A DNA stretch of 64,000 nucleotides from Zobellia uliginosa (GTDB lineage Bacteria; Bacteroidota; Bacteroidia; Flavobacteriales; Flavobacteriaceae), in NCBI RefSeq assembly GCF_900156625.1, contig NZ_FTOB01000001.1, positions 930,001 to 994,000 of the forward strand. The letters are read 5' to 3'. Under the pieces are notes generated by a model, which did no database searches, was not told where the DNA came from, and saw only the letters and a program-made list of their open reading frames with translations. Position numbers and translations under genes: made by a program. Shown here in pieces: positions 1-64,000 of the stretch. The stretch's first letter is position 1. Each line of letters opens with the position of its first letter.

Positions 1-1392
1 AAGTTCGATACCAGTATGTCGGGTAAGTTTGAAGGTATAGGCGCACGATTGCAAAAAAAGCCCGAAGGGGCCAAGATTGTCGATATTATCTCTGGAGGAC
101 CAGTATGGCGTGATGCGCGTTTGGAAGTCGGAGATCAAATCTTAAAAGTGGGCCAAGAAGGTGAAGAGCCTATCAATATTGTGGGTATGCGTCTTGACGA
201 TGCCATTAAATTGATCAAGGGGCCTAAAGGTACCGTGGTTGAATTGACAGTGCGTAAAATAGACGGTTCATTGGAAACCGTACAACTTACCAGGGATGTG
301 GTAGAGCTTGAAGAGTCTTTTGCCAAGTCGGCGAATATCATCAAGGACGACCGTAAGTACGGAATCATCGATTTACCCAAGTTCTATGTAGATTTTGACG
401 ATTATACCGAGAGAAACGCGGCTACCGATGTGGCCAAGGAAGTTGAGCGCTTGAAACAAGAAGGGGCCGAAGGACTGATTCTTGATTTGAGGGACAATGG
501 TGGTGGATCTCTGAAGACCGTAGTTGAAATGGCCGGACTCTTTATTAAAGACGGTCCGATCGTTCAGGTAAGGTCTTCGGGCAAGGGCAAGGATGTGTAT
601 GATGATAAAGACGAACGTATTCAATGGGATGGACCTTTGGTTATCTTGGTGAACGAACTTTCGGCTTCAGCCTCTGAAATTTTGGCCGCTGCCATGCAAG
701 ATTATAAAAGGGCCATTGTTATAGGAAGCAAGCAGACCTTTGGTAAAGGTACCGTTCAGAACGTGATTCCGCTTGATAACATCGTACGCAGTAACGAGCA
801 TGGCGATTTAGGGGCCATAAAAATCACGACACAAAAATTCTACCGTATCAACGGAGGCTCTACCCAGCTCGAAGGGGTAAAGAGTGACGTGGTGGTTCCG
901 GACAAATACAGCTATATCGATCTAGGGGAAAGGGATCAGGCGAATCCACTGAAATGGGATAAGATCTCGCCGGCCGATTATAAGCCATGGGATGGTTATA
1001 TCGATTACGAGAAGACCATTGCCAATAGCACTAAAAGAATGGCCAACAACCCACAGATCAAGTTGATCGAAGAAAATGCAAAATGGTTGAAGCTGGAAAG
1101 TGACGAAACCGAGATTTCCTTGAACTACGATACGTACAGAGAAGAAGAAAAGGAACACAAGAAAAGGTCCGATTACTTTAAGGCGATAAGCGAATACGAT
1201 TCTAAATTGACTTTCGAGTCATTGAAGTATGAAGAGCAATTGTTTACAAAAGATTCGGTCTTGCGTGAAAAGCGTGACAGATGGCACAAGGCCTTGGCCA
1301 AAGATGTGTATGTTGAGGAAGCCGTGAATGTTTTGGAGGACTTACAAAAAAATAATATAGAGCAGAGTAAATTGGCCGCTGTAAAAGGATAA
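1..1392 (+). CDS. Carboxy-terminal processing (tail-specific) protease, S41 family, 5' truncated by window edge
   Basis: The reading frame is open to the first base of the window, so the N-terminus is missing and the ATG at 16 is internal. The visible part starts inside a PDZ domain (DQILKVGQ, then the MRLDDAIKLIKGPKGT region). The S41 catalytic core follows, with the nucleophile serine in NELSASASE (about 655-680) and the general-base lysine in FGKGTVQ (about 740-760). The lysine-rich C-terminal region resembles the DUF3340 tail of Prc-type proteases. Family members are periplasmic or inner-membrane-anchored and trim or degrade proteins at their C-termini. E. coli Prc is about 680 residues, so roughly one third is outside the window. 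A strong terminator follows directly. The family is clear; the physiological substrate is not visible. Confidence 0.93.
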   Translation, partial: KFDTSMSGKFEGIGARLQKKPEGAKIVDIISGGPVWRDARLEVGDQILKVGQEGEEPINIVGMRLDDAIKLIKGPKGTVVELTVRKIDGSLETVQLTRDVVELEESFAKSANIIKDDRKYGIIDLPKFYVDFDDYTERNAATDVAKEVERLKQEGAEGLILDLRDNGGGSLKTVVEMAGLFIKDGPIVQVRSSGKGKDVYDDKDERIQWDGPLVILVNELSASASEILAAAMQDYKRAIVIGSKQTFGKGTVQNVIPLDNIVRSNEHGDLGAIKITTQKFYRINGGSTQLEGVKSDVVVPDKYSYIDLGERDQANPLKWDKISPADYKPWDGYIDYEKTIANSTKRMANNPQIKLIEENAKWLKLESDETEISLNYDTYREEEKEHKKRSDYFKAISEYDSKLTFESLKYEEQLFTKDSVLREKRDRWHKALAKDVYVEEAVNVLEDLQKNNIEQSKLAAVKG

Positions 1393-1413
1393 TAAGAAGA
1401 GTAGTTTATATTG

Positions 1414-1449
1414 AAAAAGCCCTGATGTACTAACATCAGGGCTTTTTTT
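1414..1449. terminator. Bidirectional intrinsic terminator between protease and alginate lyase
   Basis: A perfect 10-bp stem (GCCCTGATGT / ACATCAGGGC) with a 4-nt loop is preceded by five A and followed by seven T. It can therefore end transcription of the protease on the plus strand and of the convergent alginate lyase on the minus strand. Confidence 0.85.
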
Positions 1450-1498
1450 GTTAAAGCATGGGCCGCCCATCGTAAAAAAAGAGAGGGGGTAAAGCTTC

Positions 1499-2839
1499 TT
1501 AGTTGTGGGTTACGCTTAGGTTTTTGATACGAACTAAACCGTATGATCCCGTATAACTTGCGCCTTTAACGGATTGCAAGTAGTTACCGACTTTAAAATA
1601 GTTTTCAGATAGATCGTCAACTTCCATTTTCTTTCTGAATACGCTAGAGCCGTTCATAAAGAGCTCTACATAAGCTCCGGAATATACCAGTTTACAATTG
1701 TAAGTGGTGTCAAGACTGTAGCCGCTGAAGGTTTGGCTGCCTCCTTGTTCTTCGGTAACATAGCCGCTAATCTTTAGTTTTACCGATCCCGATGATTGGT
1801 TTTCTTCACCAATGAACTGAACCCTTACTACATCATCGACTTCAACACCGTCTGAATTTTTACTGGGACCATGTATTTGACCAAAGCAGAGTACCCCGCC
1901 ATCGCCGTCGGTATCTTGTGGGAGTTGGTTGACCTGTACGGTCCATTCCATGGTGTGGGTGCCGCTATCGCCGGTCCAACTTGCCAAGTTGCCGTTGTCC
2001 ATCTCACGTAGCTCTACCCTTGGATTTTGTGAATTGGCCGAACCGCCCAAACCTCTGTAGCATTTAAAGTATACCCATTCGCCATCGGTATAGAAGTAAT
2101 TGTCATCGGAGTAGGTGTTGTATGAAATGCCACTGGCATCGGTAATGTCATCGTAATAGGTGGCAGATGAGCCTGGGCTTCCTACAAAACTGTTGATTTT
2201 CCAAGTGTTTGCCGTGATGCCTAGAACTGAGGCGGGTGAGTTTCCGCTTGTAGGGGGAGTGGACGAACCACCGGAGCCCCATGCTTGGAATTTGGTAATG
2301 CTGTTCCATAAAACGGTGCTTCCACCGCTGTTAAGCACATAGCCCTTACCGACAATCCTGATATAACGGGCGGTAGAGTTGGGGAGGTCGATAGTTTCGT
2401 AATCCGAAGTAGAACCTGAACTGGTTTTCGATTTGATTTTCGTCAGGCTAGAAGTAGAATTACCTACCCAAACTTCATACTTGGTCTTTCTGCTGTCTCC
2501 TTTATAGAAGGCAATTTTCACATAATCAATGTTGGCCGAACTGCCAAGGTCGTATGTGATGGAAGCCCCATCACCATAACCTGACCAACGGGTAGACGTA
2601 GATCCGTCTAGGGTATTACTGGCTACGTTCGGTGATTGTGAGGTGCTGGCCGAGACCGAAGAAATTCCAATGGCCGTGGAATTGGTGGAAAGTTTGGTAA
2701 GGACCGCTTCTTCATCTGGGTCGACTTGTTCTTCCGAACAACTTCCTAGACATAAGGCCAGGAAAAATACGGGAATAAGCTTCCACATAATGTCTCCGTT
2801 GAAGGCCGTGCGCACCGTCGTAAATACATTTTTTTTCAT
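1499..2839 (-). CDS. alyA1: Secreted alginate lyase, CBM32 + polysaccharide lyase family 7
   Basis: This enzyme cleaves alginate, the brown-algal polyuronate, by beta-elimination. The N-terminus carries a lipoprotein signal with lipobox LGSC (about residues 30-33). A discoidin-like F5/8 type C module (CBM32) covers about residues 55-190. A Ser/Gly/Pro/Thr linker leads into the PL7 catalytic module. The three PL7 signatures are all present: RVELRE (about 273), QIH (about 320) and YFKVGNY (about 415). In characterised PL7 enzymes a QIH rather than QVH motif goes with activity on guluronate-containing alginate. The CBM32-PL7 order is that of Zobellia AlyA1, hence the symbol, which rests on architecture only. 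The start could be the ATG at 2839 or the one at 2788, which sits closer to the signal core. The gene stands alone with no SusCD pair nearby. Confidence 0.9.
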   Translation of the reverse strand: MKKNVFTTVRTAFNGDIMWKLIPVFFLALCLGSCSEEQVDPDEEAVLTKLSTNSTAIGISSVSASTSQSPNVASNTLDGSTSTRWSGYGDGASITYDLGSSANIDYVKIAFYKGDSRKTKYEVWVGNSTSSLTKIKSKTSSGSTSDYETIDLPNSTARYIRIVGKGYVLNSGGSTVLWNSITKFQAWGSGGSSTPPTSGNSPASVLGITANTWKINSFVGSPGSSATYYDDITDASGISYNTYSDDNYFYTDGEWVYFKCYRGLGGSANSQNPRVELREMDNGNLASWTGDSGTHTMEWTVQVNQLPQDTDGDGGVLCFGQIHGPSKNSDGVEVDDVVRVQFIGEENQSSGSVKLKISGYVTEEQGGSQTFSGYSLDTTYNCKLVYSGAYVELFMNGSSVFRKKMEVDDLSENYFKVGNYLQSVKGASYTGSYGLVRIKNLSVTHN

Positions 2840-2866
2840 AATAGTTCAATATTAAATTTAGGGTTA

Positions 2867-2890
2867 TTGGTTATCCACTTTGGTTAACCA
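2867..2890. promoter_or_regulatory. Direct repeat and palindrome upstream of alginate lyase (possible operator)
   Basis: TTGGTTA occurs at 2867-2873 and again at 2880-2886, a 13-bp period. The second copy extends into the perfect palindrome TGGTTAACCA (2881-2890). It lies 28-51 bp upstream of the 2839 ATG, where a repressor or activator of a substrate-induced lyase could bind. No regulator gene is adjacent, so this is a suggestion only. Confidence 0.3.
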
Positions 2891-3050
2891 GTTGTGTAAT
2901 GTTATTAATTAATTTTATATTAACAAAATATTAGTAGGTAAATTCTATTAAAAGATAAAGTCTTGTCCGTTTGTTTTGTGAATTGATTTTGTAGGTTAAT
3001 TGTTTGAAGTTAGTGTTTGTAAGGGGTGGGTTCTTTTGGCTTCTGTAAGA

Positions 3051-3100
3051 AAAAAAAGGAAGGTGAGGGCTAGATAGTGAGATACAGCTGCACTTCCTTT
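3051..3100 (-). terminator. Probable terminator of the divergent MsrA gene
   Basis: Read on the minus strand, AAAGGAAGTG pairs with CACCTTCCTTT (one bulged base) across a loop of about 25 nt, followed by a run of eight T. It sits about 65 bp downstream of the stop codon at 3167. Confidence 0.55.
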
Positions 3101-3166
3101 GATAGTAGCGGAATTGCTGTAGGTTTTTTGGAAGGTGTAGATAGGCATTTTTCGGTCTAAGTCCTT

Positions 3167-3655
3167 TTAGTCGACTGAGACGACCAAGGTTCTAAACTGG
3201 TTTAATAGCAACTGTAGTTTAGGGGCGATATACGCTTTACAAAATGGTTTTTCAGGGTTGCTGATATAGTAATTTTGAAAGTGGGCCTCTGAAGGTTTAA
3301 ATGAGACAAAAGGTAATACCTGGGTTATTAATGGGGCGCTAAAATCTTTTTGCAATAGTTTTAAAAGGCCAATGACATCAAGGTGCTGGCGCTGCGAAAA
3401 GCTATAGACTGCCGAGCGGTACTTATCGCGCATACTATGGTTAGAAGTGCTTTTATGGGTGTGAAGATGAATTTCGACCAAATCTTTTAACGTAATGCGT
3501 TCTGGCTTGAAATGTACAATGACGGCTTCGGAGAAAGTATTATGGCTTGCTGTTGATGCCACAAAGCCCTGCTCTACCCTGTCGACTCCCCGTAAGGATT
3601 GAAAAACTGCTTCCGTACACCAGTGGCAACCTCCGCCCAAAGCTATTTTTTCCAT
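3167..3655 (-). CDS. Divergent MsrA-family peptide methionine sulfoxide reductase
   Basis: A 162-residue protein of the MsrA fold, which reduces methionine-S-sulfoxide in proteins. The catalytic loop reads GGGCHWCTEA, so the cysteine is kept but the usual Phe of GCFWC is His. Other conserved stretches are also altered: the SGYAGG and GHAE regions of canonical MsrA read QGFVAS and FSEA here. YRSAVY and a C-terminal Cys (PFCKAYI) are kept, the latter a candidate resolving residue. I chose the ATG at 3655 because the GGGC motif then falls at residue 7-10 as in the family; the upstream open frame adds 26 residues with no homology. It lies about 650 bp from a canonical msrA-msrB pair. It may have shifted substrate preference; activity is not certain. 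Confidence 0.8.
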   Translation of the reverse strand: MEKIALGGGCHWCTEAVFQSLRGVDRVEQGFVASTASHNTFSEAVIVHFKPERITLKDLVEIHLHTHKSTSNHSMRDKYRSAVYSFSQRQHLDVIGLLKLLQKDFSAPLITQVLPFVSFKPSEAHFQNYYISNPEKPFCKAYIAPKLQLLLNQFRTLVVSVD

Positions 3656-3781
3656 AAAAACGCATTTGTATCCTTTCTTTTTGTCGCTGTATGGGGCCAA
3701 TACTTGCGAGGGGGGTAAAATAAAAAGACCCACTGGGAAAGTAGGTCTTTAAATCGCGAATGTAAAGCTGTAGCGCCCAAA

Positions 3782-4195
3782 TCATGCTACAGTTTCTAGC
3801 GTAGGTCGAGTTTGAATATCGTTTATGGCCAATTTGTTTTGTTCGTTCAGTTTTCTGTTCTGTACGTAGGTTATATAAAGGGCTACGATACAGAAAACCG
3901 CAGCTGCGCCATTGCCATCTTTGACCAATAGGTGGGCAATGATTCCGAAAGTAAGGTTGAGGAAAAATCCGGCATAGGCCCATTCGCGGACCCAGCCACT
4001 TTTATTGAAAACAAGAACGGCCAGCCCCAATAATTGGGCGCTTCCTAAAACAAATATTAAGTAGGTTGGGTATCCTAATTCTTCAAATTTGAGAACTACG
4101 GCCTCGTAGTTGAAGAAAGAATTGGCTACGGCATAAATGATAGCCAATGAAAAAAAGGAGAGGGCAATACGGTAGTAAAGCTTTGTGGTTTTCAT
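3782..4195 (-). CDS. DoxX-like small membrane protein
   Basis: A 137-residue protein with four predicted membrane segments (about 8-28, 45-63, 72-90 and 97-113) and a short charged C-terminal tail, typical of the DoxX-like group. Such proteins are integral inner-membrane proteins of poorly defined role; some relatives interact with thiol- or quinone-linked redox systems. It lies between two MsrA-type genes on the same strand, which is consistent with, but does not prove, a role in oxidative stress. Its start codon is directly abutted by a large inverted repeat (4197-4248). There is no motif from which to assign a reaction. Confidence 0.7.
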   Translation of the reverse strand: MKTTKLYYRIALSFFSLAIIYAVANSFFNYEAVVLKFEELGYPTYLIFVLGSAQLLGLAVLVFNKSGWVREWAYAGFFLNLTFGIIAHLLVKDGNGAAAVFCIVALYITYVQNRKLNEQNKLAINDIQTRPTLETVA

Positions 4196-4196
4196 A

Positions 4197-4248
4197 GAAA
4201 TGGGTTTTAAGATAGTTTACCGAAGTTACTTTCTTAAAACCCAATTTC
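4197..4248 (-). promoter_or_regulatory. Large inverted repeat in the leader, ending 1 nt before the doxX-like ATG
   Basis: Left arm 4197-4212 and right arm 4232-4248 pair over 16 bp with one bulged base, around a 19-nt loop. On the minus strand the second arm ends one base before the start codon at 4195, so in RNA the ribosome landing area would be inside a long stem. No U-run follows the stem, which argues against a plain terminator for msrA. As DNA it could be a two-half-site operator. Confidence 0.6.
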
Positions 4249-4301
4249 TTATGAATGATAGGTCAATTGCAATTTACTGTAGATTAATGGCAAGAATCTG
4301 G

Positions 4302-4859
4302 TTACGAGCTCGTTTGTCCCTGTTTTAACTTGTCGGCGTGCATTTTCCTTAACTTGGCCAACTTTGGGGTTATTACGGCGCTACAGTAACCTTGAGAGGT
4401 ATTGTTGCGGTAATAATCTTGGTGATAATCCTCGGCGTCGTAAAACGTGGGAAGCGGGCTCAATTCGGTAACGATCGGGTCTTCAAAGTAAGACGATAGT
4501 TCTTGTATTACGGATTCGGCCACCGTCTTTTGGGTATCGTTGTGGTAGAAGATTACCGAACGGTATTGGGTGCCCACATCGCCGCCTTGTCGGTTGAGGG
4601 AGGTGGGGTCATGGCTTGTCATAAATACGATCAATAGATCTTGATATGAGATTACCGAAGGGTCAAAACTGACCTGTACCACTTCGGCATGGCCCGTAAG
4701 CCCCGAACAGACCTCTTTGTAGGTGGGTTTTCCGGGGGCATTGCCCCCAGCATAGCCTGAAACGAGTTTTTCAACCCCTTTCAATTCTTGTAACACTGCT
4801 TCTATACACCAAAAACAGCCACCGCCTAGGGTAGCAATTTCTAAATTTTTATCGCTCAT
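4302..4859 (-). CDS. msrA: Peptide-methionine (S)-S-oxide reductase MsrA
   Basis: Reduces methionine-S-sulfoxide residues in oxidised proteins using thioredoxin-type electron donors. The 185-residue sequence has all canonical features: catalytic Cys in GGGCFWCIE (about residues 12-20), SGYAGG, GHAE, the DPTSLNRQG loop, VGTQYRS and a C-terminal resolving Cys in GYCSAVI. No signal peptide is present, so it should be cytoplasmic. It overlaps the upstream msrB by 4 bp (ATGA), indicating one transcript and coupled translation with MsrB. Confidence 0.95.
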
Positions 4860-5314
4860 TCTTTAACGCTTTCTTTTTGTAGTTGCATTGATTCGGAATT
4901 GACACAGTAGCGGAGGCCACTCGGTGGAGGGCCGTCTGGAAATACATGGCCTAAATGCGCATCGCAAGTATTGCACATGACTTCAACCCGTATCATACCG
5001 AAGGAAGAATCCTTTTCGTATTTGATGGCATTTTCCTTAATGGGTTGTGTAAAACTGGGCCAACCTGTGCCCGATTCAAATTTAATGGTGGAGTCGAACA
5101 AAGGCGTATCGCAACAGATACAGTTGTATTTTCCAGCTTCGTGGGCACTACATAGGGCTCCGGAATGCGCACGCTCCGTTCCTTTTTGACGGGTGATCCT
5201 GAATTGTTCGGCCGTGAGGAGCTCACGCCACTCGGCCTCGGTCTTCTCGACCCTTCTGTCGGGCTCCGGATTTCCCTTTACACTAAAATTGATTACATCT
5301 TTCCATGTAAGCAT
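4856..5314 (-). CDS. msrB: Peptide-methionine (R)-S-oxide reductase MsrB
   Basis: Reduces the R-epimer of methionine sulfoxide in proteins, complementing MsrA. This 152-residue single-domain protein shows the two structural zinc CxxC pairs (CICC and CNTC), the GTGWPSF loop and the catalytic cysteine in RYCVNS near the C-terminus. No export signal is visible. It is the first gene of a msrB-msrA unit with a 4-bp stop/start overlap. Confidence 0.95.
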
Positions 5315-5562
5315 AAGCTTCCTTTCTATTTAAACGAATTCATTCTAAATAATGATAGTACAAAATAAATACATTGTACTATAGCAAATGTGCTTATTCG
5401 TCGAAATTTTTAGCCTTTACTTACAGTGACACATCAAAAGCCCGATCGGTGTGTTGGTCTTGCTTTGATTGTTGTTCTAAGTTTTGTTTTTGGTGTTGGG
5501 GTATAAGGGCGCCCAAAATGAATCGGACATCCAGTCTATCGGCCCGAACCTAAAATTTACCG

Positions 5563-5570
5563 TATTTTTG
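5563..5570 (+). promoter_or_regulatory. Putative Bacteroidetes -7 promoter element, 6 nt before endonuclease ATG
   Basis: TATTTTTG matches the TAnnTTTG consensus exactly. It ends 6 nt before the chosen ATG at 5577, implying an almost leaderless transcript. No clear -33 TTG is found at the right distance, so support is moderate. Confidence 0.35.
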
Positions 5571-5576
5571 AAGTGC

Positions 5577-6383
5577 ATGAATAGAAAAACGATCTATACC
5601 ATTTTAACCATTTGCTGCGTGGTCGGCTTTTGGTTGTTCGATAATTTTTATACGCCCGCAACCTATTCGGATACGTCGGGGGATGGGGCTAAAACTGTAA
5701 TAGCCTCCAGTTTGATGCCGAGCTCCACAACGGGGGAAATTGTCGAGCACAGCCATTTTACGCTTTCGTACAACGAAGCCTACGAACAGGCGGAATGGGT
5801 GGCCTATTCCTTAAAAAAAGAACACCTGACCAACGATGATCGTAAAAGGCCCTACTTTATAGAAGATCCCAAGGTGCGCACCAAATCTGCCGACTGGCGA
5901 AATTATAAAGGCTCGGGATATGATAGGGGGCATTTGTGCCCGGCAGGTGATCGAAGGTTTAGCGAACAAGCGTATAACGAGACGTTTTACACTAGTAATA
6001 TCAGTCCCCAAGACCGTGATTTCAATGCTGGAATTTGGAATAAGTTGGAGAAGCAGGTACGTATATGGGCCAAGCGACATGGGGAAATTTTTGTAGTTAC
6101 GGGCGGAGTTTTGGAAGAAGGCCTTGACGAGATCGGTGAAGAAGATGTCGATGTGCCAGAGTACTATTATAAAGTAATAGCCCGGGGCGATGGCGATGAG
6201 ATAAAGATGTTGGCTTTTTTGTTGGAAGGAAAAGAGCGTTCGAAGCCTTTGAAGCAATTTAGCGTTTCCGTTGACGAAGTTGAAAAACGTACGGGAATCG
6301 ATTTTTTCCGGAAGCTTCCTAAAAAAATACAAGACCAAAAGGAAAGCGAGGTCGATACCGGAAGCTGGAAGTTCAGTTTTTAG
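5577..6383 (+). CDS. DNA/RNA non-specific endonuclease (beta-beta-alpha metal nuclease)
   Basis: A 268-residue nuclease with an N-terminal hydrophobic anchor or signal (about residues 5-22), so it acts outside the cytoplasm. The catalytic DRGH motif with its histidine is at about residues 116-119, followed by the metal-ligand region around SNISPQ and GIWNKLE, the pattern of NUC1/Serratia-type nucleases. Such enzymes cut single- and double-stranded DNA and RNA. I use the ATG at 5577 because it places the hydrophobic segment at the N-terminus; the open frame extends upstream only through a TTG at 5484. It converges with rodA. A role in nutrient scavenging or competitor/biofilm DNA breakdown is plausible but not shown. 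Confidence 0.88.
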   Translation: MNRKTIYTILTICCVVGFWLFDNFYTPATYSDTSGDGAKTVIASSLMPSSTTGEIVEHSHFTLSYNEAYEQAEWVAYSLKKEHLTNDDRKRPYFIEDPKVRTKSADWRNYKGSGYDRGHLCPAGDRRFSEQAYNETFYTSNISPQDRDFNAGIWNKLEKQVRIWAKRHGEIFVVTGGVLEEGLDEIGEEDVDVPEYYYKVIARGDGDEIKMLAFLLEGKERSKPLKQFSVSVDEVEKRTGIDFFRKLPKKIQDQKESEVDTGSWKFSF

Positions 6384-6430
6384 CCATCCAAAGCAATAGT
6401 CCTAAAAAAAACAGGCGTGGGCCTATCATC

Positions 6431-7714
6431 TTAGATACCTTCCTTAAGACGGTTGGCATCCAACTTCAGGAAAATAAAAAGTAGGGCCGTAAAAAATAGG
6501 AGTCCCGATCCACCATAACTAAAGAAGGGCAGGGGAATACCAATGGTAGGCAATACGCCTATCACCATGCCGATGTTTATAAAGTAGTGCACCAATAGAA
6601 TGGATATAACGCCGTAACCGTACATACGTGCAAAGCCGGTTTTCTGACGTTCCGAAAGGTAGACCAGCCGTAATAATAGAAAGGTAAATAGCAATACTAC
6701 GGTAGCGGTGCCCAAAAAGCCCCATTCTTCACCCACCGTACTGAAGATATAATCAGTATGTTGCTCTGGTACGAAGTCGCCTTTGGTTCGTGTTCCTTCC
6801 AAGAAACCCTTTCCCCAGAAACCACCCGATTCTATGGCTTTTTCAGATTGATAGGTATTGTAGCCAATGGTTTTTCGGATCTGCTCCAATTTAGCAGGGT
6901 CTTTCTCTAATCGTAACCACAGACTGAATCGGTCTCGGTGACGTTGTTCAAAAACGTTGTTGAAGACAAAATCAACAGAGAGCGAAAACAAGATGGTCAG
7001 TACCACGGCTATGGTCGTAGGGATGACCGGAACCTTGAATTTCTTCTTTTTGAGCAAAAAGAAGAGTATTAAGATAAGGGCGATACCGATGGTGATCCAT
7101 ATTGTACCGAACATTAAGGTCGTCACAAAAATAAGAATGGCAAAGAAAGCAATACCCAAATAGTATATAGGAAGCCCCTCCCTAAAGATAACAAAGGATA
7201 GGGAGAAAAAGACCAAGGCGCTACCGGGATCCGGTTGAGGGATGATCAGTATGGCCGGAATCAAGATGATCAAGAAAGCATAGAGCTGATCTTTATTGCG
7301 TTTGATGTCCGTTTGAATATCACTGAGATATTTGGCCAAGGCCAAGGCCGTAGCCACTTTGGCGAGCTCAGAGGGTTGAAGGTTGAAAAAACCCAGGTCG
7401 TACCATGAAGTAGCTCCGGCAATGGTCTTTCCGAAAGCGAAAAGGCCGAGCAGTAGCACCATGGAGATGATATAGAGTACACTGGAGAAGCGTTCGTAAA
7501 AGTTGGCTTCGAGGGCCAACAGGATTACAATCGATGCAAAACTGGTAAGGATAAAGAAAAGTTGTTTACCGTGAAGGGTGCTGAAATCGAATATAGACGA
7601 ATCGCTTTCTGAAAAAGTACTCGAATAGATATTGACCCAGCCAATGGTCAGTAGCAATACATAAAAAAGAACGGAAAGCCAATCGATACGTTTGAGGACG
7701 CTTTTACCAGACAT
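6431..7714 (-). CDS. rodA: Rod-shape peptidoglycan polymerase RodA (SEDS family)
   Basis: RodA polymerises lipid II into glycan strands for lateral wall growth, paired with the transpeptidase PBP2. The 427-residue protein has about ten membrane segments, the ATSWYDLGFFNLQPSELAK region and the C-terminal FFSYGGSGL motif diagnostic of FtsW/RodA/SpoVE. It lies last in mreB-mreC-mreD-mrdA-rodA. Its start overlaps the 3' end of mrdA by 11 bp, so the two partners are translationally linked. A lysine-rich cytoplasmic loop (LLKKKKFK) separates two membrane bundles. Confidence 0.95.
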   Translation of the reverse strand: MSGKSVLKRIDWLSVLFYVLLLTIGWVNIYSSTFSESDSSIFDFSTLHGKQLFFILTSFASIVILLALEANFYERFSSVLYIISMVLLLGLFAFGKTIAGATSWYDLGFFNLQPSELAKVATALALAKYLSDIQTDIKRNKDQLYAFLIILIPAILIIPQPDPGSALVFFSLSFVIFREGLPIYYLGIAFFAILIFVTTLMFGTIWITIGIALILILFFLLKKKKFKVPVIPTTIAVVLTILFSLSVDFVFNNVFEQRHRDRFSLWLRLEKDPAKLEQIRKTIGYNTYQSEKAIESGGFWGKGFLEGTRTKGDFVPEQHTDYIFSTVGEEWGFLGTATVVLLFTFLLLRLVYLSERQKTGFARMYGYGVISILLVHYFINIGMVIGVLPTIGIPLPFFSYGGSGLLFFTALLFIFLKLDANRLKEGI

Positions 7715-9572
7715 ACTCGTTTATCTTGAATTCTTTGCCGCTATAAGGTTTGGCATATTCCTTTTCCAAAGTTTTCTCTAACATACGTTTTTCAAGGTCT
7801 TTTCTGGTGATTTCTCCCTTGATGTATTTTTCGATCATAAGCGAAGCTATGTGGCCCGCATACCTAGATCCGTAGTAGCCGTTTTCAATGTATACGGCAA
7901 TAGCTATCTTAGGGTCTTCTACTGGGGCGAAAGCAACAAATACCGAGTGGTCGGTAAGCTGTACGCGAACACTGTCTATTTTGGTGTAATTCTCTACCGT
8001 ACCGGTTTTACCGGCAATTTTGACGTCGGGAATCTGAAGCCATCGGGCCGTTCCCTTTTCGTAAACGTCGGCCATACCTTGAATGACCGGTTCAAAATGT
8101 TTTTTGTCGATCGTAGTATGTTTCGGCTCTACAAAATCGGGTATGCTAATGTCTTTTCCGTCAACTTTCTTTAAGATATGAGGGGTAAAATAGTGTCCGC
8201 GGTTGGCAATGGCCGCCGTCATATTGGCCAATTGTATGGGGGTCGCGGCTACCTCGCCTTGGCCTATGGAGTTGGATATGATATATGAAGATGACCATCG
8301 GTTGTCTCCGTACCATTTGTCGTAATACTCCTTGCTGGGGATCCTCCCTTTCTTTCCTGTCGGCAGATCATAGCCCAAGTATTGGCCGAGACCAAAACTC
8401 TTCATGTGCTTTTCCCAAACGTCCATACCGTCGTCAGTGGTCTCGAATTTGTCATATATCTTACGGAAGGTCGCGGCAAAATAGGCGTTACATGATTTGT
8501 AGATGCCGTCGTTCAGTTTGCGCAGGCCGCCTCCACAGTGGCATCCCCTTTTTTTCCTTCCAACATAAAAACCGTTGTAGCATTGCACCGTTGTGTTTGG
8601 GGTAATCACACCTTCCTGTAGTGCGACCAAGGCGTTTAGGGTCTTAAAAGGGGAACCGGGTGAACCTTCGGCCAAAATAGATCGGTCGAACAATGGTTTT
8701 GATATAGAATCGTAATGCAGTTTGCTGTAATTTTTTGAACGCTCCCTGCCTACCAATAGGGAAGGGTCGTAGGTGGGCCCTGATATCATGGCCAAAATCT
8801 CCCCGGAGGAAGGTTCTAAAGCGACAATGCCTCCACGCTTACCGTTCATGAGAAGTTCTCCGTATTCTTGAAGGGTTTTGTCTATGGTAATGTTTATTTC
8901 CAAGCCTTGTTCGGGAAGGGTATCCATTATTCCTCCTTTATACTTGCCTATATCGCGATTGTAGCGGTCTTTTTGAATGTACTGCACCCCTTTTCGACCA
9001 CGAAGGATGTCTTCGTATTGTTTTTCCACGCCGGTGCGCCCAGTGAGCTCACCCTGTACATAATACGGGTTTTTGGCCAGGTCACGATCGTTTACCTCAC
9101 TGATATATCCAAGTACATTGGCGGCACTCTTGGTATCGTAATAGCGCAATGAGCGTTTTTGAATATAGAATCCGCGATAGTGCCTCATTTTTTCTTGAAG
9201 CCTGGCGTAATCTTCTTTTGAAAGTTGGGGCACAAAAACTGAAGGCAACCTAGGGGAATAGACTCGTGCTTTGTGCAGTTCCTTTTTGAACTTGGCCTTG
9301 TCGATACCGAGCAAGCTGCAGAATTCAAGGGTGTCGAGTTCCCTTACTTCCCTGGGGATTACCATTACATCATAAGCTGGATCGTTACCTACAAGTAGCT
9401 TCCCGTTTCTATCGTAAATATAGCCGCGCTCAGGATAATCGTAGACCCTTTTTATGGCGGGGTCTTCCAATACCTGGTCGGGCGAGAAACTGAATATCTG
9501 TAGATAAGACAGTCTGCCGAGAAACGTAATGCCAATGATTACGATTATAGATGATAATAGCAACTTTTTCAT
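7704..9572 (-). CDS. mrdA: Penicillin-binding protein 2 (class B transpeptidase)
   Basis: Crosslinks peptidoglycan in the elongasome. The 622-residue protein has one N-terminal membrane anchor (about residues 5-22), a PBP dimer domain beginning near GYIYDRNGK, and a transpeptidase domain. The three catalytic motifs are present: SPFK (SxxK, about residue 305), SCN (SxN) and KTGT. Its size is usual for PBP2. It sits 46 bp downstream of mreD and overlaps rodA by 11 bp, matching the physical RodA-PBP2 pairing. Confidence 0.95.
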   Translation of the reverse strand: MKKLLLSSIIVIIGITFLGRLSYLQIFSFSPDQVLEDPAIKRVYDYPERGYIYDRNGKLLVGNDPAYDVMVIPREVRELDTLEFCSLLGIDKAKFKKELHKARVYSPRLPSVFVPQLSKEDYARLQEKMRHYRGFYIQKRSLRYYDTKSAANVLGYISEVNDRDLAKNPYYVQGELTGRTGVEKQYEDILRGRKGVQYIQKDRYNRDIGKYKGGIMDTLPEQGLEINITIDKTLQEYGELLMNGKRGGIVALEPSSGEILAMISGPTYDPSLLVGRERSKNYSKLHYDSISKPLFDRSILAEGSPGSPFKTLNALVALQEGVITPNTTVQCYNGFYVGRKKRGCHCGGGLRKLNDGIYKSCNAYFAATFRKIYDKFETTDDGMDVWEKHMKSFGLGQYLGYDLPTGKKGRIPSKEYYDKWYGDNRWSSSYIISNSIGQGEVAATPIQLANMTAAIANRGHYFTPHILKKVDGKDISIPDFVEPKHTTIDKKHFEPVIQGMADVYEKGTARWLQIPDVKIAGKTGTVENYTKIDSVRVQLTDHSVFVAFAPVEDPKIAIAVYIENGYYGSRYAGHIASLMIEKYIKGEITRKDLEKRMLEKTLEKEYAKPYSGKEFKINEYVW

Positions 9573-9618
9573 CTAAGATGAAATTTATGATTTAAGAAGT
9601 TCAAATTAGCGATTTGAT

Positions 9619-10128
9619 CTATTCTTTCCTTACACTAAAAAGTGAGCCAAAAAGCAAACAAAGAATTAAGGTTCCGGTACCTGTAGCCAATACTTTCTTC
9701 AAAATTAAGAGGAAATTGTCCAAACTAAAAATTTCCAACGTAAAGAAAACAAAGTGATGTACTATAATCAATAACGCTAAAAACGTAATTTGTTGTACCC
9801 TAGTGGTATTACTTAGTTTAAAACTTTGAAATTCAAAATTTACCCCAAAGACAAAACGCATAATGGCCGGCCTCATATAGGCGATTGTAATGGTCGATGC
9901 GGCGTGAATGGCCATGGTATCGGAAAAGAAATCTATGGCTATACCGAGTAAGAAACCGAGTCCGATAAAGGCGGCCCTGTTTTCTTTAATAGGGTACCAA
10001 TAAAGAAACAGTATGTACACCATGGGGTTGATAAACCCGAAAAAATTCAGCTTGTTGAACACCAGCACCTGAACGAGCACCAGAAGCAGAAAACGAACGA
10101 CATTTAAAAAATAGTAATTACTGACCAT
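9619..10128 (-). CDS. mreD: Rod shape-determining protein MreD
   Basis: A 169-residue inner-membrane protein with about five hydrophobic segments and the NPMVYILFLYW pattern seen in MreD of Bacteroidetes. MreD is part of the elongasome with MreB, MreC, RodA and PBP2. The assignment rests on membrane topology, size and its place between mreC and mrdA. The start overlaps the mreC 3' end by 11 bp. Confidence 0.88.
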   Translation of the reverse strand: MVSNYYFLNVVRFLLLVLVQVLVFNKLNFFGFINPMVYILFLYWYPIKENRAAFIGLGFLLGIAIDFFSDTMAIHAASTITIAYMRPAIMRFVFGVNFEFQSFKLSNTTRVQQITFLALLIIVHHFVFFTLEIFSLDNFLLILKKVLATGTGTLILCLLFGSLFSVRKE

Positions 10129-10939
10129 TAGTCTCCGTTTGTTTTTCGAGTTCTAAAATTTCTTCGCGATAGGTGTTTTTTACAATGTAGACATTTTTGA
10201 TATTGGTCATATCGTTAAATAAGGCCACGTCTATATTGTAAAAACTTTTAGAGGTGTTGAGGTCAAACTTTCGTATGGTCCCTATAGGTATGCCTTCGGG
10301 GAAAATACTGCTCATTCCGCCCGTAACAATGGTATCGCCGATCGTAAGTGGGACCAATCGGGGAATGTCGACCAATTGCACTATGTTGTATTGCTTCATG
10401 TTCCAGACCAAGGAGCCGAAATGGTCGGTGTTCTTGATCTTGGCGTTGATGTTCGATTTCTCGTTCAGGATAGATTGTACGGTAGAGAAATTGTTGGAGG
10501 TGTTCTCTATGATGCCTAAAATACCCTTGCTGGTAATTACCCCCATATCGGGTTGAACACTATCTTTTCGGCCCTTGTCTATGGTGATGTAATTGCGTGG
10601 GTCGGCAAAGCTGTTTTTTATGACCTTGGCGGTAGTGATGGTATAGGTTTGTTGAACCGAATCAAGCACGGTCGTATCGATTTGCGTTCTGTTGAACAGC
10701 AATTTTCGGAGATAGGTGTTCTCCTCCATGAGTTTTTGGTTCTCTTGGTCAAGGCCGAAATAGGTAGAAACGTTATTGGATGTTCTTAAGATGTTTCCGG
10801 TAACCCAGTTTGATGAATTAAAGAACCGCGATTGGTGGTACGAATGTGACTGAATAGTGAAACCCAAAGAAACAATCATCAAAAAGACATAAAGAAGGAA
10901 ATTCTTATATCGAATGATAAAATTGATGATCTGCTGCAT
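10118..10939 (-). CDS. mreC: Rod shape-determining protein MreC
   Basis: A 273-residue bitopic protein: one membrane segment (about residues 12-30), a coiled-coil stretch (about 60-85) and a periplasmic beta-rich MreC domain with the GVITSKGILGII and SIFPEGIPIGTI motifs. It scaffolds PBP2 and links it to cytoplasmic MreB. The gene follows mreB by 86 bp and overlaps mreD by 11 bp. Confidence 0.93.
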   Translation of the reverse strand: MQQIINFIIRYKNFLLYVFLMIVSLGFTIQSHSYHQSRFFNSSNWVTGNILRTSNNVSTYFGLDQENQKLMEENTYLRKLLFNRTQIDTTVLDSVQQTYTITTAKVIKNSFADPRNYITIDKGRKDSVQPDMGVITSKGILGIIENTSNNFSTVQSILNEKSNINAKIKNTDHFGSLVWNMKQYNIVQLVDIPRLVPLTIGDTIVTGGMSSIFPEGIPIGTIRKFDLNTSKSFYNIDVALFNDMTNIKNVYIVKNTYREEILELEKQTETNGQ

Positions 10940-11025
10940 TCACTTGTTGTTTGGTGAAAACTGCGAAGCAATTCCGAATGGCAATAAAATTAAAACCCTT
11001 GAAATCGCCCCGAAATCTTTAGGTT

Positions 11026-12054
11026 TTATTTGATAAGGATGCTTTTGTAACGCTCTAAGTTCTTGAGTGCAATACCTGTTCCCCTAACTACGGCCCGTAG
11101 GGGGCCTTCCGCAATGTATACGGGTAAATCCGTTTTTTGCGATAACCTTCTGTCAAGTCCGCGTAACATAGAACCACCACCGGCGAGATAGATACCGGTA
11201 TTGTAAATATCGGCAGCTAATTCTGGGGGGGTCTGCGAAAGCGTTTCCATTACCGCATCTTCTACACGAAGAATCGATTTGTCCAAAGCCTTGGCGATCT
11301 CACGGTATGAAATCTGAACTTGTTTAGGTTTACCGGTCAATAGATCTCGACCTTGTACGGATTTTTCGTCCGGAGGGGTCTGGAGGTCTTCGGTAGCCGA
11401 ACCTATTTCGATTTTTATATTTTCTGCGGTAGCCTCACCCACATAAAGGTTGTGTTGGGTACGCATGTAGTATATAATATCATTGGTGAAAACATCACCT
11501 GCAATCTTTACTGATTTGTCGCAAACAATACCACCTAAGGCAATTACGGCAATCTCGGTAGTACCGCCCCCTATATCGACGATCATGTTCCCTTTGGGCT
11601 GCATAATGTCAAGGCCGATACCGATGGCGGCCGCCATCGGTTCGTGAATCAAATAGACTTCTTTGCCGTTCACACGTTCGGAAGATTCCTTAACTGCACG
11701 CATTTCTACCTCTGTAATGCCCGAAGGAATACAGATGACCATGCGCAAGGCCGGTGGAAACCACTTTTTCTTTAGGGCAGGTATGTTTTTGATAAACATA
11801 TTGATCATCTTTTCAGATGCATCAAAATCTGCGATAACCCCATCTTTTAGCGGACGGATCGTCTTAATGTTTTCGTGGGTCTTGCCCTGCATCATATTCG
11901 CCTCTTTCCCTACGGCAATAATTTTGCCTGATATTCGGTCGCGGGCGACAATGGACGGACTGTCAACAACTACTTTGTCCATGTGAATGATTAGGGTGTT
12001 CGCCGTACCTAAATCGATGGCGATTTCCTCTGTCAAGAAATCAAAAAATCCCAT
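11026..12054 (-). CDS. mreB: Rod shape-determining actin homologue MreB
   Basis: The 342-residue cytoplasmic ATPase of the actin fold that directs wall synthesis. Visible motifs are the N-terminal phosphate-1 loop IDLGTANTLI, the phosphate-2 loop DIGGGTTEIAVI, the adenosine loop YLAGGGSMLRGL and the HEPMAAAIG stretch. Length is as expected. It is the first gene of the shape operon, 67 bp after purH on the same strand, and may be cotranscribed with it. Confidence 0.97.
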   Translation of the reverse strand: MGFFDFLTEEIAIDLGTANTLIIHMDKVVVDSPSIVARDRISGKIIAVGKEANMMQGKTHENIKTIRPLKDGVIADFDASEKMINMFIKNIPALKKKWFPPALRMVICIPSGITEVEMRAVKESSERVNGKEVYLIHEPMAAAIGIGLDIMQPKGNMIVDIGGGTTEIAVIALGGIVCDKSVKIAGDVFTNDIIYYMRTQHNLYVGEATAENIKIEIGSATEDLQTPPDEKSVQGRDLLTGKPKQVQISYREIAKALDKSILRVEDAVMETLSQTPPELAADIYNTGIYLAGGGSMLRGLDRRLSQKTDLPVYIAEGPLRAVVRGTGIALKNLERYKSILIK

Positions 12055-12121
12055 TTGTAATCTTCTTTGGTTATGTTACTAGCTTGATAAGGGGTGTATT
12101 TCATCGGTAAAAGTAGTGAAA

Positions 12122-13651
12122 TTAATGCTTGAAATGACGTGTTCCCGTCATTACCATAGATACATTGTTTTCATTACAATAATCGATACTTAATTGGTCT
12201 TTTATAGACCCGCCCGGCTGTATAACGCTAGAAATACCACTTTTATTGGCTATTTCTACACAATCTGGGAAAGGAAAGAACGCATCGCTCGCCATTACGG
12301 CTCCTTCAAGGTCGAAATTAAATGTTTTTGCCTTGTGAATCGCTTGGTTTAAGGCATCTACGCGAGAGGTCTGTCCGGTTCCGCTAGCACATAATTGTTT
12401 ATTTTTTGCAAGCACTATGGTGTTCGATTTGGTGTGTTTGCACAATTTTGAAGCAAAAAGAAGATCTTCCAATTCGCGTTCCGATGGTTTTGAGTCGGTT
12501 ACGTACTGTAATTCGTCAAGGGTGTCGGTTCTGTAATCTTTGTCTTGGACCAAATATCCGTTAAGGCATGTCCTGACCAAAGTCTCTGGCAAGGCCACGT
12601 CGTTTTGAATCAGAATGATCCTGTTCTTTTTACCTTTTAATATTTCAAGGGCTTCGGCCGAATAGCTCGGTGCGATGACCACTTCGCAGAATAGGCTGTG
12701 GATTTCTTCGGCCGTAGCTTTGTCGATTTCTACATTGCTGATCAAGATGCCGCCAAAAGCCGATACCGGGTCACCGGCCAAGGCATCTACATAGGCTTGG
12801 TGAATGGTTTCGCGCTGGGCAAGGCCACAAGCGTTGTTGTGTTTTAAAATGGCAAAGGTAGGGGCGTCGTTCTTGAATTCGCCCATAAGGTTGACGGCTG
12901 CATCAACATCCAAGAGGTTGTTGTACGAAAGTTCCTTTCCGTGCAATTTGTCGAACATAGAGTCGAAATCGCCAAAGAAAAACCCTTTTTGGTGGGGATT
13001 TTCCCCATAACGCAATACCTGGCCTTTAGATTCGCTTATTTTGAGTGTGGCTTCTTGCTGCTCGCCGTTAAAGTAATTGTAAATGGCGGTATCGTAGTGC
13101 GAGGAAACATTGAACGACTTGGCTGCAAATCGTTTGCGGTCTTCAAGACTGGTACTTCCGTTGCCGTTCGAGATGACCTCAAGGAAGTCTGAATAGTCTT
13201 CCATTGAAGAAACGCAGAGTACGTCTTTGAAGTTTTTGGCGGCTGCACGGATAAGCGAAATGCCACCTATGTCGATTTTTTCAATAATATCTTGTTCCGA
13301 AGCACCACTGGCAACGGTTTTTTCAAAAGGATAGAGGTCTACGATAACGATATCGATCTGGGGTATTTCAAACTCTTCCAACTGGGCAACATCACTTTCG
13401 TTGTCTTGTCGGTTCAAGATTCCCCCAAAAACTTTGGGGTGTAATGTTTTTACCCTACCCCCTAAAATGGAAGGGTAACTGGTTACATCTTCAACGGGTA
13501 TTACATCAACGCCAAGCTCTTTTATAAATTTTTCCGTTCCCCCGGTGGAGTATATCGTGATGCCGAGTTCTTGAAATTTTTTGATAATCGGTTCCAATCC
13601 ATCTTTATGGAATACGGAAATAAGTGCGGAAGAAGCTTTTTTGATGCTCAT
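12122..13651 (-). CDS. purH: Bifunctional AICAR formyltransferase/IMP cyclohydrolase
   Basis: Catalyses the last two steps of de novo IMP synthesis. The 509-residue protein has the N-terminal IMP cyclohydrolase domain (STGGTEKFI, GGRVKTLHPKVFGG) and the C-terminal AICAR transformylase domain (LRYGENPHQ, LKHNNACG, ASDAFFPFPD and the C-terminal TGTRHFKH). Both domains are complete. A TACTTTTG promoter element lies 35 nt upstream of the ATG. Its position ahead of mreB is common in flavobacteria as far as I recall. Confidence 0.97.
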   Translation of the reverse strand: MSIKKASSALISVFHKDGLEPIIKKFQELGITIYSTGGTEKFIKELGVDVIPVEDVTSYPSILGGRVKTLHPKVFGGILNRQDNESDVAQLEEFEIPQIDIVIVDLYPFEKTVASGASEQDIIEKIDIGGISLIRAAAKNFKDVLCVSSMEDYSDFLEVISNGNGSTSLEDRKRFAAKSFNVSSHYDTAIYNYFNGEQQEATLKISESKGQVLRYGENPHQKGFFFGDFDSMFDKLHGKELSYNNLLDVDAAVNLMGEFKNDAPTFAILKHNNACGLAQRETIHQAYVDALAGDPVSAFGGILISNVEIDKATAEEIHSLFCEVVIAPSYSAEALEILKGKKNRIILIQNDVALPETLVRTCLNGYLVQDKDYRTDTLDELQYVTDSKPSERELEDLLFASKLCKHTKSNTIVLAKNKQLCASGTGQTSRVDALNQAIHKAKTFNFDLEGAVMASDAFFPFPDCVEIANKSGISSVIQPGGSIKDQLSIDYCNENNVSMVMTGTRHFKH

Positions 13652-13686
13652 TTTGATAGGATGTTGTTACTTGGTTAAAAGACACG

Positions 13687-13694
13687 CAAAAGTA
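13687..13694 (-). promoter_or_regulatory. Putative -7 element (TACTTTTG) of purH
   Basis: An exact match to TAnnTTTG on the minus strand, 35 nt upstream of the purH ATG. No good -33 TTG is seen at 17-23 bp spacing. Confidence 0.45.
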
Positions 13695-13824
13695 ATTTTT
13701 TTGAAAGAAAAAACAGGCGAGGTTATCAACAAAACTTCTAAAGTTTTGAACCGATAAGGCCGAAATTACGGGGTCTTTAGGCCCAATTGGGGGAATTTGT
13801 CCAAAAAGAGCTCGCTCAACAGGC

Positions 13825-14283
13825 CTAGAAAGTGTAGATTTTGGCTACTTCGGCATTGATGAATTCTAGAAAACGCTCGTCTTCTTCCGTAAATGGGTCG
13901 GGGGTGTTCGAGTCGATGTCGATCTGCCCCACATTCGCTCCGTCAATGAACAAGGGGACGACAATCTCTGCCTTTACCGTAATGCTGCAGGCTATATAAT
14001 TGTCTTGGGCCTGTACGTCCGGAACCACGAAATTCTGATTAGATACGGCTACCTGTCCGCAAATTCCCTTGCCGAAAGGTATGATGGTATGATCTGTAGG
14101 TGCACCGGCATAGGGGCCGAGTTTCAGTTCTTCCTTGTCGCCGTTCTTAAAGTAGAATCCTACCCAATCATAGTGGGGTACGGTTTCCCTTAATAGCTCG
14201 CAAAGCTCTTGAAGGCGTTGGTCTACGGTTATATCGGTGGTGTTGAGGATGGCGCTGGCCTTGGTGCGTAATTCGTTGAACAT
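13825..14283 (-). CDS. GAF-domain protein, free methionine-(R)-sulfoxide reductase type
   Basis: A single GAF domain of 152 residues closely resembling fRMsr (E. coli YebR/MsrC), which reduces free methionine-R-sulfoxide. Diagnostic stretches are YDWVGFYF, FGKGICGQ, VPDV, IACS and EIVVPLF. Of the three family cysteines, the one in GICG (about residue 75) and the one in IACS (about residue 99) are present. The first (PxAC in E. coli) is replaced by GAPT. The catalytic pair therefore seems to be intact with one cysteine missing. Its function fits the msrA-msrB group 9 kb away. An exact TATTTTTG promoter element lies 14 nt upstream. Confidence 0.85.
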   Translation of the reverse strand: MFNELRTKASAILNTTDITVDQRLQELCELLRETVPHYDWVGFYFKNGDKEELKLGPYAGAPTDHTIIPFGKGICGQVAVSNQNFVVPDVQAQDNYIACSITVKAEIVVPLFIDGANVGQIDIDSNTPDPFTEEDERFLEFINAEVAKIYTF

Positions 14284-14297
14284 GCTATTTTTTTGTG

Positions 14298-14305
14298 CAA
14301 AAATA
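14298..14305 (-). promoter_or_regulatory. Putative -7 element (TATTTTTG) of the fRMsr-like gene
   Basis: An exact TAnnTTTG match on the minus strand, 14 nt from the ATG at 14283, implying a 5' leader of under 10 nt. It lies directly downstream of the preceding terminator, as expected for a separate transcription unit. The -33 element is weak. Confidence 0.45.
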
Positions 14306-14336
14306 AGCTTTTGGAAACAAAACTATGGGAAACAAA

Positions 14337-14368
14337 AAAAGGGATGTCGAATCAACGACATCCCTTTT
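14337..14368 (-). terminator. Intrinsic terminator of the 14387-15463 lipoprotein gene
   Basis: A perfect stem AAAAGGGATGTCG / CGACATCCCTTTT (13 bp) with a 5-6 nt loop. On the minus strand it is followed by seven T. It lies 19 bp past the lipoprotein stop codon. Confidence 0.85.
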
Positions 14369-14386
14369 CAATTGCTTTTAAAAATA

Positions 14387-15463
14387 TTAAGGTTGGATCT
14401 TCACGTCAAAGACAATGTAGTCTTTAATGCCGTATCCGGCCTTGATCTCTGTAATTTTAATAAGGCCTTTTTTGTTGTATTCATCAACAAATTCGATAAC
14501 ATCTCCAACATTAAGGTTGGTTGTCTTTTCAAAATTAGGTTTGCTAATATTGTTTAAGTCTCCCGAAAGGGTAATGGCGTCAAAATCGGCCGCAGTTTTG
14601 CTAGAGAGTTCCAAGTAAAAATTATTCAGCGTTTCCGTTGCGGCGTTTTCTTCCGTTGCATCGGCTTCAAGTCCTTCAACGTCAAATGGGAATACATCGT
14701 TATACGTGGCGGTAGAGGCAAATGAGGCTTTGTCGTTGGCCGAATCCCCTGAGGCGCCATAGTAGTATCCGAAATCCCAAAAAGCTCTATATTCAGGTCC
14801 TTTGTCTATTCGGTATGCGGAACCGTTTAGAAGGGAGAAGAATGTTTCGGTAGAACCATCTTCAGCTGGGGCATATAGCTTGATATCTGTAAATTCACGT
14901 ACGTTAGCGGTAGGGTTGGTTCCGTTACCGACTTTAACGGTAATCGTTCCTACGCCTAGGGCTTTTCTTTTGGTAGGATCCCTAAAATCCCCTTTTCCCG
15001 TTGTGGTCCAGAATTGGTAAACGATTTCCCCGTTGTCAATATCGGGCACAGGAAGTTCAAAAGTAAAGTCAATGGCTTTTTGGGTATCTCCATCCAAATC
15101 TACCGAACCATCGCCTTTAAGGGCTTTTTTAAGGTCTTTACCTTCAATGTTGAAGTTGTTGAAAGGCATCTCTCCGCTACCGGAGATGTTTTGCGTGATG
15201 TATAATCTCTTCTGGTTTTTGGTAGACGTGTAAATGATGCGCCCAGGTACGGTCGTACCTACTTCGCCAGATGCTTCGGCGACCAAAATATCATTGGAGC
15301 CGTCGTTTTCGTTAATGACTAGGGTGGCTATTGTGGATTCATCCCCGGTATCTATTGGGGAGTCGAAAACAGAGCCTTCATCCGTGCTACAGCTTGTTGC
15401 TAGAAAGGCTAATGCAAATACTGCAAATCCTGATTTTACGACTGATCTTAATTTTTTTTTCAT
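14387..15463 (-). CDS. Unrecognised secreted lipoprotein
   Basis: I do not recognise the family. The 358-residue product begins with a basic stretch, a hydrophobic segment and a lipobox (LATSC, Cys about residue 25), followed by an acidic Ser/Asp-rich linker, so it should be exported and lipidated. The mature part is beta-rich, with repeated Asp/Thr/Gly turns and a C-terminal segment NVGDVIEFVDEYNKKGLIKI that suggests a small beta-barrel-like or Ig-like end domain. Only the signal-peptide cysteine is present. The gene is monocistronic with its own terminator, and divergent from the copper block. It could be a surface adhesin or substrate-binding protein, but there is no direct evidence. Confidence 0.75.
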   Translation of the reverse strand: MKKKLRSVVKSGFAVFALAFLATSCSTDEGSVFDSPIDTGDESTIATLVINENDGSNDILVAEASGEVGTTVPGRIIYTSTKNQKRLYITQNISGSGEMPFNNFNIEGKDLKKALKGDGSVDLDGDTQKAIDFTFELPVPDIDNGEIVYQFWTTTGKGDFRDPTKRKALGVGTITVKVGNGTNPTANVREFTDIKLYAPAEDGSTETFFSLLNGSAYRIDKGPEYRAFWDFGYYYGASGDSANDKASFASTATYNDVFPFDVEGLEADATEENAATETLNNFYLELSSKTAADFDAITLSGDLNNISKPNFEKTTNLNVGDVIEFVDEYNKKGLIKITEIKAGYGIKDYIVFDVKIQP

Positions 15464-15689
15464 TTGTACTGCTTTATTTTTTTAATACTAATTGTTCGGG
15501 GAGAATGTTTAATCCGTCATGCCATAACTCAAAAAACGGACTATAAGTATGTCAAGTGGTAAAAAAAATACGATGAGAGGCTATCTTTTACGGCAATAAT
15601 CAAATGTGTATGTCGTAGGATAGAGGTCGTGAAATCTCTAAATTTTAGTTAAAGCGAGCTGTTTGGGCCGGGCTAGGTCGTTTATTTCA

Positions 15690-15697
15690 TAAATTTG
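15690..15697 (+). promoter_or_regulatory. Putative -7 element (TAAATTTG) 5 nt before the HYC_CC_PP ATG
   Basis: An exact TAnnTTTG match. TTTG at 15662-15665 could serve as -33, with a slightly long 24-bp spacer. The ATG at 15703 follows after 5 nt, so the transcript would be leaderless or nearly so. Confidence 0.45.
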
Positions 15698-15702
15698 CGT
15701 TA

Positions 15703-16116
15703 ATGAAAGAAAAACTACATCGTTGTCTTTCTTGCCTTATGGCAATTGTACTCTTGCTTTCTACCACTTCGTTCAAGGTAGAGAAGCACTATTGTATGGG
15801 GCATTTGGTAGATGTTGCTTTTTTTGTCGATGCCCAAGATTGCGGTATGGACATGCCTTTGGGTGATGATATGTCCGCATCTGTTGAAAAATCGTCATGC
15901 TGTGCCAGCGAAGTAATCGCCATGGAAGGGCAGAACGATGTAAAACCTTCTTTTAACGACTTCCAGCTTGACCAAAAAATGTTTTTGGTCGCTTATACAT
16001 ATGCTTATATTGGTTTGTTTGAACCTTTGGCAAAAAGGAAGCAGACGTACGCACAATATCATCCTCCTAAAATCGTCGAGAACATCCAGTTGCTCGACCA
16101 GGTTTTTCTGATCTGA
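15703..16116 (+). CDS. HYC_CC_PP family protein, probably copper-linked
   Basis: A 137-residue exported protein with an N-terminal signal segment (about residues 8-22). It has the three motifs that name this Bacteroidetes family: HYC (KHYCMG, about residues 29-34), CC (SSCCAS, about 65-70) and PP (YHPPKI, near the end). The His, Cys and Met residues (HYCMGH, CGMDM, CC) are soft-metal ligands. It opens a block with an HMA-AraC regulator, CopA, a TonB receptor and an HMA protein, so a periplasmic copper-binding role is a reasonable inference. The biochemical function of the family is not established to my knowledge. Confidence 0.85.
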   Translation: MKEKLHRCLSCLMAIVLLLSTTSFKVEKHYCMGHLVDVAFFVDAQDCGMDMPLGDDMSASVEKSSCCASEVIAMEGQNDVKPSFNDFQLDQKMFLVAYTYAYIGLFEPLAKRKQTYAQYHPPKIVENIQLLDQVFLI

Positions 16117-16146
16117 TTTATTTTTAGTTTCCTTTCCAACCTATTC

Positions 16147-16198
16147 TTGAAGTAAGTGCGGCCAAGCTGCCTATGTACTTCAAATTGTTTTGAATTTG
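16147..16198 (+). promoter_or_regulatory. Overlapping inverted repeats upstream of the HMA-AraC gene
   Basis: TTGAAGTA (16147-16154) and TACTTCAA (16176-16183) form a perfect 8-bp inverted repeat around a GC-rich core that can also pair (GCGGC / GCTGC with one G-U). The right arm shares bases with a second stem, TTCAAA / TTTGAA (about 16180-16195), so the two stems exclude each other. The structure ends about 16 nt before the regulator ATG at 16214. It could be an operator or an RNA switch. Confidence 0.4.
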
Positions 16199-16213
16199 CT
16201 AAAAAAAGTTCTG

Positions 16214-16780
16214 ATGAAAACAGTTTTTCATATAAAAAATATGGTCTGCGATCGGTGTAAAATGATTGTTTCGCAGTCGTTTGAGGCCTTGGGCGCAACA
16301 CTTCTTGATGTGGAGCTGGGTGTGGTTACCATTGCTTCCGACAAGGTTTTGGATCACCGGCGACTTGGTCAGGTCTTGGAGGGTAAGGGCTTTGAATTGA
16401 TGTCCGATAAAACCGATATTATAATCGAGCAGGTCAAGGCCGCACTTATCGATTTTGTCGACTCCGAAAAGTCGGGCGACGAGATCAATGTTTCCGTTTT
16501 CCTGTCGGGGAAAATCAACCGCGAATATTCTTATGTAAGCAAGCTTTTTAGTAGAAGGGAAGGCATTTCCATAGAAAAATATGTCATTAACCTAAAAACG
16601 GAAAAGGCCAAGGAACTGATCCAGATGAAGGGATTGAACTTTTCTGAAATAGCCTATGCCCTAGGTTATAAAAGTAGCAGCCATTTGGCCCGACAGTTTA
16701 AATCGGTTACAGGGTATTCAATGACGGAATACAGGAACATGGGGAATTGGGAGCGCAAATCCCTTGACCAAATTGTATAA
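16214..16780 (+). CDS. HMA-domain/AraC-type HTH fusion regulator (candidate copper sensor)
   Basis: A 188-residue protein in two parts. Residues 1 to about 66 have the beta-alpha-beta-beta-alpha-beta pattern of a heavy-metal-associated (HMA/CopZ-like) domain with a CxxC metal site (MVCDRCK, Cys 12 and 15). Residues about 95-180 are an AraC-type DNA-binding domain with two helix-turn-helix units (NFSEIAYALGYKSSSHLARQFK and the motif before it). I choose the ATG at 16214 so that the HMA strand starts at residue 2; the frame extends 8 codons upstream to another ATG. Lying between HYC_CC_PP and copA, it most likely senses Cu(I) through CDRC and activates copA. AraC HTH proteins are known regulators; direct metal sensing by an attached HMA domain is inference. 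Confidence 0.82.
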   Translation: MKTVFHIKNMVCDRCKMIVSQSFEALGATLLDVELGVVTIASDKVLDHRRLGQVLEGKGFELMSDKTDIIIEQVKAALIDFVDSEKSGDEINVSVFLSGKINREYSYVSKLFSRREGISIEKYVINLKTEKAKELIQMKGLNFSEIAYALGYKSSSHLARQFKSVTGYSMTEYRNMGNWERKSLDQIV

Positions 16781-16822
16781 GCCTTAACCATAACTAGTCA
16801 AAAGTACTCTGTATTAACGGTG

Positions 16823-16830
16823 TAATTTTG
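16823..16830 (+). promoter_or_regulatory. Putative -7 element (TAATTTTG) of copA
   Basis: An exact TAnnTTTG match 22 nt upstream of the copA ATG at 16853, in the 72-bp gap after the HMA-AraC gene. No TTG lies at the usual -33 distance, which would fit an activator-dependent promoter. Confidence 0.45.
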
Positions 16831-16852
16831 TGGTGTATTTAAGATTGTAATA

Positions 16853-19348
16853 ATGAAACAGACCTATCATATACACGGAATGAGCTGTAATGGCTGTAGG
16901 GGCCATGTAGAGCAGACCTTGTCGAACGTCGAGGGGGTGACCAAGGTGTCGGTCGATTTGGAAAAGGCCGAAGCGGTTGTGGAAATGACCGATCAATTGT
17001 CCTTGGTCGATTTACAAGAGGCCATGGAGAAGGATGGTGGGCACTATTCCATTCACGAGCAGGGGGCGCACCATCATAAAGTTGAAAAACCAAGGAAGGT
17101 AGAAAATGGCAATGGGGTTTTTTATTGCCCCATGCACTGTGAAGGCGATAAAACCTATACCGAACCCGGTGATTGTCCGGTTTGTGGAATGGATTTGGTG
17201 GAAGAGGTAAGTGCGGTGCCAAGCCGTGCCCAAGAATACACCTGCCCAATGCATCCTGAAGTTATACGTGATGCCCCTGGCGATTGCCCAATTTGTGGTA
17301 TGGACTTGGTGCCGAAACAGGCCGATATTTCGGCAGAGGAAAAGACCTATAATAAATTGTTGAACAAGTTTAAGGTTGCCGTGGCCTTTACCTTGCCCAT
17401 TTTTATCATTGCCATGTCCGATATGATACCGGGTAATCCGTTGCAAGATGTTTTGGGACGGAAATATTGGAATTGGATCCAGTTCGGTCTTTCGCTTCCA
17501 GTGGTTTTTTATGCTGCATGGATGTTTTTTGAAAGGGCCTACCGATCGGTAAAAACGTGGAACCTGAATATGTTCACCTTGATCGGTATCGGCGCAGGGG
17601 TAGCATGGTCGTTCAGTGTCTTTGCCATTTTGGTGCCCGATTTTTTTCCGCCCCAGTTTAAAACGGATCAAGGTACGGTACATGTGTACTTTGAGGCGGC
17701 CACGGTTATCTTGACCCTAGTACTTTTCGGCCAGCTTTTAGAGGCCCGTGCCCATAGCAAAACCAACAGTGCGGTGAAAGAGTTGCTCAAATTGGCACCC
17801 AATAAAGCCGTTCGTATCGTTGGTGGTAAAGAAGAGGCCATTACCATCGATCAGATCGTAAAGGGCGATTTGCTTCGTGTAAAGCCAGGGGATAAAATTC
17901 CTGTTGACGGAATTATTACCGAAGGTGAAAGTGTGGTGGACGAATCCATGATTACGGGTGAACCGGTGCCTGTTCAAAAAGAGGAGGGGGCTACGGTGCA
18001 TTCGGGAACCATAAACGGCAAGGGGTCTTTTGAAATGAAGGCCGAAAAAGTGGGTGCGGAGACCTTGCTTTCACAGATTATCGATATGGTCAACAAGGCT
18101 AGTCGTAGTCAGGCACCTATTCAGAAACTGGCCGATAAGATCTCGGGTTATTTTGTGCCGACGGTAGTCTTTGTTTCGGTGGTTACCTTTATAGTTTGGG
18201 TCATTTTTGGTCCCGAACCCGCATATGTTTATGCTTTGGTAAATGCCATTGCCGTATTGATTATTGCCTGCCCTTGTGCTTTGGGTCTGGCTACGCCGAT
18301 GTCGGTAATGGTAGGTGTTGGCAAAGGGGCGCAATCGGGCGTCTTGATAAAAAATGCCGAGGCCCTTGAGCGTATGGCACGGATAGATACCCTAGTCATA
18401 GATAAGACAGGGACCATTACCGAGGGAAGGCCTTCGGTGGAAGGGATGTATGCAGTTGCCGACTTTGACGGCAGCAAGGTGCGGCAATATGTCGTTTCCT
18501 TGAACCAATACAGTGAGCACCCGCTGGCCGATGCTACCGTGCAATACGGTAAGGCCCAGGGCGTAACTGTCTTAAAGGTACTTGATTTTGATTCCGTGAC
18601 CGGAAAAGGGGTGCGGGGGAAAATTGGTGATGAATCCGTGGTTTTGGGCAATGAGCAAATGATCGTCGGGTCCGGAGTCCTTATTTCCGAGGCCTTAAAA
18701 TCCGAGGTCGAGGTATTCCAAAAACAAGGTAAAACGGTGTCGTATCTGGCAGTAAATGATAAGGCGGCAGGATATGTGGTGATTGGCGACAAGATCAAGG
18801 AAACCAGTAAAAAGGCCATTCAAAAATTGAAGGATTCCGGTATCACCGTGGTTATGTTGACAGGTGATAACAGGAATACGGCAAAGGCGGTTGCCGACGC
18901 ATTGAACCTGGCCGATTTTAAGGCGGGTATGCTTCCGCAAGACAAACTTGCCGAGGTAGAGCGCTTACAGGCCCAAGGAAAAAAAGTGGCCGTGGCCGGA
19001 GATGGTATCAATGATGCGCCGGCATTGGCCAAGAGCGATGTGGGCATCGCCATGGGCACGGGTACCGATGTGGCTATCGAAAGTGCGGCGATTACCTTGG
19101 TAAAAGGCGATTTGCACGGTATTGTAAAAGCTTATGGGTTAAGTCGTGCGGTAATGGAAAATATCAAGCAGAATCTCTTTTTTGCCTTGATCTACAATAC
19201 GGTGGGCATACCGATAGCCGCTGGGGTCTTGTACCCGGTATTTGGCTTGTTGTTGTCGCCCATGATTGCGGCCTTGGCCATGAGTTTTAGCTCGGTTTCG
19301 GTCATAGCGAACGCCTTGCGTTTGCGGACCAAAAAAATAGATGAATAG
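16853..19348 (+). CDS. copA: Copper-translocating P1B-type ATPase CopA
   Basis: Exports Cu(I) from the cytoplasm at the cost of ATP. Domain order in the 831 residues: an HMA domain (about 3-66, CNGC site); two heavy-metal-binding YHS-like zinc-ribbon repeats (about 92-118 and 129-156, each CPMH...CPVCGMDLV/CPICGMDLV); eight membrane helices; the actuator TGEPVPV; the transport motif CPC (about residue 473); the phosphorylation site DKTGT (about 515); the HP motif in SEHPLAD; and GDGINDAPAL. All catalytic residues are present. The CPC motif and neighbours favour Cu(I)/Ag(I) over zinc. It follows the HMA-AraC regulator by 72 bp and precedes a TonB receptor by 17 bp. Confidence 0.96.
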   Translation: MKQTYHIHGMSCNGCRGHVEQTLSNVEGVTKVSVDLEKAEAVVEMTDQLSLVDLQEAMEKDGGHYSIHEQGAHHHKVEKPRKVENGNGVFYCPMHCEGDKTYTEPGDCPVCGMDLVEEVSAVPSRAQEYTCPMHPEVIRDAPGDCPICGMDLVPKQADISAEEKTYNKLLNKFKVAVAFTLPIFIIAMSDMIPGNPLQDVLGRKYWNWIQFGLSLPVVFYAAWMFFERAYRSVKTWNLNMFTLIGIGAGVAWSFSVFAILVPDFFPPQFKTDQGTVHVYFEAATVILTLVLFGQLLEARAHSKTNSAVKELLKLAPNKAVRIVGGKEEAITIDQIVKGDLLRVKPGDKIPVDGIITEGESVVDESMITGEPVPVQKEEGATVHSGTINGKGSFEMKAEKVGAETLLSQIIDMVNKASRSQAPIQKLADKISGYFVPTVVFVSVVTFIVWVIFGPEPAYVYALVNAIAVLIIACPCALGLATPMSVMVGVGKGAQSGVLIKNAEALERMARIDTLVIDKTGTITEGRPSVEGMYAVADFDGSKVRQYVVSLNQYSEHPLADATVQYGKAQGVTVLKVLDFDSVTGKGVRGKIGDESVVLGNEQMIVGSGVLISEALKSEVEVFQKQGKTVSYLAVNDKAAGYVVIGDKIKETSKKAIQKLKDSGITVVMLTGDNRNTAKAVADALNLADFKAGMLPQDKLAEVERLQAQGKKVAVAGDGINDAPALAKSDVGIAMGTGTDVAIESAAITLVKGDLHGIVKAYGLSRAVMENIKQNLFFALIYNTVGIPIAAGVLYPVFGLLLSPMIAALAMSFSSVSVIANALRLRTKKIDE

Positions 19349-19365
19349 TATTGAATAAAATATAA

Positions 19366-21603
19366 ATGAATAAATATATAGTAGTATGGGTAGCGGCCCT
19401 GTTGCCGTGGTTGGCTTTTTCACAGGAAAAAGTTGAAGGAATAGTCATCGATTCGGGGGCATCAAATGAACTGGGGCTTCCGGGGGCCAACGTGTATTGG
19501 ATGAATTCCCAGATCGGGGTGGTAACCGATATTGACGGAAAATTTTCCATTCCTTATAACAAAGAACACAATAAATTGATTGTGAGTTATGTCGGATATG
19601 AGGCCGATACCTTAACGGTCAACGCTCCCAAGACACTTCGGTTGCGCTTAAAGGCTTCCAATACCTTGGATGAGGTGGTAGTGCAGCAAAAACGGGACGA
19701 TATTCAAAAAGCCTATTTTAGTCCGCAGAACGTGGTTACGGTAAACAGTGCCGAACTGCTTAAGGCGGCTTGTTGTAATTTGGCGGAGAGTTTTGAGACC
19801 AATCCCGCCATAGATGTGAACCTATCCGATGGTTTAACGGGAACCAAGCAAATCCAAATGTTGGGATTGACGAGTCCGTATTTGTTGATTACCCAAGAAA
19901 ACATTCCTATGGTCCGTGGGGCTTCACAGGCATATGGCCTCACCTTTACGCCCGGAACCTGGATCGAAAGTATTCAGATTACCAAGGGGGCCGGAAGTGT
20001 AGTTAATGGATATGAGAGTATTTCGGGCCAGATCAATACCGAGTTGGTAAAACCCCTTACCGACAATACCATTTTTGTGAATGGGTATGGGAATGAAAAC
20101 GGACGCTATGAGCTGAATGCGCACTTCAATAAAAAGCTTAACGAAAAGTGGAGTACGGGACTGTATGTTCACGGAAACAAAAGAACCCAAAAGGAAGATG
20201 ATAAAGGAGACGGCTTTCTCGATGCTCCCCTGGCCGACCAGATCAATGTAATGAACCGATGGCAGTATCAAGATCCCGAAAAGGGATGGGTGAGCTTTTT
20301 TAACGTGCGTTTTTTGAATGATGGGAAGCAGGTCGGTCAGGTAGATTTTAATCCTGATGCCGATAAGTTTACGACCAATGCATGGGGTAGTGAAATCAAC
20401 ACCCGAAGGTTCGATACTTCCTTGAAACTGGGCTACGTTTTTCCTGAATTGCCTTTTCAGAGTTTCGGCTTTCAAACGGCCTATAGCCTCCATAAACAGG
20501 ATTCGTACTTTGGGTTTAAGACTTATGATATCAATCATGAGAGTATATACACCAATTTGCTTTTTAATTCGATTATCGGCGATACCCGAAATAAGTTTAA
20601 AACAGGACTATCCTTTGCCTATGATGGCTATGATGAGTTGGTGAATACAACGGATTATTCACGGGAAGATAAGTCCGTTGGTGCTTTTATGGAGTACAGT
20701 TACGAGAATATGGAAAAGGTAAGCTTAACGGCAGGCCTTCGTGTAGACAACCATAATAGGTTGGGTACTTTTGTAACCCCGAGGTTTCATATACGTTATA
20801 CCCCATGGGGGAAAGGGAGTCTAAGGGGATCTTTCGGACGGGGCAAGCGTGCAGCCAATATTTTTGCCGAAAACCAACAATTGTTTGCATCGTCGCGGCA
20901 AATCAATATCTTAAGCGAAGGAGGGGAGGTTTACGGTCTAGAGCCTGAAGATGCCTGGAACTACGGAGTGAGTTTCTTGCAAGGCTTTAACTTTTTGAAC
21001 AAGAAGGGTAATATTGCCCTCGATTATTATATAACCGACTTTAAGAACCAGGTGGTCGTCGATTGGGAAAATCCACAAGAGGTGTCCTTCTATAATTTGG
21101 ATGGCGATAGCACGGCGGAAAGTTTTCAGGTAGAGGTAAATTACGAACTCTTAACGGGACTTGATTTGCGTACGGCTTATAAGTATTACGATGTGTCTAC
21201 GGATTACAAGAGCGGTAATCTGCAAAAACCTTTGCAGGCCCAGCATCGGATTTTTGCTAATTTAGGGTATAAGACCAAGGTAAAGGAAAACGGTTCGCAG
21301 TGGAAATTTGACTATACCTTGCATAGTATGGGAAAAAAGAGATTGCCCAACACCGTCTCAAATCCAGTGGCCTATCAATTGGCGGCATATTCATCGCCGT
21401 ACAACCATATGAACGCCCAGATAACAAAAGTGTTCTCTAATACGTTTGAAGTATATGTAGGGGGTGAAAACCTGTCGAACGTACAGCAAGATAATCCGGT
21501 ATTGGGTGCCGATAATCCTTTTGGCCCTAATTTTGATACCACTATCATATACGCGCCAATAATGGGTCGAATGTTCTATGGCGGATTCAGGGTTAAAATT
21601 TAA
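19366..21603 (+). CDS. TonB-dependent outer-membrane receptor of the copper block
   Basis: A 745-residue outer-membrane protein with a signal peptide ending near residue 20 (AFSQ), a carboxypeptidase-D-regulatory-like beta-sandwich (about 24-98), a plug domain (about 120-225, with GAGSVVNGYESISGQIN) and a C-terminal barrel ending in FRVKI. The plug contains an unusual cysteine pair (KAACCNLAESF, about residues 133-143). Lying 17 bp behind copA and 24 bp ahead of a secreted HMA protein, it is probably cotranscribed with both. A copper or copper-chelate cargo is likely from context but could equally be uptake of a limiting metal. It lacks an adjacent SusD, so it is not a glycan receptor pair. 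Confidence 0.88.
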   Translation: MNKYIVVWVAALLPWLAFSQEKVEGIVIDSGASNELGLPGANVYWMNSQIGVVTDIDGKFSIPYNKEHNKLIVSYVGYEADTLTVNAPKTLRLRLKASNTLDEVVVQQKRDDIQKAYFSPQNVVTVNSAELLKAACCNLAESFETNPAIDVNLSDGLTGTKQIQMLGLTSPYLLITQENIPMVRGASQAYGLTFTPGTWIESIQITKGAGSVVNGYESISGQINTELVKPLTDNTIFVNGYGNENGRYELNAHFNKKLNEKWSTGLYVHGNKRTQKEDDKGDGFLDAPLADQINVMNRWQYQDPEKGWVSFFNVRFLNDGKQVGQVDFNPDADKFTTNAWGSEINTRRFDTSLKLGYVFPELPFQSFGFQTAYSLHKQDSYFGFKTYDINHESIYTNLLFNSIIGDTRNKFKTGLSFAYDGYDELVNTTDYSREDKSVGAFMEYSYENMEKVSLTAGLRVDNHNRLGTFVTPRFHIRYTPWGKGSLRGSFGRGKRAANIFAENQQLFASSRQINILSEGGEVYGLEPEDAWNYGVSFLQGFNFLNKKGNIALDYYITDFKNQVVVDWENPQEVSFYNLDGDSTAESFQVEVNYELLTGLDLRTAYKYYDVSTDYKSGNLQKPLQAQHRIFANLGYKTKVKENGSQWKFDYTLHSMGKKRLPNTVSNPVAYQLAAYSSPYNHMNAQITKVFSNTFEVYVGGENLSNVQQDNPVLGADNPFGPNFDTTIIYAPIMGRMFYGGFRVKI

Positions 21604-21627
21604 TAACTATAAACAAACACAAGTAAA

Positions 21628-21984
21628 ATGAAGACAACGATCGTAACAATGGTAATGACCCTTATGGTCATGGTGACATTTGGACAAGACAAGAACAAGA
21701 AAATGACCTTTGATGTCAATGGTAAATGTGCCATGTGCAAGGCGCGTATAGAAAAGGCGGCCCTTAATGTAAAAGGGGTCAAGTATGCTTCATGGGATAT
21801 AGCTTCACATCAATTGTCCCTTATCATGGATGAGCGAAAAACGGATCCCATGAAAATTAAATCGGCTATCGTGGCCGTTGGACACGATACCAAGGAGCTT
21901 AAGGCTACCGAAGAGGCCTATGAGAGTGTGCATCCTTGTTGTAGATATAGGGAAGACAATACCGATGATAGTGGGCATCACTAA
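21628..21984 (+). CDS. Exported heavy-metal-associated (HMA) domain protein
   Basis: A 118-residue protein with an N-terminal signal peptide (about residues 1-18, ending FGQ) and one HMA domain (about 24-90) whose metal loop reads NGKCAMCKARIE (CxxC). The C-terminal tail adds a Cys pair (HPCCRY) and ends in His-His, giving a second potential soft-metal site. It most likely works as a periplasmic copper chaperone, handing Cu between the TonB receptor and CopA-linked steps. It is the last gene of the copper operon; no strong terminator follows directly. Confidence 0.85.
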   Translation: MKTTIVTMVMTLMVMVTFGQDKNKKMTFDVNGKCAMCKARIEKAALNVKGVKYASWDIASHQLSLIMDERKTDPMKIKSAIVAVGHDTKELKATEEAYESVHPCCRYREDNTDDSGHH

Positions 21985-22132
21985 AGTTATGGTGCTGTAA
22001 ATTCGTTTCTTATGTCGGGTGTCGGGCAAGGTTGACCTGTGCGAATTATTTTTGGTTCGTTTTTTTCCAAAGTGGATATCACGAGACAAAAAGTAGTCTA
22101 CCTTAGATTTACTTTATTTAATTGTAGAAACT

Positions 22133-22231
22133 ATGACACAAGCAAAAAATACAGGTAAACCATCTGCTAAGCCTTCACCGGCAAAGTCCGGTAAAATGGT
22201 AGCTCCGATAGCTGGTGTTAGAAAGAAGTAG
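22133..22231 (+). CDS. Very small basic ORF (32 residues), own terminator
   Basis: An ATG-to-TAG frame of 32 codons encodes a Lys/Pro/Ala/Ser-rich peptide with seven Lys, one Arg and no acidic residue, ending in VAPIAGVRKK. It lies alone between the copper operon and the convergent groEL, and a rho-independent terminator begins 35 bp after its stop. A TATTTTTG element at 22047-22054 could promote it. The isolated unit with its own terminator suggests a real gene, perhaps a nucleic-acid- or ribosome-binding small protein, or a small RNA with a short ORF. I do not recognise the family. Confidence 0.5.
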   Translation: MTQAKNTGKPSAKPSPAKSGKMVAPIAGVRKK

Positions 22232-22266
22232 TCGGTCGACCCGGTAGGGTCTAGATATCGGACAGG

Positions 22267-22296
22267 AAAACCATCCCTTAAAAAAGGATGGTTTTT
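22267..22296 (+). terminator. Intrinsic terminator of the small basic ORF
   Basis: AAAACCATCC pairs with GGATGGTTTT around a loop of about nine bases and is followed by a T-rich run. It is distinct from the groEL terminator that lies 20 bp further on. Confidence 0.75.
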
Positions 22297-22313
22297 GTTT
22301 GTTTGTATAGGGT

Positions 22314-22350
22314 ATAAAAAAAACCGCTCTTGTACGTTCAAGAGCGGTTT
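22314..22350 (-). terminator. Intrinsic terminator of groEL
   Basis: A perfect 12-bp stem AAACCGCTCTTG / CAAGAGCGGTTT with a 6-nt loop. On the minus strand it is followed by a run of T. It lies 57 bp downstream of the groEL stop. Confidence 0.85.
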
Positions 22351-22406
22351 AATATTATATAATATGAAGCACAAACCAATTCATAATCGGCTGTGGTGCC
22401 TCGCTA

Positions 22407-24095
<1,689 letters not shown>

Positions 24096-24106
24096 TTATT
24101 GTTTCA

Positions 24107-24136
24107 TAAAAAATTCCTGTGGTTAACAACAGGAAT
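24107..24136 (-). terminator. Terminator-like hairpin between groES and groEL (possible attenuator)
   Basis: On the minus strand ATTCCTGT pairs with ACAGGAAT around an 8-nt loop and is followed by six T. The stem is short, so partial termination is more likely than a full stop. It would make groES mRNA exceed groEL mRNA. Confidence 0.5.
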
Positions 24137-24146
24137 GACAAAAAAA

Positions 24147-24425
24147 TTAGATAATGGCCAAAACGTCACTTTCGCGCATCATAAGATAATCAACGCCTTC
24201 AAGCTTAAGCTCTGTGCCAGCATATTTACCATACAATACAGTATCGCCAACTTTTACTGTCACCTTTTCGTCTTTGGTGCCAGGCCCTACGGCAACAATT
24301 TTGCCTTGTTGAGGTTTTTCTTTAGCCGTATCTGGAATGTAGATACCCGATGCTGTTTTGGTTTCAGCAGCCATAGGTTCGATAAGAACCCTATCTGCCA
24401 ATGGTTTAATGTTTACTTTTGCCAT
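24147..24425 (-). CDS. groS: 10-kDa co-chaperonin GroES
   Basis: The 92-residue heptameric lid of the GroEL chamber. Typical motifs are [13 protein letters not shown] at the N-terminus, the mobile loop ([12 protein letters not shown]), GKIVAVGPG and VLYGKYAG. It lies between secG, whose terminator precedes it, and groEL, so it starts the chaperonin unit. No perfect -7 element was found in its upstream gap. Confidence 0.97.
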
Positions 24426-24516
24426 ATTTTTAGTTTTTAGTTTGAAAAATTATATTCTCGAATTCCTATTGGGCAGAAATTATGCCATTAGCTGAAAACT
24501 GACACATTGTTAAACC

Positions 24517-24548
24517 AAAAATGCCAGCTTGTCACTAAGCTGGCATTT
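24517..24548 (-). terminator. Intrinsic terminator of secG
   Basis: AAAATGCCAGCTT pairs with AAGCTGGCATTTT around a short loop, with T runs on exit. It separates the lptE-secG transcript from groES. Confidence 0.8.
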
Positions 24549-24570
24549 TCGTATATGATTATGTATGTTT

Positions 24571-24933
24571 TTATAAGCTGTCGGCAGGACTACTTGTCGG
24601 TGCAGGTGCCTCTTGTGGCACAGTTTCCGGTAGAGCTTCTGGAACAACGGTCTCAATGCCGTCTCCGTTTAAGAGTTTAGAATCCATGTCGCTATAGTTA
24701 CCTTTAAGGGCAACATTAGAGGCTAGAATTAAAACAACCAGTAGTATGGCTAACGTCCACGTACTCTTGTCGAGAAAATCCCCTGTCTTTTTTACACCGC
24801 CTACGATTTGACTGCCGCCACCACCAAAAGAAGATGATAGTCCGCCACCTTTAGGGTTTTGAACCATGATGACCAATATCAGCAAAAAGCAAACTATAAT
24901 GATAAGTATTAAAAAAATGGTAAACGTACTCAT
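24571..24933 (-). CDS. secG: Preprotein translocase subunit SecG
   Basis: A 120-residue accessory subunit of the SecYEG channel. Two membrane segments (about 4-24 and 58-78) flank the diagnostic loop VQNPKGGGLSSSFGGGG. A proline/alanine-rich acidic C-terminal tail (APAPTSSPADSL) makes it longer than in E. coli, common in Bacteroidetes. It starts 7 bp after the preceding gene, so it is cotranscribed with it and with lptE. Confidence 0.93.
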   Translation of the reverse strand: MSTFTIFLILIIIVCFLLILVIMVQNPKGGGLSSSFGGGGSQIVGGVKKTGDFLDKSTWTLAILLVVLILASNVALKGNYSDMDSKLLNGDGIETVVPEALPETVPQEAPAPTSSPADSL

Positions 24934-24940
24934 AGCTACC

Positions 24941-25861
24941 TTACTTGTTTTCTTGTTGTAATTTTTCCACCGCTTTTATTCGGTCTGCAAAGAAACCACT
25001 TTTTTCCGGATATTTCAAACTTAAAATTTTGTAAGATTGAATTGCTTTTTTATATTTTTTTTGTTCCAAATAAACCTTAGCCAAGGTTTCGGTCATCAAT
25101 TCCTTTTTGTCAAGGGTGAGCGAAGTTTCAATGGCTACCTTTTGAACGTCTTTTTTGGGTTTGATTTTTGGGTTGTCGGCAATGAACTTGTCGATCAGTT
25201 CGAATTTCTTCCTTTTTAAGATTTCTTCCTCTAAGGGAAATTCTATAGCCTTGGGCTCTTCCTTGGCAGACGTTGGTGTTTCTTTTTTCACTTCAATTTT
25301 ATCGGTGTCGCGGTTTACCGATTTAAAGGTGGTAAGCTGTAACCATTCGGCAAAGGAGTATTTTTCCCTTTTGGTAAAGGGTAGGGGTTCGCCAAGCTCC
25401 AGGTTTTCGGAGGCATTTCTTTTCGCTTCCGCAATTTCCTCGTCGATCTTGGGGTCTTTTGATTGAAAGAGCTGAGGGTCTAAGAGTTTTTCGGCATCGG
25501 CCGATGTTAGTGGGATAGGGGTTTCGCTCTTTTCGACCGGAACCACTTCTTCCGAAATGGTCTCGGTGTCGGCTAGGCCCATCGTCTTACCCAAAATTTT
25601 ATCGGCAATGGTGTTTTGTAAAAATTCTTCCGAAGTAATAAAATCAAAAAGAACGTCGCGATCCGTGGTATAGGCCGCCGTTACCTTTAGGGCGTTGTTG
25701 TATTTAAAACTGTTGAGGTTTTTTAGGCCCTTTAAGTGTAGCGCCCGTGCCGCTTGAAAGTACGGATACTCTTCAAGCACATCTTCCAGTTGCTTGGTCT
25801 GAAGCGGAGAGACCACCTTGTCTGGGTGCTGTAAAAGGTATGTAAAGTCTTGTACATTCAT
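24941..25861 (-). CDS. TPR-like cytoplasmic protein between lptE and secG
   Basis: A 306-residue soluble protein. I use the ATG at 25861 (MNVQDFTYLLQHP), since the 38 upstream codons lack the helical pattern. The N-terminal third (EEYPYFQAARALHLKGL) and the C-terminal end (ETLAKVYLEQKKYKKAIQSYKIL, LKYPEKSGFFADRI) have TPR-type helix pairs. The middle (about 120-240) is acidic, Lys/Glu/Pro-rich and probably disordered. TPR proteins act as interaction scaffolds. Its position between lptE and secG, with 7 bp to secG, suggests a role near the envelope biogenesis machinery, but no partner can be named. Confidence 0.75.
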   Translation of the reverse strand: MNVQDFTYLLQHPDKVVSPLQTKQLEDVLEEYPYFQAARALHLKGLKNLNSFKYNNALKVTAAYTTDRDVLFDFITSEEFLQNTIADKILGKTMGLADTETISEEVVPVEKSETPIPLTSADAEKLLDPQLFQSKDPKIDEEIAEAKRNASENLELGEPLPFTKREKYSFAEWLQLTTFKSVNRDTDKIEVKKETPTSAKEEPKAIEFPLEEEILKRKKFELIDKFIADNPKIKPKKDVQKVAIETSLTLDKKELMTETLAKVYLEQKKYKKAIQSYKILSLKYPEKSGFFADRIKAVEKLQQENK

Positions 25862-25925
25862 TTTTAAGGGTACTATATATAAGGTATAAGCGTGCTCTTG
25901 ATTTTTTGTGCCTAGCGAAAAAACT

Positions 25926-26444
25926 TTACCAATCGGCCAATGAGGCGTTGAATATATCTTGGGTGATTCTTTCAAAAATTACTTCCAAGGCCTCCGTCTT
26001 TACCGCCGAGAGTTGTGAGTTGGCCGGGTAGTCATAGAAAAATGAAAAACGTTGTTCGAAATCGGCATCTTCTTTTGTCTTATTGTAGAAACGGACGTTT
26101 ACAGCCATTGATAAGCGGTTTTGGGCCGCGGTCTGCTGGGCCGTGGCACTCATGGGCGATATGCGGAACTCTACAATTTCACCTTCATAAAGCAGGTCGC
26201 CATTGGAAGATGTAAGGTCAAGACTGGTCTGGTTCAAGATACGGTCTTGAAGTGCCAATGTAAAGTCTCTTTCGAGTCCGGGCTCAAAAGTAGAACCAGG
26301 ATTCTGTGTGGCGTAGTTCTGAAAGGTGGGTATCGTAAAAGTAGTGGCGGTACCCACGTTGCCCCCCGTAAAATTGTAGACGCCACAGCCGCTTAGGCTT
26401 AAGCATAGAACTAAACAGAGTATGGTGTATGTGTTTTTTTTCAA
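25926..26444 (-). CDS. lptE: LPS-assembly lipoprotein LptE, TTG start
   Basis: A 172-residue outer-membrane lipoprotein that plugs LptD for LPS insertion. The signal ends in lipobox LSGC (Cys about 20), followed by GVYNFTGG, the usual LptE beginning (C-G-x-Y-x-F). The conserved central region (TFTIPTFQN, LTLALQDRI-like, YEGEIVEFRISP) is present. The codon at 26442-26444 reads TTG on the coding strand; no in-frame ATG precedes the signal peptide before a stop six codons upstream, so TTG must initiate. It lies 46 bp after the sigma-54 activator gene. Confidence 0.87.
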   Translation of the reverse strand: MKKNTYTILCLVLCLSLSGCGVYNFTGGNVGTATTFTIPTFQNYATQNPGSTFEPGLERDFTLALQDRILNQTSLDLTSSNGDLLYEGEIVEFRISPMSATAQQTAAQNRLSMAVNVRFYNKTKEDADFEQRFSFFYDYPANSQLSAVKTEALEVIFERITQDIFNASLADW

Positions 26445-26490
26445 GGTTTCGTTTAAATATTAAGGTTGAAACTGTATCGCTTTAGGGGTG

Positions 26491-27759
26491 TTACAGGTCG
26501 TATTGTTTTATTTTACGGTATAGGGTGCGCTCGGAAATGCCAAGTTCGGCAGCGGCCGCCTTGCGTTTTCCGCGATTGCGTTCCAGTGATTTTTTTATAA
26601 GTTCAACTTCCTTTTCCTGTAAAGATAAGGTTTCTTCTTCTTGAATTTCTTCGGCAAAATGATACTTGTCTTCCACCACGGGCTTTGGCGTGTGCTTTTC
26701 CGTGCGGGATTCGGGTAAGTGTAGTACTTCTAAAGGGGTGCGCTCGTCTTCCTTGACTTCTTCACCGTTGTTGCCATAAATCTTTCTGATAAGGCCTTCG
26801 TTTTCCTCTTGTACCTTTTCGCCATCGCTGTTCTTCATCAGCTCCAAGGTGAGTTTCTTTAGGTCGTTAAGGTCGCTTTTCATGTCGAACAAGACCTTGT
26901 AGAGAATTTCCCTTTCGTTGCTAAAGTCGCTTTCCGATTTTTTTTGGCCTATGACCGCAGGTAGGTTTGAGCTATTGGCATTGGGTAAATATCCGTTGAG
27001 GGTTTCCCATGATACATTTCTGCTCTCTTCCAGTACCGAAATCTGTTCGGCTATGTTTCTTAGCTGACGGATGTTTCCGGGCCAGCGGTATTTTAATAAA
27101 AGCTCTACGGCATCGTCGTCGAGGCGTATGGTGGGCATTTTGTACTTCTGTCCGAAATCGGATGCGAATTTTCTAAAAAGCAAATGAATGTCGCCCTGTC
27201 GCTCGCGCAAAGGAGGAATGTTGATTTCGACCGTACTCAACCTATAATATAGGTCTTCCCTGAATTTTTCCTTTTTTATGGCATCGAGCATATTCACGTT
27301 GGTTGCGGCTACAATACGCACATTGGTCTTTTGAACCTGGGAAGACCCTACTTTTAGGAATTCGCCGTTTTCTAAAACCCGAAGTAACCTTACTTGGGTG
27401 GTTAGGGGCAATTCGCCCACCTCGTCCAAAAAGATCGTACCCCCGTCGGCAACTTCAAAATAACCGCTTCGGGTTTGGGTGGCACCGGTAAAGGCTCCTT
27501 TTTCATGTCCAAAGAGTTCGCTGTCGATCGTGCCCTCGGGTATGGCCCCACAGTTTACCGCAATATACTTTGCGTGCTTTCTATGGGAAAGGGAATGGAT
27601 GATTTTCGGAATGGCCTCTTTACCCACACCACTTTCGCCCGTTACCAAAACGGAAATATCGGTAGGGGCCACTTGAATGGCTTTCTCTATGGCACGGTTG
27701 AGCTTGGGGTCGTTACCGATAAGCTCAAATCGTTGTTTTATGGCTTGTATGTTTTCCAT
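26491..27759 (-). CDS. Sigma-54-dependent transcriptional activator (AAA+ / Fis HTH)
   Basis: A 422-residue enhancer-binding protein lacking an N-terminal receiver domain. The AAA+ core begins near residue 15 and has Walker A GESGVGKE, the sigma-54 contact loop GAFTGA, Walker B GGTIFLDEVGE and the sensor RWPGNIRQL. The C-terminal Fis-type HTH ends in GISERTLYRKIKQYDL. A long Glu/Lys-rich linker (about 260-375) separates them. I place the start at the ATG 27759, since the longer frame runs into the miaB 3' end. How it is controlled is not visible; it may respond by expression level alone. It is placed between miaB and lptE. Confidence 0.9.
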   Translation of the reverse strand: MENIQAIKQRFELIGNDPKLNRAIEKAIQVAPTDISVLVTGESGVGKEAIPKIIHSLSHRKHAKYIAVNCGAIPEGTIDSELFGHEKGAFTGATQTRSGYFEVADGGTIFLDEVGELPLTTQVRLLRVLENGEFLKVGSSQVQKTNVRIVAATNVNMLDAIKKEKFREDLYYRLSTVEINIPPLRERQGDIHLLFRKFASDFGQKYKMPTIRLDDDAVELLLKYRWPGNIRQLRNIAEQISVLEESRNVSWETLNGYLPNANSSNLPAVIGQKKSESDFSNEREILYKVLFDMKSDLNDLKKLTLELMKNSDGEKVQEENEGLIRKIYGNNGEEVKEDERTPLEVLHLPESRTEKHTPKPVVEDKYHFAEEIQEEETLSLQEKEVELIKKSLERNRGKRKAAAAELGISERTLYRKIKQYDL

Positions 27760-27788
27760 CTTAGTCTGCAATTCGTGGGCTGTTGGAT

Positions 27789-29234
27789 TTAGTTGTTTTC
27801 TGAATATCCCACGGCCTCTCCAATGAGGGTGGCAGAGGTACAATCGTCCATTCGTACCATGACAAAATCACCTACTTTATAATTTTCTTTAGGGAAAACG
27901 GCAACGGTGTTCTGTGAGTTTCGGCCCATGAAATGCTCGTCCGATTTCTTGGAAGTGCCTTCGATCAAAACCTCCTGAACCTTGCCAAGGTGCTGTTCGG
28001 TGCGCTCTTGGCAATGTTGTCTTTGAAGGGCGATGATTTCGGAAAGCCTTCTTTTTTTGGTTTCTTCGGGAACGTCATCTTCCATTTTGCGTTCGGCCAA
28101 TGTTCCCGGTCTTTCGGAATAGGCAAACATGAAGCCGTAATCGTATTTTACATACTCCATCAATGACAGGGTGTCTTTGTGGTCTTCTTCCGTTTCCGTA
28201 GGGAAGCCGGTAATCATATCCTGTGAAATGGCACAATCGGGAATGATGTTGCGAATGTTGTCTATAAGCTCAAAATATTCCTCACGGGTATGTAGCCTGT
28301 TCATGGCCTTTAAAATGCGATTGCTTCCACTCTGTACCGGAAGGTGGATGTAGTTGCAGATATTGTCGTACTTGGCCATGGTGTGTATGACGTCAAGGGT
28401 CATATCCTGGGGGTTCGAAGTTGAAAATCGAATACGCATTTTGGGCTGGGCCAAGGCTACCCTTTCCAGCAATTGTGAAAAGTCTACCGCGGTGGCCTTT
28501 TGCATGTCCGATGCTTTTTCGAAATCTTTTTTCAAACCGCCCCCATACCATAGGTAGCTGTCTACGTTTTGTCCGAGTAAGGTAATTTCCTTAAAACCTT
28601 TGCTCCAAAGGTCGTTGACCTCGTCTATGATAGACTGTGGGTCACGACTACGTTCACGGCCGCGGGTAAAGGGAACCACGCAAAACGTACACATATTGTC
28701 GCAGCCTCTTGTAATCGATACAAATGCGGTTACTCCGTTAGTGTTGAGCCGTACCGGGGCAACATCGCCATAGGTTTCGTCTTTGGAGAGAATGACGTTT
28801 ACGGCACTACGGCCTTCGTCGATTTCTTGGATCAGATTGGGCAGGTCTTTATAGGCATCGGGACCTACGACCATGTCCACTATCTTTTCTTCCTCTAAAA
28901 ATTGGTGTTTAAGGCGTTCGGCCATACAGCCCAGTACACCTACTTTCATATGTGGCCTGTTTTTCTTGATGGCATTGAATTTTTCCAATCGCTTGCGAAC
29001 GGTAAGTTCGGCCTTTTCGCGTATCGAACAGGTGTTTACCAATACCAAATCGGCCTCCTTTAGGTTTTGTGTGGTATTGAAACCTTCGTTGGCCAATATC
29101 GATGCGACGATTTCACTATCTGAAAAATTCATCTGACACCCATAGCTTTCAATATAGAGTTTTTTGCTATTGGCGTTTTTATCTTCAATGGTCAGGGTAG
29201 TTCCCTGAAGCGATTCGTCTATTATTTTCTCCAT
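27789..29234 (-). CDS. miaB: tRNA-2-methylthio-N6-dimethylallyladenosine synthase MiaB
   Basis: A radical-SAM methylthiotransferase that adds a methylthio group to i6A37 of tRNAs reading UNN codons. Domain order in 481 residues: an N-terminal UPF0004 domain (about 25-145, cluster cysteines in YGCQMN, NTCSIR and GCMAER), the radical-SAM core with CDNMCTFC (CxxxCxxC), and a C-terminal TRAM domain ([18 protein letters not shown]...). A good promoter lies 32 nt upstream. The downstream sigma-54 activator starts 30 bp after its stop. Confidence 0.96.
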
Positions 29235-29266
29235 ATCTAAGCTTACCTTTCTAATATAACGGGCAG

Positions 29267-29299
29267 CAAATATAGGGCTTAATACAAGTTTATGACAAA
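29267..29299 (-). promoter_or_regulatory. Promoter of miaB (TATATTTG -7, TTTG -33)
   Basis: The -7 element TATATTTG lies at 29267-29274 and the -33 TTTG at 29296-29299, separated by 21 bp, both exact matches to the Bacteroidetes consensus. The miaB ATG is 32 nt downstream. Confidence 0.65.
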
Positions 29300-29376
29300 T
29301 TGACAGTGAATTTTAATATTATTTTACAACTGTACTCGTGCGAAGATCTTTTTATCTTAGGCGAAAACTTAAAATT

Positions 29377-30105
29377 ATGACCTTGAACCAGCTTACCGAA
29401 AAAATAGAACAGAACCATATCCTTGATTTTGGCACCGTATTTAGTAGCTCTATTGAGCTTTTTAAAAAAGTATGGTTGCAGGGGTTTATAACGATTTTGT
29501 TGACTTTGGTGCTAATGATTCCTCTTTACCTGATTTTTTATGTTCCCTTTGTTGTACTAGGGGTCAGTAATCCCGCTACGTTCGAAAGTGATTTGATGGC
29601 GCCTGTAATAGGTTTGGCCATGTCTCTTATGGTACCTGTGTTGATTTTGGGGGTTATGACCATATCCGTGGCCCTTAATGCGGCCTTTATGAGAATTTGT
29701 AGGATGAAAGACCTAGGGATTTCAGAGCCCGAGGATTATTTTTATTACCTGAAAAATGGCAGGTGGAAGAAGAGTTTGGGGCTGGGACTTTTAATGTTGT
29801 TGGTGGCCATAGCGGGAATGTTGCTTTGTGGTGTTGGTTTGATATATGCCATGGTGCCCCTGTCCCTGTTACCGGCATTTTTTGCCTTTAACGAAGAATT
29901 GTCATCGATAGATATATTAAAGGCTTGCTTTAAACTGGGCAACAAGAATTGGTTCATTATTTTCGGGTTGATCATTCTTTCGGGTATAATGGCCGAGCTT
30001 GGTATTGTGCTCTGTGGGGTGGGGATATTCTTTACCGCCATGTTCTCTAAGGTCCCTACCTATTATATGTATAAAAACGGTGTCGGTTTCACAGATGGGG
30101 TCTAG
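29377..30105 (+). CDS. Polytopic membrane protein of unknown function
   Basis: A 242-residue integral membrane protein; the ATG at 29377 is chosen because the first 13 codons of the longer frame are basic and unconserved-looking. There are about five to six hydrophobic segments: about 30-60, 75-105, 130-155, 158-175 and 190-225. The N-terminal stretch (LDFGTVFSSSIELFKKVW) resembles the start of the glycerophosphoryl-diester-phosphodiesterase membrane-domain type proteins, but no catalytic domain is attached. It is divergent from miaB and stands alone. I cannot name a function. Confidence 0.6.
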   Translation: MTLNQLTEKIEQNHILDFGTVFSSSIELFKKVWLQGFITILLTLVLMIPLYLIFYVPFVVLGVSNPATFESDLMAPVIGLAMSLMVPVLILGVMTISVALNAAFMRICRMKDLGISEPEDYFYYLKNGRWKKSLGLGLLMLLVAIAGMLLCGVGLIYAMVPLSLLPAFFAFNEELSSIDILKACFKLGNKNWFIIFGLIILSGIMAELGIVLCGVGIFFTAMFSKVPTYYMYKNGVGFTDGV

Positions 30106-30218
30106 TCTATCGATGTAACTTTTAGGGAAGGAACGCAACGTTACATGGCTTGGTGCATCTATTTGGTAGATAGGTCGGTAGGGTATCGACCGTTTCTCAA
30201 TCAGTCAAACCAAAAACT

Positions 30219-31517
30219 ATGAAAAAGACCTTAGGTTTAATGTGGGTAATTGCTGTGCTGGCCTTTGTCGGCTGTACCGATGATAAAGACGATGCCCAAG
30301 GGGGCGAGTATCTTGTGGCAACGCCCATTACTGCCGATTTAAAAGAATTTAAGGAGGAGGCCGTTGCGGTTACCGAGCCCATACCCATCAAAGAATCGGG
30401 TAAGATTTACGCCTATAAAGATTATGTTTTCGTTAACGATGTAAATCGGGGCTTTCACGTAATCGATAACAGTAATCCCGTAAGCCCGCATGCCATTTCG
30501 TTTATCAAGTTGGAGGGGAATTATGATATCTCCATTAAAAATGACCACCTATATGCCGATAGTTATGGCGATTTGGTTATTATGGATATTTCGGATATCA
30601 ATGCAATTAAGATGGTGAAGCGAATGGAAGGGGCCATCTACCAGCAATTTTGGTGTACCGTAGGTTTTGATGTAGATTGGCCACAGGCCGATTTCTATGA
30701 TTATGAGGGTTTCGATGCCAGTAAGGAAGCTATCGTTGGTTGGGAAGTAAAGTCGCAACGCCTTTCGGAAGAAGAGCTTCAAGATAAATACGGGGTGGGT
30801 GATCCCAATATCGATATCGCCCTTAGTAATACTAGTTCCGAATCGGCGACACCTAGTAGCTCAGATACGGGGCAAGGCGGGTCATTGGCGCGGTTTAAGA
30901 TCGTAGACGATTATCTGTATGCCGTAGAGTGGTCTAGTATCAGTGTTTTTGATATTTCCGATTTAAGTGACCCCAAGACTTTAGACGATGTCTATGTCAA
31001 CGGGGCGATCGAGACCATATACAATCAAGGGGATATATTGTTTGTAGGAGGTGCCCAAGGTATGTATATCTACGATATCTCATCGCCTGATAAACCGAAG
31101 TACGTTTCAGAATTTGTCCATGGCACGGCCTGTGACCCGGTAGTGGTCGATGGCGATTATGCCTTCGTTACCCTAAGGGGCGAAAACTCCTGTGGGAACA
31201 CCGAGAGCGGACTCTATATCGTTGATGTTTCAAATTTGACGAGTCCTGAACTGGAGAGATTTTATCCATTGGAAGGTCCTTATGGTATAGGTTTTAAAGA
31301 TAGTTTGCTTTTTGTTTGTGATGGGGATGATGGCCTAAAGGTGTACGACAAGACCGATGTCAATGATTTAAAATTAATAAGTCACTTTAAGGATATTGTG
31401 ACCTATGATGTGATTCCTCTAGAGAAATCCCTGCTGATGATAGGAGATAAAGTGCTGTATCAATATGTGTATTTGAACGATAGTATTCGCTTGTTGAGTA
31501 CCTTCGATTTGAAGTAG
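30219..31517 (+). CDS. LVIVD-repeat beta-propeller lipoprotein
   Basis: A 432-residue lipoprotein with lipobox FVGC (Cys about 19) and a charged Asp-rich linker. The mature part contains LVIVD-type repeats, of the pattern hydrophobic-G/N-x-YVFV...GFHVIDNSNPVSP, DLVIMDISD, SISVFDISDLSDP, GMYIYDISSPDKP and GLYIVDVSNLTSP, consistent with a bladed beta-propeller at the cell surface. LVIVD proteins have no assigned enzyme activity and are thought to bind proteins or glycans. A possible disordered insert (about 190-225, Ser-rich) interrupts the blades. A terminator follows directly, so it is monocistronic. Confidence 0.8.
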   Translation: MKKTLGLMWVIAVLAFVGCTDDKDDAQGGEYLVATPITADLKEFKEEAVAVTEPIPIKESGKIYAYKDYVFVNDVNRGFHVIDNSNPVSPHAISFIKLEGNYDISIKNDHLYADSYGDLVIMDISDINAIKMVKRMEGAIYQQFWCTVGFDVDWPQADFYDYEGFDASKEAIVGWEVKSQRLSEEELQDKYGVGDPNIDIALSNTSSESATPSSSDTGQGGSLARFKIVDDYLYAVEWSSISVFDISDLSDPKTLDDVYVNGAIETIYNQGDILFVGGAQGMYIYDISSPDKPKYVSEFVHGTACDPVVVDGDYAFVTLRGENSCGNTESGLYIVDVSNLTSPELERFYPLEGPYGIGFKDSLLFVCDGDDGLKVYDKTDVNDLKLISHFKDIVTYDVIPLEKSLLMIGDKVLYQYVYLNDSIRLLSTFDLK

Positions 31518-31538
31518 ATTTGTTATAAATGAATTTGA

Positions 31539-31567
31539 AACACCCCTATTTACGGGGTGTTTTTTTT
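31539..31567 (+). terminator. Intrinsic terminator of the LVIVD gene
   Basis: AACACCCC pairs with GGGGTGTT around a short AT loop and is followed by nine T, 21 bp past the stop codon. Confidence 0.85.
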
Positions 31568-31610
31568 ATGCCTATTATATAAGGTATGGTAGCTAATAAA
31601 AAAAATCAAT

Positions 31611-31618
31611 TACTTTTG
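31611..31618 (+). promoter_or_regulatory. Putative -7 element (TACTTTTG) of topA
   Basis: An exact TAnnTTTG match, 20 nt upstream of the topA ATG at 31639 and just after the preceding terminator. The -33 region carries no clear TTG. Confidence 0.45.
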
Positions 31619-31638
31619 TTTTATCAAACAAACCATGA

Positions 31639-34131
31639 ATGGCTAAGAATTTAGTAATAGTAGAGTCACCTGCAAAGGCAAAAACGATAGAAAAGTTTTT
31701 AGGAAAGGATTATAAGGTAGAGTCCAGTTTCGGACATATTGCCGATTTACCTTCCAAAGAACTAGGGGTAGATGTCGAGAATGATTTTGAGCCCAAATAT
31801 ATTGTCGATAAAGACAAGAAAGCCTTGGTGAAAAAACTTGGGGATTTGGCCAAGAAAGCGGAAACGATATGGCTCGCAAGTGATGAAGACCGCGAGGGGG
31901 AGGCCATTTCGTGGCATTTAGCGGAAACTTTGGGGCTAGATAAAAACAAGACCAAACGTATTGTCTTTAACTCCATTACCAAGTCTGCCATACAGAAAGC
32001 GATAGAAAATCCACGAGAGATCAATTATAACTTGGTCAATGCCCAACAGGCCAGAAGGGTTTTAGACCGTCTGGTGGGGTATGAGCTTTCTCCCGTATTG
32101 TGGAAAAAGATTAAACCGGGACTTTCGGCCGGTAGGGTACAATCCGTTGCTGTTCGCCTTATAGTGGAACGGGAAAGGGATATAGAATCCTTTACCGCAC
32201 AAGCATCCTTTAGGGTGTCGGCAGAGTTCAAGACCCTTGAAGGTAGTGTGTTTACGGCGAAATTGAACAAAACCTTCCCTACAAAAGAAGAGGCGCAGGC
32301 CTTTTTGAACGAAAACATAGGGGCTGATTTTTCAGTTGGAAACCTAGATAAAAAACCGGCAAAAAAGTCGCCATCCGCACCTTTTACCACCTCTACCTTA
32401 CAACAGGAAGCAGCAAGAAAGCTCTATTTTTCGGTAGGGAGAACAATGCAAGTGGCGCAACGTCTGTATGAGGCGGGGCTTATTACCTATATGAGAACGG
32501 ATAGTGTGAACCTTTCGGGGGAAGCCATAGCCGCGGCCAAAGACGCCATTATAGGTAACTACGGCGAAAAATACAGTACCGTCCGTAACTTTAAAGGGAA
32601 GTCAAAAGGGGCACAAGAGGCTCACGAGGCCATTCGACCCACCGATATAACCAATCAGTCGCCATCACTTGAGCGCGACCAGTCCAAATTATACGAATTG
32701 ATTTGGAAGCGTACCATAGCCTCGCAGATGAGCGATGCCCAATTGGAACGTACGAACGTAAAAATTAAGGCAAGTACCCATTCAGAGCTATTTACGGCCA
32801 ATGGGGAGGTCATTAAGTTCGATGGTTTCCTTAAGGTGTATATGGAGGGCCTTGATGAAGAAGATGTGGCCGAAGAGCAAGAAGGAATGCTTCCTGCCAT
32901 GAAAGTGGGCGAAGCCTTAAAGAACAATTATATTACCGCGACCGAGCGTTTTTCAAGACCGCCATACCGCTTTACCGAAGCATCTTTGGTGAAAAAGCTC
33001 GAAGAACTGGGTATTGGCCGACCGTCTACATACGCGCCGACCATTTCCACTATTCAAAATAGGGGCTATGTAGAAAAAGGAACGGTTGAGGGTACGGAAC
33101 GAAATTATGTGCAGTTGCTTTTGGAAGCTGGTGCCGTAAAAGAGAAAAAACTTTCTGAAATGGTCGGTTCCGACAAAGGTAAGCTGGTGCCTACCGATAT
33201 CGGTATGATCGTAAACGACTTTTTGGTAAGTCATTTTGCCACTATACTTGATTACAATTTTACCGCCAAGGTAGAGGAAGATTTTGATGAGATCGCCGAG
33301 GGGGAAGAAGATTGGCAGAAGGTGATGAGGGATTTTTACAAAGATTTCCATCCGAATGTGCTCGATGTGCAAGAAAATGCCGATCGAGCCAGTGGCGAAC
33401 GTATTTTAGGCGAAGACCCTAAAACGGGCCGTCAAGTGTCCGTTCGTTTGGGCCGTTTTGGGCCTATGGTTCAAATGGGTACCGTTGATGATGAGGAAAA
33501 ACCCAAGTTTGCAAGCCTTTTGCCCGAACAGTCCTTGACCACTATAACTTACGAAGAGGCAATGGAGTTGTTCAAGCTTCCGCGAAAGTTAGGGGTTTAT
33601 GAAGGAGAGGAAATCGAGGCGAATGTAGGTAGGTTTGGACCTTATGTGCGTTTTGGGAAGAAATTCGTGTCCCTGGAAGCGGGAGAGAGCGCCTTTGACG
33701 TAAACTTTGACCGTGCGGTCGAGTTGATTAAGCAAAAGCAAAAGGCCGATGCCCCCATCTATACCTATGAAGGTAAGGAGGTCACTAAGGGAACCGGAAG
33801 GTTCGGGCCTTTTATCAAATGGGACGGTATGTTTATCAACGTCAACAAGAAATATGATTTCGACAACCTTTCGAATGAAGACCTTATTGAGTTGATCGAA
33901 GCTAAAAAGCAGAAAGAAATCGATAAGGTAGTGCAAAACTGGCCTGAAGAAGGTATCCGTATCGAAAAGGCACGTTGGGGCAGGCACAATATAATAAAAG
34001 GTAAGGTAAAGGTAGAGCTTGCCAAGACCGTTGATGCGGCCAAGATGTCTTTGGACGAGGCCAAAAAAATGATCGAACAGAAAACGCCGAAGAAAAAAGC
34101 AAAGGCCAAGCCCAAGGCCAAAAAGAAATAG
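31639..34131 (+). CDS. topA: DNA topoisomerase I
   Basis: A type IA topoisomerase that relaxes negative supercoils. In 830 residues the Toprim domain comes first (LVIVESPAKAKTIEKFLG, SDEDREGEAISWHL), then the topoisomerase core with the active-site tyrosine in YMRTDSVNLS (about 285). The C-terminal part has repeated small topoisomerase domains (GRFGPMVQ, GRFGPYVRFG, GRFGPFIKW) instead of cysteine zinc ribbons, and a lysine-rich tail. An overlapping ATG four codons earlier (AAT GGC TAA) is closed at once, so 31639 is the start. Downstream lies the ureohydrolase-like gene. Confidence 0.97.
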   Translation: MAKNLVIVESPAKAKTIEKFLGKDYKVESSFGHIADLPSKELGVDVENDFEPKYIVDKDKKALVKKLGDLAKKAETIWLASDEDREGEAISWHLAETLGLDKNKTKRIVFNSITKSAIQKAIENPREINYNLVNAQQARRVLDRLVGYELSPVLWKKIKPGLSAGRVQSVAVRLIVERERDIESFTAQASFRVSAEFKTLEGSVFTAKLNKTFPTKEEAQAFLNENIGADFSVGNLDKKPAKKSPSAPFTTSTLQQEAARKLYFSVGRTMQVAQRLYEAGLITYMRTDSVNLSGEAIAAAKDAIIGNYGEKYSTVRNFKGKSKGAQEAHEAIRPTDITNQSPSLERDQSKLYELIWKRTIASQMSDAQLERTNVKIKASTHSELFTANGEVIKFDGFLKVYMEGLDEEDVAEEQEGMLPAMKVGEALKNNYITATERFSRPPYRFTEASLVKKLEELGIGRPSTYAPTISTIQNRGYVEKGTVEGTERNYVQLLLEAGAVKEKKLSEMVGSDKGKLVPTDIGMIVNDFLVSHFATILDYNFTAKVEEDFDEIAEGEEDWQKVMRDFYKDFHPNVLDVQENADRASGERILGEDPKTGRQVSVRLGRFGPMVQMGTVDDEEKPKFASLLPEQSLTTITYEEAMELFKLPRKLGVYEGEEIEANVGRFGPYVRFGKKFVSLEAGESAFDVNFDRAVELIKQKQKADAPIYTYEGKEVTKGTGRFGPFIKWDGMFINVNKKYDFDNLSNEDLIELIEAKKQKEIDKVVQNWPEEGIRIEKARWGRHNIIKGKVKVELAKTVDAAKMSLDEAKKMIEQKTPKKKAKAKPKAKKK

Positions 34132-34242
34132 CTTGTGCCGATAGTTTCGTCCCTTAGGGCGGATTTTATAGAAGAAAATGAAAAAACGGAGGCGCATTAT
34201 ATGCGTCTCTATGATTTAAACACAAATAATCTTTCAAGATAA

Positions 34243-35400
34243 ATGGCATTTGATTTTTTGGTTCCAGTAGAAGATAAAGTAATTGCCCACTGTGAACTAT
34301 TTGCGGCCCAGTCTTTGGGCAAGCACACAAGGTTGCACACCAAAAGGGACGGTATTCCCGACCTCGAGGGGGTGTCTATTGCCATTCTAGGCGTGAAAGA
34401 ATCGAGAAACGCTTTTGAAAAGAAGACCGAAAAACTAGATGTCTCGGCTATACGGGTCCAATTGTACAAGTTGTTGTTGGGCAACTGGGATTCAAAATTG
34501 GCCGATATGGGCGATATTGAGGAAGGTGCAACGGTAGAGGATACGTATTTTGTGGTAAAGAATACCTTGGCGGCCCTTCTAGAGAAGAAAATCATACCTA
34601 TAGTAATAGGGGCGACCCAAGACATTACCTACCCGGCTTACCGATCGTTCGACGGTATTATCGACTTGGTCAATCTTGTGGCGGTAGACAGTAGGTTCGA
34701 TTTTGGAATGGACGATGAGCTGATTTCCTCGCATTCGTACATGAGCAAGATCATTACCGACAAGCCCAATAACCTTTTCAACTTCTCCAATATCGGCTAT
34801 CAGAGCTATTTTAACGCGCAAGAAGAGATCGATCTGATGGAGCGTTTGTTTTTTGATGCCTATCGCTTGGGTGAACTAGGGTCCGATATTTCCTTGGCGG
34901 AGCCGGTGCTGCGCAACGCCCATATGATCAGTATGGATGCCCGTGCCGTAAGGGCAAGTGAAATAGGGTTGTCCGATAATTTTTCGCCCAACGGTTTTAC
35001 CGGACGCGAGATATGTGCCATTGCCAGATATGCGGGAATAAGTGATAAAGTAAGCATATTTGGGCTCTATGAAATGGAGAATACCAATCAATCGTGTCAG
35101 CTGATGGCCCAGATAATTTGGTATTTCATCGAAGGTTATAATTTCCGAAGAAACGAATCTCCATTTGAGAGTAGTGAAAACTTTACCAAGTATATTGTTC
35201 CAACAGACACCGAGGAGCTTACCTTTCACAAGAGTCACCTGACCGATAGGTGGTGGGTGGAGGTCCCTTCTATTTTGACGCCGCATACTAAATCAAATTC
35301 AGTGGCGTTATTACCATGCACCAAAAAGGACTATCTGGAAGCATGCGACCAAAACATTCCTGAGCGGTGGTTCAAGGCCTATAAAAAAGGTTTTAATTGA
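34243..35400 (+). CDS. Ureohydrolase-fold protein with degraded metal site (annotated-as formimidoylglutamase type)
   Basis: A 385-residue protein of the arginase/agmatinase/formimidoylglutamase fold, slightly longer than usual. Active enzymes bind two Mn ions with six ligands in three motifs. Here GGxH is replaced by GATQ (PIVIGATQDITYP), DAHxD reads DSRFD, and SxDxDxxDP reads SMDARAVRA. Three ligands (two His and one Asp) are thus lost and three Asp remain. Hydrolase activity is unlikely; a structural or regulatory role fits better. It lies 124 bp ahead of gldK on the same strand. I am confident of the fold, less of the lack of activity. Confidence 0.8.
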   Translation: MAFDFLVPVEDKVIAHCELFAAQSLGKHTRLHTKRDGIPDLEGVSIAILGVKESRNAFEKKTEKLDVSAIRVQLYKLLLGNWDSKLADMGDIEEGATVEDTYFVVKNTLAALLEKKIIPIVIGATQDITYPAYRSFDGIIDLVNLVAVDSRFDFGMDDELISSHSYMSKIITDKPNNLFNFSNIGYQSYFNAQEEIDLMERLFFDAYRLGELGSDISLAEPVLRNAHMISMDARAVRASEIGLSDNFSPNGFTGREICAIARYAGISDKVSIFGLYEMENTNQSCQLMAQIIWYFIEGYNFRRNESPFESSENFTKYIVPTDTEELTFHKSHLTDRWWVEVPSILTPHTKSNSVALLPCTKKDYLEACDQNIPERWFKAYKKGFN

Positions 35401-35523
35401 GTTGAAAAAAAATATAGTATAATTGCCTTCAATACAATAATTTGATCAAATCACAGTTTTAGAGTGTAGAATTAAATCATAGTATTTGCAGTTAGTAACC
35501 AGAATCGAAATTTAACCTAAAGT

Positions 35524-36879
35524 ATGAAAAAGCTATTGTTATCATCTATAGCGTTTGTTTTTTTGCTCAGCAGTTGCGGGTCAAAAACCAAAGGAGAGCT
35601 AGTCGGGGTCCAAGGAAAGAAATGGTACCCTGAGAAACCTTATGGTATGGAGCTCATTCCAAGAGGTTCCTTTATCATGGGTAAAACCGAAGAAGACCAG
35701 GCTAAAGTTCTGAACGCACCAACAAAGACCGTTACGGTCAGATCGTTCTACATGGATGATACCGAGATTACGAACAGCGAGTATCGTCAGTTCGTAGAAT
35801 GGGTGCAGGATTCCATTACCAGGACACGATTGGCCATATTGGCCGATGAACTAGGTTTGGGGCCGGAAGACGGAGGTATTGGTGAGTATGCGTTCAAGGA
35901 TGCGGACACAACGAAACTTTCAGCTTACGACAAGTACATGTTGGATAATTATGCCGGCATGGGCGAAACTGGTTTTGAAGGTCGCGCTTTGAACAAAGAA
36001 GAAGATTTGATCTGGGATATCTCTGAGTACCCAGATGAGTATTATACCGAGGTTATGGATTCCTTGTACATTCCCGAGGAGGAATCGTATAACGGTCAGC
36101 GTACTATCGATGTAACCAAATTGAAGTACAAGTACAGCTGGATGGATATCGAAGCTGCCGCCCGTTCCAGAACCGGAAGCAGAAAAGATTTTATCCGTCA
36201 GGAAGAACTTGAAATCTATCCGGATACAACCGTTTGGATCCGTGATTTTGAATACTCGTACAATGAGCCGATGCACAACGATTATTTTTGGCACGATGCG
36301 TACAGCGAGTATCCTGTAGTGGGTGTGTCTTGGCAGCAAGCCAGGGCCTTCTGTAACTGGAGGACCAAGTTCAAGAACGATGATCAAAAAAGTAAAGGCA
36401 AGCAATTTGTAAACCAGTTCAGGTTACCTACCGAAGCTGAATGGGAATATGCTGCCAGAGGTGGTATCGAAGGAGGAACCTACCCATGGGGCGGACCTTA
36501 CGTGATAAGCGATACAGGTTGTTTTATGGCAAACTTTAAACCACAACGAGGCGATTATGCGGCCGATGCAGCTTTATATACTGTAGAAGCGAAATCATAT
36601 GAGCCTAATGACTTCAACCTTTACAACATGGCCGGTAACGTGTCTGAATGGACCAACTCCAGCTATGATCCATCATCTTACGAATTCGTTTCTACAATGA
36701 ACCCTAACGGTGGCGACGGGGCAAATGCTAGAAAAGTAATACGAGGTGGTTCTTGGAAAGATGTTGCTTACTTCCTACAGGTAAGTACAAGAGATTACGA
36801 ATATGCCGATTCGGCACGTAGTTACATCGGTTTCAGAACGGTACAGGATTACATGGGAGAAGAAGATTCAACACAATAG
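35524..36879 (+). CDS. gldK: Gliding motility / T9SS lipoprotein GldK
   Basis: A 451-residue outer-membrane-associated lipoprotein (lipobox LSSC, Cys about 18) of the type IX secretion core. GldK and GldN form the periplasmic ring beneath the outer membrane. The body is a formylglycine-generating-enzyme (FGE) fold: MELIPRGSFIMG near the start, FRLPTEAEWEYAARGG, MAGNVSEWT and VIRGGSWKD. The cysteines of true FGE are absent, so it is structural. It is the first of gldK-gldL-gldM-gldN. Confidence 0.97.
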   Translation: MKKLLLSSIAFVFLLSSCGSKTKGELVGVQGKKWYPEKPYGMELIPRGSFIMGKTEEDQAKVLNAPTKTVTVRSFYMDDTEITNSEYRQFVEWVQDSITRTRLAILADELGLGPEDGGIGEYAFKDADTTKLSAYDKYMLDNYAGMGETGFEGRALNKEEDLIWDISEYPDEYYTEVMDSLYIPEEESYNGQRTIDVTKLKYKYSWMDIEAAARSRTGSRKDFIRQEELEIYPDTTVWIRDFEYSYNEPMHNDYFWHDAYSEYPVVGVSWQQARAFCNWRTKFKNDDQKSKGKQFVNQFRLPTEAEWEYAARGGIEGGTYPWGGPYVISDTGCFMANFKPQRGDYAADAALYTVEAKSYEPNDFNLYNMAGNVSEWTNSSYDPSSYEFVSTMNPNGGDGANARKVIRGGSWKDVAYFLQVSTRDYEYADSARSYIGFRTVQDYMGEEDSTQ

Positions 36880-37024
36880 AACACCTACGTTTTATAGTTT
36901 ATTTCAAATACACAAATACAAATACACCCTCTGATTCTTCAAGCCATTGGAGATGACGAAAACAAATCAAACAGTAAACCAAATCTTTATTATTAACATT
37001 AAATTTCAAATTAAATCTTAAATT

Positions 37025-37681
37025 ATGGCACAGTCAAAATCAACAAAAAAGTTATTCAACATGGCCTACGGTCTTGGAGCGTCGGTAGTAATTATTGGTG
37101 CGTTATTCAAGATACTTCACTGGGAATTCGGACCTTTAACAGGTGGTCTTCTTTTGGCGATAGGTCTTATCACTGAAGCTCTTATTTTTGCCATTAGTGC
37201 ATTTGAGCCTGTAGATGACGAGTACGATTGGTCTTTAGTATATCCAGAATTGGCCGGCGGTGCTTCTTCAGGAGTTGCTAGAAGTAACGAAGCCCAGGAA
37301 ATCAAGGAAGCTGAAGCTTCATTGTCCGCTAAATTGGACAACTTGCTAAAAGAAGCCGGTGTCGATGCCAGCTTAATGGAGAGCCTTGGTTCTAGTATCC
37401 GCAACTTTGAAGGTGCTGCCAAAGGTATTGCCCCAACGGTTGATGCTATGGAGTCTACAAGAAAATATTCTGAGGAAATGGTTCAGGCCGCAGCTCAGAT
37501 GGAGTCTTTGAACAGCTTGTACAAAGTACAGTTGGAGAGCGCTAGCAAACAAGCTTCGGTAAACGAAGAAGTTGTACAAAATGCATCTGCCCTTAAAGAT
37601 CAAATGGAGTCATTGGCTACCAACCTTTCTTCTTTGAACGGAGTCTACGGAGGTATGTTGACTGCAATGAACAGAAACTAA
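37025..37681 (+). CDS. gldL: Gliding motility / T9SS inner-membrane motor protein GldL
   Basis: A 218-residue protein with two closely spaced N-terminal membrane helices (about 15-35 and 40-60), the second with the FGPLTGGLLLAIGLITEALIF... region carrying a buried glutamate typical of proton-driven motors, and a cytoplasmic coiled-coil tail. With GldM it forms the proton-powered GldLM motor of T9SS and gliding. It lies 145 bp after gldK and 56 bp before gldM. Confidence 0.97.
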   Translation: MAQSKSTKKLFNMAYGLGASVVIIGALFKILHWEFGPLTGGLLLAIGLITEALIFAISAFEPVDDEYDWSLVYPELAGGASSGVARSNEAQEIKEAEASLSAKLDNLLKEAGVDASLMESLGSSIRNFEGAAKGIAPTVDAMESTRKYSEEMVQAAAQMESLNSLYKVQLESASKQASVNEEVVQNASALKDQMESLATNLSSLNGVYGGMLTAMNRN

Positions 37682-37737
37682 TTAGAGATTAGTTAACCCC
37701 AAATCGAACAATTAATCAAATCTAATTAGAAAAAAAC

Positions 37738-39297
37738 ATGGCAGGAGGAAAAGCAACACCACGTCAGAAGATGATCAATCTTATGTATTTGATCTTCATC
37801 GCTATGCTGGCGTTAAACATGAGTAAAGAAGTACTTGCAGCTTTCGGTATTATGAACGAAAAGATGGAGGCTTCTAACGCGAAGACCACAGAAAGTAACC
37901 TAGCTTTCTTAGACGGTCTAGAAACTAAAGCTTCCGAAGATTCGGAGAAATACGGAAAGCTTTATCAAGATGCCCAAAAAATCAAGCAATTGTCGCAAGA
38001 TTATTACGACTATCTTGAGGGTCTTAAACAGGGAATGACAGAAGGTCTGGAAGATGCAAAAGATTATGCACGAATGGACAATTCCGATTTCTTAGATCAA
38101 AAATTCTTTCAAGGCGATAATCTTTCCGAAGGAGGAAAGGAGTTCATGAAAAGAATCAATGATTACCGTACACAAGTTGCGGCTATCGTACCAAAAGATT
38201 TGAAAGAATCTGTAAATGTCCGCTTCAAGACCGGTGATGAAAATGGTCAGGAAGTAAAAAGGGACGGTACAAAACAAGATTGGATCAATTACCACTACGA
38301 AGGATATCCTTTAGTAGCTTCTTTAGCCAAGATTACTGCGCTTCAAGCAGACGTTAAGGCCACTGAGGAAGACGCTCTGAAAAGAATGTTGGAAGGTGAG
38401 TTGACCAGCCAAGTATCACTTAAGAATTTTGCAACATCGCTACAGGCTAGTAAGTCTGCCTTTTATGCCGGTGAGAAGTACGACGGTAAGATTATCATTA
38501 GTAAAACCGATAATTCTTCTACACCAGTTAAAGCCGAGTTGACCCTTGATGGAAGAAAACTTTCTGAAGGTACCGACTATAAATTAGAGGCCGGTGGTGT
38601 TAAAATGTTGATCGGTGCAGGTGCTGCAGGTGATCACGTTGTAGAAGGTACATTGTACTTTAAGCAAGATGGCGAAGAGATTCCCGTACCGGTTAAGAAT
38701 AGTTTTGCTACCATTAGCAAGCCTAATGCTGCTTTGATCGCTGCCGATAAGATGAACGTTGTTTATCGTGGTGTAGCTAACCCAATGAGTATTTCTATAC
38801 CGGGTATACCTAATAACAAAGTTAACGCTTCTGCGCCTGGTTTGAAATCCGTAGGTGGTAGCAAGTATGTTATGAACCCTGGTAAAGGTAGAACGGTTAC
38901 GATTACCGCATCCGGTAAATTGCCCGATGGTCAGACCGTATCTTCTAAATCTGAGTTCAGAATTAAGGATATTCCAAGACCTGCCGGTTCTGTAAGTAAG
39001 CAGACAGGTAGTGCTAAAATGCCTAGGGCTAACATGGAAATCGCCACTATCGGTGCAATGTTAGAGGACTTTGATTTTGACTTGAACCTTGCCGTTAGCG
39101 GATTTAAGTTCAAGGTTCCTGGTCAGCCTACCGTAAGCGTAAACGGAAACAGATTGAACGCTAATGCCAAGTCGGCCCTTAAGAGAGCCAAAAGAGGTGA
39201 CGCTGTTCAGATATTCGATATCCAAGCTTACATTACAAATAACAAGAGTTATAAATTGAAGAAAGTATCTCCGGTTGTAGTGGAGATAACAAACTAA
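37738..39297 (+). CDS. gldM: Gliding motility / T9SS protein GldM
   Basis: A 519-residue bitopic protein: an N-terminal membrane helix (about 12-33, NLMYLIFIAMLALNMSKEVL with a conserved GGKATPRQKM start), then four periplasmic domains, the first helical (about 40-215) and the rest beta-rich. It transmits motion of the GldL motor across the periplasm to the GldK-GldN ring. The gene follows gldL by 56 bp. A stem-loop separates it from gldN. Confidence 0.97.
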   Translation: MAGGKATPRQKMINLMYLIFIAMLALNMSKEVLAAFGIMNEKMEASNAKTTESNLAFLDGLETKASEDSEKYGKLYQDAQKIKQLSQDYYDYLEGLKQGMTEGLEDAKDYARMDNSDFLDQKFFQGDNLSEGGKEFMKRINDYRTQVAAIVPKDLKESVNVRFKTGDENGQEVKRDGTKQDWINYHYEGYPLVASLAKITALQADVKATEEDALKRMLEGELTSQVSLKNFATSLQASKSAFYAGEKYDGKIIISKTDNSSTPVKAELTLDGRKLSEGTDYKLEAGGVKMLIGAGAAGDHVVEGTLYFKQDGEEIPVPVKNSFATISKPNAALIAADKMNVVYRGVANPMSISIPGIPNNKVNASAPGLKSVGGSKYVMNPGKGRTVTITASGKLPDGQTVSSKSEFRIKDIPRPAGSVSKQTGSAKMPRANMEIATIGAMLEDFDFDLNLAVSGFKFKVPGQPTVSVNGNRLNANAKSALKRAKRGDAVQIFDIQAYITNNKSYKLKKVSPVVVEITN

Positions 39298-39311
39298 TAA
39301 CAACTAGTAAA

Positions 39312-39337
39312 ACCGAGCGGTCTTTTGATCGCTCGGT
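39312..39337 (+). promoter_or_regulatory. Hairpin between gldM and gldN
   Basis: An 11-bp stem (ACCGAGCGGTC / GATCGCTCGGT, one G-U pair) with a TTTT loop in the 59-bp gap between the two genes. No continuous T run follows, so it is more likely an RNA-stability or processing element than a terminator. Confidence 0.55.
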
Positions 39338-39356
39338 AATTTAAAATTTTACAAAC

Positions 39357-40259
39357 ATGAATTGGAAAAATGCTTTAGTAATTGGTGCAGTAACTTTGTT
39401 ACCGGTTTCCATGATGGCCCAGGCGAACATCTTGAACGCCAAAAAGCCCGAGGAAATAGGTGTCAAGACCGAAGCTCAGAAAGCTTTGGACAATGATGCT
39501 CCCCTTGAGTATGGTTATGTTGATGATCGTGACATCCTTTGGTCTAAGACCGTTTGGGAAGTTATCGACCTTGACGAAAGGGTGAACTTCCCCTTGTATT
39601 ACCCTACAGACACTATCGACATAGGCAACGACAGAAGATCATTGTACGATGTGCTTATTAAGAACATCAAAAATGGTAGACTGAAAGATGTGTATGCAGA
39701 TTCTTACTTTACCGATAAACGAAAGTTTAGTGATCTTGAGAGTACACTGCAAAAGGTAGATACTACCGATTACGGTTACGAACAGATCAATGCTGGGGAA
39801 GAATTATCTCCCGAGTATGTAATGAAGAGAACCCTTACCGCAGCCGATATTGAGGAGTACCGAATTAAAGGTATGTGGTATTTTGATAAACGTCAAGGTG
39901 AGCTAAAGTACCGCTTGTTAGGTATAGCCCCGGTTGCCCCCGATGTTAACTTTATTGATGATGACTCTATGGATCCCAGTGATGCTAAAGTTGAGCTTTT
40001 TTGGGTATGGTACCCAGATGCCCGACAGATATTGCATGAGGCCAAAGTCTTTAACCAAAGAAACTCTGCACAGCCTATCTCTTTCGATATGTTGCTTAAC
40101 GCAAGACGTTTCAACGGTGTAATCTATAGGGAAGACAACGTTCATGGCGATCGAAAGGTAAACGATTACATAACCGACAACGCCTTGTTCCAATTGCTTG
40201 AGGCCACTAGGATTCAAGAGGTCATTAGAGACCGTGAACAAGATATGTGGGCTTACTAG
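39357..40259 (+). CDS. gldN: Gliding motility / T9SS periplasmic protein GldN
   Basis: A 300-residue secreted protein with an N-terminal signal peptide (about 1-21, ending MMAQ). The mature part shows the GldN/PorN pattern (YVDDRDILWSKTVWEVIDLDERVN, LTAADIEEYRIKGMWYFDKRQGEL and the RRFNGVIYREDNV block). It assembles with GldK into the periplasmic ring of T9SS. It is the last gld gene of the operon and is followed by a strong terminator. Confidence 0.96.
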   Translation: MNWKNALVIGAVTLLPVSMMAQANILNAKKPEEIGVKTEAQKALDNDAPLEYGYVDDRDILWSKTVWEVIDLDERVNFPLYYPTDTIDIGNDRRSLYDVLIKNIKNGRLKDVYADSYFTDKRKFSDLESTLQKVDTTDYGYEQINAGEELSPEYVMKRTLTAADIEEYRIKGMWYFDKRQGELKYRLLGIAPVAPDVNFIDDDSMDPSDAKVELFWVWYPDARQILHEAKVFNQRNSAQPISFDMLLNARRFNGVIYREDNVHGDRKVNDYITDNALFQLLEATRIQEVIRDREQDMWAY

Positions 40260-40290
40260 ACCCTAGAACATTCCAATTCAAATAGTATTT

Positions 40291-40322
40291 AGCGCCCCGA
40301 CATTTTTGTCGGGGCGCTTTTT
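40291..40322 (+). terminator. Intrinsic terminator of the gldKLMN operon
   Basis: AGCGCCCCGACA pairs with TGTCGGGGCGCT (12 bp) around a TTTT loop and is followed by T. It lies 31 bp after the gldN stop. Confidence 0.9.
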
Positions 40323-40336
40323 GATTGTCAATTTTC

Positions 40337-40344
40337 TACCTTTG
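40337..40344 (+). promoter_or_regulatory. Putative -7 element (TACCTTTG) 4 nt before a FAD oxidoreductase ATG
   Basis: An exact TAnnTTTG match, with only 4 nt to the ATG at 40349, implying a leaderless transcript. The -33 position lies in the T-rich end of the preceding terminator, with no clear TTG. Confidence 0.4.
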
Positions 40345-40348
40345 GGGC

Positions 40349-41401
40349 ATGGTAGATTATATAATTGTAGGCCTGGGTTTGGCCGGTATTTCATTTTGTG
40401 AACAGCTAGAGGGGCACAATAAGACTTTTAAGGTCATCAACGATGATTCACAAACCTCTTCCAAGGTTGCGGGAGGGCTTTATAACCCTGTCATCTTAAA
40501 GCGGTTTACTTTGGCCTGGCAGGCCGATGAACAGTTGAAGGAGGCAAAGACCTTTTATGCCGATTTGGAGGCTAAACTAAAGGTGAGGCTTGACTACGGG
40601 CTTCCGGTGTACCGGCGCTTTCATTCTGCGGAAGAGCAAAACCAATGGTTTGAAGCTTCCGATAAAAAAGGCTTGGGAAAATTTTTGAGTACGCAGCTCC
40701 AACCCAATACCAATGCCTGTATAGATGCTCCTTTCGGATTTGGCGAGGTGAGGCATACGGGAAGAATAGATACCGAAGCGCTCTTGTCTTCCTATAAAAA
40801 ATACCTCCTTGAAAAAGCATTGTTGCTAGAGGAGACTTTTAATTTTGACATCTTACGACAGGTCGGGGAAGGCGTGGCCTACGGAACCCTAAAGGCCAAG
40901 CATATTGTTTTTGCCGAGGGCTATGGTTTAAAGAACAATCCTTTTTTCAACTACTTGCCCTTGCAAGGCTCCAAAGGTGAATATTTAATGATCAAGGCAC
41001 CCGACCTAAAAGAGGATAAGGCCATTAAGTCGGCCATATTCATTATTCCTCAAGGGGGCGATGTATATCGGGTAGGGGCCAATTATGAACGGAACGACAA
41101 GACGAATACACCTACTGAAGCCGCTAAGAACGGTCTGTTGGATAAATTACGGACCGTGTTAAAATGTGATTTTGAACTTATTGGTCAGGTTGCGGGTATA
41201 CGCCCTACGGTCGAGGATAGGAAGCCCTTGGTGGGCAGGCATCCCAAAATGGAGCATATGTATGTGCTTAATGGCTTTGGCTCCCGAGGAGTGCTTATAG
41301 GGCCATCGGCATCGAAGCAATTGTACGGTTTTATCGAAAACAGGGAGGCCTTAGACCCACAGCTCGATATAGCCCGTTTTACGCAGAAGTATTTTCGGTA
41401 A
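40349..41401 (+). CDS. FAD-dependent amine/glycine oxidase-like oxidoreductase (DAO family)
   Basis: A 350-residue soluble flavoprotein. The start at 40349 (MVDYIIVGLGLAG) places the dinucleotide-binding GxGxxG (GLGLAG) at residues 8-13. Other DAO-family features are the substrate-domain beta sheet, a second FAD-binding segment (GSKGEYLMI) and the C-terminal GFGSRGVLIGPSAS loop that closes on the flavin. The reaction is probably oxidation of a C-N bond, but the substrate is unknown. It converges with a DUF983 gene, overlapping it by 23 bp at the 3' ends. Confidence 0.85.
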   Translation: MVDYIIVGLGLAGISFCEQLEGHNKTFKVINDDSQTSSKVAGGLYNPVILKRFTLAWQADEQLKEAKTFYADLEAKLKVRLDYGLPVYRRFHSAEEQNQWFEASDKKGLGKFLSTQLQPNTNACIDAPFGFGEVRHTGRIDTEALLSSYKKYLLEKALLLEETFNFDILRQVGEGVAYGTLKAKHIVFAEGYGLKNNPFFNYLPLQGSKGEYLMIKAPDLKEDKAIKSAIFIIPQGGDVYRVGANYERNDKTNTPTEAAKNGLLDKLRTVLKCDFELIGQVAGIRPTVEDRKPLVGRHPKMEHMYVLNGFGSRGVLIGPSASKQLYGFIENREALDPQLDIARFTQKYFR

Positions 41402-41795
41402 CTTTTTTATGGTGTTCGGCCACGGCGTTGGGATCGTAGCCAATGAAGAAATTGATCCAGATGTTTCTTGAGAGTCGAATGATCAGGGGCATAAATACAA
41501 TCATCGTACAGACGATGGCAATAAAGGTGTTGACCAAGTTGGCCCCTACGAATAAAAAGCTGATAACAAATGCCGCTACGGCAAAGGCAATACCCACGGC
41601 ATAACTAACATACATGGCCCCGTAAAAGAAAGAGGGCTCTATCTTATATTTGGTGCCGCAATGTGAGCAACGTTCGTGCATGTCGAAAATTTTACCCAAA
41701 TGATAGGGGTTTTTGTCTTCGTACATGCTCTCTTCATGGCATTTGGGACAACTTCCTGTTAAAATGCTGTATAGTTTGTTTCCTTTTTTTAACAT
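41379..41795 (-). CDS. DUF983 small membrane protein with zinc ribbon
   Basis: A 138-residue DUF983 protein. The N-terminal soluble part has two CxxC pairs (CPKC and CSHCG) in a zinc-ribbon arrangement, followed by two membrane helices (about 60-85 and 90-110) and a short tail. I use the ATG at 41795; a longer frame would need a TTG start lying inside the promoter element. The biochemical role of the family is unknown; some members sit beside cytochrome oxidase genes, not so here. Confidence 0.85.
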   Translation of the reverse strand: MLKKGNKLYSILTGSCPKCHEESMYEDKNPYHLGKIFDMHERCSHCGTKYKIEPSFFYGAMYVSYAVGIAFAVAAFVISFLFVGANLVNTFIAIVCTMIVFMPLIIRLSRNIWINFFIGYDPNAVAEHHKKVTENTSA

Positions 41796-41810
41796 TTGCA
41801 AAACTTTGGA

Positions 41811-41839
41811 CAAAAGTACGATTTTGACTTTTTATTCAA
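41811..41839 (-). promoter_or_regulatory. Promoter of DUF983 gene (TACTTTTG -7, TTG -33)
   Basis: The -7 element TACTTTTG is at 41811-41818 and TTG at 41837-41839, spacing 18 bp. The ATG at 41795 lies 15 nt downstream, implying a 5' leader of under 10 nt. Confidence 0.6.
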
Positions 41840-41931
41840 CGTAACGATCATTACAAATAATAGTTTTTTCTTAGTAATAAAGTAAACCACCTTTTAGGCA
41901 CGAAGCCTATCTTAATCTAGAATTTTAAAGT

Positions 41932-43842
41932 ATGTTGAACGTTCATAATCTTTCCGTATCCTTTGGCGGAGAATATCTTTTCGAAGAAATTTCATTTCGT
42001 TTGAACGGGGGCGATCGGGTAGGTCTCATCGGCAAGAACGGGGCGGGTAAATCAACACTCTTAAAATTGCTGTCAAAAGATATGCCCATTGATTCGGGTA
42101 CGATCGCTACGGAAAAGAATATCAAGATCGGCTTTCTTCGCCAGGATATTGATTTTGTCGTGGGACGTACGGTTTTGGAAGAGTCGTATCAGGCTTTTGA
42201 GGAAATAAAGGCGTTAGAGCTCAAACTTGATGATATCAACCATCAATTGGCCGAACGAACCGATTATGAAAGTGAGATCTACCATCAGCTAATGGTCGAT
42301 TTGAGCGACATTACCCATCGGTATGAAATTTTAGGGGGGTATAACTACCAGGGCGAGACCGAAAAGATATTACTGGGCCTTGGTTTTAAGCGGGAAGATT
42401 TCGATAAAAAGACCGATACCTTCTCAGGAGGGTGGCGTATGCGAATAGAATTGGCCAAGCTATTGCTCCAGAGTAACGATGTATTGCTTTTGGATGAGCC
42501 CACCAACCACTTGGATATTGAATCGATCATTTGGTTGGAGCAGTTCTTAAATGGTTATACGGGAGCTGTGGTCATCGTATCGCATGATAAGATGTTTTTG
42601 GATAACGTGACCAACCGAACCATAGAAATTTCTTTGGGACGGATCTACGATTACAATAAACCGTATTCGCAATTTCTAAAACTCAGGGGCGAGATCAAAG
42701 AACAACAGCTCAATGCCCAAAAGAACCAAGAAAAGGAAATACAACAGGCCGAACGTCTGATCGAAAAGTTTAGGGCCAAAAGCACCAAGGCTTCCATGGC
42801 GCAATCGCTTATCAAGAAACTGGATAAAATGGAGCGCATTGAGGTAGATCAAGATGACAACGCCGTAATGAACCTGCGTTTTCCGGTTTCGGTAACGCCC
42901 GGTAAGGTGATAGCCGAGATAGAAGGCCTCTGTAAAAGCTACGGGAGCAAAGAGGTTCTAAAAGACATCAACCTGCTTTTGGAACGCGATAGTAAAACCG
43001 CTTTCGTGGGGCAAAACGGACAGGGAAAGTCCACATTGGCAAAGATAATGGTCGGAGACCTTGATTACGAAGGTAAAATGAAGTTGGGGCACAATGTGCA
43101 AATCGGGTATTTTGCCCAAAACCAGGCCGAGTATCTTGATGGGAACAAAACCATATTGGATACCATGATCGACGCCGCCAACGAAAAGAACCGAAGTAAG
43201 GTGAGGGATATATTGGGATCCTTCCTGTTTCGGGGTGATGAGGTGGAAAAATATGTAAAGGTGCTTTCCGGAGGGGAGAGAAACCGTTTGGCTTTGGCTA
43301 AAATGTTGCTACAACCCTTTAATGTGTTGGTTATGGATGAACCTACCAACCACTTGGATATACAATCAAAGAATGTACTGAAACAGGCATTGCAAAATTT
43401 TGACGGTACCCTGGTACTGGTTTCGCATGATAGGGACTTCCTTCAAGGGCTGACCAACAAGGTATATGAGTTTAAGGACAAGGGGATTAAAGAATATCTG
43501 GGCGATATCGATTTTTACCTTGAGCAACGCAAGGTCGAAGATTTTAGGGCCATTGAAAAAAAACAGGGCCAACAAAAAAAAGCCGTAGCGCCTAAATCAA
43601 GTGGCAACGATTTTAAGGATCAAAAGAAATTAAAATCGCTTAAGAATAAGTTGAGCAATGTAGAAAGTGATATTTCTAGACTTGAAAAGGAGATTGGCGA
43701 AATAGACCATCAGTTGATGATGGATTACGACGCTACCATTGCCAAGCCTAATTTTTTTGACGGTTATCAGAAGAAGAAAAAGCAATTGGAGCAGCTGATG
43801 TCCAAATGGGAAGATATTACCTTGGAACTTGAAAATTTCTAA
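41932..43842 (+). CDS. ABC-F family ATP-binding protein
   Basis: A 636-residue soluble protein with two ABC ATPase domains in one chain and no membrane part. Walker A motifs are GKNGAGKST (about 37-45) and GQNGQGKST (about 363-371); signatures are FSGGWRMR and LSGGERNR; Walker B motifs are VLLLDEPTNHLD and VLVMDEPTNHLD. The inter-domain linker is charged and helical, and the C-terminus has an ABC_tran_CTD-type coiled coil (about 560-635). ABC-F proteins bind the ribosomal E site and rescue stalled translation (EttA/Uup/YdiF types). The C-terminal domain resembles the Uup group, but the exact subfamily cannot be fixed here. Confidence 0.93.
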   Translation: MLNVHNLSVSFGGEYLFEEISFRLNGGDRVGLIGKNGAGKSTLLKLLSKDMPIDSGTIATEKNIKIGFLRQDIDFVVGRTVLEESYQAFEEIKALELKLDDINHQLAERTDYESEIYHQLMVDLSDITHRYEILGGYNYQGETEKILLGLGFKREDFDKKTDTFSGGWRMRIELAKLLLQSNDVLLLDEPTNHLDIESIIWLEQFLNGYTGAVVIVSHDKMFLDNVTNRTIEISLGRIYDYNKPYSQFLKLRGEIKEQQLNAQKNQEKEIQQAERLIEKFRAKSTKASMAQSLIKKLDKMERIEVDQDDNAVMNLRFPVSVTPGKVIAEIEGLCKSYGSKEVLKDINLLLERDSKTAFVGQNGQGKSTLAKIMVGDLDYEGKMKLGHNVQIGYFAQNQAEYLDGNKTILDTMIDAANEKNRSKVRDILGSFLFRGDEVEKYVKVLSGGERNRLALAKMLLQPFNVLVMDEPTNHLDIQSKNVLKQALQNFDGTLVLVSHDRDFLQGLTNKVYEFKDKGIKEYLGDIDFYLEQRKVEDFRAIEKKQGQQKKAVAPKSSGNDFKDQKKLKSLKNKLSNVESDISRLEKEIGEIDHQLMMDYDATIAKPNFFDGYQKKKKQLEQLMSKWEDITLELENF

Positions 43843-44017
43843 AAAAAAGGGCTGGATCTAGGGGCCCTGTTTGTTCTCACAACAGATTATCGGGTTTTCA
43901 CAACATATTCAAGCACTTAATCGATATTTTTTGTTTTTCGACCATGTTTAGCCTTACTTTGTAGGGTAATTCTCAGTGACTTACGCCCATCTTACTGTCA
44001 ATCGAAAAAAACATGAT

Positions 44018-44890
44018 ATGAAAAATCTATTTAGTTGTCTGATTCTTTTCTTCATTACCGTGCATACGGTATTGGCCGAAGTACCGAACAAAGAGAAAGA
44101 ATTTCTTGTAGATCTTTATAATGCTACGGATGGGGATTCGTGGGAAAGAAAGTGGGATTTGACTGCTGATATAGAGACATGGCAAGGTGTTACTGTGAGA
44201 AACAATCGTGTGGTAGAAATCAATTTGTTTAAAAATAACCTACAAGGAACGATTCCGGCCAGTATTGCCAATCTTGAAAAACTTGAGAAATTGAATTTGG
44301 CCTTTAATGGAATTACTGGCGAAATTCCAAAAGAAATTGCCCAGTTGTCAAGACTTCAGGTGTTAAAATTGGAAATGAACCGAATTAAGGGGGAATTGCC
44401 CGAAGAATTAGGTGGAATGCGCAGCCTTAGGGAATTTACCGCATTTAATAATTTCTTGACAGGAAGTATTCCAGAAAGTATTGGGGAGATCAAAAACTTA
44501 AAGGTGTTGAACCTTTCCAGTAATAATTTAAAAGGAAATATTCCTAAATCGGTCGGTGGTTTGGCACAATTGGAGAGCCTGGGCCTTTTTGAAAACACCT
44601 TGGATGGAAGTATTCCTTCCGAAATAGGAGGTCTGACCAAGTTGAAAGAACTTGTACTGGCCAATAACCAATTAGGTGGAGATGTACCCGAAGAATTCGG
44701 TCAGCTTGCAAGTCTAGAGGTATTACAGATACAAAACAATAAGTTTGATTCGTTCAAGAACCTTAAATCGTTGGAAGAGAAAGAATTCTTGGTATTCGAT
44801 TACGATAGGGAAGACGCTAAAATCGATTTCAAAAATGTAAAGTACGGTAAAACAAGAATGGCCGATACGAAATTTGAAGACGAAGAATAG
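44018..44890 (+). CDS. Secreted plant-type leucine-rich-repeat protein
   Basis: A 291-residue exported protein with a signal peptide (about 1-20). An N-terminal cap (EFLVDLYNATDGDSWERKWD) of the kind found in plant-type LRR proteins is followed by about seven LRRs of the form LxxLxxLxLxxNxLxGxIPxxIGxL (about 75-240). The tail is charged. I use the ATG at 44018 because the longer frame starts with GTG and has no signal before it. Bacterial LRRs of this class are surface or periplasmic interaction modules. It has its own terminator and stands alone, so its target is unknown. Confidence 0.88.
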   Translation: MKNLFSCLILFFITVHTVLAEVPNKEKEFLVDLYNATDGDSWERKWDLTADIETWQGVTVRNNRVVEINLFKNNLQGTIPASIANLEKLEKLNLAFNGITGEIPKEIAQLSRLQVLKLEMNRIKGELPEELGGMRSLREFTAFNNFLTGSIPESIGEIKNLKVLNLSSNNLKGNIPKSVGGLAQLESLGLFENTLDGSIPSEIGGLTKLKELVLANNQLGGDVPEEFGQLASLEVLQIQNNKFDSFKNLKSLEEKEFLVFDYDREDAKIDFKNVKYGKTRMADTKFEDEE

Positions 44891-44928
44891 AAAATATAGA
44901 TTTCCATAATTTATTAGTTAGTTTGGTT

Positions 44929-44958
44929 AAAGGGATGCTGTACAGTATCCCTTTTTTT
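44929..44958 (+). terminator. Intrinsic terminator of the LRR gene
   Basis: AAAGGGAT pairs with ATCCCTTT around a 10-nt loop, with a run of T. It lies 39 bp past the stop codon. Confidence 0.8.
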
Positions 44959-45009
44959 ATGCATACTGCAAAAAACAATGTTTTAAGATAGATTTAACTT
45001 AACGGGCTT

Positions 45010-45028
45010 AAACTATTAAATAGTTTTG
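45010..45028 (+). promoter_or_regulatory. RND-operon promoter (TAGTTTTG) overlapped by a 17-bp palindrome
   Basis: TAGTTTTG (45021-45028) is an exact -7 match, 37 nt before the ATG at 45066. The perfect inverted repeat AAACTATT-A-AATAGTTT (45010-45026) covers its left half, where a repressor would block RNA polymerase. No regulator gene is adjacent. Confidence 0.5.
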
Positions 45029-45065
45029 TGGTCCAACCTTTTTTTGACAAATAGCCCAACCACTT

Positions 45066-46202
45066 ATGAATACAAGAAAGATTATCTTGACCATTATTGG
45101 TGTTTTACTGATTATTGTTTCCATCTATGGAGCCATAACCATTGTAAATAATAAGAAAAGACCAAGGCCTCGACCTGAAAAAATTGTCAAAACGGTTTTT
45201 GTAGATACGGTTAAAAACGGAACGGTTTCCATAGTTATTCCGGCTAACGGTAATCTTAGGGCAAAACAAAGGGTAGAACTCTATTCTGAGGTCCAAGGCG
45301 TCTTTAAAAGAGGACATAAACTATTCAAGGCCGGGCAGGTGTATCGATCGGGCGAGACCATTATCGGTATCGATGCTTCCGAATATGCCGCAAGTGTACA
45401 ATCGGCCAAAAGCAGCTTGTACAATTTGCTTACTTCCATCATGCCCGATTTAAGACTCGATTATCCAGAGGTCTTTCCAAAGTGGCAAAAATATCTCAGT
45501 GATTTCAATATGGATAAAAGTACGCCGGCTTTGCCCGAAATGACTTCTGAAAAAGAAAAGTACTTTATTTCCGGCCGCGGTGTATTGACCAGTTTTTACA
45601 ATGTTAAGAATTTAGAGCAACGCTTGTCCAAATACAGAATATCCGCACCTTTCAACGGGGTGCTCACCGAAGCCTTGGTTACCGAAGGTAGCTTGGTAAG
45701 GTCGGGCCAAAAGCTGGGCGAGTTTATCAATACCGATGTTTACGAATTGGAAGTGGCCATAGGTAAGGTCTATGGAGACTTGCTGAGGGTTGGAGAGAGC
45801 GTAGAATTAGTCAACTTGAACCGAACAAAGACCTATACGGGTAAGGTAACCCGAATCAATGGAAAGGTAGATCAGGCCTCACAGACCATCAAGGCTTTTA
45901 TCGAGGTAAAAGATGCCAATCTTAAAGAAGGAATGTACCTCGAGGCGAGCCTCGATGCCAAGGAGGAAAAAGATGCCATAGAGATCGACAGGGGGCTCTT
46001 GCTCGAGAACGATAGGATTTTTGTGGTTAGGGACACCATTTTAGATGTCATTGATGTTAAGCCCGTTTATTTCTCCGAAAAAAAGGTGGTACTGAAAAAT
46101 GTGCCTGACGGGTTGACCATTGTTTCCAAACCTGTGGTCGGGGCGTATGCCGGTATGCTGGTAAAGGTCTTTGATGAGACTAATGTAAAAACAGCGGAAT
46201 AA
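45066..46202 (+). CDS. RND efflux periplasmic adaptor (membrane fusion protein)
   Basis: A 378-residue HlyD/AcrA-type adaptor. It has one N-terminal membrane anchor (about 8-27), a lipoyl/barrel-sandwich part split by a helical hairpin (KRGHKLFKAGQVYRSGETI... and FNGVLTEALVTEGSLVRSGQKL), and beta-barrel and membrane-proximal domains. It bridges the inner-membrane pump to the TolC-like channel. The stop overlaps the pump start by 1 bp (TAATG), so the operon is translationally linked. No substrate can be read from the sequence. Confidence 0.9.
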   Translation: MNTRKIILTIIGVLLIIVSIYGAITIVNNKKRPRPRPEKIVKTVFVDTVKNGTVSIVIPANGNLRAKQRVELYSEVQGVFKRGHKLFKAGQVYRSGETIIGIDASEYAASVQSAKSSLYNLLTSIMPDLRLDYPEVFPKWQKYLSDFNMDKSTPALPEMTSEKEKYFISGRGVLTSFYNVKNLEQRLSKYRISAPFNGVLTEALVTEGSLVRSGQKLGEFINTDVYELEVAIGKVYGDLLRVGESVELVNLNRTKTYTGKVTRINGKVDQASQTIKAFIEVKDANLKEGMYLEASLDAKEEKDAIEIDRGLLLENDRIFVVRDTILDVIDVKPVYFSEKKVVLKNVPDGLTIVSKPVVGAYAGMLVKVFDETNVKTAE

Positions 46203-49200
46203 TGAGGAACATCATCTCATATTTTATAAAGTACCATGTAGCGGTAGATGTCTTTGTCTTGGCCTTTATGATATTTGGTATAGTCGGGGCGCTTTCATTG
46301 AAATCGAGTTATTTTCCGCTTACCGACTCCAAGAACATTACCATCAATATAACTTATCCGGGAGCTTCGCCTCAAGAGGTGGAAGAGGGTATCGTACTGA
46401 AGATCGAAGACAACCTCAAAGGCTTGGAGGGCGTAGATCGTGTAACCTCTACTGCTCGGGAAAATAGTGGAGTGATCAATGTTGAGATCGAGAAGGGGCG
46501 CGATATCGATTTTATGCTTCTCGAGGTAAAGAATGCGGTAGATAGGGTGCCTTCGTTTCCTACGGGGATGGAGCCTTTGATCGTTTCAAAACTTGAGGCC
46601 GTAAGGGAGACCATAACCTTTGCCATAAGCGGAGACCATATCCCATTGGCCACATTGAAGGAAGTCGGTAGGCAAGTCGAGAACGAATTACGGACGATCG
46701 ATGGCATTTCCCAAATACAAATGAGCGGTTATCCCTTGGAGGAAATAGAGATTGCCGTTAACGAAAATAGCTTGCTGGCCTATAACATGTCCTTTAGCGA
46801 AGTTTCGCAAGCGGTGGCCAATGCCAATATTTTGGTAACGGGGGGAAATATCAAGACCGATGCCGAGGAGTATTTGATACGGGCCAATAACCGGGCCTAT
46901 TATGGCGATGAGCTCTCCAATCTGATTATTCGGGCCGATGCTTCGGGCAGTACGGTGCGGTTAAAGGATGTGGCCATCATACGCGACCGTTTTGAGGAAT
47001 CGCCCAATGCGTCGTATTTCGACGGGAACCTTTCCGTTAATGCCTCTATCACCAGTACCAATACCGAAGACCTTTTGGGCTCTGCGGAAAAGGTGAAAGA
47101 ATACATAGAAGATTTCAACCATAAGCATAACAACATAAAATTGAGCGTGGTCAGTGATCGTAGTATCACCTTGAACCAACGTACCGAGCTGCTTACCGAA
47201 AATGCCATAGTAGGTATGATCTTGGTGCTCATATTCTTATCGTTGTTCTTGAATACGCGCCTGGCGTTTTGGGTGGCCTTTGGTCTGCCTATTTCCTTTT
47301 TGGGAATGTTCATTTTTGCCGGTTATTTTGATGTAACGATCAATGTACTGTCGCTTTTCGGTATGATTATCGTAATCGGTATACTGGTCGATGACGGTAT
47401 TGTAATTGCGGAGAACATTTATCAGCATTACGAAAAGGGCAAGTCGCCTATACAGGCCGCCATTGATGGTACTATGGAGGTAATCCCTCCCATAGTTTCG
47501 GCCATTATTACCACATTATTGGCTTTTTCCATATTCCTGTTTTTAGATGGAAGGATAGGGGAGTTCTTTGGAGAGGTGTCGGTTATTGTTATACTGACCT
47601 TGGCAGTTTCGCTAATTGAGGCCCTGATTATCCTGCCGGCGCATTTGGCCCACTCAAAGGCCTTGAAGACCATAGATAAGGAGCCTACGACGGCCGTAGG
47701 GAAAGCTTTTGCAAAGTTGCGTGTTATCAATGAAATGGGGGACCGTTTTATGGTCTGGATGCGAGACAAGCTATACAGTCCGGCCTTGCGCTTCGGATTG
47801 CGTTACAAGGTGCTGATGTTTGCCTTTTTTGTAATGGCCTTGGTGCTTACTTTGGGTTCTGTAGGTGGTGGGATCATTAGAACCGCCTTTTTCCCAAGAG
47901 TGGCCAGTGACCGTGTTTCCGTAGAACTTTTGATGCCCAACGGAACCAATGAAAAGGTGACCGATTCCATTATTTCACTAATTGAGGAGAAGTCGATAAT
48001 CGTCAATCAAGAGCTTACCGAAAAGTATTTAAAGGGAACGGGTAAGGTCTTGTTTGAGAACACCATTAGAAAAATTGGTCCGGGTAGTGCGGCGGCATCA
48101 TTGGATATCAACCTTTTGCCAGGCGAAGAAAGACCTGATGAAATTAGTTCCGATATGGTGACCAACCGCCTGCAAGAATTGATGGGGCCGGTAATCGGGG
48201 TAGAAAGCCTTATCTATGGTTCGGGAGGAAATTTTGGGGGCAACCCTGTGTCGGTTTCCCTTTTAGGAAACAATATAGCCGAATTGAAGGCAGCCAAAAA
48301 GGAACTTAAGGCCGTACTGGAAAATAATGCCTTGTTGAAGGACGTAGCGGACAATGATCCAGCGGGAATCAAGGAAATAAGACTTGAACTAAAGGAAAAC
48401 GCCTACTTGCTAGGTCTAGACCTCCGTACCGTAATGAACCAGGTAAGGGCAGGTTTTTTTGGTACACAGGCCCAACGCTTTCAGAGAGGGCAAGATGAAA
48501 TTAAGGTTTGGGTGCGATATGATCGGGAAAACCGCTCATCGATCACCGACCTTGATGAAATGCGGATAGCCACCCCAAGTGGTGACCGCGTGCCATTGAA
48601 GGAAATCGCCAGCTATATCATCGAACGGGGCGATGTGGCGATCAACCACCTTGAAGGGCAGCGTGAAATTCAGGTTTCAGCCGATATTAAAGATGCTAAG
48701 AGCACGAGTGCTACGGATATTATGGATGAAATCCGTACCGAGGTAATGCCCGAAATTCAATCGAAATACCCTACCGTTAGCGCTTCTTATGAAGGGCAGA
48801 ACAGGGAAGCCAATAAGATGACGAGCTCATTAAGGGTAGTCGGTCTTTCGGTCTTGTTATTGATTTACATTACCATTGCGTTTACGTTTAGAAGTTTCAG
48901 CCAACCGTTACTGTTGCTTTTGTTGGTTCCGTTCAGTTTGACTGCGGTGGCTTGGGGGCATTGGATCCATGATTTTCCCGTAAACATCCTATCGATGTTG
49001 GGTATTATCGCCCTTATCGGTATTATGGTGAACGATGGCCTTGTGCTTATAAGTAAGTTCAATGGCAACCTGCGCGATGGAATGAAATTTGACGATGCGA
49101 TTTACGAGGCAGGGCGTTCGCGTTTTAGGGCCATATTTTTGACGTCTATAACCACTATAGCGGGTCTGGCGCCCCTATTGTTGGAAAAAAGTAGGCAAGC

Positions 49201-49513
49201 GCAGTTTTTGAAGCCCATGGCTATATCCATTGCTTATGGTATTGCATTCGCTACGGTGCTTACCTTGTTGTTGTTGCCTTTGTTCCTGGCCTTTAGCAAT
49301 AGGTTTAAAGTGACCGCCAAATGGCTGAAGACGGGTGACGATGTGACTAAGGAAGAGGTTGAGCGCGCCATAAAGGAACAGAAGGAAGAAAAACATATGT
49401 CTGAACGGCCAGAGCCCTTACTGAAGGAGGTGTCAGACGATACAATGGGAAGCACACAAACTGGGGAGGATATACCTACGACTACCCATCCAAAGAAACC
49501 AGAACAAGAATGA
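46202..49513 (+). CDS. RND-family efflux pump permease
   Basis: A 1103-residue proton-driven inner-membrane exporter of the AcrB/HAE1 type. Twelve membrane helices with two large periplasmic loops are visible. TM4-type residues appear in LVDDGIVIAEN (proton-relay Asp pair), matched by GIMVNDGLVLISKFN in the second half. The C-terminal 70 residues are charged (ERAIKEQKEEKHMSERP...), longer than in E. coli AcrB and probably cytoplasmic. It overlaps the adaptor by 1 bp and the channel gene by 4 bp. It exports small molecules; neighbours give no clue to the substrate. Confidence 0.93.
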   Translation: MRNIISYFIKYHVAVDVFVLAFMIFGIVGALSLKSSYFPLTDSKNITINITYPGASPQEVEEGIVLKIEDNLKGLEGVDRVTSTARENSGVINVEIEKGRDIDFMLLEVKNAVDRVPSFPTGMEPLIVSKLEAVRETITFAISGDHIPLATLKEVGRQVENELRTIDGISQIQMSGYPLEEIEIAVNENSLLAYNMSFSEVSQAVANANILVTGGNIKTDAEEYLIRANNRAYYGDELSNLIIRADASGSTVRLKDVAIIRDRFEESPNASYFDGNLSVNASITSTNTEDLLGSAEKVKEYIEDFNHKHNNIKLSVVSDRSITLNQRTELLTENAIVGMILVLIFLSLFLNTRLAFWVAFGLPISFLGMFIFAGYFDVTINVLSLFGMIIVIGILVDDGIVIAENIYQHYEKGKSPIQAAIDGTMEVIPPIVSAIITTLLAFSIFLFLDGRIGEFFGEVSVIVILTLAVSLIEALIILPAHLAHSKALKTIDKEPTTAVGKAFAKLRVINEMGDRFMVWMRDKLYSPALRFGLRYKVLMFAFFVMALVLTLGSVGGGIIRTAFFPRVASDRVSVELLMPNGTNEKVTDSIISLIEEKSIIVNQELTEKYLKGTGKVLFENTIRKIGPGSAAASLDINLLPGEERPDEISSDMVTNRLQELMGPVIGVESLIYGSGGNFGGNPVSVSLLGNNIAELKAAKKELKAVLENNALLKDVADNDPAGIKEIRLELKENAYLLGLDLRTVMNQVRAGFFGTQAQRFQRGQDEIKVWVRYDRENRSSITDLDEMRIATPSGDRVPLKEIASYIIERGDVAINHLEGQREIQVSADIKDAKSTSATDIMDEIRTEVMPEIQSKYPTVSASYEGQNREANKMTSSLRVVGLSVLLLIYITIAFTFRSFSQPLLLLLLVPFSLTAVAWGHWIHDFPVNILSMLGIIALIGIMVNDGLVLISKFNGNLRDGMKFDDAIYEAGRSRFRAIFLTSITTIAGLAPLLLEKSRQAQFLKPMAISIAYGIAFATVLTLLLLPLFLAFSNRFKVTAKWLKTGDDVTKEEVERAIKEQKEEKHMSERPEPLLKEVSDDTMGSTQTGEDIPTTTHPKKPEQE

Positions 49514-50874
49514 TACATAAAATTGTAACTAGCCTTATTTTTCTTTGCCTTACGGTTGGGCTGAGTGCCCAAGAAAAACGGCTGTCTAAAGAAGAGGCCG
49601 TACGGTTGGCCCTCGAGCACAATTTTGGTATAAAAATGGCCAAAAACCTGACCAAAATTGCCGATAATAACCAGGGGATACTGAATTCGGGATACCTTCC
49701 CAGTTTGACCGGTACTGCCGGTGCCAATTACAATGACCTGAACAGTACTACGGAATATCCCGGGCAGTTCGATACGTCGGGCGGCGCACGTGAAGACCTA
49801 GAGATCGATCATGCCGAATCGCAAACCTATAACGCCGGGTTGAACTTGAATTATACCTTGTTCGATGGACTAGGAAGGTTGTACAATTACAAAAGGCTAA
49901 AAGAACAATACCAGCTTACCGAGCTTCAGGCTAGGGAAACCGTAGAGAATACCTTGTTGCAGTTGTTCAGCATCTATTTTGAGGTGGCGCGACTTACAGA
50001 GAACGAAAACGTGCTCAAGCAGGCCCTTGAAATTTCACTGGACCGTATTACACGGGCGGAATACGCTTTTGAATACGGACAAAACACCAAGTTGGATATT
50101 TTAAACGCCCAAGTTGACGTTACCAATGACAGTATCAACCTGTTGAATACCAAACAGCAATTGGCCAATACGAAACGCGATCTGAACGTAGTGCTGAACC
50201 AAAGTTTGAGCGAGGACTTTCAGGTAGATACCATTGTCAGGTTTATTCCTCGTTTGCAATTGGACGAATTGATCGCCCAGGCAAGGGAAAACAATGTGTC
50301 CATACTTCAGGCGGAACGTAACTTGAACATTAATGAATACGACATTAAGGTCAATCGTTCGGGATATTTGCCGCAAATCGGTCTGACCGGTTCCTACGGA
50401 TGGAACTTAAACCAAAGTGCGCCCAATTCGTTTTTGCCGGGCCAAGTTATTCCGGGCAGTAACCGGTCTAGCCTTACCTTCGGTTTGGGGGCAAGTTTAA
50501 CTTGGAATCTCTTTGATGGGGGAAGGACCACTACCTTGCTCAAGAATTCTAAAATAAGCTATGAAAACCAAGAGTTGCTTCAAGAACAGGTAGCGCTTGA
50601 AGTCGACCGTGATATTCTCAATGCCTTGGCGAGCTATGAAAATCGCTTGAACATCTATGAAATCCAAGAGCAGAACGTACTTACCAACCGCAACAATTTT
50701 GAGCGCTCAAAAGAGCAGTTTCAATTGGGAAGGATTACGTCTATTGAATTTCGTCAGGCGCAGATCAATCTTTTGAATGCCCAGACCAATAAGAATTTGG
50801 CCAAGTATGACACCAAATTGGCAGAATTGCAATTGCTTCAACTTACCGGGCAATTGTTGAATGTTGAATTGTAA
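49510..50874 (+). CDS. TolC-family outer-membrane channel of the RND operon
   Basis: A 454-residue outer-membrane efflux protein with a signal peptide ending near residue 20 (GLSAQ). Two repeats of the OEP/TolC pattern are seen: long amphipathic helices (SKEEAVRLALEHNFGIKMAKNL) and beta strands (YNAGLNLNYTLFDGLGR, LTFGLGASLTWNLFDGG). It forms a trimer bridging periplasm and outer membrane. Its start overlaps the pump stop by 4 bp (ATGA), completing an adaptor-pump-channel operon. Confidence 0.92.
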   Translation: MIHKIVTSLIFLCLTVGLSAQEKRLSKEEAVRLALEHNFGIKMAKNLTKIADNNQGILNSGYLPSLTGTAGANYNDLNSTTEYPGQFDTSGGAREDLEIDHAESQTYNAGLNLNYTLFDGLGRLYNYKRLKEQYQLTELQARETVENTLLQLFSIYFEVARLTENENVLKQALEISLDRITRAEYAFEYGQNTKLDILNAQVDVTNDSINLLNTKQQLANTKRDLNVVLNQSLSEDFQVDTIVRFIPRLQLDELIAQARENNVSILQAERNLNINEYDIKVNRSGYLPQIGLTGSYGWNLNQSAPNSFLPGQVIPGSNRSSLTFGLGASLTWNLFDGGRTTTLLKNSKISYENQELLQEQVALEVDRDILNALASYENRLNIYEIQEQNVLTNRNNFERSKEQFQLGRITSIEFRQAQINLLNAQTNKNLAKYDTKLAELQLLQLTGQLLNVEL

Positions 50875-50943
50875 CCTAATAGCTTGGTTTGTCGCTTACG
50901 TAATTTCTTCGTAGTATAGTCGAAATTCCAAAACAGCTTTTAC

Positions 50944-51963
50944 ATGTCGCAAATCGGTATCGGAATCGTGGGTACGGGATCCATTGTACACACCTACCTC
51001 AAATGTATCTCGGAAATGGCAACGGCCAAGGTCGTGGCCCTGTGTACTTCGTCTCCCGATAGGGCTCGGGAAGTTGAGACGGAATTCGGATATCCGGTCT
51101 TTAGTGATTACCCAGAATTTCTTGCCAAAAGTGATATCGACCTTGTATGTGTATGCAACGAGAGCGGTAAACATGGGGAGGCGATTAAGGCTGCGGCAAT
51201 GGCGGGCAAGCATATTTTGACTGAAAAACCCTTGGAAGTAACAACGGAAAAGATAGATGCCCTAATCGCTTTGTGCAAAGAACGTCAGGTTTATCTGGGC
51301 TGCGTCCTTCAAAATCGATGTGCTGCGGACTATAAACGCGCGGAGGAGGCCATAAGGTCGGGTAAATTGGGGAAGTTGCTTATGGGGAACGCCAGTATCG
51401 ATTGGTATCGGTCAGAGGACTATTATGCAAAGAGCGAATGGCGCGGTACCCTGGCTTTGGATGGTGGTGCGGCCTTTATCAATCAAGGCATCCATACCAT
51501 AGATTTACTCATAAACCTTATGGGCCCCGTTTTTTCAGTCTATGCCCATGTGCAAACGAGGGTCCACAAAATTGAAGGGGAAGATGTGGGCGCTGCCTTG
51601 GTGAATTATACCAATGGGGCCATCGGCACCCTTACGGCAGGAACGGCCCTCTATCCTGGCTATCCCGAACGCTTGGAGGTGTATGGGGAGAAAGGAAGCA
51701 TCATTATGGAAGGGGGGCAGATCATCGCCTGGAATGTCGAAGGGGAAGACCATAAGGCTGTGTCTTCGGAAACCTTGGGAAGTGGGGCTTCGGATCCGAC
51801 CGCAATCGGTCATGAAAACCATAAAACGGTACTCGAAGATATGGTCGAGGCCATCCAGATGAAGCGGCCGCCAATGGTAGATGGTGAGGAGGCCAGAAAA
51901 TCCGTAGCGCTGATAAACGCCATTTACGAGTCGTCAAAGCGGCGTAGTTTGATTCACCTGTAA
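50944..51963 (+). CDS. Gfo/Idh/MocA-family NAD(P)-dependent oxidoreductase
   Basis: A 339-residue sugar or inositol dehydrogenase-type enzyme. The N-terminal Rossmann fold has GIVGTGSI (about 6-13), the family EKP motif reads TEKPLEV (about 93-99), and the C-terminal substrate domain contains the [16 protein letters not shown] stretch with its conserved His. Substrate is unknown; members oxidise sugars, inositol or sugar nucleotides. It is followed after 10 bp by a CPXCG zinc-ribbon gene. It probably contributes to the sugar metabolism expected in an alginate-eating bacterium, but that is inference. Confidence 0.88.
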
Positions 51964-51973
51964 CCCGATACGC

Positions 51974-52156
51974 ATGTACGAACACTTTTTTCAATGCCCG
52001 TATTGCTGGGAAGAAATATCCATGTTGATGGACCCATCCGTAAGTAAACAGACCTATGTAGAAGACTGTGAGGTCTGCTGCAATCCTATAGAGGTAAGCC
52101 CGCAATTTCAAGATAACGAACTGGTCGCCTTTGAAGCCCGTGATATAGAGCAATAG
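51974..52156 (+). CDS. CPXCG-motif cysteine-rich zinc-ribbon protein
   Basis: A 60-residue soluble protein with two cysteine pairs, CPYC (about 8-11) and CEVCC (about 32-36), as in the Cys_rich_CPXG family, which should bind one zinc ion. Family function is unknown. It follows the oxidoreductase by 10 bp and converges with a GIN-domain gene, leaving only 2 bp between the stop codons. Confidence 0.85.
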
Positions 52157-52158
52157 GC

Positions 52159-52839
52159 TTAATCCATTTCCTTGATCCTTCCTCCAAAGACTTTGTCCTT
52201 TTCAATGCTTTTAGGGTTTCCGTAAATGTAGATGGATCCACCTGCACGTACTTTGGCGCTCACTTTATCGGAGGCGTTTACATCGGCCCTTCCCCCCGCG
52301 TTGACCACTACTGTAGTTTCCTTGGTGTCAAGCTGCTTGTTATAGGTTTTTCCTCCCGTATTCACCATAATCTCTTGCTGGGTGGCCGAACCACTAAGGG
52401 TTACTTCCCCGCCGGATACGGATTTTGTATAAAGATCTTTGATGTCCACTTTTAGCTCTATCTGTCCTCCCTCTTGGGTCTTGATCTCTACGCGTTCCCC
52501 TTTTACCGTTTCGTCAGATTGTATGCTTGCGTTTTCGTTCGCGTCGATCAAGGTAAGTTCCTCGGTGTAGTATAGGGTGGCATTTGCCTCGTTCCCATCT
52601 AAGAAATTATCGAACTCCATTTTAATTTTTAAGAGTCCGTTCTTGTTGGAGATGTTTACTTCATCCTTGTCATCGCCCGTAATGACCAATTTGTTCTCGT
52701 TGCTTTTTACAAGTTTAACGATAATACGGTCGTAGACTTTGAGTTCGTTGAACTTTTCCAGGGTTTTTGTATTTGACTTTTGTGCCCATATGCCTGCCGA
52801 GATGAACAGGGCAAGGACGAGTAGTTTTATTTTTTTCAT
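52159..52839 (-). CDS. Secreted GIN-domain (DUF2807) protein
   Basis: A 226-residue exported protein with a signal peptide (about 1-19, ending IWAQ). The rest is a repeated Val/Gly-rich beta pattern (NASIQSDE, KTQEGGQIELKVD, SVSGGEVTLSGSA, VNAGGRADVNASD) that builds a beta-solenoid, the putative auto-transporter adhesin head GIN domain. I use the ATG at 52839 (MKKIKLL) rather than 52851 because it places the basic region at the start of the signal. The role is unknown; surface adhesion has been suggested for the fold. It has a well-matched promoter. Confidence 0.87.
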   Translation of the reverse strand: MKKIKLLVLALFISAGIWAQKSNTKTLEKFNELKVYDRIIVKLVKSNENKLVITGDDKDEVNISNKNGLLKIKMEFDNFLDGNEANATLYYTEELTLIDANENASIQSDETVKGERVEIKTQEGGQIELKVDIKDLYTKSVSGGEVTLSGSATQQEIMVNTGGKTYNKQLDTKETTVVVNAGGRADVNASDKVSAKVRAGGSIYIYGNPKSIEKDKVFGGRIKEMD

Positions 52840-52865
52840 CGCGCTTATCATTTCTAGTGTTGGCC

Positions 52866-52893
52866 CAAATATAGGCTATTTTTGGTGAAGCAA
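52866..52893 (-). promoter_or_regulatory. Promoter of GIN-domain gene (TATATTTG -7, TTG -33)
   Basis: The -7 element TATATTTG is at 52866-52873 and TTG at 52891-52893, spacing 17 bp. The ATG at 52839 is 26 nt downstream. Confidence 0.6.
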
Positions 52894-53007
52894 TTTTGTC
52901 GGTCGTGCCCCATAATGGCATGCCGTCATTGGTTTTGTGGCTTTTTCAAACAAAAGTTGTAGGTCTTGTTATCTCTTTGTCCGTGTTGTGTTTTTAAGGG
53001 GGGCGGG

Positions 53008-53040
53008 TTTGTGTTCTATCGATAAAAAAAGCTATTTTTA
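53008..53040 (+). promoter_or_regulatory. Putative promoter of the FGE-fold lipoprotein
   Basis: TTTG at 53008-53011 and TATTTTTA at 53033-53040, one mismatch from consensus, with a 21-bp spacer. The ATG at 53058 lies 17 nt downstream. Confidence 0.4.
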
Positions 53041-53057
53041 ACGAAAACCAAACATCA

Positions 53058-54104
53058 ATGCAAATTCCGTATACTAAAGTTACCATGGCAGTCTGCCTTC
53101 TAGGCGCGATGCTACAATCTTGTAAAACTTCAAAACCAGCGGCAGAAAACCCGGCTCCAGTGGCACAGACGGAGGCCCCGTCTACCGCCAAGGCCCTTCC
53201 GGAAGCTGTTGAAGGTTATACTGAAGTCGTACCCGGCACCGATAAGGGGTTTAAGATGGTTTACATCCCTGCGGGAAAATTTACCATGGGCAGTCCGGAA
53301 ACAGAAGCGAACAGAAAGGCTGATGAAGGCCCTCAGAAGGAAGTGGAACTCGATCCCTTTTATATGGCCCAACATGAATTGACCTGGGATTTGTTCGAAC
53401 TGTTCTTTAAGCAAAACAAGGAGCTGTTCGTTAAATTGGAGAACGATAAGGTGATGAAAATCGATGCGATCACCCGACCGAGCCCACCTTACGAGGATCC
53501 TTCCTATGGTATGGGCAAGGACGGTTTCCCTGCTGTGAGTATGTCGGCCTATTCGGCCTTGGTCTATTGCAAATGGCTCAGTACGGTGACCGGAAAATTC
53601 TATCGATTGCCTACCGAGGCGGAATGGGAATATGCCGCAAAAGCCGGAACGCAAACGGCCTATAGTTTCGGGGATGACCTGGCACAATTGGATGACTATG
53701 CGGTCTATTATAAGAACTCCGATGGGAAGTATGCCAAAGTAGGAAGTAAAAAACCGAATCCTTGGGGCTTGTACGATATGCACGGAAATGCCGCGGAATG
53801 GACCTTGGACGAGTATAAGAGCGATGCCTATGCCACAACCGACGCCAAAAATCCATGGGTGACACCCACGGTAATACATCCGAGGTCGTATAGAGGGGGT
53901 TCATGGGACGATGATGCCGACAAGCTGCGTTCATCGGCTCGGTCGGCCTCAAGCCTGAAACAACAAAAACGAGATCCCCAGATCCCGAAGAGTTTTTGGT
54001 GGTTTACCGATTCCAATTATGTTGGCTTTCGCGTGGTGAGTCCAAAAAATCAACCCAGTCCCGAAGAGCAGAAGAAGTTCTGGCAAATTGTTTTGGATGA
54101 ATAG
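53058..54104 (+). CDS. FGE-sulfatase-fold lipoprotein (SUMF1-like)
   Basis: A 348-residue lipoprotein with signal and lipobox ending LQSC (Cys about 22) and a Pro/Ala-rich linker. The body is the formylglycine-generating-enzyme fold: KMVYIPAGKFTMGSPE, FYRLPTEAEWEYAAKAG, MHGNAAEWTLDE, SYRGGSWDDD and YVGFRVV. The cysteines that carry FGE catalysis are absent in the C-terminal part, so it should not activate sulfatases, even though marine flavobacteria carry many. It is closer in design to GldK/GldJ-type structural members, but is not part of the gld operon. The role is unknown. Confidence 0.85.
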   Translation: MQIPYTKVTMAVCLLGAMLQSCKTSKPAAENPAPVAQTEAPSTAKALPEAVEGYTEVVPGTDKGFKMVYIPAGKFTMGSPETEANRKADEGPQKEVELDPFYMAQHELTWDLFELFFKQNKELFVKLENDKVMKIDAITRPSPPYEDPSYGMGKDGFPAVSMSAYSALVYCKWLSTVTGKFYRLPTEAEWEYAAKAGTQTAYSFGDDLAQLDDYAVYYKNSDGKYAKVGSKKPNPWGLYDMHGNAAEWTLDEYKSDAYATTDAKNPWVTPTVIHPRSYRGGSWDDDADKLRSSARSASSLKQQKRDPQIPKSFWWFTDSNYVGFRVVSPKNQPSPEEQKKFWQIVLDE

Positions 54105-54173
54105 TAGGCTTGCTAAGGCAGGTCGCAATAGAATTAATAACGCCAATCACTTAATTGGCTCCATATGTTTACA

Positions 54174-54707
54174 ATGAAAAATACCTTTTTAGTATGGCTT
54201 TTGGTCGCCTTTGCCTTTGTGGGAAGGGCGCAAGATGAATACGTGCTTTCCGATCAGAGTAAACTGACGATCAGTGGCACTTCTACCGTGCACGATTGGA
54301 CGGTTGCGGCAAATGCCCTTTCGGGCCGCTTGGGTTACGATGGTACAGCCCCTACCCAAATCGATTTTGAGGTGGCCGTCGAAAATATTCAGAGTGAACG
54401 TGGAGCGGCAATGGACAAAAAAATGCACGCCGCCCTTAAGAAGGAAGAGCATCCAACCATAACTTTCAAGCTTAAGGAAGTAAAGGATAAATCGATTTTT
54501 GTGGGGGTGTTGCGCATTGCGGGCGTAGAGCAGTCCGTGGAGATTCCGGTCGATATGGAATCGGATTCCCAAGGATTGAAAATCACAGGGAAAAAGCAAT
54601 TGATCTTACAAGATTATGGAATGGAAGCTCCCACGGCAATGTTCGGACAGATAATCGTAGGGGACGAGGTTACCGTTAACTTCGATTTGCGTTTCTCAAA
54701 GAACTAA
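54174..54707 (+). CDS. YceI-family periplasmic lipid-binding protein
   Basis: A 177-residue exported protein (signal ending GRAQ, about residue 20) of the YceI/lipocalin-like beta-barrel family. Visible features are the SKLTISGTSTVHDWTV start, the DKKMHAALKKEEHPTITFKL central stretch and a DEVTVNFDLRF end. YceI proteins bind isoprenoids or similar lipids in the periplasm. I use the ATG at 54174 rather than 54165 because it begins the signal peptide. It follows the FGE-fold gene by about 70 bp and may share its transcript. Confidence 0.88.
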   Translation: MKNTFLVWLLVAFAFVGRAQDEYVLSDQSKLTISGTSTVHDWTVAANALSGRLGYDGTAPTQIDFEVAVENIQSERGAAMDKKMHAALKKEEHPTITFKLKEVKDKSIFVGVLRIAGVEQSVEIPVDMESDSQGLKITGKKQLILQDYGMEAPTAMFGQIIVGDEVTVNFDLRFSKN

Positions 54708-54742
54708 GGTGTTTTCGGGGGCGGCTTTTAAAAACCTTTTAT

Positions 54743-55930
54743 ATGGATGAACGTCAAAAGATTAAAAATCTGGCCGCCCAATATGCTCCCGACTTTGTGG
54801 CCGTACGAAGGCATCTGCACCAACACCCTGAGCTTTCCTTTCAAGAACACCGAACCTGTGCCTACCTAAAAGAGCAATTGTTGTTGCTGGGGGTGACCGA
54901 TATTGTATCGGTTGCCGAAACGGGGCTTTTGGCTACCATCCATGGCAGCCGAGCGGGAAAAACGGTACTCTTACGGGCCGATATCGATGCCCTGCCCATT
55001 CAGGAACGCAATACGGTCGATTATGTTTCCAAAAACGATGGGGTCATGCATGCCTGTGGTCACGACGCCCATAGTGCCTCGCTTTTGCTCTGTGCCAAGA
55101 TTTTAATGGAGTTAAAGGAGGTTTTTTCAGGAAGCGTAAAGCTGCTTTTTCAACCTGCGGAAGAGTTGAGTCCCGGTGGAGCCAGTGCGGTCATCCGTGA
55201 GAAGGTCTATACGGCTTTAGGAAGCCTTCCCCATTTAGGACAACACGTACGGCCCGATATCCCAGTGGGAAAGGTAGGTTTCCGTTCCGGAAAGTTTATG
55301 GCCAGTATGGACGAACTTTTTTTAACGGTCAAAGGGAAAGGGGGCCATGCCGCCATGCCTGAAAAGACCATAGACCCCGTTTTGATCGCCTCCCATATCA
55401 TAGTGGCCGCCCAGCAATTGGTCAGCCGCAGGGCCGACCCCAAAATACCTTCCGTACTTTCTTTTGGAAAGGTAATCGCCGATGGGGCCATAAATGTCAT
55501 TCCCGATGAGGTGATTATAGAAGGCACGTTCCGAACATTGGACGAAGATTGGCGAAAGATCGCTTTGGGGCAACTCGATAAATTGGTGACAACCTTGGCC
55601 GAAGCCATGGGAGGCAGTTGTGAATTGAAGATCAATCACGGCTATCCGCATTTAAGGAACGAGCCCGTATTGACCGAGCGACTAAAGGCCCTCTCGGAAG
55701 ACTACCTCGGAAAGGAAAACGTATTGGAGTTGGACCAATGGATGGCTGCGGAAGACTTTGCCTATTACAGCCAACAAAACCCGGCTTGCTTCTATATGTT
55801 GGGTGTGGGCAATGCGGAGAAGCACATTGGCTCGGGCTTGCATACCCCCACCTTTGATATTGATGAGTCTGCCCTTGAGATCGGTGGGGGGCTCATGGTT
55901 TGGTTGGCCTTAAGTACACTCTCGGCCTAA
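54743..55930 (+). CDS. M20-family amidohydrolase (IAA-amino-acid/hippurate hydrolase type)
   Basis: A 395-residue dinuclear metal amidohydrolase. The start of the catalytic domain is LHQHPELSFQE; metal ligands sit in HACGHDAHS (about 101-109), in FQPAEELSPGGA (catalytic Glu) and in a C-terminal His of IGSGLHTPTFD. A dimerisation domain separates the two halves (GGHAAMPEKTIDP). These enzymes release an amino acid from N-acyl conjugates in the cytoplasm; no signal peptide is seen. The substrate cannot be predicted. It follows YceI by 35 bp. Confidence 0.9.
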   Translation: MDERQKIKNLAAQYAPDFVAVRRHLHQHPELSFQEHRTCAYLKEQLLLLGVTDIVSVAETGLLATIHGSRAGKTVLLRADIDALPIQERNTVDYVSKNDGVMHACGHDAHSASLLLCAKILMELKEVFSGSVKLLFQPAEELSPGGASAVIREKVYTALGSLPHLGQHVRPDIPVGKVGFRSGKFMASMDELFLTVKGKGGHAAMPEKTIDPVLIASHIIVAAQQLVSRRADPKIPSVLSFGKVIADGAINVIPDEVIIEGTFRTLDEDWRKIALGQLDKLVTTLAEAMGGSCELKINHGYPHLRNEPVLTERLKALSEDYLGKENVLELDQWMAAEDFAYYSQQNPACFYMLGVGNAEKHIGSGLHTPTFDIDESALEIGGGLMVWLALSTLSA

Positions 55931-56047
55931 TCTCTTGGTTTACTATTTTTAGATTGATGTATTTTTATTTTTCGTAGGACAGTTTTGGTGATTTTGTTAA
56001 AAACGAGGATGAATATTCAAAAAATACTAAAGAATAGCGAAAAAGTA

Positions 56048-56062
56048 CAACTCATTGAGTTG
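56048..56062 (+). promoter_or_regulatory. Perfect palindrome upstream of the PSCyt operon
   Basis: CAACTCA-T-TGAGTTG, a 7-bp perfect inverted repeat, is 21 bp upstream of TACTTTTA (56083-56090), a one-mismatch -7 element 38 nt before the ATG at 56129. It therefore falls near the -33 region, a plausible site for a dimeric regulator. Confidence 0.35.
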
Positions 56063-56128
56063 TCGACATAGCCCCAAACGACTACTTTTAAGGAATAACA
56101 TTAAGTGTATAATGTACTATTCCTAAAA

Positions 56129-58462
56129 ATGAGATATAAGGTAATTATTACAGTAGCTTTGGCAAGTTTGATCGGTTTTCTTTTCCTATATAAGAAAGGG
56201 GTATTCGATAGGGAAGAGAATGCCTATTCCGATATGAAGCTTCCTGAAACCGTAGATTACAATTTTCACATCAAACCTATTCTTTCCGATAATTGTTATA
56301 CCTGTCACGGACCCGATGCGAATAAAAGAAAGGCGGGCTTGCGTCTCGATTTGGAAGAGGCCGCTTTTAAGGAGCTTTCCGAAAACCCCGGACACTATCC
56401 CATCGTTTCAAAAAATTTGAAAAAAAGTAGATTGTACCAGGTAGTCGTTTCCGATGATGACGATGTGTTGATGCCTCCTCCCGATTCAAAATTGGCCTTG
56501 AATTCCTATGAGAAGAAATTGATAAAAAAATGGATCCAACAAGGGGCAAAGTTCGAAAAGCACTGGGCTTATATTCCTCCTAAAAAGAAAAGCGCCCCCC
56601 AAACGGAAAACACACAGTGGGTGCAGAACGAAATCGATGGTTTCATTTTGGAAAAACTGGAAGAAAAAGGTTTGGTCCCTTCTGAAAAGGCGCCCATAGA
56701 AACCTTAATACGACGGATAAGCTTAGATTTAACGGGCTTGCCGCCCCAGCTTGAGCAGGTGGAACAGCTTAGGTCGGAAACCGATATTGCCAAGATCGTT
56801 GATACCTTTTTAGCGTTGCCCGCCTATGGTGAGCGTATGACGCAGTCTTGGCTAGACGTTGCCCGCTATGCCGATTCACACGGATACCAAGACGATAGTT
56901 ACCGTACCATGTGGCCTTGGCGTGATTGGGTTATCCATGCGTTCAATAAAAACTTGCCCTATGATGAATTTTTAACCTGGCAGCTGGCCGGTGACCTATT
57001 GCCCAATGCTAGCAAGGAACAGATACTGGCTACGGCCTTTAACCGCAACCACCCCATAACACAAGAAGGTGGGGTTATCCAAGAAGAGTATCGTACCAAT
57101 TACATCTTGGATCGCACCAATACATTGGGGAAGGGCATTTTGGGGATTACCTTGGAGTGCGCCCAATGCCATGACCATAAGTACGACGCCATTTCACAGG
57201 CCGACTATTTTGAGATGTTCGCCTTTTTTAATCAGGTCAATGAAAGGGGCTTGCAAATGGACGCCGTTCAGGCAGGGAGGCGAAAATTCTTTGCCGACCC
57301 CCCTTATATTACGATAACGAAGGAGGAAACGGAAGACGTTTTATCGTTTATCCATATGGATAGCCTGTCGCAAATCAATGTGATGGTGATGAACGATTCG
57401 GCTCCTAGAACGACCCATATATTAAATAGGGGACAATATGATCAACCGGCAGATTCGGTGAGTCCGAAAACGCCCGAGGCCATCTTGGCCTTTTCCGATG
57501 ACCTTCCCAAGAATAGGTTGGGACTTGCGCAGTGGCTGGTCGATAAAGAAAATCCGTTAACGGCAAGGGTATATGTAAACCGTATCTGGGCCATGTTGTT
57601 CGGTAAGGGCTTAGTAGAGACCTCTGAAGATTTTGGCGTTCAGGGAAGCCTGCCTAGCCACCCCAAACTATTGGATTGGTTGGCGGTAGATTTTATGGAA
57701 CACGATTGGGATATCAAGTACCTCTTAAAAAAGATTATGCTATCGGCAACCTATCAGCAAAAATCGGAATTGCGGTCCGATCTTAAAAAGGCCGATCCCG
57801 AAAACAAATTGTTGGCACGGGCACCGCGCTTTAGAATGAGCGGTGAGATGATCAGGGATTATATTTTGGCCACAAGCGGCTTGCTCAACCCTGAATTGGG
57901 CGGGCCAAGCGTAAAACCCTACCAACCTGCGGGTCTATGGGAAGAAACCAATGCGGGAGGCAACCGCGGGGTACTTACCAAATACGTACCCGATACCGGG
58001 GAAGATTTGTACCGCCGCTCGTTGTATACCTTTTGGAAGCGGACTTTGCCACCGCCGAACATGACGATTTTTGATGCACCTACAAGGGATTATTCGGAAG
58101 TACGGAGACAGAAGACCAATACGCCCTTACAGGCCCTAGTGATGCAGAACGATACCCAGGTATTGGAAGCGGCAAGGGTTTTGGCACAACGCTGTATAGA
58201 GGCGACACCCGATGATCCCGATATTGTGGCGACCATGTTTAAACGCATACTTGTGCGGAGTCCGAGGGAAGAGGAATTATTGACCTTGAACAGTTATTAC
58301 CACAGCGCATTGGAGCAATACAAGAACGATAGTGAAAGTGCCGAAAAGCTGATTGCGGTCGGTGAATATGAACAATTGCCGGTCGATCCCGGAAAAACGG
58401 CAGCCCTGATGCTTACGGCACAGGTGATTTACAATTTAGACGAAACCATTACAAAAGAATAG
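56129..58462 (+). CDS. Planctomycete-type cytochrome C / DUF1549 / DUF1553 protein
   Basis: A 777-residue membrane-anchored or exported protein with a hydrophobic N-terminus (about 5-22). Order: a PSCyt1 cytochrome domain (about 45-135) with one haem-binding CYTCH (about 56-60) and a later methionine-rich MPPPDSK; DUF1549 (about 170-375, DVARYADSHGYQDD, NRNHPITQEGG) with a second CxxCH-like ECAQCHDHKYD; then DUF1553 (about 490-740, ENPLTARVYVNRIW, TNTPLQALVMQND). This architecture is abundant in Planctomycetes and also found in some Bacteroidetes; its reaction is not established. It is the first gene of a three-gene operon with 3-bp gaps. Confidence 0.88.
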   Translation: MRYKVIITVALASLIGFLFLYKKGVFDREENAYSDMKLPETVDYNFHIKPILSDNCYTCHGPDANKRKAGLRLDLEEAAFKELSENPGHYPIVSKNLKKSRLYQVVVSDDDDVLMPPPDSKLALNSYEKKLIKKWIQQGAKFEKHWAYIPPKKKSAPQTENTQWVQNEIDGFILEKLEEKGLVPSEKAPIETLIRRISLDLTGLPPQLEQVEQLRSETDIAKIVDTFLALPAYGERMTQSWLDVARYADSHGYQDDSYRTMWPWRDWVIHAFNKNLPYDEFLTWQLAGDLLPNASKEQILATAFNRNHPITQEGGVIQEEYRTNYILDRTNTLGKGILGITLECAQCHDHKYDAISQADYFEMFAFFNQVNERGLQMDAVQAGRRKFFADPPYITITKEETEDVLSFIHMDSLSQINVMVMNDSAPRTTHILNRGQYDQPADSVSPKTPEAILAFSDDLPKNRLGLAQWLVDKENPLTARVYVNRIWAMLFGKGLVETSEDFGVQGSLPSHPKLLDWLAVDFMEHDWDIKYLLKKIMLSATYQQKSELRSDLKKADPENKLLARAPRFRMSGEMIRDYILATSGLLNPELGGPSVKPYQPAGLWEETNAGGNRGVLTKYVPDTGEDLYRRSLYTFWKRTLPPPNMTIFDAPTRDYSEVRRQKTNTPLQALVMQNDTQVLEAARVLAQRCIEATPDDPDIVATMFKRILVRSPREEELLTLNSYYHSALEQYKNDSESAEKLIAVGEYEQLPVDPGKTAALMLTAQVIYNLDETITKE

Positions 58463-58465
58463 GCC

Positions 58466-59926
58466 ATGAAAGAAGACGAAAACCAAAAAGAAAATCCGCT
58501 AAAGGGAAATCGACGCCATTTTTTTTCACAACTGAGTGTGGGTATCGGTTCCTTGGCCTTAGGGTCATTGTTGATTCCCGATTTGTTCAAGGGCGGTAAT
58601 GCCCAACCTTTGACCCAACCCTTGGGAATACCCCATTTTGCCCCCAAGGCGAAGAGGGTGATTTATTTATTTCAGGCCGGGGCGCCCTCACAATTCGAGT
58701 CGTTCGATTATAAGCCGACTTTGCGCAAACGTATGGGGGAAGACTTGCCCGAATCGATACGGAACGGACAGCGCCTGACGGGAATGACCGCAGGACAGGA
58801 CAAATTTCCATTGATGCCGGCGGCTACCAATTTTAAGCAATACGGCGATAGCGGAACGTGGATTAGTGACTACTTTCCCCATATCGCAAAAATAGCCGAT
58901 GATATTACGGTGGTGCGCAGTATGCATACCGAAGCCATTAACCATGACCCCGCCATTACCTTTTTTCAAACCGGAAGCCAGATTTCGGGTCGCCCCAGTA
59001 TGGGATCATGGATGAGCTACGGACTGGGAAGCGAAAACAAGAACTTGCCCTCTTTCGTTGTACTTACCTCGCGGGGTAAGGGCAATAGCCAAGGACTCTA
59101 CTCTAAATTGTGGTCAAGTGGGTTTTTAGATTCCAAACATCAAGGGGTGCTTTTGCGCTCGGGCAAAGACCCGGTATTGTATTTGAACGATCCCGACGGT
59201 ATTTCAAGATCCGATAAGCGCCATTTGTTGAACGAGGTTAGCCAATTGAACAAGTTACATCATGTGGAGACGGGAGATGATGAGATAGAATCGCGTATTG
59301 CCCAGTATGAAATGGCCTACCGTATGCAAATGTCGGTGCCGGATGTCATGGATATTTCAAAAGAACCGGAATCGATTGTCAAACTGTACGGTGAAGACTG
59401 TCAGGTGCCGGGTACCTATGCCGCAAACGCCTTACAGGCACGAAGATTGGCGGAAAATGGCGTACGCTTTATACAACTCTACCACCAAGGGTGGGACCAA
59501 CACGGTAATTTGCCCAATGCCATGGCAGGTCAGGCCAAGGATGTGGATCAGGCGTCTGCCGCCCTGGTCATGGACCTGAAGCAGCGGGGTATGTTAGAAG
59601 ATACCCTAGTAGTTTGGGGCGGTGAATTCGGTAGGACCAATTATTGCCAAGGCAAATTTGATCCGGCCGATTTCGGTAGGGACCACCACCCAAGGGCCTT
59701 TAGCATTTGGATGGCCGGTGGCGGTATCAAACCCGGACTCAATTACGGGAAGACCGATGAGTTTGGATACAACGTTATAGAAAACCCCGTACACGTAAAT
59801 GACTTTCACGCGACTTTAATGCATGCCATGGGACTTGATCACGAGCAATTGACCTATAAATATCAAGGTCGACGATTTCGATTGACCGATGTGGCCGGTA
59901 ATGTAGTCAAAGACCTTTTAGCATAG
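58466..59926 (+). CDS. DUF1501-domain protein, Tat-type signal
   Basis: A 486-residue protein of the DUF1501 family, related to the alkaline-phosphatase/sulfatase fold. The N-terminal RRHFFSQLSVG followed by a hydrophobic run looks like a Tat export signal with twin Arg. Conserved features are YLFQAGAPSQFESFD, VRSMHTEAINHDPA, the WDQHGN motif and GGEFGRTNY. DUF1501 genes nearly always follow DUF1549/DUF1553 genes, as here (3 bp apart). Catalytic activity is not proven; a metal-dependent hydrolase or structural partner are both possible. Confidence 0.88.
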   Translation: MKEDENQKENPLKGNRRHFFSQLSVGIGSLALGSLLIPDLFKGGNAQPLTQPLGIPHFAPKAKRVIYLFQAGAPSQFESFDYKPTLRKRMGEDLPESIRNGQRLTGMTAGQDKFPLMPAATNFKQYGDSGTWISDYFPHIAKIADDITVVRSMHTEAINHDPAITFFQTGSQISGRPSMGSWMSYGLGSENKNLPSFVVLTSRGKGNSQGLYSKLWSSGFLDSKHQGVLLRSGKDPVLYLNDPDGISRSDKRHLLNEVSQLNKLHHVETGDDEIESRIAQYEMAYRMQMSVPDVMDISKEPESIVKLYGEDCQVPGTYAANALQARRLAENGVRFIQLYHQGWDQHGNLPNAMAGQAKDVDQASAALVMDLKQRGMLEDTLVVWGGEFGRTNYCQGKFDPADFGRDHHPRAFSIWMAGGGIKPGLNYGKTDEFGYNVIENPVHVNDFHATLMHAMGLDHEQLTYKYQGRRFRLTDVAGNVVKDLLA

Positions 59927-59929
59927 CCG

Positions 59930-61363
59930 ATGACCGATATTTTAAAAAAACGTTGGGTAGATTATACCATTTTGGGCCTATCCGTATTCCTAGTATTTTG
60001 TTTGGTTTTTGATGCGTATATCGTACTGCCTAATCTGGTGGCGTGGTTGGGACGCTGGCACCCTTTGGTGCTCCACTTTCCGATTGTACTCTTGCTTATA
60101 GCCGCTTTTTTAGGATTGACAGGAAGGCCAATTCCACATCGCTTGTTGGTCATAGCCGTATTATCGGCCCTGCTTACCGCTATATCCGGTTTTTTTCTAG
60201 GAAAGGAAGTAGCCGTAAAGGGCAATTTGCTCTTTTGGCACCAGTGGATGGGTGGCGCCGTGGCCCTTATGGCATCGGTATGGTACCTTCTGAGCGATAG
60301 GGGGCTGGACCGTACGGTTTACGGGAAGGGACTTCAGGTCGTTTTGATTGTTTTGGTTGGGTTTACGGGGCATTATGGGGGAATGGTAACCCATGGGGAA
60401 GAGTTTTTGGCCCTTCCGACATCAAAAAAACAAAAAGAGATACCCGAGAACCCAATAGTGTATACCGATGTGGTAGCGCGTATCTTGGATGACAAATGCG
60501 TGTCTTGTCACAATGCCAATAAAAAGAAGGGGGAATTGCTGATGATCAATATGGCGGAACTGCTGGAAGGTGGTAAAAGCGGGCATACCATAGTCCCAGG
60601 GGAGCCTCTTAAGAGCGAATTGATAGGTAGGCTACACTTGCCCTTGGAAAACGAAGAACATATGCCTCCCGAAGGGAAAACGCCCCTAACGGATGCGGAA
60701 ATTAAAATCTTGGAAAGATGGGTGGCCTTAGGGGCTTCCGATACCTTACGTTTTGATCAATTGCCCAAAAGCGAACCCTTGGTCGCACTGATCAAAGGGC
60801 TTATGGAACCCGACCCCATGTCAAAATGGGCGGACTTGCCCTTTGTGGCCGATAGCACCCTACAAAACTTGGGATCGGATTATCTGACGATTGAGCGGGT
60901 GGCAAGCAATTCCAATGCCTTGAGCGTAGATGTGTATTTGCCGCCCGAGTACGATGCAGCGGCTGTTGTGGCCATGGAGCGCATTGCTGGACATATTGTG
61001 GAACTCGACCTTAGTGGCCTGCCCATAGGGGCCGCGGAAATGGATTTTGTTGCAAAATGCCAAAACCTGGAATGGTTGGAAATCGACAAGACCCCAATAG
61101 GTGACAGCGAACTTGAAAAGTTGGCAAGCTTGAAAAACCTGAAGTTCTTAAAAACCTACGCCACTTCCATTACAGATAAGAGTATACCGGTCTTTGAAAA
61201 TATGAAGGGACTAAAAAATCTCTATGTATATCAAACCGGCATTTCTAGGGAAGCTCTTGAAAAACTTCAGGCCAAGAACCCAACCTTGTCGGTCAACTAT
61301 GGCATCGACCCGGAAATTGAAGCGTTTTTTGTGGCTGGCGACTCCGTGGTCGTGGCGAAATAG
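59930..61363 (+). CDS. DUF2231 membrane / PSCyt1 cytochrome / LRR-like protein
   Basis: A 477-residue protein in three parts. Residues about 10-155 form about five membrane helices of the DUF2231 type, with conserved His residues (WHPLVLHFPIVLL, FWHQWMGG, FTGHYGG) that could bind haem. Residues about 175-265 are a PSCyt1 domain with one haem motif (CVSCH, about 190-194) and MPPEGKTPL. The C-terminus (about 320-455) has leucine-rich repeats (KNLEWLEIDKTPIGDSELEKLASLKNL-type). It could be the membrane electron-transfer partner of the two preceding gene products. It is the last gene of the operon. Confidence 0.85.
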   Translation: MTDILKKRWVDYTILGLSVFLVFCLVFDAYIVLPNLVAWLGRWHPLVLHFPIVLLLIAAFLGLTGRPIPHRLLVIAVLSALLTAISGFFLGKEVAVKGNLLFWHQWMGGAVALMASVWYLLSDRGLDRTVYGKGLQVVLIVLVGFTGHYGGMVTHGEEFLALPTSKKQKEIPENPIVYTDVVARILDDKCVSCHNANKKKGELLMINMAELLEGGKSGHTIVPGEPLKSELIGRLHLPLENEEHMPPEGKTPLTDAEIKILERWVALGASDTLRFDQLPKSEPLVALIKGLMEPDPMSKWADLPFVADSTLQNLGSDYLTIERVASNSNALSVDVYLPPEYDAAAVVAMERIAGHIVELDLSGLPIGAAEMDFVAKCQNLEWLEIDKTPIGDSELEKLASLKNLKFLKTYATSITDKSIPVFENMKGLKNLYVYQTGISREALEKLQAKNPTLSVNYGIDPEIEAFFVAGDSVVVAK

Positions 61364-61772
61364 TTTTAATACCTTGTTCTTATAGAAAAGCACGGGCCCT
61401 ATAAGGCTTTTGCTGTTTCTGAAGCCCCTGTTGTTATAGGGTTTTTCAAATCAATGCTTAGCTAGGTGAAAAGGCATAAAAAAAGGCTTCCGATAATTCG
61501 GAAGCCTTTTTACTAAGAGTGATGCGCCAGGATTACCTTACCTTTTTTATCAATGGTGCAAATAGAAAACCACAACGTCTTTACAGTCCAAATTTTACAC
61601 TAATCTAAAAAGCGGATTAACCGAACTCTAAACTGTATTCAAAACAGTACATTCTGTGGTGAAACTTATGGGTGTTTTGCAAAGTAGAATTAATAATAAT
61701 TAGCTTATTGGAGCTAATCTTAAAGCGTCGGTTTTACCAATAAATTCCCATAGTATCAGATGAATACACAAT
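61364..61772. other. Gene-free 409-bp interval between convergent operons
   Basis: No convincing ORF was found on either strand. The interval holds one strong bidirectional hairpin terminator (61481-61511); on either side of it I see only AT-rich sequence with no obvious promoter, repeat or RNA gene. Confidence 0.7.
61481..61511. terminator. Bidirectional intrinsic terminator
   Basis: AAAAGGCTTCCGA pairs perfectly with TCGGAAGCCTTTT (13 bp) around a TAAT loop, with A and T tracts on both sides. It can end both the PSCyt operon and the minus-strand DUF3137 operon. Confidence 0.85.
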
Positions 61773-62840
61773 CTACAATTTTAATTCTTCGGAAATCTCC
61801 AAGGCAGTTTCAATGTCATTGGCCAATTCTTCCACTAGCTTCATACTGTCCAGCTTTCCTGATGGAAATGAAAACAGCCCATTCGCATTTTTTACGGCCA
61901 TATACATTTGTCTATTTTGAAAGGACAAGGATATGGGGCGGTCAAATTCTTCTTTTAAAGCAACAATTTTTTCCATGATTGAAGCAGATAGAACATAACG
62001 GGCCTCCACTTGGTCGGTACCGTACACCATAAACTTGCTGGTAAACCTTGGATCTTCCAAATGTATTTCCTGCTCTTCCTTAAAATTAAAACTGGCCAAT
62101 CGGTCCACTTTTGTCATTTGGTTTTTGGACAATACCACCGTATGGCCGTTCAATTTCTTTTTAAACCGCAACCAACAGAACATACCCCGGAAAGAATAGT
62201 TGGTGTTGTCAGCTAATTTTTTGGTTACCATATTCTTGAATACGGTCTGGTACATAACGCCTAACATATTTAGAACGGGAATACGCATTAATATACCCAA
62301 AAACTTGTTGGCTACATTGTTTTCCACAATGCCCAAGTCCGTTATGTTTATTTCTGTATCATTGGTTCTTCCTCTAATCTGCCCGTAACTATAAACTGGT
62401 GCTTCTTCCTTTATCCAAGGGAATAATTTGCTTTTTACCACTTCATTGGTTGGGGCCATTGCACCTTGGGTAAACTCAACCTGTGGAAACAGCATTTTGA
62501 CCATTTTAGCAATGGTTTTCTGTTCCGTGGTTTTGAATTTTTGAAATGCCCTGGTAAAAAAGATGGTGGTCGGATATAAAAGGACCATCAGCCCCATTAT
62601 TGGATAGAGGGATGCGTAGGGGTCGGTGTGACTGCTCTTGAAAACATCCAAAAAAGCCAAAGAAGTATTTTCGAGCATTGGTATGTATTGTATGCCCAAC
62701 AATGCAAGCATAAATATGAGGTACATACCGGTAATGCCCCACATGACTCTTTGCAAAAAAAGGGTGCGCTTCTTTTTTTTATAAAGCGTATCCAACACTT
62801 TGCTGGTTTCGGAATAGGCCGCTACTATGCGCTCTTGCAT
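61773..62840 (-). CDS. DUF3137 membrane protein
   Basis: A 355-residue protein with two membrane segments (about 30-55 and 78-98) near the N-terminus and a large soluble domain matching the DUF3137 pattern (SYGQIRGRTNDTEINITDLGIV, FRGMFCWLRFKKKLNGHTVVL, ISLSFQNRQMYMAV). The function of the family is unknown; its genes often accompany lemA, as in this operon (lemA - DUF1266 - DUF3137, with gaps of 3 and 10 bp). It is last on the transcript. Confidence 0.85.
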   Translation of the reverse strand: MQERIVAAYSETSKVLDTLYKKKKRTLFLQRVMWGITGMYLIFMLALLGIQYIPMLENTSLAFLDVFKSSHTDPYASLYPIMGLMVLLYPTTIFFTRAFQKFKTTEQKTIAKMVKMLFPQVEFTQGAMAPTNEVVKSKLFPWIKEEAPVYSYGQIRGRTNDTEINITDLGIVENNVANKFLGILMRIPVLNMLGVMYQTVFKNMVTKKLADNTNYSFRGMFCWLRFKKKLNGHTVVLSKNQMTKVDRLASFNFKEEQEIHLEDPRFTSKFMVYGTDQVEARYVLSASIMEKIVALKEEFDRPISLSFQNRQMYMAVKNANGLFSFPSGKLDSMKLVEELANDIETALEISEELKL

Positions 62841-62850
62841 TATCTTAATA

Positions 62851-63657
62851 TTATGGCCATTTTATGGTGTTCCACGGACTGTCTGGGCTTTCCAAAACCT
62901 GTTTGTAAAGGTGGAATACTTCTTCTTTGTACGTACTGGAATCGGCACTTATATCTATGGCAAAACCAAGGGCAAAGCTTTTTCCAAAATCTTCCCAAGA
63001 AGAAAAATGTTGCAAGGCCAATGCTTTGGCAAAATTGATGACCTTCCAGGCTTCTTCCTCAGAAATAAGATTGCCGGTATAGGCTTTACGTGCCTGCCCG
63101 ACCAATACTGCCGCATCATAACCTGCCACACCAAGCTTTAATTCGGAATCAAAAAGGATGATGCCTTTTTGCTTTAAACTGTTTAGGGCTTCTCCAGAAC
63201 TTAACGTTTTCAAATAACGATGGGCCCGCTCATTACTGCCGAATTTTTGATCCATTAGTTCGCCCCATTTTTCTTGAGGTTCGTTTTCAATCATTCCTTG
63301 GATAAAATCAAAGTACCATCGGCGACCATCTTTCATAAAATACTCGGTCAAACCCCAATACCCTTCCACGGTATCAATGCCCCAACCTTCCAGATAGGGC
63401 TTAACATCTTTGGCAGTGAGAAATGATAGGGTGTTGGTGTTGGCTTTCCACCATTCGGCTATGGGCGTATACAAGGCTAAGCCAAATAATTGTTCTTGAT
63501 TGAGATCACTGTTTGGCGACTTTCTAAATTTCGCCTTCGTCTTGGCCGGGGTATCGTATTCTTTCTTTCCAATTTTAAAATAACGAATGGCATAAGAAGC
63601 AATAGCGATGGCCAGTATCACATAACCGTACCAGGGTAAGTTTTCGAACATTTGCAT
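62851..63657 (-). CDS. DUF1266 protein with N-terminal membrane anchor
   Basis: A 268-residue protein with one N-terminal membrane segment (about 9-25) and a DUF1266 soluble domain (about 95-265). The DUF1266 pattern is visible in VEGYWGLTEYFMKDGRRWYFD and in AFDLGRAVLVGQ-like AGYDAAVLVGQARKAY and WEDFGKSFALG. No catalytic residues can be named. It starts 3 bp after the lemA stop and ends 10 bp before DUF3137, so it is cotranscribed with both. The start could be either of two Met codons two residues apart. Confidence 0.85.
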   Translation of the reverse strand: MQMFENLPWYGYVILAIAIASYAIRYFKIGKKEYDTPAKTKAKFRKSPNSDLNQEQLFGLALYTPIAEWWKANTNTLSFLTAKDVKPYLEGWGIDTVEGYWGLTEYFMKDGRRWYFDFIQGMIENEPQEKWGELMDQKFGSNERAHRYLKTLSSGEALNSLKQKGIILFDSELKLGVAGYDAAVLVGQARKAYTGNLISEEEAWKVINFAKALALQHFSSWEDFGKSFALGFAIDISADSSTYKEEVFHLYKQVLESPDSPWNTIKWP

Positions 63658-63660
63658 GAT

Positions 63661-64000
63661 TTATGGTTTTAAAAATTGATTAACGTTGATTTCTTTTTGT
63701 TCCGCTTTAGGAATTTCCAATAGCGTACCGGGTTGGTCTTTTCGAATACCCGCGATAATACTTGCGGGAAACATTTCTATGGTATTGTTATAGCTGGTGA
63801 CCGCCGCATTATAGGCACGTCGTGCCGCGGATATCTGGTCTTCAATATCAGAAAGTTCATATTCGATGTTCGTGAATTGCTTGTCGGCCTTTAAATCGGG
63901 GTAGTTTTCCACGTTGATGTTCAACCCGCCAATAATATGAGTTAGCTCGTTTGAGGCCTTTATTTTTTCGTTCGCCCCAGAGGCTTTTTCAACAGTACTA
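63661..64000 (-). CDS. LemA-family protein, 5' truncated by window edge
   Basis: The frame is open to the last base of the window, so the N-terminus with its membrane anchor is missing. The visible 112 residues are the helical core of LemA: NVENYPDLKADKQF, YELSDIEDQISAARRAYN and TSYNNTIEMFPASIIA. LemA proteins are membrane-anchored coiled-coil bundles of unclear role. It is followed after 3 bp by the DUF1266 gene and is the probable first visible gene of a lemA-DUF1266-DUF3137 operon; there may be more genes beyond the window. Confidence 0.92.
   Translation of the reverse strand, partial: STVEKASGANEKIKASNELTHIIGGLNINVENYPDLKADKQFTNIEYELSDIEDQISAARRAYNAAVTSYNNTIEMFPASIIAGIRKDQPGTLLEIPKAEQKEINVNQFLKP

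Follow-up and report, generated by a model that had tools for sequence, protein, structure and literature searches.

In the stretch of DNA analysed here (the window, 64,000 nucleotides), a gene upstream of gldK encodes a ureohydrolase-like protein in which the normal six-ligand binuclear metal site is absent. The family to which this protein belongs forms one clade, and it persists in SprA-less genomes of one bacterial family. Since the protein has lost this site, occurs throughout most of a bacterial class and persists where a key part of the adjoining secretion machinery (T9SS) is gone, it is probably non-enzymatic. Our tentative reading, to which we give slightly less than an even chance, is that this pseudoenzyme is a cytoplasmic binding or regulatory protein that is not dedicated to T9SS.

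Table 1. The pseudoenzyme gene, its altered motifs and its neighbours in the window
Feature	Positions	Strand	Basis
CDS, ureohydrolase-like pseudoenzyme, 385 aa	34243..35400	+	ORF and translation, profile, structure model
GATQD (residues 123-127) in place of GGxH; first metal ligand His to Gln	34609..34623	+	Sequence and alignment
DSRFD (residues 149-153) in place of DAHxD; His to Arg, both Asp retained	34687..34701	+	Sequence and alignment
SMDARAVRA (residues 230-238) in place of SxDxDxxDP; second Asp to Arg, first Asp retained	34930..34956	+	Sequence and alignment
Family-specific C-terminal region (residues 308-385; RWW, PC, DY, PERW)	35164..35397	+	Alignment, models, profile scan
topA, DNA topoisomerase I; conserved on the upstream side, in relatives frequently only a few bp away	31639..34131	+	NCBIfam
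gldK	35524..36879	+	NCBIfam model
gldL	37025..37681	+	NCBIfam model
gldM	37738..39297	+	NCBIfam model
gldN	39357..40259	+	NCBIfam model

The protein is 93% identical to its orthologue in the nearest named relative, Z. uliginosa. In the window, 111 bases separate the topA stop codon from the ATG of the pseudoenzyme gene, and 123 bases separate the latter from gldK. A short inverted repeat was seen by eye at 34189-34209, between topA and the pseudoenzyme gene; this gap measures only a few bp in the majority of the 80 nearest loci.

Fold, label and metal ligands

The window protein matches the Pfam Arginase family (PF00491) at 29.9 bits, above the gathering cut-off of 22, and 28 of 29 diverse members of its own family match PF00491 at E≤0.01. 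The AlphaFold2 model (pLDDT 83) has the arginase fold, as residues 20-303 superimpose on the T. cruzi structure 2a0m (Z 31.9, rmsd 2.4, 271 residues). In the fold search, the formiminoglutamase structures ranked after 2a0m were tied, with metformin hydrolase, agmatinases and arginases coming next; among the matches listed, none extends past residue 308.

Both the best fold match (2a0m) and the best sequence-profile match in the PDB (3m1r, E 4.1e-19) are structures of HutG (TIGR01227; PDB 3m1r, 1xfk and 4mxr/2a0m). Unlike HutG, the window protein lacks three of the six ligands and falls far under the curated cut-off of TIGR01227 (28.4 bits against 229.15). The alignments to HutG structures, among the matches listed, stop at about residue 308, such that the C-terminal region of the pseudoenzyme is uncovered. 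HutG is found at a separate locus of the same genome (L003), where it scores 292.5 bits, and the two remaining PF00491 genes of this genome (L001 and L002) are agmatinase-type, with 196.8 and 221.4 bits against a cut-off of 174.3. Since the window protein scores so low and a HutG above the cut-off sits elsewhere, the label "formimidoylglutamase" does not fit the window protein as judged by these profiles, which bears out the original prediction that such labels are likely wrong. A protein that resembles an enzyme whose active site it lacks, and that is matched in most genomes of its class (see below), can distort pathway predictions. In the accessible part of one species description (PMC11278836), histidine degradation was not detected, formiminoglutamase excepted; this pattern is what mislabelling of a pseudoenzyme relative would produce.

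The replacements named in the original prediction, GATQ, DSRFD and SMDARAVRA for GGxH, DAHxD and SxDxDxxDP, are present (residues 123-126, 149-153 and 230-238). Aligned to ureohydrolases, the six ligand positions of the window protein read Q-D-R-D-D-R, compared to H-D-H-D-D-D in the three other PF00491 proteins of the genome. Exactly three of the six His/Asp ligands are therefore changed, as predicted, and the loss is family-wide. We defined the family as hits of more than 100 bits that reach model position 370 or beyond among all loci compared (206 loci, 188 distinct ORFs), which excluded 18 other ureohydrolase hits, including the cut-off L064. None of the 188 ORFs has all six ligands; thus, the change in the window is neither a sequencing error nor private to this protein. 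Of 12 relatives outside the class (L201-L212), nine read HDHDDD and three differ at one position, and two further relatives inside the class (L218 and L219) also read HDHDDD.

We take the arginase ligands to be H101, D124, D128 and D232 for the first metal and H126, D124, D232 and D234 for the second. Among the 188 family ORFs, the position of H101 holds Gln in 156 and His in 13. His at the H126 position was found in three members and Asp at the D234 position in three, and in no member were both present; both of these second-metal-specific ligands are missing in 182. The Asp triad of the first metal (D124, D128 and D232) is complete in 164 ORFs and is accompanied by Gln or His at the first position in 160. 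In the other 24 members the triad is partly lost, with the C-terminal region still kept, and the alignment of strongly diverged members is unsure at the ligand columns. Since H126 and D234 are both missing in nearly all members and the triad is whole in most, the alignment indicates that ligand loss is selective for the second metal and that the first-metal set mostly remains. At position 151, formerly the second His, 18 different residues occur across the family. In one family of genomes (f63; L213-L216), the protein is strongly degenerate, with metal motifs hardly recognisable and the C-terminal half kept.

The C-terminal region comprises about 80 residues and holds part of the family's most conserved sites. 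Across the 109 members that do not belong to the 80 nearest loci, conservation is 1.00 at W293, R224, E220, C359, F328 and G251, compared to only 0.87-0.88 for the ligand positions D149 and D232 (window numbering). Nine C-terminal positions were examined in the 17 catalytic-type relatives; these show gaps throughout, apart from one Asp at 363. When 29 diverse members were scanned with Pfam, no family was assigned to this region in 28, and one gave a weak hit to another family (E 0.0073). For the C-terminal part alone (residues 303-385; model pLDDT 74), Foldseek returned no match at E≤0.001 and the best VIA-align Z was 4.0; thus, these searches do not reveal a known fold, nor do they establish a new one.

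In a maximum-likelihood tree of 55 sequences (38 from the family and 17 other or catalytic-type), a branch with support of 100/100 separates the family from the rest; several sequences sit on long branches, which leaves their position inside the tree uncertain. On this tree, a HutG-like ancestor with a single loss of ligands would be the simplest reading.

Neighbourhood and distribution of the gene

The record titles of the 80 loci nearest to the window's name flavobacterial genera in nearly every case. All 80 have gldK downstream, and 78 have topA upstream; the two loci lacking topA start at a contig edge. With starts set at the first ATG of the open frame, which makes single values rough, the gap between topA and the pseudoenzyme gene has a median of 3 bp and is at most 30 bp in 62 of 78 loci. 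The gap to gldK has a median of 158 bp, is at most 270 bp and is 30 bp or less in none of the 80. A promoter motif occurred in this second gap once in 80 loci in strict form (0.7 in shuffled sequences) and five times in relaxed form (1.1 in shuffles). Other genes recur within 10 kb, encoding a MiaB-type protein (75 loci), a sigma-54 regulator (68), a downstream oxidoreductase (74) and an ABC-F-type protein (71). Since these unrelated genes are kept in the same block, conservation applies to the entire block. The conserved synteny with gldK is a poor guide to function.

We also compared 56 representatives, one per family. In 28, topA and gldKLMN lie on the two sides of the gene; two have gldK only, three have topA only (two of these near a contig end) and 23 have neither, although contig ends limit at least four of the 23 and another (L145) has topA 2.5 kb away. 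With neither topA nor gldK nearby in 23 of 56, the gene has no constant operon partner. Of 32 representatives beyond the 80 nearest loci, 14 have a topA gap of 30 bp or less. All 30 gldK-linked representatives (among L147-L200) carry an ORF of 300-351 aa, the size of PorP/SprF, between the gene and gldK, as do L234 and L235. Five intervening ORFs were tested, three of them from these 30, and all five matched PorP/SprF (TIGR03519). In the 80 nearest loci, the gap to gldK leaves no room for such an ORF. Thus, the description of the gene as lying directly upstream of the T9SS core holds in the window's family and breaks down in the 30 gldK-linked representatives of other families. Where the gene is unlinked from gldK (25 loci), an SDR epimerase is nearby in 11 and PKD/sorting-domain proteins in four, and no constant partner gene was found among the 25.

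Several loci have features of their own. In family f2, three loci (L145, L220 and L233) have a strongly diverged orthologue that has lost most ligands and lies away from gldKLMN, still beside or near topA; two other f2 genomes, G558 (L231) and G657 (L230), keep the old linkage. The large proteins encoded downstream in L179, L193, L194 and L213 form one similarity cluster, and the three tested (one from L179, two from L213) have PKD and/or T9SS type B sorting domains. A tandem pair of gldN-like genes occurs in L093, L105, L108 and other Flavobacterium loci. One locus titled as a Bifidobacterium breve MAG (L129) carries a flavobacterial topA-to-gldN locus and is probably mislabelled or contaminated.

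Across the sampled class, which we take to be Bacteroidia (GTDB name), the pseudoenzyme was matched in 276 of 295 genomes and GldM in 280 (E≤0.001), although a few of the 276, such as those in G061 and G098 (E about 5e-8), are weak matches that may represent catalytic relatives. Both proteins were matched in 268 genomes, the pseudoenzyme only in eight (just two of which, G256 and G059, reach 95% completeness or more), GldM only in 12 (four of them less than 80% complete) and neither in seven. GldM-bearing members lacking the pseudoenzyme occur in families f33, f57, f67 and f68, which we guess to be Bacteroidales. In family f113, which has very small genomes (0.3-0.6 Mb), all four genomes tested lack both proteins, an absence that carries no information on a link between the two. 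Plasmids and viral contigs gave no match to the window protein, with a single phage-family match at E 0.076 only.

In a sample of the phylum (198 genomes at least 90% complete), GldM scored over the cut-off in 49 genomes, and in 48 of these a match to the family extends to position 376 or beyond; the exception is G242. Three further genomes have GldM hits below the cut-off. In the other 149, among the matches listed, none goes past position 319, and hence none reaches into the C-terminal part. As this co-occurrence is confounded with class membership, tests within the class were needed.

Relation to T9SS

SprA-less relatives provide a natural test that separates the gene from the adjoining secretion system. 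In family f41, we searched 121 genomes at least 95% complete for SprA and found it in 108. All 13 genomes lacking a SprA hit keep the pseudoenzyme (526-562 bits), as do all 31 tested of the 108 SprA-bearing genomes (507-555 bits). The 13 genomes, which were classed by SprA alone, fall in three genera (g44, g308 and g309), two of which also have SprA-bearing members. One of them (G256) also has no GldM match. Another of the 13, the one-contig G040 (L232), has gldK-gldN and, divergently, gldM-gldL; as SprA gave no hit there, this genome apparently has genes for motor and ring but no translocon. As G256 lacks GldM and G040 has gldK, gldL, gldM and gldN, the extent of T9SS loss differs among these genomes. 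We found nothing on SprA in Algoriphagus in the open-licence literature.

The reverse case also occurs, as three genomes (G463, G465 and G466) have GldM and SprA hits and no family member. GldJ scored over the cut-off in G463 and G465 and below it in G466 (354.5 bits). In G466, the one ureohydrolase hit is of the catalytic type, at 49 bits, and covers positions 117-299 only; in G465, topA, one 315-aa ORF and gldK follow in direct succession. Two genomes in which GldM and the pseudoenzyme are both missing (G494 and G505) might be read as cases of co-loss. We do not count them as such, since both have full-length SprA, and a single deletion or an assembly gap accounts better for the absence of the linked locus.

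We also examined the covariation of evolutionary rates in three sets (54, 74 and 22 taxa) that include housekeeping controls and an all-gene background (Gld proteins, TopA and the sigma-54 regulator are given in this order of sets). Correlations with the pseudoenzyme were weak for GldK (0.26, 0.27 and 0.39), GldN (0.27, 0.30 and 0.07) and TopA (0.21, 0.26 and 0.21). The sigma-54 regulator came close behind GldK and GldN (0.23, 0.25 and 0.25); values for GldL (0.10, -0.09 and -0.19) and GldM (-0.04, -0.08 and -0.11) were lower. In the same sets, known pairs gave 0.37, 0.29 and 0.26 (GldK-GldN) and 0.32, 0.34 and 0.45 (GldL-GldM). Covariation thus tilts weakly toward the T9SS ring, not much beyond a housekeeping regulator. 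A six-gene version had given 0.53 for TopA and the pseudoenzyme. We set this value aside because all four background genes were Gld proteins, so that any non-Gld pair would tend to correlate.

Possible roles

From the position of the gene, the original prediction derived a non-enzymatic role in secretion or gliding. The protein could, for example, be a cytoplasmic accessory that acts on the part of GldL facing the cytoplasm or helps to assemble the GldK/GldN ring. The presence of gldK downstream in all 80 nearest loci and in 30 of 56 representatives agrees with such a role, as do the near-complete co-occurrence with GldM in the phylum sample, where the C-terminal part was matched in none of the other 149 genomes among the matches listed, and the fact that in every controlled set rate covariation peaked with GldN or GldK. 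However, the synteny is common to unrelated genes, the phylum-wide co-occurrence is confounded with class membership, and inside the class the association fails both ways: the protein is kept in the 13 SprA-less f41 genomes, including the one that also lacks GldM, and is missing from three T9SS-bearing genomes. On these loss patterns, we reject a dedicated T9SS function as the sole role and regard an accessory role in secretion or gliding as unlikely. Since rate covariation, though weak, is highest with GldN or GldK, the pseudoenzyme may have a secondary link to T9SS.

An enzyme of changed chemistry, in which one metal is held by Gln/His and three Asp, also appears improbable to us. This set of residues is present in 160 of 188 members, and position 277, which is Glu in all 17 catalytic-type relatives, is still Glu in 114 of 188 family ORFs. 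Nevertheless, the freedom at position 151, the 24 members that keep the C-terminal region with a partly lost triad, and the lower conservation of ligand positions than of several non-catalytic sites all argue against catalysis. We give a still smaller chance to a non-catalytic subunit that partners an active ureohydrolase paralogue, as MetCb does for MetCa in metformin hydrolase. According to the portions of two reports that were available (PMC11271267, PMC11399263), MetCb/MefH-beta is a ureohydrolase devoid of metal that serves an active cognate as partner; the first describes a protein that lost five of six ligands, retained the fold and is essential to the activity of the pair. Metformin hydrolase chains are among the best fold matches of the window protein, and three ligand-complete paralogues exist in the window's genome. 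Against this, no active paralogue adjoins the gene, which unlike metCaCb is flanked by topA and gldK, and an active partner would have to be as widespread as the protein itself, which is retained even in genomes of 1.4-2.0 Mb. The two systems share the ureohydrolase fold and a degenerate metal site (in the accessible text, five of six ligands changed in one report and four of six in the other; PMC11271267, PMC11399263). They differ in that the MetCb/MefH-beta gene adjoins that of its active partner, the pair forming one enzyme, while the window family mostly keeps the Asp triad and is distributed class-wide.

The reading that we prefer, a cytoplasmic binding or regulatory pseudoenzyme not dedicated to T9SS, can be put as follows. 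Before Bacteroidia radiated, a HutG-like ureohydrolase would have lost its second-metal ligands, most simply in a single event, and the degenerate protein would then have been retained as a pseudoenzyme. We infer a cytoplasmic location because no signal segment was seen by eye. The protein may act by binding another protein or a small ligand via E220, R224 and W293 together with C-terminal F328, RWW (336-338), C359, DY (363-364), P373 and W376. With Gln/His and the Asp triad left, the site could bind one metal at most, or maintain a structural network. That the triad is complete in 164 of 188 members counts against our preferred reading, as a purely structural protein hardly needs it.

Gene proximity makes TopA a candidate partner, and in Flavobacteriaceae the gene is probably co-expressed with topA. 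Against this link are the short topA gap in just 14 of 32 representatives outside the 80 nearest loci and a covariation with TopA that is not above that with GldK. In a more speculative version, to which we give very little weight, the emptied pocket, holding one metal or a guanidino/polyamine ligand, and the new C-terminal region would regulate a housekeeping machine, possibly topoisomerase I, making the protein a nitrogen/polyamine sensor for DNA topology in Bacteroidia.

In the open-licence literature on formimidoylglutamase or ureohydrolase with gldK, T9SS or essential genes, we found no description of a gldK-adjacent ureohydrolase-like gene. No mention was found there of the locus tag Fjoh_1852. 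The available part of an article on gld genes (PMC10936215) contains no mention of the pseudoenzyme gene.

Loss of the metal site has a parallel in eukaryotes that we compared by description only. By its title, a 2015 study from Hai et al. reportedly concerns a T. brucei arginase-like protein without the binuclear manganese cluster, the same kind of loss as in the window family. In the accessible part of a separate source, the T. brucei arginase-like protein does not convert arginine to ornithine (PMC5602898).
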